The notes under the pieces were generated by a model that was not told where the DNA came from, ran no database searches, and worked only from the letters and a program-made list of their open reading frames with translations. The translations under genes and the position numbers were made by a program. Of a stretch of DNA of 21,914 nt, positions 1 to 21,914 are shown piece after piece. The DNA comes from a virus, in the IMG/VR virus record IMGVR_UViG_3300049456_000026, positions 1-21,914 of that record. The stretch is one strand, 5' to 3'. How positions within the stretch are numbered: the first letter of the stretch is position 1; each line of letters starts with the position of its first letter.

Positions 1-108
1 ACCGCCACCGACATGTCCAACGCGCAGAAGGAATATCTCTATGCGAAGAACAAGGCGCGGTATCAGGCGATGAAGGCCAACGGCCAGTATACGGAGCAGA
101 AACAATGA
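1..108 (+). CDS. 3' end of an unknown phage gene (partial)
   Basis: The window opens inside a reading frame that runs 35 codons to a TGA at 106-108. The visible residues are polar and charged, ending GQYTEQKQ, with no recognisable motif. The stop overlaps the ATG of the next gene (ATGA), which argues that this is a real translated end and not chance. By position, just ahead of the head genes, it could be the end of a portal or scaffold-type gene, but that is only inference from location. The start and main body lie outside the window. Confidence 0.6.
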   Translation, partial: TATDMSNAQKEYLYAKNKARYQAMKANGQYTEQKQ

Positions 109-731
109 ACGACGACGTGATTGATGCCGTAAAGCCGGCGACCCGTCGAGGCTGGCCCAAGGGCAAGCCTCGCGCCAAGGCCATGCCGGATGCGGTCAAG
201 GCCGCTGCCGATCGCGCCGTGGAGCGCGCAGCATCGCCGAAGCCAACCATGCTCACCAAGATGAAGGCGCAGCCGAATTGGGAGAGCGATGACTTCGTCG
301 GCGTCGGCCAGGATCAGGTCAGCCGCCTTTTGGTCGCACCCGAGAAGCTCGCGCTGCTGCACCGGGAAGGCGTCGCCCTGCAATGGGGCACGCGCTCCGT
401 GCGCGGCATGGACACGCCGCAGGAGCTATCGAAGATGACGCGCGGCGGCTGGACGCCGGTCTATCAGTCCGATTTCGAGCACCTGCTTGACGGCGATTTC
501 ATGCCGAAGGGCCAGGACGACATCATTACGGTCGACGACTGCATGCTGATGGCCCGGCCCACCGCTATCCATGCCAAGGCCAAGCAGCATGAGAAACGCC
601 TCGCCAATGAGCGCCTCAACATCATCGACGCGCAGATGGGCCAGGGCATCCCGAACGTCACCGGTTCCACCGGCCCCGGCGTGCGCAACGTCATCAAGAA
701 GACGGTCGAGCAGATCGAGATTCCGGAGTAA
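105..731 (+). CDS. Hypothetical phage protein with basic N-terminus
   Basis: 208 residues, start ATG overlapping the upstream stop by four bases. The first ~50 residues are rich in Lys, Arg, Pro and Ala and include an AT-hook-like stretch, RRGWPKGKPR (residues 14-23), which could contact nucleic acid. The rest is a mixed, probably helical and globular region with a Trp/Asp-rich middle (WTPVYQSDFEHLLDGDF) and a charged helix near residues 150-175. No signal peptide or membrane segment is visible. I do not recognise a named family; proteins of this kind occur in the head region of podovirus-like phages. It sits two bases upstream of the Acb2-like gene and is probably co-transcribed with it. Confidence 0.75.
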   Translation: MNDDVIDAVKPATRRGWPKGKPRAKAMPDAVKAAADRAVERAASPKPTMLTKMKAQPNWESDDFVGVGQDQVSRLLVAPEKLALLHREGVALQWGTRSVRGMDTPQELSKMTRGGWTPVYQSDFEHLLDGDFMPKGQDDIITVDDCMLMARPTAIHAKAKQHEKRLANERLNIIDAQMGQGIPNVTGSTGPGVRNVIKKTVEQIEIPE

Positions 732-733
732 CC

Positions 734-961
734 ATGGCATCCGTCGATAGCACGTCAGACGAGCGCGTCATTAACAACACCATGCGCCATCAATACCGGG
801 TGCTCTCCGAGTCCGAGAAGGCGACCATGCAGGCGATCAAGGACGACGGGCTCGAATTTTACGAGCTGATCTGCAACGTCGGCACGAGCCGCGAAATCTC
901 GATCGCCAAGACCAAGGTCGAAGAGGCGGTGATGTGGGTGGTCAAGCACATCACGGCATGA
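734..961 (+). CDS. acb2: Acb2-like cyclic-nucleotide sponge (anti-CBASS) protein
   Basis: 75 residues. The start ATG is two bases after the previous stop, with GGAG in the preceding codons as ribosome site. The C-terminal helix (residues 52-74) carries SRE-x-S-x-AKTK-x-EEAVMW followed by KHIT, which I recognise as the signature of the Acb2/Tad1-hairpin family (Acb2 of Pseudomonas phage PaMx33, Vs.4 of T4). Known for the family: small helical proteins that assemble as hexamers and sequester cyclic di- and trinucleotides, blocking CBASS effector activation. Tyr21 and Lys36 are spaced 15 apart, the spacing I recall for the ligand-contact Tyr11 and Lys26 of PaMx33 Acb2; this is from memory. Length fits the family. 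It is placed in the late gene cluster instead of with early anti-defence genes. Binding and anti-CBASS activity are inferred from the motif only. Confidence 0.72.
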   Translation: MASVDSTSDERVINNTMRHQYRVLSESEKATMQAIKDDGLEFYELICNVGTSREISIAKTKVEEAVMWVVKHITA

Positions 962-965
962 TCGT

Positions 966-1054
966 GGAAGGGGATTTGCGACGACGGCAAGGTCGCCCCG
1001 CACTGTAAATGCGGTCCTTATAGGCGCGAGGTTCGACTCCTCCCCCGACCACCA
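966..1054 (+). tRNA. tRNA-Tyr (GTA), structurally imperfect
   Basis: A cloverleaf can be drawn. D-stem GCGAC (978-982) pairs with GTCGC (992-996) around a loop containing GG. Anticodon stem CCGCA/TGCGG (998-1002/1010-1014) holds loop CTGTAAA, with anticodon GTA at 1005-1007. A long variable arm forms a CCT/AGG mini-hairpin (1016-1024), as expected for bacterial tRNA-Tyr. The T-arm has loop TTCGACT (1032-1038) with 4 of 5 stem pairs, and CCA is encoded at 1052-1054. The weak point is the acceptor stem: GGAAGGG (966-972) against CCCGACC (1044-1050) leaves two mismatches, and the linker to the D-stem is five bases instead of two. It may be a divergent, decaying or pseudo tRNA; alternatively the well-kept 3' half could be an attachment-site remnant. 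The exact 5' end is uncertain. Confidence 0.62.
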
Positions 1055-1060
1055 GCCCCC

Positions 1061-1087
1061 TTGCACGCCACGAAGAAATAATATAAT
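1061..1087 (+). promoter_or_regulatory. Candidate sigma70-type promoter for the head genes
   Basis: TTGCAC (1061-1066) and a perfect TATAAT (1082-1087) are separated by 15 bases, slightly shorter than the 17-base optimum. The -10 lies in an A/T-rich island that stands out from the surrounding GC-rich DNA, directly after the tRNA-like gene and 118 bases before the first head gene. Transcription would start near 1094. It is the clearest promoter-like site I saw in the window. Confidence 0.45.
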
Positions 1088-1096
1088 GCTCAAATC

Positions 1097-1119
1097 TTGA
1101 GGGACGCGCTGTCTCTCAG
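1097..1119 (+). promoter_or_regulatory. Hairpin at the predicted 5' end of the head-gene transcript
   Basis: TGAGGGAC (1098-1105) and GTCTCTCA (1111-1118) form an 8-bp stem with one G-T pair and a five-base loop; a T-G wobble at 1097/1119 may extend it. No T-run follows, so it is not a standard intrinsic terminator. Its place just after the predicted transcription start suggests a 5' mRNA stabilising stem or a regulator site. A second, weaker hairpin, CCTCC (1126-1130) with GGAGG (1140-1144), follows in the leader. No further coding signal is visible between here and 1204. Confidence 0.4.
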
Positions 1120-1204
1120 AAATGCCCTCCGCGCGCCGTGGAGGCTCAGGTGATGACCAAGAACGCGATTGTCGCGGCTGGTCGCCATTCCAGGAGCCTG
1201 CCAC

Positions 1205-1915
1205 ATGGCCAACACCCTCGCATCACCCTCCATGGGCTTCCAGTCCTTCCGCCGCGCGGATGGTGGATCGCCGACTCAAGGCATGACCGAAGTCTGGGTC
1301 GCATCGACCGATCCCGGTCTGATCTTCCGTGGCGACCCGGTGATGACATCGAGCAACGGCGGCACCAACCTTTCCGGCGCCTACATCACGTCGGTCAACA
1401 ACAATTCCGTCACCACGTCGACCGGCTTCCTGTGCCGAGGCATTTTTCAGGGCTGCTACCAGTATCAGCCCAGTGTGCAGCGTGTGGTCTGGAGCAACTT
1501 CTACAACGGCAGCGTGACCGGCAGCACGCAGGACATCAAGGCCTACATCATCGATGACCCCAGCGAGCAATTCCTGGTGCAGGCGTCGACCAAGGCCGCG
1601 ATCACATCGTCCTATATCGGGCTGAACATCGGCATCACCTACAACACGACGACCGGCAACACCCTGTCCGGCTACTCCAACGTCACGCTTGAAGCGACGT
1701 CGGCCCTATCGGGCAGCTCCGGCGCGCTCCAGCCATTCCGCCTCGTCGACTTCTACTCGGCTTACGCGCCGGGGCCCGGCGCATTCGGCAGCGTCTCGGG
1801 CGGTGCGAGCCAGACCAACATCGTCAACGGCATCGATAACGCAAACGTGGCGAACATGGTGATCGTCCGCCTCAACAACTGCGACCGTCTGTCTCTGACG
1901 GCGCGGAGTAGCTGA
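1205..1915 (+). CDS. Phage virion structural protein, probably capsid decoration
   Basis: 236 residues. The ATG at 1205 is preceded by AGGAG at 1192-1196 at good spacing and is preferred over an in-frame TTG 36 bases upstream. The sequence is rich in Ser, Thr, Gly and Asn, typical of beta-rich virion proteins, with an N-terminal MANTLASPSMGFQSFRRADG and a C-terminal VIVRLNNCDRLSLTARSS. No enzymatic motif, signal peptide or membrane segment is seen. Similar proteins in my memory lie just ahead of the major capsid gene in podovirus-like phages and are listed only as structural or hypothetical. The position as the first gene after the candidate promoter, two genes before the capsid gene, supports a head role such as decoration or cement protein; this is inference. 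Confidence 0.72.
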   Translation: MANTLASPSMGFQSFRRADGGSPTQGMTEVWVASTDPGLIFRGDPVMTSSNGGTNLSGAYITSVNNNSVTTSTGFLCRGIFQGCYQYQPSVQRVVWSNFYNGSVTGSTQDIKAYIIDDPSEQFLVQASTKAAITSSYIGLNIGITYNTTTGNTLSGYSNVTLEATSALSGSSGALQPFRLVDFYSAYAPGPGAFGSVSGGASQTNIVNGIDNANVANMVIVRLNNCDRLSLTARSS

Positions 1916-1918
1916 ACC

Positions 1919-2239
1919 ATGAACGGTTGGAGCATTACCACCGTTGCTGCGGCTGGCGTGTTGTCGAGCGAGGCTACTGTGATTGTGCGGGACTCACCGT
2001 GGATGGTCGTCAACACGATCGTTGACGTCAACAGCAGCAACATCGCTGTCCAACTCCCGACCAATCCTTCGTTTGGCGATGTGGTTGAAGTCTGCGGAAG
2101 CTCAAGCAGCAACGGGTCTGGTTACGTTTGGTACGCGCTTACGCCGGGTAGCTCCCTCTATCTTTTTCAAGACCTTGGTCACGGACAATGTCGCTCGTAC
2201 CGGTACATCTCCGGTCCGAGCTGGAACAAGTACAGCTAG
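1919..2239 (+). CDS. Small beta-rich phage protein, probable virion component
   Basis: 106 residues, starting three bases after the upstream stop, with GGAG inside the end of that gene as ribosome site, so probably translationally coupled. The composition (Val, Ser, Asn, Gly, Thr) and alternating pattern such as SNIAVQLPTNPSFGDVVEV look like a small beta-sandwich. The C-terminal part has aromatic residues (YVWYALTPGSSLYLF) that could form a surface-exposed barrel. No family recognised. Lying between the decoration-like and the major capsid genes, it could be a minor head protein or fibre-tip-like domain; I cannot decide. Confidence 0.65.
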   Translation: MNGWSITTVAAAGVLSSEATVIVRDSPWMVVNTIVDVNSSNIAVQLPTNPSFGDVVEVCGSSSSNGSGYVWYALTPGSSLYLFQDLGHGQCRSYRYISGPSWNKYS

Positions 2240-2252
2240 GAGGGCCACGTAA

Positions 2253-3167
2253 ATGCCCGTCGCACTTAGTCAAATCAAAGACCTCCTACTTCCTGGCCTG
2301 TGGGGAATTGACGGCCGCTATCCCATGATCGAGCGGCAGTGGACCCAGATTTTCAAACAGGTCGACTCCAACATGTCGCTGGAGCGCCGGGCCGCGATGC
2401 GTTACCTCGGTTACGCCCAGCTCAAGAACGAGGGCGGCGTCACCGCGACCGACAACAACAGCGGTCAGCGCTATATCTACAATGCTCAACATTTTGAGAT
2501 CGGGTTGATGTACAGCATCACCCGCCCCGCCATCGATGACAATTTGTACAAGGGCGAGTTCGGGCCGAACAACGATGGTCTGATGGAGGCGTTCAAAGAG
2601 ACGGAAGAGGTCTACGCCGCGAACATCCTGAACAACGGCACCACGTTTAACACCACGGTGCAGGGCGATGGCGTTGCGCTCTTCTCGACCGCGCACCCGA
2701 TCGATGGCGCGACCATCGCCAATCAGCCGTCGCCGGACGTCTCCTTGAACGAGACATCGCTCCTCAATGCCGCGATCTCGATCCGGTCGACCTGGAAGAA
2801 CAACGCCGGCCTGAAGATTCACGCACGCGGCCAGAAGCTGATCGTGCCGGCGAACCTGGAGCCGATCGCGGCCCGCCTCTTTAAGAGCGAGCTGCGCGTT
2901 GGCACCGGCAACAATGATATCAACGCAGTCAAGGAAATGGAGCAGTCCTTCAAGGACAACTACATGGTCTATGACTACCTGACGTCGTCCTTCGCGTGGT
3001 TCGTGCTGACCAACCATCCTGGCCTCGTGTTTTTCAACCGGAAGGCCTTTGAGTCCGACATGTCGGTGGAATTTTCGACGGATAACCTATTGGTCAAAGG
3101 TTATCAGCGCTATGTGCCGAGCTATTACGACTGGCGGCACATTTACGGCACCTTCCCGACCTCGTGA
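2253..3167 (+). CDS. Major capsid protein
   Basis: 304 residues with a strong ribosome site, AGGAGG at 2238-2243, nine bases before the ATG, as expected for the most abundant virion protein. Segments typical of phage major capsid proteins of the Mu gpT-like/HK97-fold group are visible: a charged N-terminal helical region, DGVALFSTAHP (140-149), a KLIVPANLEPIAARLFKS strand-helix (195-212), then NDIN (221-224), and a C-terminal YDWRHIYGTF. The length fits a capsid protein without a cleaved scaffold or protease domain. No separate protease or scaffold gene is seen downstream, so these would have to lie upstream of the window. Neighbours on both sides are decoration-like proteins, consistent with a head module. 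HK97 fold is inferred from the family and not shown by the sequence alone. Confidence 0.8.
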   Translation: MPVALSQIKDLLLPGLWGIDGRYPMIERQWTQIFKQVDSNMSLERRAAMRYLGYAQLKNEGGVTATDNNSGQRYIYNAQHFEIGLMYSITRPAIDDNLYKGEFGPNNDGLMEAFKETEEVYAANILNNGTTFNTTVQGDGVALFSTAHPIDGATIANQPSPDVSLNETSLLNAAISIRSTWKNNAGLKIHARGQKLIVPANLEPIAARLFKSELRVGTGNNDINAVKEMEQSFKDNYMVYDYLTSSFAWFVLTNHPGLVFFNRKAFESDMSVEFSTDNLLVKGYQRYVPSYYDWRHIYGTFPTS

Positions 3168-3181
3168 TGGAGACGACATAG

Positions 3182-4195
3182 ATGCCCATCACCGCATTCT
3201 CTGGTCCGATTGGCCAATTTGGCACGGTGCTAACGGCTTCGGCCGGCACCGGCCTGCTCGGCCTCGACACCGAGCATAACAATCAGCGCGGCCCGATGTT
3301 CTCGGACCTCGGCGACATGCTGATGGACCCGCGCGTCGCGTTCGCCTTTCAGCCGGGCTCTGCGGTCACCGCCAAGACCTTCGGTTTCTACAACAACCAG
3401 TTCCTGGTCGACTATGTCCCGCTGACGATCAACACGTCGGCGCTCAATGCGTCGTCGATCGTCTCCACCGGCGTGACCACCTATTCGATTCCGTCGTCGC
3501 TCGGCGTCTCTTCGAACGGCATCATCTCGACCACGATCATCGCGCCGGAAACCGGCACGGCGACCGGCACCTTGCTGGCCATCGACTCCACCGCTGCCTA
3601 TGTGACCTTCGGTTCGGATGGCGCCCTTGCGGCGTGGAATCCGAGCGCCGGCACCGGCCGCAACGTGCAGATCATCACCTCGTCCTCGGGCGATGGCGGC
3701 ACGTTCTCGATCGCCGGCCGCGATATGTATGGCTTCAAGATCACCGAGAGCATCGCGCTCTCGCAGGGTACGACCAATTCCTCTGGCGTCACGATGAAGA
3801 CCCAGAAGGCGTTCAAGTACATCTCCTCGATCAAGAACACGACCACGCCGACATCGACCGGCGTCTCAATCGGGTTTGGCGACACCTACGGTTTCCCGCT
3901 CTATACGCCGTATGTGGGCTTCAATTCGCAGGTTGCGATTCTCGCATCTGGCGTCGGATCGAGCCTCGGCGGCATCGTCAACCTGTCGTCAGGCAACACG
4001 ATCCTGGCGGCGGGCACGAGCATTACCCAGACGTCCACCACGGCGGATGTTCGTGGCACGTTTGCATCGACCACGGCCTCCAATGGCGTGGTCCGCATCC
4101 AAATGTTGTGCACCCCGGTCGCATCGGCGGCAGCGGGCATCACCTCCACCAACGTCGCGCCCTTCTTCGGCGCCACGCAGTTCTCCTCGGTCTAA
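3182..4195 (+). CDS. Abundant-type virion structural protein (head or decoration)
   Basis: 337 residues beginning MPITAFSGPIGQFGTVLT, starting 14 bases after the capsid stop with GGAGACGA as the nearest purine-rich ribosome site. Nearly all of it is Ser/Thr/Gly/Ala-rich with alternating hydrophobics, suggesting tandem beta-sandwich domains. A central GRDMYGFKITESIALSQGT (around residues 180-200) resembles a motif I associate with phage head decoration proteins encoded directly after the capsid gene. No catalytic motif, coiled coil or membrane segment. The gene end carries AAGGAG, the ribosome site of the next gene. A head decoration or spike role is likely from position and composition. Confidence 0.7.
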   Translation: MPITAFSGPIGQFGTVLTASAGTGLLGLDTEHNNQRGPMFSDLGDMLMDPRVAFAFQPGSAVTAKTFGFYNNQFLVDYVPLTINTSALNASSIVSTGVTTYSIPSSLGVSSNGIISTTIIAPETGTATGTLLAIDSTAAYVTFGSDGALAAWNPSAGTGRNVQIITSSSGDGGTFSIAGRDMYGFKITESIALSQGTTNSSGVTMKTQKAFKYISSIKNTTTPTSTGVSIGFGDTYGFPLYTPYVGFNSQVAILASGVGSSLGGIVNLSSGNTILAAGTSITQTSTTADVRGTFASTTASNGVVRIQMLCTPVASAAAGITSTNVAPFFGATQFSSV

Positions 4196-4206
4196 GGAGC
4201 CGGACG

Positions 4207-4434
4207 ATGGGTCATACAAAACATCACAAGAAGGCCAAGGGCGGCCGGGTCGAGTACAACGCCAAGGGCTCCAACGTCATGGAGGAAGCTCACGAGAAGG
4301 CCGGCGGCGGCGCAGTGACGAAAGCCCTCGGCGGCGGGGTGCCCGGCAAGAAATCCGGCGGGCGCATTTCCAAGGCCCGTGGTGGCGGCGTCGGCGCCGA
4401 CAAGCACCCTTTCAGCTCGGCACACCGGGGGTAG
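4207..4434 (+). CDS. Gly/Lys-rich small phage protein, N-terminal part of a frame-split gene
   Basis: 75 codons from the ATG at 4207 (AAGGAG at 4194-4199) to TAG at 4432-4434. The product is very basic and low in complexity: a His/Lys-rich start MGHTKHHKKAKGGR, then GGG and RGG-like repeats (KALGGGVPGKKSGGR, ARGGGVGADKHPF). It looks disordered and able to bind nucleic acid or coat the virion. It stops in frame at a G5 run (4427-4431), immediately followed in the -1 frame by a conserved-looking reading frame that has no start codon of its own. The two parts probably make one protein through frameshifting, or the gene has been broken by loss of one G. Confidence 0.65.
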   Translation: MGHTKHHKKAKGGRVEYNAKGSNVMEEAHEKAGGGAVTKALGGGVPGKKSGGRISKARGGGVGADKHPFSSAHRG

Positions 4435-4622
4435 AGTGCGCCGCCTCCGGTGGGTGGATCAAGGGAGCCATCAAGCATCCCGGTGCTCTGCACCGGGCTT
4501 TGCATGTTCCAGAGGGTGAGAAAATCCCGGCCAAGAAGATGGCGAGCGCCGCGCATTCGGATAACCCGCGCATGAAGCGCATGGCCAATCTGGCCAGGAC
4601 GCTCAAGGGATTGCATCACTAA
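4431..4622 (+). CDS. C-terminal part of the frame-split small basic protein
   Basis: In the -1 frame relative to the preceding gene, 63 codons run to TAA at 4620-4622. The product contains GGWIKGAIKHPGALHRAL, then VPEGEKIPAKK and ANLARTLKGLHH, a pattern I recognise from small basic phage proteins. No ATG, GTG or TTG occurs in this frame between 4431 and the conserved WIKGAIKHPG stretch; the first TTG (4500) and ATG codons lie inside or after it. The TAA overlaps the next ATG (TAATG), so the frame end is used for coupling. A -1 slip of a GGG-decoding tRNA in the G5 run 4427-4431 would join it to the upstream part (~137 residues). Start coordinate given is the first codon after such a slip. Confidence 0.55.
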   Translation, partial: VECAASGGWIKGAIKHPGALHRALHVPEGEKIPAKKMASAAHSDNPRMKRMANLARTLKGLHH

Positions 4623-4966
4623 TGCAGCCGATCTATGTGACTCTCAATTCGTCATCGACCGGCACGCCGACGTCGTGGAAACTCGCCAATTGGCAAGCCA
4701 CGCCATTTAACGCGACGTTCGCGGTGATCGCCAATAGCACCAGCTCTTTCAACATCGACCTGACCTATGAGGACCCGACCGGGGTCTATCCCAACCCAAA
4801 TTCCAGCTCGCCGACCGCGTTCTCTCTGATCTCAAGCGGATCGAGTTCGCAGGTTGTCGTGCCGTCGAGCTTCATGCCGTTTGCCGGGTACAGGTATGCC
4901 ATCAATGCCATCAGCTCGGTCGGCGGCAAAGTGCAGTTCATCTATCTGCAGGCCGGAATCGGGTGA
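4622..4966 (+). CDS. Small beta-rich virion-type protein
   Basis: 114 residues, ATG overlapping the upstream stop (TAATG). It begins MQPIYVTLNSSSTGTPTSW and is rich in Ser, Asn and aromatic residues. Short predicted strands (ATFAVIANSTSSFNIDLTY, GKVQFIYLQAG) fit a single jelly-roll or Ig-like domain. No motif for catalysis or transport is present. Small proteins like this follow the capsid genes in several podovirus-like genomes and are usually listed as structural or hypothetical. The stop is followed by a 126-base non-coding stretch. Confidence 0.65.
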   Translation: MQPIYVTLNSSSTGTPTSWKLANWQATPFNATFAVIANSTSSFNIDLTYEDPTGVYPNPNSSSPTAFSLISSGSSSQVVVPSSFMPFAGYRYAINAISSVGGKVQFIYLQAGIG

Positions 4967-5001
4967 ATGGAACGGCATCACCATCATCAGCGTTTCACAT
5001 G

Positions 5002-5030
5002 CATCATGCTAATCGTCGATGTGCATGATG
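5002..5030 (+). repeat. 8-bp inverted repeat in the 4967-5092 gap
   Basis: CATCATGC (5002-5009) and GCATGATG (5023-5030) are perfect inverted copies around a 13-base spacer. They lie in the 126-base interval between two small structural genes, which also has CAT/CAC-rich direct repeats (around 4975-4990 and 5034-5050). No T-run follows, so this is not a classic terminator. It could be an operator or an mRNA processing or stability element. An open frame through this gap would give a His-rich leader, which I do not believe is coding. Confidence 0.4.
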
Positions 5031-5092
5031 GCCGTCACCATCGTCATCGGCGCAGATACGTCATCTTCCTCACTGCAAACAGGAGAAGTCAT

Positions 5093-5410
5093 TTGGCCAA
5101 TGTCATCGTAACTGTAGGACACACCGTGTCGTTCACCCTGGTTTTCCTCGACCAGAACGGCAATCCGATGCGGAGCACCCCGGTGCCGGATGCGACGCCG
5201 ACCTGGAGCGATACCACGCCGGCCACCGGGACACTGACGCCGGCACCGAGCGGGTTGACCGCAACTGAAATCGCCAATGCGATCGGGACCGATACCGTCA
5301 ATGTCTCGCTCGCGGTTGGCGGAACGAGCTTTACCGGTACCATCGATCTTACCGTGCAGGATGTGCCGCAGGTGCTCACGAGCGTCCAGATCGCGGCGAC
5401 CGTCGCGTAA
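5093..5410 (+). CDS. Ig-like domain small phage protein
   Basis: 105 residues from a TTG start at 5093, chosen because AGGAG (5081-5085) stands at ideal spacing and the upstream in-frame extension is a His/Arg-rich non-protein-like sequence. The product MANVIVTVGHTVSFTLVFLDQNG has the start of a bacterial Ig-like (BIG-type) fold: an N-terminal strand, a Pro/Thr-rich loop region with a Trp (PTWSDTTPATGTL), and closing strands (DTVNVSLAV, TGTIDLTVQDVP). Ig-like domains are common on phage capsids and tails as surface decorations. It resembles in type, but not in clear sequence, the ~98-residue proteins at 9667-9963 and 11756-12049. Confidence 0.68.
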   Translation: MANVIVTVGHTVSFTLVFLDQNGNPMRSTPVPDATPTWSDTTPATGTLTPAPSGLTATEIANAIGTDTVNVSLAVGGTSFTGTIDLTVQDVPQVLTSVQIAATVA

Positions 5411-5414
5411 GGCG

Positions 5415-5453
5415 GTCCGCGCGGACGGTGTCATCTTCGCCCGTGACACCGTC
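5415..5453 (+). repeat. Overlapping palindrome and 10-bp hairpin
   Basis: GTCCGCGCGGAC (5415-5426) is a perfect 12-base palindrome. It overlaps a perfect 10-bp inverted repeat, GACGGTGTCA (5424-5433) with TGACACCGTC (5444-5453), loop ten bases. The two structures share bases 5424-5426 and so compete partly. They follow directly after a stop codon and precede an A/T-rich patch (5459-5487). There is no T-run right after the stem, so terminator function is uncertain; an operator, an mRNA end-protecting stem or a bidirectional attenuator are alternatives. Confidence 0.5.
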
Positions 5454-5485
5454 ATGGACTTAAGTTATGAAATAGCACTCAAAAC

Positions 5486-5878
5486 TTGGGTGCGACCTTG
5501 TCGGTCAATTACAACACCAATGTGCTCGACAGCCGGCTGCAGGACGTGGCCGACGCGATCGATGCCGGCGTCAGCAACGGCTTTCTTCGTCTGATCGGCG
5601 GCGGCGTCGTGCTCTCCTCGTTCCAGCTCTCGCGGCCATGCGGCGTTGTTGCCAGCGGCGTCCTCGCCTTTTCCGGTCTCTCTCTGATCGACCCGGCGGC
5701 CAGCGCGACGGGCGTCTCGACCGGGGCCAGGATCGAGGATTCGGCCGGCACCGTCGTGATCTCCGGTCTCGTGGTCAACGGCCCATCGTCAAGTACCGAT
5801 ATCTTCATGACGCCCGGCAGCGGCATCACCGCCGGCCAAACCGTCGCCATTACGGCGGCAACGATAACAGGCAACTGA
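5486..5878 (+). CDS. Beta-rich phage structural protein
   Basis: 130 residues from TTG at 5486; a stop lies in frame at 5468-5470, and the only other candidate start is TTG at 5498, so a non-ATG start is forced. There is no clear Shine-Dalgarno sequence, and the region just upstream is A/T-rich with hairpins. The product (MGATLSVNYNTNVLDSRLQD start, ITAGQTVAITAATITGN end) resembles a phage family I have seen in late gene clusters and recognise as structural or hypothetical. Composition is beta-rich with a short N-terminal helix (LQDVADAIDAG). Its stop overlaps the next gene's ATG by one base. It is probably a virion accessory protein. Confidence 0.68.
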   Translation: MGATLSVNYNTNVLDSRLQDVADAIDAGVSNGFLRLIGGGVVLSSFQLSRPCGVVASGVLAFSGLSLIDPAASATGVSTGARIEDSAGTVVISGLVVNGPSSSTDIFMTPGSGITAGQTVAITAATITGN

Positions 5879-7023
5879 TGACCCTTCTCACGCCAACCTT
5901 TTCCGAACAGCACAAGGGCAACGGCGCCGCCGGCCCTGTCCACGTCATTGCAGCTCACGAGCCGACCCGTGAAGGAGAAACCCCTCCGTCTGCGCCGGTC
6001 GGCCCGATGCCCGGAGCGGCTCATAACCCTACTCCGGGCATCGGGGCGCTGCCGCTGAAGGTCGCCCTGATCGGCACCGCGCCATCTTCGCGCATGTTGG
6101 CCCCCTACGGCGATCCATCCTGGCAAATCTGGGGCTGCTCGCCCGGCAACATGAACACCTTGCCGCGCGTTGATCTGTGGTTCGAATTGCACAGCAATCT
6201 GCTCTGGCCCGAGCACGAGAATTACGGCCGGCCCTATATCGAATGGCTCAAGGCACAGCCATTCCCGGTCTACATGCAGGACCAGAGCCTCGTCCCCCGC
6301 GCCACGATCTTCCCGAAGGACGAGATCGTCGCCGAGTTCGGCGATGACTTCTTTACAAGCAGCTTCACCTGGATGATGGCGCTCGCCATGAAGATGGGCG
6401 CGGTCGAGATCGCCCTCTATGGCATCGACATGGCCTCGCGCGACGAATACGTGCAGCAGCGGCCGGGTTTCTTCTTCTTCCGGTATCTGGCGCGGCAGCG
6501 CGGCATTAAGATTTCGGCGCCGCATGAGTCGGACATCATGCAGAGCCCGGCGCTCTATGCCTACGTCGACAGCACGCCCTTGGGAAGAAAGCTCTCCGCC
6601 CGCCGGCAGGAGGTGCAGGGACGCATCAACGGGCATGCGCAGCAGATCGAGCAGGCGACGCGGGCGAAGACCTACCTTGAGGGCGCGGTCGAAGACATCG
6701 ATTACATGCAATCGATCTGGAGCGGCGTCTCCAACGACATGGGCAAATTGACCTACGAGAATAACCTGCTCCGGCAGCGGATCGCGCAGCTTCAAGCGCC
6801 GCCGCCGATGCCGATCCTGCCGTCCGCCGCCGTTGGACACGTCATGCTCTCGCCGACGACGATGACGACATCGCTCTCTCCTGAGATCGAAAATTTCGTT
6901 GCCACGGTTAGGGCGACGCCGCAACGCCGCCGCCGCAAGGCGCCCACAATCGAACAGGCGCAAAGCTACCTCGAAAACGTCGTTTTGCCGGCTGTTGCTC
7001 CCCTGGAGAACCCTGATGGCTAA
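5878..7023 (+). CDS. MptE/DUF115-like Rossmann protein with C-terminal coiled coil
   Basis: 381 residues from the ATG at 5878 (overlaps upstream TGA); the longer in-frame upstream extension would run through the previous gene and is rejected. After a Pro/Gly-rich leader (1-58) comes a Rossmann-like start, KVALIGTAPSS (61-71), then WGCSPGN (85-91), DLWFELH (99-105), a TSSFTWMMALAM helix (160-171) and EIALYGIDMASRDEY (177-191). This arrangement resembles the MptE-like/DUF115 superfamily, which includes pterin pyrophosphokinases and motility-associated sugar-transfer proteins; related phage proteins are usually unassigned. Residues ~235-306 form a charged coiled coil, and 348-354 is an Arg/Lys cluster. 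No signal peptide. An enzymatic role (nucleotide-sugar or nucleotide use) is inference. It is unusual inside a structural gene run. Confidence 0.6.
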   Translation: MTLLTPTFSEQHKGNGAAGPVHVIAAHEPTREGETPPSAPVGPMPGAAHNPTPGIGALPLKVALIGTAPSSRMLAPYGDPSWQIWGCSPGNMNTLPRVDLWFELHSNLLWPEHENYGRPYIEWLKAQPFPVYMQDQSLVPRATIFPKDEIVAEFGDDFFTSSFTWMMALAMKMGAVEIALYGIDMASRDEYVQQRPGFFFFRYLARQRGIKISAPHESDIMQSPALYAYVDSTPLGRKLSARRQEVQGRINGHAQQIEQATRAKTYLEGAVEDIDYMQSIWSGVSNDMGKLTYENNLLRQRIAQLQAPPPMPILPSAAVGHVMLSPTTMTTSLSPEIENFVATVRATPQRRRRKAPTIEQAQSYLENVVLPAVAPLENPDG

Positions 7024-7570
7024 TTTCTCGATCACCAACAGCACGGCGATCGGCGCCGGCAATACGCAGCAAAGCCTGACATCGACATACAAGACGATCA
7101 TCGTCATCGGGAATAGTACCGCGACGACCGCGACGAACGGCTGGGCCGGCAATCGGCGATACAAGATCACCGATGTCATCATCGGAACGGCCGGCGCCCC
7201 GGCGGATAACGCGGTTGAATGGGATTTGGCGTTTGTCACTCTCGGGACGACGCCCGCCGGCATCACCGGAACCCTGATCAGCAGCATCAGCAGCGGCTTC
7301 AATCTCGACCCGGCGGATGTCACCTTCCAGGGAGCCGTCCAGATTAATAGCACCGGCGAGGTCGGCATCACCAATGTGATAGAACGTTGGTATCTCGGCG
7401 CGAACCAGCGCGCGAGCTTTCGCGATGTTGTCAATCCGGGCCAAGACTTCATCGTCCCCGCTCTGAGCAGCGGCAGCAGCGCCACCGGTCCCAACGCGAT
7501 TGCATTGCGCGCACGCTCGGCGGGATACACCGGCACCGTGACCGCGACCATCGTCGGTAGCGAGTCGTAA
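7016..7570 (+). CDS. Beta-rich phage structural protein
   Basis: 184 residues. The ATG at 7016 overlaps the end of the previous gene by eight bases, with GGAG just upstream, so translation is coupled; longer in-frame versions are Arg-rich shadow sequence and rejected. The product (MANFSITNSTAIGAGNTQQSL) is rich in Thr, Ile, Ala and Gly with strand-like segments (YKITDVIIG, VEWDLAFVTLG, GTVTATIVG). It appears to be one or two beta-sandwich domains. No family recognised beyond its phage-structural type. It may be a capsid or tail decoration subunit. Confidence 0.68.
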   Translation: MANFSITNSTAIGAGNTQQSLTSTYKTIIVIGNSTATTATNGWAGNRRYKITDVIIGTAGAPADNAVEWDLAFVTLGTTPAGITGTLISSISSGFNLDPADVTFQGAVQINSTGEVGITNVIERWYLGANQRASFRDVVNPGQDFIVPALSSGSSATGPNAIALRARSAGYTGTVTATIVGSES

Positions 7571-7582
7571 TGGGTTCTAATC

Positions 7583-7912
7583 ATGACGCGTTGGAGCCCT
7601 GACACCTGCGATTGCGTGGTTGAGTACGACAATAACCTTCAGGTCACCGCCGTGATCAACAGGTGCAAAAAGCATCAAGATACGGCGAACGATGCCGTTC
7701 ATCTTTCAACCGTGCTCGCCCATAACCGCAGGAAGAACACGGTCCTGAATGCGACGCGGGACCATCTCAAGGAGATTGGGTTGAGTCCGGATGTTGTTTC
7801 GGTCGTCTATGACGATGCAGACCGCCTGCACATCGTCGGCAGCGGGCTCTCATCCGCAGAACAGACGAAGCTGACAGATAAGCTAGGGATCGCGCTCAAC
7901 TTCGCAGGGTAG
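7583..7912 (+). CDS. Small Cys/His phage protein
   Basis: 109 residues beginning MTRWSPDTCDCVVEY. Cys9, Cys11, Cys28 and His31 make a CxC-x16-CxxxH set that could bind a metal, probably zinc. The remainder is mixed alpha/beta with a helix rich in Ala/His/Asn (residues 32-65) and a C-terminal helix (SSAEQTKLTDKLGIALN). Proteins starting with the W-S-P-D-T-C-x-C pattern recur in phage genomes as hypothetical proteins; function is not known to me. The start has no strong Shine-Dalgarno sequence. It sits immediately before the duplicated repeat-protein module. Confidence 0.65.
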   Translation: MTRWSPDTCDCVVEYDNNLQVTAVINRCKKHQDTANDAVHLSTVLAHNRRKNTVLNATRDHLKEIGLSPDVVSVVYDDADRLHIVGSGLSSAEQTKLTDKLGIALNFAG

Positions 7913-7918
7913 CGTCCG

Positions 7919-9655
7919 ATGGCATCCACAATATTCGGCGGTAATCGGGCGACCGCGATAACCCTTGGGAACTTTGCTATCCCAAGGATGAACCCGATAT
8001 CGAATACCGCGACGGAGTCCATCAAGGCCGTTCCGGTGAGGGTCGCCGGCACCGCGCGCCTCATGAGCACGATCGTCGACAACCAGGGGACCGCAAGGGC
8101 GCTTGCCCTTCGCAAAAATGCTGCCGATGCCATCGTCGTCAGCCCCACGGATTCAACGGCCGGCACGTTTCAGAACCTGTCGACGACAGTGCACTATGCG
8201 GTCGGCGATACCATCGACCTCCAGTATCGAGGGACCGCGCCGGCCTTTACGATGACCGCGATCGGCTGGGTGTTTGATGCCGATAGCGGCACGGCCGCAA
8301 TATATGGCGGCAATAGCGTCTCCTATACGACCGGCCTCGTTTTCATGTCGCCCGGAGGAGCCACGGAAACGAGCGAGGCGCTTGCACAGTTTCTCGTCAG
8401 GGCGCCGGCAACCTACAAGAACATGGTCGCGAGCGTGACGACCAGCGCAGCCGGGAACAACACGTTCAACTCGCGCAAGAATACCGCCGCCGGGAACATG
8501 ACCATCACGGTTGGTTCCGGCCTGACTGGAATTTTCGAGGATACCACGCACTCGGATTCGCTCGTCTCCGGGGACAAGTGGTGTTTCTCGATGGCTGCTG
8601 CCGGCACGACCGGGCTTGTCGCCGCACTGTCCGTGACTGCCGTATGCACGACCGACGTTAGTGAGGTCCCATTCGGGTTTGCGGCATCCTTCAATGCTTC
8701 AAATCAGTTTTGCGGGATTTGGCAAGGAGGAACGGCACTCTCGACCACCGAAAGCACCGTGGCTCTTCAGGTTGGCGTTGACGGGAAGTTCACCAATCTC
8801 CGCGCCGTTATTGACAGCAATTCGATGGCCGGGTCGTCATCGCTCGTCTTCAGGAAGGGCGGAGTAACCGGAAATCAGGTTCTGACGTTTGGGGCCGGCG
8901 CGACGGGTTCATTCGAAGACAGCACACACACCGATTCCTTCACTGCTGCGAGCCTCGTCAACTTCATGTTCAGCGGGGGCACATCGGGCTTCATCTCATC
9001 GGGGTCAACGGGGATGACGTTCACCCCGCTTACCATCGGCTGGTTCGCGCCGTTGAGCGAGCCGGTTCGCTTCCTGCCGGGCATCAAGCCGAGCGCGCAG
9101 CAATTCCTCGCTTTCGATCCCATTCCGATTGTCCCCTTCGGCTGGTTTGAACCGTTGAGTGAGCCGGTGCGCAGCCTGCCGCCGATGCCGGCAGGCGCGA
9201 AGCAATTCAGCGCCTTCAATCCGCAGCCGTTCGTCAGCTTCAGTTGGTTCGAAGCGTTGAGTGAGCCGGCGGTGAAAACGCTGCCCGGGCTTTCACCCCG
9301 GCAGCAGCAGTTCACGGCGTTCCATCCCGCGCCATCGCCATTCGTCGCAACCGGCTGGTACGTGCCGCTAAGCGAGCCTGTGCGCTTCCGCCATGGCATC
9401 GCGGCATCGCGGCAGCAGTTCATCGCCGCGCCATCGCAATTGCGGCCGAACCCGACGACAACGGGCGTCCTTTCCGCGACGGAGACGAAGGATTCCATGC
9501 TCGGTGCCGGCACAGGATGGCATCCGGCCGGCTCTGCCGAACTTTCGATGAGGGTGGACCGGAGAGGTGGCGGCGTGGGCATTCCGGCGCAGGGATCGGC
9601 CGGTGCCGCCGCCATCGCAAGGGTCGGCATATCAATCCGGATCGTCAGCAGCTAA
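7919..9655 (+). CDS. Large repeat virion protein, copy A of duplicated module
   Basis: 578 residues. The N-terminal ~370 residues contain three beta-rich units sharing an RKN-x-A core; the second and third end in G-x-TG-x-FEDTTH-x-DS (near residues 209 and 335). The C-terminal part has four ~34-37-residue repeats with core W-[FY]-x-x-LSEP (from residue 375), then a tail GVLSATETKDSML. The architecture suggests a trimeric fibre or head/tail surface protein with a flexible repeat stalk or docking peptides; that is inference. No signal peptide or membrane segment. It has the same length and domain order as the protein at 9989-11725, and each is followed by a homologous small Ig-like gene, showing tandem duplication. 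Confidence 0.72.
   Translation: MASTIFGGNRATAITLGNFAIPRMNPISNTATESIKAVPVRVAGTARLMSTIVDNQGTARALALRKNAADAIVVSPTDSTAGTFQNLSTTVHYAVGDTIDLQYRGTAPAFTMTAIGWVFDADSGTAAIYGGNSVSYTTGLVFMSPGGATETSEALAQFLVRAPATYKNMVASVTTSAAGNNTFNSRKNTAAGNMTITVGSGLTGIFEDTTHSDSLVSGDKWCFSMAAAGTTGLVAALSVTAVCTTDVSEVPFGFAASFNASNQFCGIWQGGTALSTTESTVALQVGVDGKFTNLRAVIDSNSMAGSSSLVFRKGGVTGNQVLTFGAGATGSFEDSTHTDSFTAASLVNFMFSGGTSGFISSGSTGMTFTPLTIGWFAPLSEPVRFLPGIKPSAQQFLAFDPIPIVPFGWFEPLSEPVRSLPPMPAGAKQFSAFNPQPFVSFSWFEALSEPAVKTLPGLSPRQQQFTAFHPAPSPFVATGWYVPLSEPVRFRHGIAASRQQFIAAPSQLRPNPTTTGVLSATETKDSMLGAGTGWHPAGSAELSMRVDRRGGGVGIPAQGSAGAAAIARVGISIRIVSS
9041..9460 (+). repeat. Four C-terminal repeats, W-[FY]-x-x-LSEP type (copy A)
   Basis: Within copy A of the duplicated protein, repeat units begin at the Trp codons 9041, 9143, 9245 and 9356, giving periods of 102, 102 and 111 bases. 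The core reads WFAPLSEPVR, WFEPLSEPVR, WFEALSEPAV and WYVPLSEPVR, followed by a QQF or KQF turn and an F-N/D/H-P element. The DNA copies have diverged in third positions, so the repeats are maintained at protein level. The last unit passes into a non-repeated tail shared with copy B. Confidence 0.8.
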
Positions 9656-9666
9656 AAGGAACGGCC

Positions 9667-9963
9667 ATGCCGTACAACGCACGACAGGGAGAGCCGATCA
9701 CATTCGCGGCGGTGTTCTTCGACACGGCGGGCGTCGTAACCGTGCCATCATCGGCGACGCTCACGATCATCTATCCCCCGAGCAGCAATAGCCTGACGAC
9801 CGTCTCCTGCAGCATTGGCATGACCACCGCCGGGCGCCAGGAGTTCACCGCGACATGGGCGAGCAGCGTCGGCGCGATCGGATTTTCGAGCTTCACCGCG
9901 ACGTCGCCGGGGCAGGCCAGCGCCGCGCCAGGGAGCGCCGGAACATTGAGGCTAATCTCATGA
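9667..9963 (+). CDS. Small Ig-like protein, copy A
   Basis: 98 residues from ATG 9667, preceded by AAAAGGA (9654-9660); longer in-frame versions run through the previous gene and are rejected. The product (MPYNARQGEPITFAAVFFDTAG) has an Ig-like or invasin-type beta pattern: strand, VVTVPSSATLTI, a PPSSNS turn, TVSCSIGMT, and a C-terminal PGSAGTLRL. A clear homologue lies at 11756-12049, and both follow a 578-residue repeat protein. The partnership suggests it acts with that protein, for instance as an attachment or capping subunit; this is inference from the conserved pairing. Confidence 0.72.
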   Translation: MPYNARQGEPITFAAVFFDTAGVVTVPSSATLTIIYPPSSNSLTTVSCSIGMTTAGRQEFTATWASSVGAIGFSSFTATSPGQASAAPGSAGTLRLIS

Positions 9964-9988
9964 GCTGCCGGCTAAAGAAGTAGAACCC

Positions 9989-11725
9989 ATGGCGGAAACT
10001 GTCCTCGGCGGATTTAAGAATGTCACGGTCACCAATGCATTCTTTGCTTGGCCATTGAATGGTGCAAACGCCACCGCGACGGAAAGCTTTCGTCAGTGGC
10101 CGGTGAGGGTTGCCGGAAGTTTCGATAGATACACGATCAACATCGACAATGTCGGGACCGCGCGGAAGAGCGTCATTCGCCGGAATGGCGCCGACAGCTC
10201 GGTGACCATTAGCCCAGCCGATGGCGCATCCGGTTCGTTCAAGAGCTGGGGCACACCGCAGCACTATGCTGTCGCCGATACCTTCGATTTGGAAAACATC
10301 GTTACCGGGACCGGCTTCACTCTTATCACCTATTCTCTCGTATTTAACGCTGATGCTGGCACTGTTGGATACGCTGCAACGCAGTTTGTTTCTATCGCGC
10401 CGTCATCGACGGCATTCTCATCCTTGGGATCAAACTGGGTTCTAGGGGCCGATACAAGTTCGAAGATCACGGTTCGCGCGCCGTTTACCGCGCAGAACAT
10501 GATTGCGACGGTCCAAACCAATAGTTTGACCGCAAGCACATCGGTCGTCTCTAGAAAGAATGGCGCGGCTGGTGCCGGGACGTTAACAATCGGCGCTGGC
10601 GCCACCGGAGCTTTTGAAGATACGACGCACACCGATTCGCTCGCCTCCGGCGATACGTTCGGGTTTTCTGCTGTAACCACAGCAGGTGGAACCAGCATCG
10701 CCATCATAGTCGGCTGCACGCTCAACTATACGAGCCAAAAAAGCGAAGTCGTCGGGGGCGGGGCCACATTCAACTTCAACGCCTCTCCTCAATTCGTCAC
10801 CGCGCTCAACTGCAATACGTCAGGATTGACCGAGCTTTCCTGCTTGCTCGCCATCAATGGCGTCCTGTCGGCCATGCGGTTCAACGTGTTTTCGAATACG
10901 AATACCGGAACATGGACCCTCACGGTTCGAAAGAATGGCGTGAATGGCAGCCAAACCCTCTCGGTTGGCGCAACAACGACGGGCAACTTCGAAGACACCA
11001 CGCATACTGATACAATCTCCGAGACGGATAGCATAACCTATACGGCGACCGGCGGGACATCGGGGACGATTGTCACCTCTGTGGCGGCGATGACGATCAC
11101 GCCGATTGACTTCACATGGTATCAGCCATTGAGCACGCCGGTTCGTCAGTGGCCGCCCGTTCCGGTCGGCGCGAAACAGTTTCTCGCCTTCGATCCGCTG
11201 CCGCTCGTCTCCTTCGGTTGGTTCGCACCGCTGTCTGAGCCGGTCAGGACCCGGCCGGGCCTCAAGGCTGGCGAGGTACCTTTCCTTGCCTATATCGATA
11301 ATCCGATCACTGTCACCCCATTTGCATGGTTCGTTCCATTGAGCGAGCCAGTGCGCTCGCTGCCGGGCCTGAAACCATCGCAGCAGCAATTTCGGGCCTA
11401 TATCGACAATCCCATAACGGTCACCCCGTTCGCGTGGTACGCGCCATTGAGCGAGCCGGTCCGGTTTCGACAGGGCCTCGCCGCAGCAAGGCAGCAATTC
11501 CTCGCCGCGCCAAGCCAGCTCCGGCCCACGCCGGCCATCTCGGGCGTGCTTTCCGCGATCGAGACGAAGGATACCATGCTTGCCGGCGCCAGGATTTTCA
11601 ACCGGCTGACGTCGGCCGAGATCGGCATTGTCGATTTACAGCCCATCGCGGCCGAGATCGGCATCCATCAAGCCGGGACGGCCGGCGCCATTGCCTCGGT
11701 TCGGATTTCAATCAACATAGTTTGA
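9989..11725 (+). CDS. Large repeat virion protein, copy B of duplicated module
   Basis: 578 residues, the same length and order as copy A. Three N-terminal beta units are seen: VRVAGSFDRYTINIDNVG, then GAGATGAFEDTTHTDSLASG (near residues 204-223), then TTGNFEDTTHTDTISE (around 330-345). Four C-terminal W-[FY]-x-x-LS-[ET]-P repeats start at residue 377. The tail GVLSAIETKDTML matches copy A. Ribosome site is weak (AGAAG). N-termini of A and B differ while the repeat cores and C-terminal tails stay close, as expected for surface proteins that diversify after duplication. A fibre or decoration role is inferred; I do not recognise a named family. Confidence 0.72.
   Translation: MAETVLGGFKNVTVTNAFFAWPLNGANATATESFRQWPVRVAGSFDRYTINIDNVGTARKSVIRRNGADSSVTISPADGASGSFKSWGTPQHYAVADTFDLENIVTGTGFTLITYSLVFNADAGTVGYAATQFVSIAPSSTAFSSLGSNWVLGADTSSKITVRAPFTAQNMIATVQTNSLTASTSVVSRKNGAAGAGTLTIGAGATGAFEDTTHTDSLASGDTFGFSAVTTAGGTSIAIIVGCTLNYTSQKSEVVGGGATFNFNASPQFVTALNCNTSGLTELSCLLAINGVLSAMRFNVFSNTNTGTWTLTVRKNGVNGSQTLSVGATTTGNFEDTTHTDTISETDSITYTATGGTSGTIVTSVAAMTITPIDFTWYQPLSTPVRQWPPVPVGAKQFLAFDPLPLVSFGWFAPLSEPVRTRPGLKAGEVPFLAYIDNPITVTPFAWFVPLSEPVRSLPGLKPSQQQFRAYIDNPITVTPFAWYAPLSEPVRFRQGLAAARQQFLAAPSQLRPTPAISGVLSAIETKDTMLAGARIFNRLTSAEIGIVDLQPIAAEIGIHQAGTAGAIASVRISINIV
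11117..11540 (+). repeat. Four C-terminal repeats, W-[FY]-x-x-LS-[ET]-P type (copy B)
   Basis: Units begin at the Trp codons 11117, 11219, 11327 and 11435, with periods of 102, 108 and 108 bases. Units 3 and 4 are preceded by nearly identical spacers, YIDNPITVTPF twice, whose DNA (from 11291 and from 11399) is also very similar, suggesting a recent 108-bp duplication inside the gene. Unit 1 has LSTP in place of LSEP. The C-terminal unit (RQQFLAAPSQLRP) matches the last unit of copy A. Confidence 0.8.
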
Positions 11726-11737
11726 GCATTCGCTCAA
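11722..11737 (+). promoter_or_regulatory. Small hairpin over the stop codon of copy B
   Basis: TTGAGC (11722-11727) and GCTCAA (11732-11737) form a 6-bp stem with a four-base loop; the TGA stop of the repeat protein (11723-11725) lies inside the left arm. A short TTCTT follows, too short for a convincing intrinsic terminator. The next gene starts 19 bases later without a clear Shine-Dalgarno sequence, while its copy A counterpart has a good one, so translation of the two copies may be set differently. Confidence 0.4.
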
Positions 11738-11755
11738 TTCTTGCTATGGTCGGCC

Positions 11756-12049
11756 ATGCCGATCAGTGCACCACAAGGGCGGTCGATCGTATTCACGGCG
11801 GTGTTCTTTGACACCTCCGATGTGGTGACCGTGCCGTCATCTGCGACGATGACCGTCACTTATCCCCCGAGCAGCAACAACATCACGACCGTGTCCTGCA
11901 CGATCGGCATGACCGCGATCGGCAATCAATTCACCACGACGTGGGCCAGCAGTGTCGCGGCGATCGGATTGTCCTCCTATTCGGCGACCGCGCCAGGGCA
12001 GGTAACCGCCGCGCCCGGGAGCGCCGGGACATTGAGGCTGACCGGATGA
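11756..12049 (+). CDS. Small Ig-like protein, copy B
   Basis: 97 residues from ATG 11756 (MPISAPQGRSIVFTAVFFDT), aligned with the start of copy A; the in-frame TTG at 11741 is less likely. Strongly similar to the copy A protein throughout: VVTVPSSATMTV, YPPSSNN, TVSCTIGMTAIG, TTWASSVAAIG and PGSAGTLRL. Same Ig-like beta pattern. The ribosome site is poor (no GGAG-like element in the 15 bases upstream). Its TGA overlaps the next ATG (ATGA), tying it to the adaptor gene downstream. Role presumed as partner of the repeat protein. Confidence 0.7.
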   Translation: MPISAPQGRSIVFTAVFFDTSDVVTVPSSATMTVTYPPSSNNITTVSCTIGMTAIGNQFTTTWASSVAAIGLSSYSATAPGQVTAAPGSAGTLRLTG

Positions 12050-12762
12050 CCAATCCATTCCCAGCCGTGGTCGTTACCTCCGGCACCTACGACTTCAACC
12101 CGACCGGCGGCGAATTCATCCTCAATGCGTTCGATCGGAATGGTGTCCGCCCGGTTGCGATCGAGCCGACCCAATTTCAGCGCGCCATCATGGAGCTGAA
12201 CCTCGCACTGACCCGGTTCAATACCATGCCGGGCCAAAACCTCTGGACCATCGATCTACAGTCGATCCCATTGGTGCAGGGCACCGCCAGCTACTCTGTC
12301 CCGGCGGAAACTCGGATGATCCTCTCCGGCTTCATCAGGTACAGCACGAGCCCGCAGCTCGACAGGTACATGTTTCCAATCAGCAGGGATGAGTATGCGG
12401 CGATCAGCACGAAGACCACGCAGGGCTTCCCGAGCCAATACTGGTTTGATCGTCTCATCTCACCAACGGTGACCTTCTACCTCGTGCCCGATGGCGGGTT
12501 CACCTATGACTTCTTCTATTACCGCGCCCGACAGATTCAGGATGCCACCATTCTGAACGGCCAGAATGTAGAGCTGCCGACTCGCTTCTTCGACGCGATC
12601 ACCGCCGATCTCGCCCATCGATTGGCCCGCATCTATCGGCCAGAGCTGGAGCAGATAAGGAAGCAGGATCGCGATGAGGCGTGGGCGATCGCGGCAGCCG
12701 AGGATACCGAATGGGTGCCGATGTACATCACCCCGGGCCTCTCCGGCTATTGGAGGCGCTGA
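12046..12762 (+). CDS. Head-tail adaptor-like protein
   Basis: 238 residues, ATG overlapping the previous stop (ATGA). It resembles the phage adaptor/connector group (P22 gp4-like, T7 gp11-like proteins that sit below the portal). Visible features: a helical N-terminal part (QRAIMELNLALTRFN), NLWTIDLQSIPLVQGTASYSV (65-85), RYMFPISRDEYAAIS (107-121), GFPSQYWFDR (127-136), then a strand-rich segment with VPDGG (147-151), FFYYRARQIQD (156-166), and a C-terminal helix region ending MYITPGLSGYWRR. Such proteins ring the portal exit and seal the DNA-filled head. The order adaptor - second adaptor - nozzle (12046-16346) supports the call. Which of the P22 or T7 families it belongs to cannot be decided by eye. 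Confidence 0.65.
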   Translation: MTNPFPAVVVTSGTYDFNPTGGEFILNAFDRNGVRPVAIEPTQFQRAIMELNLALTRFNTMPGQNLWTIDLQSIPLVQGTASYSVPAETRMILSGFIRYSTSPQLDRYMFPISRDEYAAISTKTTQGFPSQYWFDRLISPTVTFYLVPDGGFTYDFFYYRARQIQDATILNGQNVELPTRFFDAITADLAHRLARIYRPELEQIRKQDRDEAWAIAAAEDTEWVPMYITPGLSGYWRR

Positions 12763-13571
12763 TGCGTCCGCATGGAAGGGCAAGGATCAGCGCGAGCCAT
12801 CCCGAAGCGCTCGCGATCTGCCAGCGCTGCGGCTTCATGTACAATCTCTCGGACCTGCAATGGCAGTGGGATTGGCAGCAAGGCCCGCGCCTGAAGAACC
12901 TGCGCATCCAGGTCTGCCGCACCTGCCTCGATGAGCCGCAGGAGAATGGCCGCACCATTGTCCTTCCTCCCGATCCGATTCCGAAGATGTATCCGTTGCC
13001 GGAGAATTACGCCAACGCAGACAACCCGCTCTCTCCGCTCGGCTTCAACGTCGCCGATAACTTCCTTCCCTTTCCGCCGCAGAGCCTCGGCGGCAGCATC
13101 GGCACGATGGTGCTCAATGCCGGCGTCAACGCCGCGTTCAATGGGGTGACGAATAAGCGCGCGCAGATGAGTGCCGCCCTCTCGGTCTCGGTCTCCAGCT
13201 TTGGGAATACGGTTGGCAAGAACTGGGCAGCGGACCCGAGCGGCACCTCGCTCTCGCTCGCCTCGACGGTCGCGGTGCAGACCCATGTTCTCTCGTCATT
13301 TGCGCTCTACGCGCCGAGCGACGCAAAGTTTCTTAACTCGGCGACAGGAGTGACCGGTTACGCGCTGCAGGGCAGCGCCGACAACGCCAACTGGACCACT
13401 CTCGTCTCCGGGAACACTGCCGGCACGATGGGAGAGATCGTGACCGGCACATCGACGTTCGGCACCTTCTATCAATACCACCGCGTCGCGATCCAGGGCG
13501 ACGGCATCTCGGCGGTCTACATCGCGCAGGCGGTCTTTTCCGTCTCCGATGCCGCACCGAACGATATCTGA
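12762..13571 (+). CDS. Zinc-ribbon phage protein fused to a discoidin-like domain
   Basis: 269 residues, ATG at 12762 overlapping the previous stop by one base. The N-terminus carries two CxxC knuckles, Cys20-x2-Cys23 (CQRCGF) and Cys52-x2-Cys55 (CRTCLD), around DLQWQWDWQQGPRLKN. This arrangement is familiar from phage proteins encoded beside the adaptor gene and probably binds zinc. After RTIVLPPDP and a Pro-rich linker, residues ~125-265 look like an F5/8-type-C (discoidin-like) beta-sandwich: WAADPSGTSLSLAS, LSSFALYAPSD, ALQGSADNANWTTL, YHRVAIQGDG. Discoidin folds often bind carbohydrate. The first part is probably internal to head-tail joining, the second a surface or glycan-contact module; both roles are inference. 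Confidence 0.65.
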   Translation: MRPHGRARISASHPEALAICQRCGFMYNLSDLQWQWDWQQGPRLKNLRIQVCRTCLDEPQENGRTIVLPPDPIPKMYPLPENYANADNPLSPLGFNVADNFLPFPPQSLGGSIGTMVLNAGVNAAFNGVTNKRAQMSAALSVSVSSFGNTVGKNWAADPSGTSLSLASTVAVQTHVLSSFALYAPSDAKFLNSATGVTGYALQGSADNANWTTLVSGNTAGTMGEIVTGTSTFGTFYQYHRVAIQGDGISAVYIAQAVFSVSDAAPNDI

Positions 13572-13580
13572 GAGGGGATC

Positions 13581-14315
13581 ATGGCGCAGAATTTTACGAC
13601 CCTCGTCTCCGAGATCGCCACGATTACCGCGATCACGTCGAATGTGCTCGTCAATGGCGACACCAATTTTGGCGGCATCATGAACGTGTTGATCGATTAT
13701 GCCGAGGGCCGGCTCTATCGCGAGCTTGACGTGCCGGTTGTCTCGGTCACCGACACATCCGTCTCATGCAGCAGCGGCGTGCGCAGCATCTCGCTGTCGA
13801 CCACGCAGGGCTCTCTTCTCGTCATCCAGACGCTCAACCTCCTGACCTCGGCCGGGGCGACATCATCCTATGCCACGCGCGTGCCGCTCGTGCCGACGTC
13901 GCAGGCTGTGATCGATATGATCTATCCCTCGGCCACGTCGTCGAACTGCGGGCAGCCGCAATATTTTACCCGGCTCTCCGATGTGCAGATCGTCCTCGGG
14001 CCGACCCCGGATCAGCCTTACGGCACCGAGGTCATCGCGACGATCCGGCCCAGCCCGCTCTCGGCGACCAATAGCAGCACTTGGCTTACTCAGAACGTGC
14101 CCGAGCTGATGGTGGCCGCCTGCATGATCTCGGCCGCCGGCTACATGCGCGACTTCGGCGCGCAGAGCGACAATCCGCAAATGGCACAGAGCTGGGAGTC
14201 GCAATATCAGGCGCTGATGAAGTCGATGAACGTCGATGCCAACCGTATGCGGTTCGAGTCGGCGGCATGGACCAGCCAGCAGCCGTCACCGCTCGCAACC
14301 CCGCCGAGGACCTGA
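13581..14315 (+). CDS. Second head-tail adaptor/tail protein
   Basis: 244 residues, strong ribosome site GAGGGG at 13571-13576. The N-terminal part is helical (IMNVLIDYAEGRLYRELDVP), a pattern typical of phage connector proteins, followed by strands and a PEL-helix (QNVPELMVAACMISAAGYMRDFG, near 173-195) and the C-terminal SWESQYQALMKSMNVDANRMRF helix. I recognise this as a phage family encoded between adaptor and nozzle genes, usually listed as tail tubular A-like or hypothetical. Function in head-tail closure is inferred from gene order and fold type. No membrane segment or signal peptide. Confidence 0.62.
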   Translation: MAQNFTTLVSEIATITAITSNVLVNGDTNFGGIMNVLIDYAEGRLYRELDVPVVSVTDTSVSCSSGVRSISLSTTQGSLLVIQTLNLLTSAGATSSYATRVPLVPTSQAVIDMIYPSATSSNCGQPQYFTRLSDVQIVLGPTPDQPYGTEVIATIRPSPLSATNSSTWLTQNVPELMVAACMISAAGYMRDFGAQSDNPQMAQSWESQYQALMKSMNVDANRMRFESAAWTSQQPSPLATPPRT

Positions 14316-14318
14316 TTC

Positions 14319-16346
14319 ATGCCTTGGGGTGCCATCCAACTGAAGCCCGGCGTCGATACGCAACTGACCCTCTCGGCCAACTCGGCCGGCGTCTCGGCCT
14401 CGCAGCTCATCAGGTACAAGGAAGGGCTGATCCAGACCATGGGCGGCTGGACCAACTATGTTTCATTCACCGTGCCGTCGACGGTGCGCGATCTGCACCC
14501 CTGGCAGGATGCGGCCGGGGCCAAGCATCTTTCTGTCGCCGGTACCGCACAGCTCGCGGTCCTCACGGCGGGGTCCCTGCAGGATATCACGCCGCAGACC
14601 ACCACCACGAACCCGACGCCGAATTTCTCGATCTCGTCCGGGAGCAATCTGGTTACGGTGGTCGACGCCGGTTCATCGGCCACGACCTTTAACACCGTCT
14701 ATTTCAATACCCCGATCGCGATCGGGGGCTTCCTGCTCAACGGCGCCTATCCGATCCACTCGGTGGGCGGTTCTTCGATCTACACGCTTTTGCTGTCGTC
14801 GGCCTCCGCAACGACAGTCTCGGCGAGCGGCATATTGCCAATATTCACTACATCATCGGGCTCGGGAACGGTGACGGTCACGCTGCCGAACAATGGCTTC
14901 ACGGCGATAACGGGCCTATTCCAGCAATTTATCGCAACGACCAGCGTCGGCGGCCTGACGATCCAGGGCAAGTATCAGATCAATTCGGTGATCGACTCGA
15001 CCAACTTTACCATCAACGCGACGCAGCAGGCATCCGCTGCTGCGACCGCGACGATGAATGCCAGCCGGGCGCAGCTTGTCTATTACGTCACGATCGGGCC
15101 AACAGCGGCCGGCACCGGGTTTGGCTCCGGCGGGTTTGGCTCCGGCGGGTTTGGCACTGGCTCGCCGCAGGCTGGCGTCCCCGGCACACCGATTACCGCC
15201 ACCGATTGGACCCAGGACAACTGGGGCGAAATCCTGATGGCGTGCCCGACTGATGGCCCGATCTACATCTGGTCGCCGGACTTCGGCTTTCAAAACGCGC
15301 AGGTGATCAATCAGGCGCCATTCTTCAACGGCGGCATCTTCATTTCGATGCCGCAGCAGATACTCGTCGCATGGAGGAGCACGCAATCGACCGGCGTGCA
15401 AGACCCGCTCCGCGTGCGCTGGTGCAACGCCGGGGATTACACCAACTGGACCGTTTCCAATCAGACCACGGCCGGCTCGTTCCAGTTCTCGTCCGGCTCG
15501 ACGATCGTCGGCGGCATCCAATGCCCGCAGTTCGGATTGATCTCGACCGACATCGAGGTCCATACCATGACCTATGTCGGCGGCACGGTGATCTTCAACT
15601 TCACGAAGGTCGGCACCGGTTGCGGCTGGATCAGCTCGCATGCCTGCGGCATTCTCTCCGGCAATCCGTTCTGGATGGGGACCAATAACTTCTTCACGCT
15701 CGGCGCGTCCGGTGTGACGCCGTTGCCATGCCCGGTCTGGGATCAGGTCTTCCAAAATATCTCGACGAGCTTTCAGACCAAGGTGCGCTGCGCGATCAAC
15801 TCGCCTTTTAACGAGATCATGTGGCCCTATCCGTCCGCCAACTCGACGGGCGAAAACGACTCCTATGTGAAGGTTCACATCGAGGGCCAAGAGTACGAAT
15901 GGGATTTCGGAACGCTCTCCGTTACCGCGTGGACCGACGTTTCGGTGCTCGGCATGCCGTTGCGTGCCGATAATACCGGGCAGGTTATCCAGCATGAGAC
16001 CGGCACCGCGATCACCGGCGCCGGGCTTCCCTCTATTCAGACCGGCTGGTGGACCGTCGCCGAGGGCGAGCAAATTCCGATCATCGACTTCGTGATCCCG
16101 GATTTCATCTATGGTACCCGCTCCGGCGTTCAGGGTGCCTCGATTAACATCACCTTCCTCGGTGTCAACTATCCCGGCGATACCCCGATAATCTATGGCC
16201 CCTACACGGTCACATCGGCCACCGAGTTCATCAATACGCGCATCCGCAATCGGCTCGTTTCCGCGCTAATCCAGAGCAATGCGAGCAGCGAGTTCTGGCG
16301 CATCGGCCGCATCCGCTTTCGCTTCGCGCAGTCGGGCAGGAGGTAA
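14319..16346 (+). CDS. Tail nozzle/packaged-DNA stabilisation-like protein
   Basis: 675 residues. It begins MPWGAIQLKPGVDTQLTLS and includes features common in the nozzle or DNA-stabilisation group (P22 gp10-like, T7 gp12-like): a YKEGLIQTMGGW opening strand set, an LRVRWCNAGDYTNWT core (around 364-378), GSTIVGGI, YVGGTVIFNFTKVG, NPFWMGTNNFF, LPCPVWDQVFQNIS, FNEIMWPYP and an EWDFGTLSVTAW strand. The N-terminal third has added Ser/Thr-rich beta repeats and a Gly/Phe repeat (267-281), longer than the P22 protein. It probably forms the lower part of the short tail. The stop TAA lies next to the AGGAGG ribosome site of the following gene. Exact family is not certain. Confidence 0.62.
   Translation: MPWGAIQLKPGVDTQLTLSANSAGVSASQLIRYKEGLIQTMGGWTNYVSFTVPSTVRDLHPWQDAAGAKHLSVAGTAQLAVLTAGSLQDITPQTTTTNPTPNFSISSGSNLVTVVDAGSSATTFNTVYFNTPIAIGGFLLNGAYPIHSVGGSSIYTLLLSSASATTVSASGILPIFTTSSGSGTVTVTLPNNGFTAITGLFQQFIATTSVGGLTIQGKYQINSVIDSTNFTINATQQASAAATATMNASRAQLVYYVTIGPTAAGTGFGSGGFGSGGFGTGSPQAGVPGTPITATDWTQDNWGEILMACPTDGPIYIWSPDFGFQNAQVINQAPFFNGGIFISMPQQILVAWRSTQSTGVQDPLRVRWCNAGDYTNWTVSNQTTAGSFQFSSGSTIVGGIQCPQFGLISTDIEVHTMTYVGGTVIFNFTKVGTGCGWISSHACGILSGNPFWMGTNNFFTLGASGVTPLPCPVWDQVFQNISTSFQTKVRCAINSPFNEIMWPYPSANSTGENDSYVKVHIEGQEYEWDFGTLSVTAWTDVSVLGMPLRADNTGQVIQHETGTAITGAGLPSIQTGWWTVAEGEQIPIIDFVIPDFIYGTRSGVQGASINITFLGVNYPGDTPIIYGPYTVTSATEFINTRIRNRLVSALIQSNASSEFWRIGRIRFRFAQSGRR
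15117..15161 (+). repeat. 15-bp tandem repeat, three copies (Gly-Phe-Gly-Ser-Gly)
   Basis: Three direct copies of a 15-base unit starting GGGTTTGGC inside the nozzle-like gene encode GFGSGGFGSGGFGTG. Copies 1 and 2 are identical; copy 3 differs in two bases. The product is a flexible Gly-rich linker between the beta-rich N-terminal region and the conserved core. Identical copies in coding DNA suggest recent slippage, so copy number could differ between relatives. Confidence 0.85.
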
Positions 16347-16349
16347 CCA

Positions 16350-16568
16350 ATGGCATTCGGGCTCGGCGATCTCTTGCAGACGATGCAGCAGGGCGTGCAG
16401 GCGATTAACAACCTGCGGCAATCCATTCTGACGACTTTCCCGCAGGCCGGCGCGCTCTCAACGTCGGCGACGACCGGGACAATCAGCTTCAGTTCATCGC
16501 AGCCGGCGGCGTTCTTGTCGGTGACGACGTCATCCGGTGGGACATACAAAGTCCCGCTCTTCTCATAG
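16350..16568 (+). CDS. Small phage protein upstream of the collar fibre
   Basis: 72 residues, with a perfect AGGAGG at 16338-16343 overlapping the stop of the nozzle-like gene. A predicted amphipathic N-terminal helix (LGDLLQTMQQGVQAINNLRQSIL) is followed by a Ser/Thr/Gly-rich beta region ending KVPLFS. No family recognised. The strong ribosome site implies substantial expression. Its place between nozzle and tail fibre genes suggests a tail component, for example a small needle, plug or fibre-adaptor subunit; inference from context only. Confidence 0.68.
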   Translation: MAFGLGDLLQTMQQGVQAINNLRQSILTTFPQAGALSTSATTGTISFSSSQPAAFLSVTTSSGGTYKVPLFS

Positions 16569-16575
16569 GTGATCT

Positions 16576-17475
16576 ATGACCAGCACATTCACCCCGAACC
16601 TGAATCTCGAAGAGCCCGCCAGGAACGACGACGTCGGCACATGGGACACGCCGGTCAACAACAACATGACGCTACTCGATCTGGCCGGCGGCGGTGTCTC
16701 CACGATCAGCCTCAACAACTCGCCTGTCGTTCTTTCCGCCGCGCAGTTCAAGTCGGCGGTCCTGGTCTTCAACAGCACATTGACAGGCAATTGTGCGATC
16801 ACCTTCCCGACCAGCTTTATTAAACCGTACACGATCCGCAATGCTTGCACCGGCAGCTCGGCCTTTGTGATCACGCTTCTGACAACAGCGTCGGCAACCC
16901 AGACCATCGCCGCGCCTCCAGGGGAGAGCATCTCCGTCTATGGTGACGGGACGAGCCTTAACTACATGTCCCTTGGCCGCGTCGGGTCATATTGGGACCA
17001 TGGAGGCAGCTCGGTTCCGGCGTGGGTCTCGGCGTGTACCGTGCCGCCGTATCTCGCTTGCGTCGGCGGGAGCTTCAGTGGGACGACCTATCCGGCCCTT
17101 GCGGGGTATCTCGGCGGAACGACGCTCCCGGACAGCAGGGGCCGCGCCCGCTATGCACTCGATGCCGGCGTCAGCCGCGTCACGTCGGCGATTTCCAACG
17201 TCGCCGGCAATACGCTCTTCGCAGGCGGCGGCGATCAGCTTCTGCAGCAGCACTCCCACGCTAATACCCTGACTGATCCAAGCCACGTCCACGGGGGCAT
17301 TCCGTTGCCAAGCGGCGCGGGCGGCGGTGGAGGTCTTCCGACTGTCAATGGCACGCAGAATACCGCTGCCGCCTTCACCGGCATGTCGATCAACAATGCC
17401 AACGCCGGCAGCGGCGCCGCGCAGAATATGCCGCCCGTTTATGTCGGTGGCATCACCATGATCAGGGCCGGCTAA
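16576..17475 (+). CDS. Tail collar-type fibre protein
   Basis: 299 residues, ribosome site AGGTGA at 16566-16571. The N-terminal ~130 residues (FTPNLNLEEPARNDDVGTWD) resemble phage tail-fibre shaft or attachment segments. Residues ~137-195 match the phage tail collar domain: GSYWDHGGSSVPAW, ACVGGSFSGTTYPALAGYLGG, TLPDSRGRARYALD. The last part has GGGDQ, a His-rich QHSHANTLTDPSHVHGG (225-241) that may coordinate metal in a trimeric fibre, a Gly-rich loop, and the typical ending NMPPVYVGGITMIRAG. Known for the family: trimeric receptor-contact or tail-tip proteins of phages and related microcystin-dependent-type proteins. A receptor-binding role is therefore likely. No fibre chaperone gene is recognised nearby. 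Confidence 0.78.
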   Translation: MTSTFTPNLNLEEPARNDDVGTWDTPVNNNMTLLDLAGGGVSTISLNNSPVVLSAAQFKSAVLVFNSTLTGNCAITFPTSFIKPYTIRNACTGSSAFVITLLTTASATQTIAAPPGESISVYGDGTSLNYMSLGRVGSYWDHGGSSVPAWVSACTVPPYLACVGGSFSGTTYPALAGYLGGTTLPDSRGRARYALDAGVSRVTSAISNVAGNTLFAGGGDQLLQQHSHANTLTDPSHVHGGIPLPSGAGGGGGLPTVNGTQNTAAAFTGMSINNANAGSGAAQNMPPVYVGGITMIRAG

Positions 17476-17486
17476 GCCAATTGATG

Positions 17487-17522
17487 GCGGCATGAATTGG
17501 GCGTATGTTCAATTCATGCCGC
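17487..17522 (+). promoter_or_regulatory. 13-bp inverted repeat enclosing a start codon
   Basis: GCGGCATGAATTG (17487-17499) and CAATTCATGCCGC (17510-17522) are perfect inverted copies with a ten-base loop. The right arm contains ATG 17516, the likely start of the next gene, and the left arm an alternative in-frame ATG (17492). A second pairing, CCAATT (17477-17482) with AATTGG (17495-17500), overlaps the left arm and would exclude it, leaving the right arm free. This looks like a translational switch or a termination/processing stem after the fibre gene; no T-run is present. Confidence 0.55.
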
Positions 17523-18139
17523 TGATCAAATCAGGAAGCAAAGCCGCCATCTCGCAAAATATTAGCGAGATGGTTCATGCCGGCCATCCGCAGGATCAGG
17601 CGGTTGCCGCCGCGATGCGCAATGCCCGGCAATACGGCCACGCGGCCGGCGGCGGCGTGCAGGCCCCGATGGGCGAGCGTTATGCATCGCGCCAGCTCTT
17701 CCACGAGGGCTTCCTTCACTCTTCTGTCCCCGGGCGGACGGACAAGCTTCCGATCTCCGTTGCCGGCGGCGCCTACGTCCTTCCCGCCGATCATGTCGCG
17801 GCCCTCGGCCAGGGCAATTCATTGGCTGGCGCGAACATCGTCAACAAGATGTTCAAGATGGGGCCCTACGGAACGCAGCTCGGCGGGCTTCACACCGGGC
17901 GCTCCAATGTGCCGCGTCTCAACCTGACACCGAAGCCGCCGAAGTTCGAACGCGGCGGGAACAGTCGGCACGTTCCGATCATCGCGGCCGGCGGCGAGAT
18001 CGTGATCCCGCCCGACAAGATCAAGGAAAAGTTCGGCTCCCTTGGCCATGGCCATAAGGCCCTCGACGAATGGGTCGTCAGGACAAGAAAGCAGCACGTC
18101 AAGACGCTGCGCAAATTGAAGCCGCCGAAACAGGATTGA
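17516..18139 (+). CDS. Gly-rich phage protein with duplicated AGG-x-x-V-[LI]-P motif
   Basis: 207 residues from ATG 17516; the in-frame ATG 17492 would add eight residues, but MPLIKSGSKAAISQNISEMV is the start I recognise from related phage proteins. The N-terminal helix region (to residue ~40, HPQDQAVAAAMRNAR) is typical of small phage structural proteins. Two internal repeats follow: PISVAGGAYVLPAD (79-92) and PIIAAGGEIVIPPD (154-167), a motif also found in tape-measure and internal virion proteins. Gly/His-rich spacers and a basic C-terminal tail (RKQHVKTLRKLKPPK). Probably a minor virion or internal protein. There is no Shine-Dalgarno sequence; the start is enclosed in a 13-bp inverted repeat. 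Confidence 0.65.
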   Translation: MPLIKSGSKAAISQNISEMVHAGHPQDQAVAAAMRNARQYGHAAGGGVQAPMGERYASRQLFHEGFLHSSVPGRTDKLPISVAGGAYVLPADHVAALGQGNSLAGANIVNKMFKMGPYGTQLGGLHTGRSNVPRLNLTPKPPKFERGGNSRHVPIIAAGGEIVIPPDKIKEKFGSLGHGHKALDEWVVRTRKQHVKTLRKLKPPKQD

Positions 18140-18143
18140 TGCG

Positions 18144-18653
18144 ATGACCTGTCCGTCCGTCGTGCGAAACGCAAAACCTGCCGACAGGCAGGAAATCTGG
18201 CGGCTCTTCCTGCAGGGGCATCGCGAGAACGGCCAGTTCACGCTCGCGCCCGAGAAGGTTGATTGGTTTCTCAATCGCGCACTCTTTCCCGAACTCATTC
18301 CGGAATGGGATAGCGGCGCACGCGGCGTCGTTGGCGTCATCGGCGATGTCGGGAAGTTGGAGGCGCTCGCCGTGCTGTTCATCGGCACCTTCTGGTACTC
18401 GCATGATCGGCATCTGGAGGAATACATCGTCTATGTCGATCCGGAGTGTCGGCGCTCGCATCATGCCGTCTCCCTGGTCTCATGGATGAAGGCGCAGAGC
18501 GACCGCATCCGCGTGCCGCTCGTGACCGGCATCATCAGCAATGAGCGCACCGAGGCGAAGTGCCGGCTCTATCGCCGACTGGTGCCGAAGATCGGCGAGT
18601 TCTTCCTCTATGGGGGCAGCGTGCGCGCATCGAGCGCGGCGATTGCAGCGTAA
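18144..18653 (+). CDS. GNAT-like N-acetyltransferase
   Basis: 169 residues; ATG four bases after the previous stop with AGGA upstream. The order of elements fits the GNAT fold: an N-terminal VRNAKPADRQEIWRLFLQGH (beta1-alpha1), a central LEALAVLFIG strand, EEYIVYVDPECRRSHHAVSLVSWM (92-115) as beta4-alpha3 with a degenerate acetyl-CoA loop (RRSHHA in place of R/Q-x-x-G-x-G/A), and C-terminal ISNERTEAKCRLYRRLVPKIGEFFLY. Known for the family: transfer of acetyl from acetyl-CoA to an amine. The loop lacks the usual glycines, so activity may be reduced or the substrate unusual. Such genes recur between tail and internal protein genes of podovirus-like phages; the substrate is unknown. Confidence 0.68.
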   Translation: MTCPSVVRNAKPADRQEIWRLFLQGHRENGQFTLAPEKVDWFLNRALFPELIPEWDSGARGVVGVIGDVGKLEALAVLFIGTFWYSHDRHLEEYIVYVDPECRRSHHAVSLVSWMKAQSDRIRVPLVTGIISNERTEAKCRLYRRLVPKIGEFFLYGGSVRASSAAIAA

Positions 18654-18659
18654 TCGGCA

Positions 18660-21650
18660 ATGGGAAGCAAGAGCCAAACGAGCACCACCAATCAGCAGCA
18701 GAGCTATGCGCCGACCGGCGCTGGCTATATCACCAACGCGCTCAATCAGGCCGGCAATGCGGCGCAGCTTCCATTCAACATCCCGCAGGCGCCGGTTGCC
18801 GGATTTAACCAGGATCAGCAAACGGCGTTTCAGAACGTCAACAACGCGCAGGGCATGGCGCAGCCCTACATCAATCAGGCGCAGCAATATTTCTCGCCGC
18901 AGGGCACGCAACAGTTCCTGAATCCCTATGCTTCGAACGTCATGGCGAACCTGCAGGATGTTTTCGGTCAGCAGGCGAGCCAGAACACCGGGCAGCTAAC
19001 GCAGGCGGCCGGCGGCGTCGGTGCCGATCGTATCGGCGTGGGCCAGAGCGAGCTGGCGAAGCAGCAGGGGCTTGTGGCCGGGCAGACCATGTCCGGGCTT
19101 TATAACAATGCCGTGCAGCAGGCCCAGTCCGCCGGCTATGGCACGGCCGCGCTTGGTTCGCAGGCGCAGAACGCGGCGTTGCAGGGCGCACAGGCCCAAT
19201 TGGGCACCGGCGGCCTGCAGCAGCAGCTCTCGCAGGCGCAGATGAACTCGCCCTATCAGCAGCAGCTCGCGCAGGCGGCCTTTCCCTATCAGCAGGCGCA
19301 GTTTCTCGCCGGCATCACGGGCAGTCTTGCCCCGGGCCTTGGCGGCACGACGACAGGGCAGGGCACCACGACAAGCCCGGGGCCGAGCGTCTTCAGCCAA
19401 CTGCTCGGCCTCGGCACGGCCGGCGTCGGCGCGGCCGGCGGGCTCGGCGCCTTTGGCGGCGGCAGCGGCGGCAAGGGCTATCAGAACTCGACCGGCAACT
19501 ATAACGGCATGACCAATGAGCAGCAGGATTACCTGCAGGACTCCGGCTTCTCGCTTCCTTCCGCGCGCGGCGGCGCGATCCATCCTTACGCTGAGGGCGG
19601 CGCGGCCGGCGATGAGCCGATCGATGCATCGCACGGCGTCGTACCTAACGAAAAGCTCACAACGATCCAGCCGCACATTCCGCAGCTCAATCTGAACCCG
19701 CCGCAGCAATCCGGCGGCGGCGGCGGTGGCGGGCTTGGCGATGTGATTGGTGCCGGCATGAAGATCGCCGGCATGTTCCTGAAGCGCGGCGGCGGCGTGA
19801 ACCCGTATGCTTCTGGCGGCGCGGCAACCGACGAAGAGATGGAGCGAGCCAAGCATTACATGCGTGGCCTGCACACTCTGGGGCTTGGTACATGGAGCGG
19901 GAAAACAGCAGAGGACCAAGCAGCCCAGCAGACCCAGGACATGGCGGATGATATCCGCCGGCAACGGCCGCCGGTGTCGTATGCGAGCGGCGGCGACACG
20001 CCATCGCCGCTTGACGAAGCCCAATGGCCCTACGGCCCCGAGGGCGGTCCCTCTTCCCTCGATGCCGCGCAGTGGCCTTCCGGCCCGATCGGCGGACCGT
20101 CCGATGTTGTCAATTTCGGTGATCCAATCCGAGAACCGGATCAGGCAGCGGTCAATGACTGGCGTCAGAGCGCCGATGCGGATCGCGCGGCCGGCAACAC
20201 CGCGCAGGCGCCGACACGAGCGCTTGCACTCGCGCAATCTGCTGGAGCGCCCGCATTCCCACCGCCGCCCGGCGTTCACGGACGAAGCGGCAGCCAGCCG
20301 CTGCCGGATGCCGGCACAGATGCCGGCGCGGGCGCCACTGGCGCATCAGAGGCCGGTGCAGGCGACCCAGAGGCGCCGCCGAAGGGAGGCTTCGCCGCGA
20401 GCCCGTGGGCCGCGCTGATGGCCGCAGGCCTCGGCATGGCCGCCGGCACGTCGCCGTTTGCCGGAGTTAACATCGGCCAGGGCGGCCTGCAGGGCCTGAA
20501 GACATTGGAGGCGCAGCGCGCCGCCGGCCAGAAGGACGAGACCATCGCGCAATCCGCGAAGCGTTTGGAGCTGGAGGCGAAGCATCACGAGGACCAGTAC
20601 ACGCGCGCCACGCCGTATCAGCAGTTCGAGATGCATAAGCCTATTCCGATCGGCCAGCATATCGAACCGATCACGGGCCAGACGCTCACGACCTATGGCC
20701 TGATGCAACCGAACGGCACGATCAAGCCGATCGATCCAACGGCGGCGCCCGCCAATCCGGCGCAGGCCGCGACCGATGATGCGACACTGCCGGCGAATGC
20801 CAAGGCGACGCAGGGCTTCCTGATCCCGGGCAAGAACGTGCCGGAGAACGTCGATCCAAGCGTGCTTGCCGCGCAGGACCCCGGCGTCGCCAATATGGTG
20901 CGCGCCATTGACGAGGGCCGCGCAAAGTTGACCGATGTGCCGATGAAGCAGCGCTTCATGGTGGAGCGGTTGCTCCATGCCTATGATGGGAAGTGGGATG
21001 AAACTGTCTGGGGTGCGCGCAGCAGGCAGCAGAATGACCTGACGACCAATGGCAACGCCGGCAAGATGATCATGTCCGTCAATCAGCTCTTGCCGCATCT
21101 TTCGACATTGAGCGACCGAGCCGCCGCGCTGAACGCGACCGCCTATCCGGAGGCTAACACCTTCAAGAACTGGTGGGCCACAGCGACCGGCGATTCCCGG
21201 GTCAAGCGCTTTAACAGTGTGCGCGATGTCGCCGCGACGGACGCGGCGCGACTTTTGCGGGGCACAGGCGCGATGACCGAGTCGGAGATCAATCACTGGC
21301 GCGATAATTTTGCCAATGCCGGCTCGCCTTCGCAGCTCCAGGATGTCATTCGCGACCTCTCTGACGATCTCATCGGAGCGCGCATGTCTTCGATCAAGGA
21401 GAGCTACCGCATCAACATGCGGCAGGAGCCGCCGGAGTTCCTCTCGCAGGAAGCCAGGGGCGCGTTGGCAAAGATCAAGGGCGGTGCCGCCCCGGCGCAG
21501 GCCGCCGGAGCGCAGCCGGCGCAAGGCCCGGCTCCGGCCACAGGCGCTGCTCCGGCCGCCGCGCAGCCGCCAATGGCGGGCGCGAAGCAGGCGCCTGACG
21601 GCCATTGGTACGTCAATCAGAACGGCAAGTATTTCAGGGTGGATCAGTAA
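18660..21650 (+). CDS. Large Gln/Gly-rich candidate internal virion protein
   Basis: 996 residues. Residues 1-~220 are Gln/Ala/Asn-rich (MGSKSQTSTTNQQQSYAPTG, many AQ and QQ steps), probably helical or disordered. Residues ~225-280 are Gly/Thr-rich, and ~300-445 carry three PYAxGG or SYASGG elements in Gly-rich sequence. A 48-base tandem repeat follows (LDEAQWPYGPEGGP type), then an Ala/Gly/Pro-rich hydrophobic stretch. The C-terminal ~700-920 is the most protein-like: helical, with KQRFMVERLLHAYDGKWDETVWG, NTFKNWWATATGD and TESEINHWRDNFANAGSP, and a final DGHWYVNQNGKYFRV. No transglycosylase residues were identified. Position after the tail genes and size fit an internal or ejection protein; that is inference. 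No clear Shine-Dalgarno sequence. Confidence 0.65.
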   Translation: MGSKSQTSTTNQQQSYAPTGAGYITNALNQAGNAAQLPFNIPQAPVAGFNQDQQTAFQNVNNAQGMAQPYINQAQQYFSPQGTQQFLNPYASNVMANLQDVFGQQASQNTGQLTQAAGGVGADRIGVGQSELAKQQGLVAGQTMSGLYNNAVQQAQSAGYGTAALGSQAQNAALQGAQAQLGTGGLQQQLSQAQMNSPYQQQLAQAAFPYQQAQFLAGITGSLAPGLGGTTTGQGTTTSPGPSVFSQLLGLGTAGVGAAGGLGAFGGGSGGKGYQNSTGNYNGMTNEQQDYLQDSGFSLPSARGGAIHPYAEGGAAGDEPIDASHGVVPNEKLTTIQPHIPQLNLNPPQQSGGGGGGGLGDVIGAGMKIAGMFLKRGGGVNPYASGGAATDEEMERAKHYMRGLHTLGLGTWSGKTAEDQAAQQTQDMADDIRRQRPPVSYASGGDTPSPLDEAQWPYGPEGGPSSLDAAQWPSGPIGGPSDVVNFGDPIREPDQAAVNDWRQSADADRAAGNTAQAPTRALALAQSAGAPAFPPPPGVHGRSGSQPLPDAGTDAGAGATGASEAGAGDPEAPPKGGFAASPWAALMAAGLGMAAGTSPFAGVNIGQGGLQGLKTLEAQRAAGQKDETIAQSAKRLELEAKHHEDQYTRATPYQQFEMHKPIPIGQHIEPITGQTLTTYGLMQPNGTIKPIDPTAAPANPAQAATDDATLPANAKATQGFLIPGKNVPENVDPSVLAAQDPGVANMVRAIDEGRAKLTDVPMKQRFMVERLLHAYDGKWDETVWGARSRQQNDLTTNGNAGKMIMSVNQLLPHLSTLSDRAAALNATAYPEANTFKNWWATATGDSRVKRFNSVRDVAATDAARLLRGTGAMTESEINHWRDNFANAGSPSQLQDVIRDLSDDLIGARMSSIKESYRINMRQEPPEFLSQEARGALAKIKGGAAPAQAAGAQPAQGPAPATGAAPAAAQPPMAGAKQAPDGHWYVNQNGKYFRVDQ
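20004..20099 (+). repeat. 48-bp tandem repeat, two copies, in the large internal-protein gene
   Basis: Two in-frame copies encode SPLDEAQWPYGPEGGP and SSLDAAQWPSGPIGGP. The unit resembles short linear peptides that recur in phage proteins with Asp/Trp-Pro-Gly motifs. Bases differ at several positions, so it is not a very recent duplication. Confidence 0.75.
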
Positions 21651-21914
21651 TGGCGACACTGACACCGGTCGATCATGATCCTTTCGCGGCGGCATCGCCG
21701 GGCCTGACGCCGGTTGAAGGCGATCCGTTTGCCGCGTCGCCGCCGCCGACCGAGACGCCGACGACATGGACCGATCAGGCCGTTAAGGGCGCCAAGGGTC
21801 TCGCGCGCGGCGCGGCGAGCTTTGCCGGCGACCTCGGACAGGCCGTCATGGGACCGTTCGGCCCGCAGCAACATGCCGCGCATCTGATGCATGACGTGTT
21901 CGGCGTCGGCCCCG
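21650..21914 (+). CDS. 5' end of a further internal virion-type protein (partial)
   Basis: The ATG overlaps the upstream stop (TAATG) and the frame is open to the window edge, 88 codons. The product starts MATLTPVDHDPFAAASPGLT and repeats the theme DPFAA (residues 10-14 and 25-29), then has a Gly/Ala-rich region (KGAKGLARGAASFAGDLGQ) that could be an amphipathic or membrane-interacting helix, and FGPQQHAAHLMHDVFGVGP. Such starts are common in large internal or ejection proteins of podovirus-like phages, some of which carry a lytic transglycosylase further on. That part is not visible here. Confidence 0.65.
   Translation, partial: MATLTPVDHDPFAAASPGLTPVEGDPFAASPPPTETPTTWTDQAVKGAKGLARGAASFAGDLGQAVMGPFGPQQHAAHLMHDVFGVGP

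Follow-up and report, generated by a model that had tools for sequence, protein, structure and literature searches.

A proposed −1 ribosomal frameshift that would join a VP2-like domain to a small basic protein of uncultured phages

How can a conserved reading frame be translated when it has no start codon of its own? The question arises in a fragment of an uncultured phage from a metagenomic contig, a bacterial virus known from environmental DNA alone; we refer to the whole stretch analysed, 21,914 nucleotides, as the window. A short gene for a basic protein begins with ATG at 4207 and runs for 75 codons to TAG at 4432-4434, directly after GGGGG at 4427-4431, and the −1 frame reads ...PGVECAASGGWIKGAIKHPGALHRALHVPEGEKIPAKKMASAAHSDNPRMKRMANLARTLKGLHH and terminates at TAA 4620-4622. 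An earlier note had described this 75-codon frame, its stop behind the G run and a −1 continuation to a coupled stop, and direct reading of the letters confirmed each part. The features needed below are as follows.

2253-3167, plus strand: major capsid protein, Mu gpT-like (PF10124, phrog_371); the basic gene lies two genes behind it.
4207-4434, plus strand: zero-frame gene for a 75-residue basic protein rich in Lys, Gly and His (MGHTKHHKKAKGGRVEY...GADKHPFSSAHRG), defined by its open frame and aligned relatives.
4407-4413, plus strand: slippery heptamer C_CCT_TTC within the codons CAC CCT TTC (His-Pro-Phe), the proposed −1 frameshift site.
4413-4622, plus strand: −1 frame extension of 69 residues (QLGTPGVECAASGGWIKG...LHH, then stop), start-less after the slip site and with divergence biased to third positions.
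4427-4431, plus strand: G5 run adjoining the zero-frame stop, unconserved and probably not the slip site.
4455-4619, plus strand: VP2-like domain (WIKGAIKHPGALHR...), which hhalign relates to SSV1 VP2 and to ORF9 of Thermus virus IN93.
4622-4966, plus strand: next gene, whose ATG overlaps the TAA of the −1 frame (TAATG).

The ORF after these, at 4967-5410, has a strongly His/Arg-rich N-terminus (MERHHHHQRF...HDGRHHRHRRRY), and its real start may be further downstream.

We examined the −1 frame in the window and in the related loci that form class A with it (n = 16: the window, L002-L006, L008, L011-L014, L032, L069, L229, L253 and L358). In the window, the −1 frame from the slip region to the Trp of the domain is devoid of ATG, GTG, TTG, CTG and ATT/ATC/ATA. 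Between slip site and domain, 15 of the 16 class-A loci have no ATG, GTG, TTG, CTG or ATT; the exception, L013, carries one TTG that overlaps its stop, and two other members carry a single ATC or ATA. Over the first 33 domain codons of the 16 loci, pairwise differences at −1-frame codon positions 1, 2 and 3 numbered 545, 311 and 1984, and the median dN/dS of this frame was 0.10. By these sequence comparisons the domain is under strong purifying selection in the −1 frame. Collectively, the position-biased divergence, the low dN/dS and the scarcity of starts indicate that the extension is selected as protein without a normal start. The impression in the earlier note that the second half is conserved and without its own start is thus upheld, both by relatives in IMG/VR and by the start-codon scan.

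Relatives of the domain in IMG/VR numbered 237 in a first scan and 481 and 529 in later scans. After removal of near copies at 97% identity over 240 bases around the domain, 197 non-redundant occurrences in viral contigs were sorted by frame and start codon, and three arrangements emerged. The domain may be continuous with the upstream basic region in one frame (L029, L379, L089), it may form a gene by itself, start codon included (L034, L036 and L041 among others, or L024, L350 and L362, whose ATG overlaps the stop before it), or it may lie without a start, in another frame, immediately behind the basic gene. Among the 197, loci of the last kind without an ATG required a −1 shift in 45 cases versus a +1 shift in 3 (L129, which resembles an indel within the basic gene, L243 and L271). 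The window and L032 are additional to this count and also stand in the −1 relation, their in-frame ATGs lying far upstream. Comparison with homologues for an uninterrupted frame, as the earlier note had proposed, had a divided outcome: some lineages are continuous and others have separate genes. Separate genes with their own start, which it had considered adverse to a frameshift, do occur in the six loci named, but these retain an ATG that the class of the window lacks.

Further members were found at the margins of this survey. In L166, on the minus strand, the domain is in the frame of the basic gene but past a TAG, with no start between, as might result from readthrough, error or decay. In L243 and L247 the domain follows the basic gene in the +1 frame, and no start codon was found for it. 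Outside IMG/VR the domain gave one phage match, one plasmid match and two genome contigs, and the basic protein had no cultured relatives among 50,697 phage records. Near the end of the record of Tunturiibacter phage Tunturi_3 lies a VP2-like ORF (L417; PP885686.1, 97456-97584) that has an ATG of its own and no annotation. A tree of the domain, built to count the origins of each recoding type, had too few columns for this purpose and left 94 of its 174 inner branches unresolved.

The heptamer C_CCT_TTC lies within the overlap of the two frames, in the frame needed for tandem −1 slippage (X_XXY_YYZ), and is the sole in-frame XXXYYYZ sequence among the last 30 zero-frame codons of the window. 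It precedes the G run by 13 bases and is invariant in all 16 class-A loci, and the codon before it (His, Asn or Ser) ends in C in every one. When the class-A nucleotide sequences were aligned over the stretch between slip site and domain, the heptamer stood out as the only long invariant block. The share of CCT among Pro codons is 6% in the window and 9.9% in the pooled loci (1,214 Pro codons), and judged from the aligned sequences the conservation of the heptamer is far beyond what codon usage would lead one to expect, even given shared ancestry. At the equivalent Pro-Phe position, C_CCT_TTC was absent from all tabulated class B, class C, fused and separate relatives. Alignment of the basic protein with its relatives showed common GG, G, R, D and PFSSA positions. 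L020 has C_CCT_TTT at the homologous Pro-Phe codons (near 2898); a −1 TAG follows immediately, so the shift in L020 must be further downstream.

These observations are very likely explained by programmed −1 ribosomal frameshifting at C_CCU_UUC (4407-4413), with a 75-residue and a 138-residue form as the predicted products. The reading draws on the frame relation, the absent start, the invariant heptamer, the purifying selection and the continuous-frame homologues; we infer from these sequence features both that frameshifting would occur and that it would do so at some rate. Ribosomes that stay in frame would read six further codons, stop at TAG 4432 and release the 75-residue basic, probably disordered protein. 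In some ribosomes tRNA-Pro would re-pair from CCU to CCC and tRNA-Phe from UUC to UUU, entering the −1 frame and yielding a 138-residue product (69 + 69) with a C-terminal VP2-like DNA-binding domain. The predicted junction-spanning peptide of the long form is HPFQLGTPGVECAASGGWIK. In published E. coli assays, UUN codons in the A site and all-pyrimidine heptamers are among the kinds more prone to frameshifting (PMC4066793), and by these rules C_CCU_UUC itself would be expected to slip efficiently. The proposal in the earlier note of a −1 shift uniting the two halves, with a short and a long form, gains support from the recurrence of the same start-less −1 arrangement in many independent contigs.

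We also looked for stimulators around the slip site. RNAalifold gave no consensus structure downstream of the heptamer in class A (only −0.57 kcal/mol). Folding z-scores were mildly negative (mean −0.89 at +12) but equally low at other places, and pairing of own versus swapped arms reached only p = 0.016 in what is a weak test. Several class-A loci, most clearly L002 and L229, have stable hairpins a few bases past the heptamer. By eye, a GG-rich stretch lies ~20 nt upstream of the slip site, where it doubles as code for the GGG motif.

The earlier note had placed the slip at the G5 run, with GGG in the P site before TAG. This GGG could re-pair fully one base back, and class-B relatives seemingly use such a site (G_GGG_GAR), but in class A only L069 has the run in common with the window; there are four Gs in L006 and L358, and most other members lack a run at that place. 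All class-A loci nevertheless retain C_CCT_TTC and the identical frame relation, and a shift at the G run of the window is accordingly very improbable. We give similarly little credence to translation of the domain as a separate cistron, with ribosomes re-initiating at an unusual start codon close to the zero-frame stop. The lineages with a separate gene, some with overlapping starts, and the TTG of L013, a locus where re-initiation may take place, are in keeping with it. Yet the common start codons listed above and ATT are missing between slip site and domain from the window and from 14 of the 15 other class-A loci, and re-initiation would leave the invariant heptamer unexplained.

The second suggestion of the earlier note was that one G had been lost, in the phage or in the assembly, which would make the second half a remnant. 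In its favour, the contig is metagenomic and L129 seems to carry an indel within its basic gene; however, dozens of contigs from different samples have the same −1 relation, unrelated contigs that differ in sequence at this point require the same shift, and dN/dS in the −1 frame is about 0.1. The excess of −1 loci in contigs from many samples excludes sequencing error as a general explanation, and assembly error or indels as a general account are likewise ruled out by relatives with the same relation. For the window itself, a lost G is scarcely credible.

Other loci may reach the domain by other signals. A second class of 26 non-redundant loci, with L016, L021, L092, L115, L155, L168, L182, L202, L258 and L276 among its members, conserves a G_GGG_GAG site, which in every locus stands 48 bases ahead of the Trp. 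Here NNG GGG GAG TCR TAA GCC takes the place of the heptamer, with TCC TGA in two loci, and the 16-base pattern GGGGGAGTCRTAAGCC was matched in 46 viral contigs. On slipping at G_GGG_GAG, tRNA-Gly would re-pair fully and tRNA-Glu only through a G-U pair. L270 has G_GGG_GAA. In L018-L020 and L022 the overlap contains GCT TTY, and in L017 CCT TAG. L271 has CCC_TAA around 2966-3020, where a +1 shift could unite basic and domain parts; in its +1 sense it resembles what has been published for Listeria phage PSA, in which +1 shifts take place on a proline codon (PMC5009743). As recoding sites, G_GGG_GAA, GCT TTY, CCT TAG and CCC TAA are leads only.

The identity of the extension was addressed by profile comparison. 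In hhalign the domain matched SSV1 VP2 with E 4e-7, 33% identity and a score of 37.4 (best of 100 shuffles 14.8), and Thermus virus IN93 ORF9 with E 2e-6 and a score of 33.9 (best of 100 shuffles 13.6). The matches span about 57 columns and a W...A.K.PG pattern is common to both sides; on this profile evidence the C-terminal domain and SSV1 VP2 are homologous along the full length. Of 62 members collected here, 53 matched the Pfam family PF25632 (Fusellovirus VP2) with E values of at most 0.1. Neither the window (16.3 bits) nor any relative scored singly reached the gathering score of 27 bits, L076 with 26.7 being the best of ten, and we therefore call the domain VP2-like and not VP2. A fold search with the domain model (mean pLDDT 71) returned only uncharacterised proteins of uncultured phages from BFVD and nothing useful from the PDB. 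SSV1 VP2 binds DNA and is present in virions, and homologues of it were previously reported in unrelated archaeal and bacterial viruses (both PMC4158269, PMC9608457).

By tblastn, the capsid protein is related to those of Pelagibacter, Roseobacter, Caulobacter and cyanobacterial phages, about 50-65 kb in size. The likeliest function would be that of a virion or genome-organising protein, only some copies of which carry the DNA-binding domain, a reading on which we are evenly balanced. Elsewhere in the window, a 75-residue ORF at 734-961 matches the Pfam Acb2/Tad1 hairpin domain PF24729 (E 1.9e-16), a family whose name comes from anti-CBASS and anti-Thoeris sponge proteins, and a gene for a GNAT-type acetyltransferase (18144-18653; phrog_1249, E 1.2e-6) stands amid structural genes.

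Frameshift extensions of phage structural proteins are already known. Lambda-type tail assembly chaperones G/GT depend on a −1 frameshift shortly before a small gene ends. The present gene is similar in this, and its short form would probably be in excess; unlike G/GT it lies behind the capsid gene, in a setting whose capsid relatives are those given above, and it had no PHROGs or Pfam match of the tail assembly chaperone kind. Coat protein extensions are made by −1 shifts in T7/T3 gene 10, Lactobacillus phage A2 and Listeria phages A118/A500, and by a +1 shift in PSA (PMC5009743). There too a gene of the structural region gives a normal and a C-terminally extended product through a frameshift near its end, but the base there is a coat protein and the extension Ig-like, whereas here the base is a small Lys/Gly/His-rich protein and the extension VP2-like. 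SSV1 VP2 and IN93 ORF9 are stand-alone genes, whereas here frameshifting or fusion would attach the homologous domain to a basic region. In the open-access papers searched we found no description of the gene family, of its slip sites or of a VP2-like domain added by frameshifting, although an earlier account may exist elsewhere.

Supported by comparative evidence from multiple sequences, this is probably an undescribed frameshift gene family for tailed phages, beyond the tail-chaperone and coat-protein cases, and it connects tailed phages with a DNA-binding protein from archaeal virus particles. Tentatively, and with confidence a little short of even, we suggest that a widespread family has evolved recoding signals of different kinds several times over (−1 at C_CCT_TTC, −1 at G_GGG_GAR, possibly −1 at GGCTTTY and +1 at CCC_TAA) that place the VP2-like domain on a fraction of the basic protein, the ratio of tagged to untagged protein being selected, perhaps as a means to condense or organise the genome once packaged. 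The several natural slip sites seem to be solutions to one problem, which would make control of the protein ratio testable.
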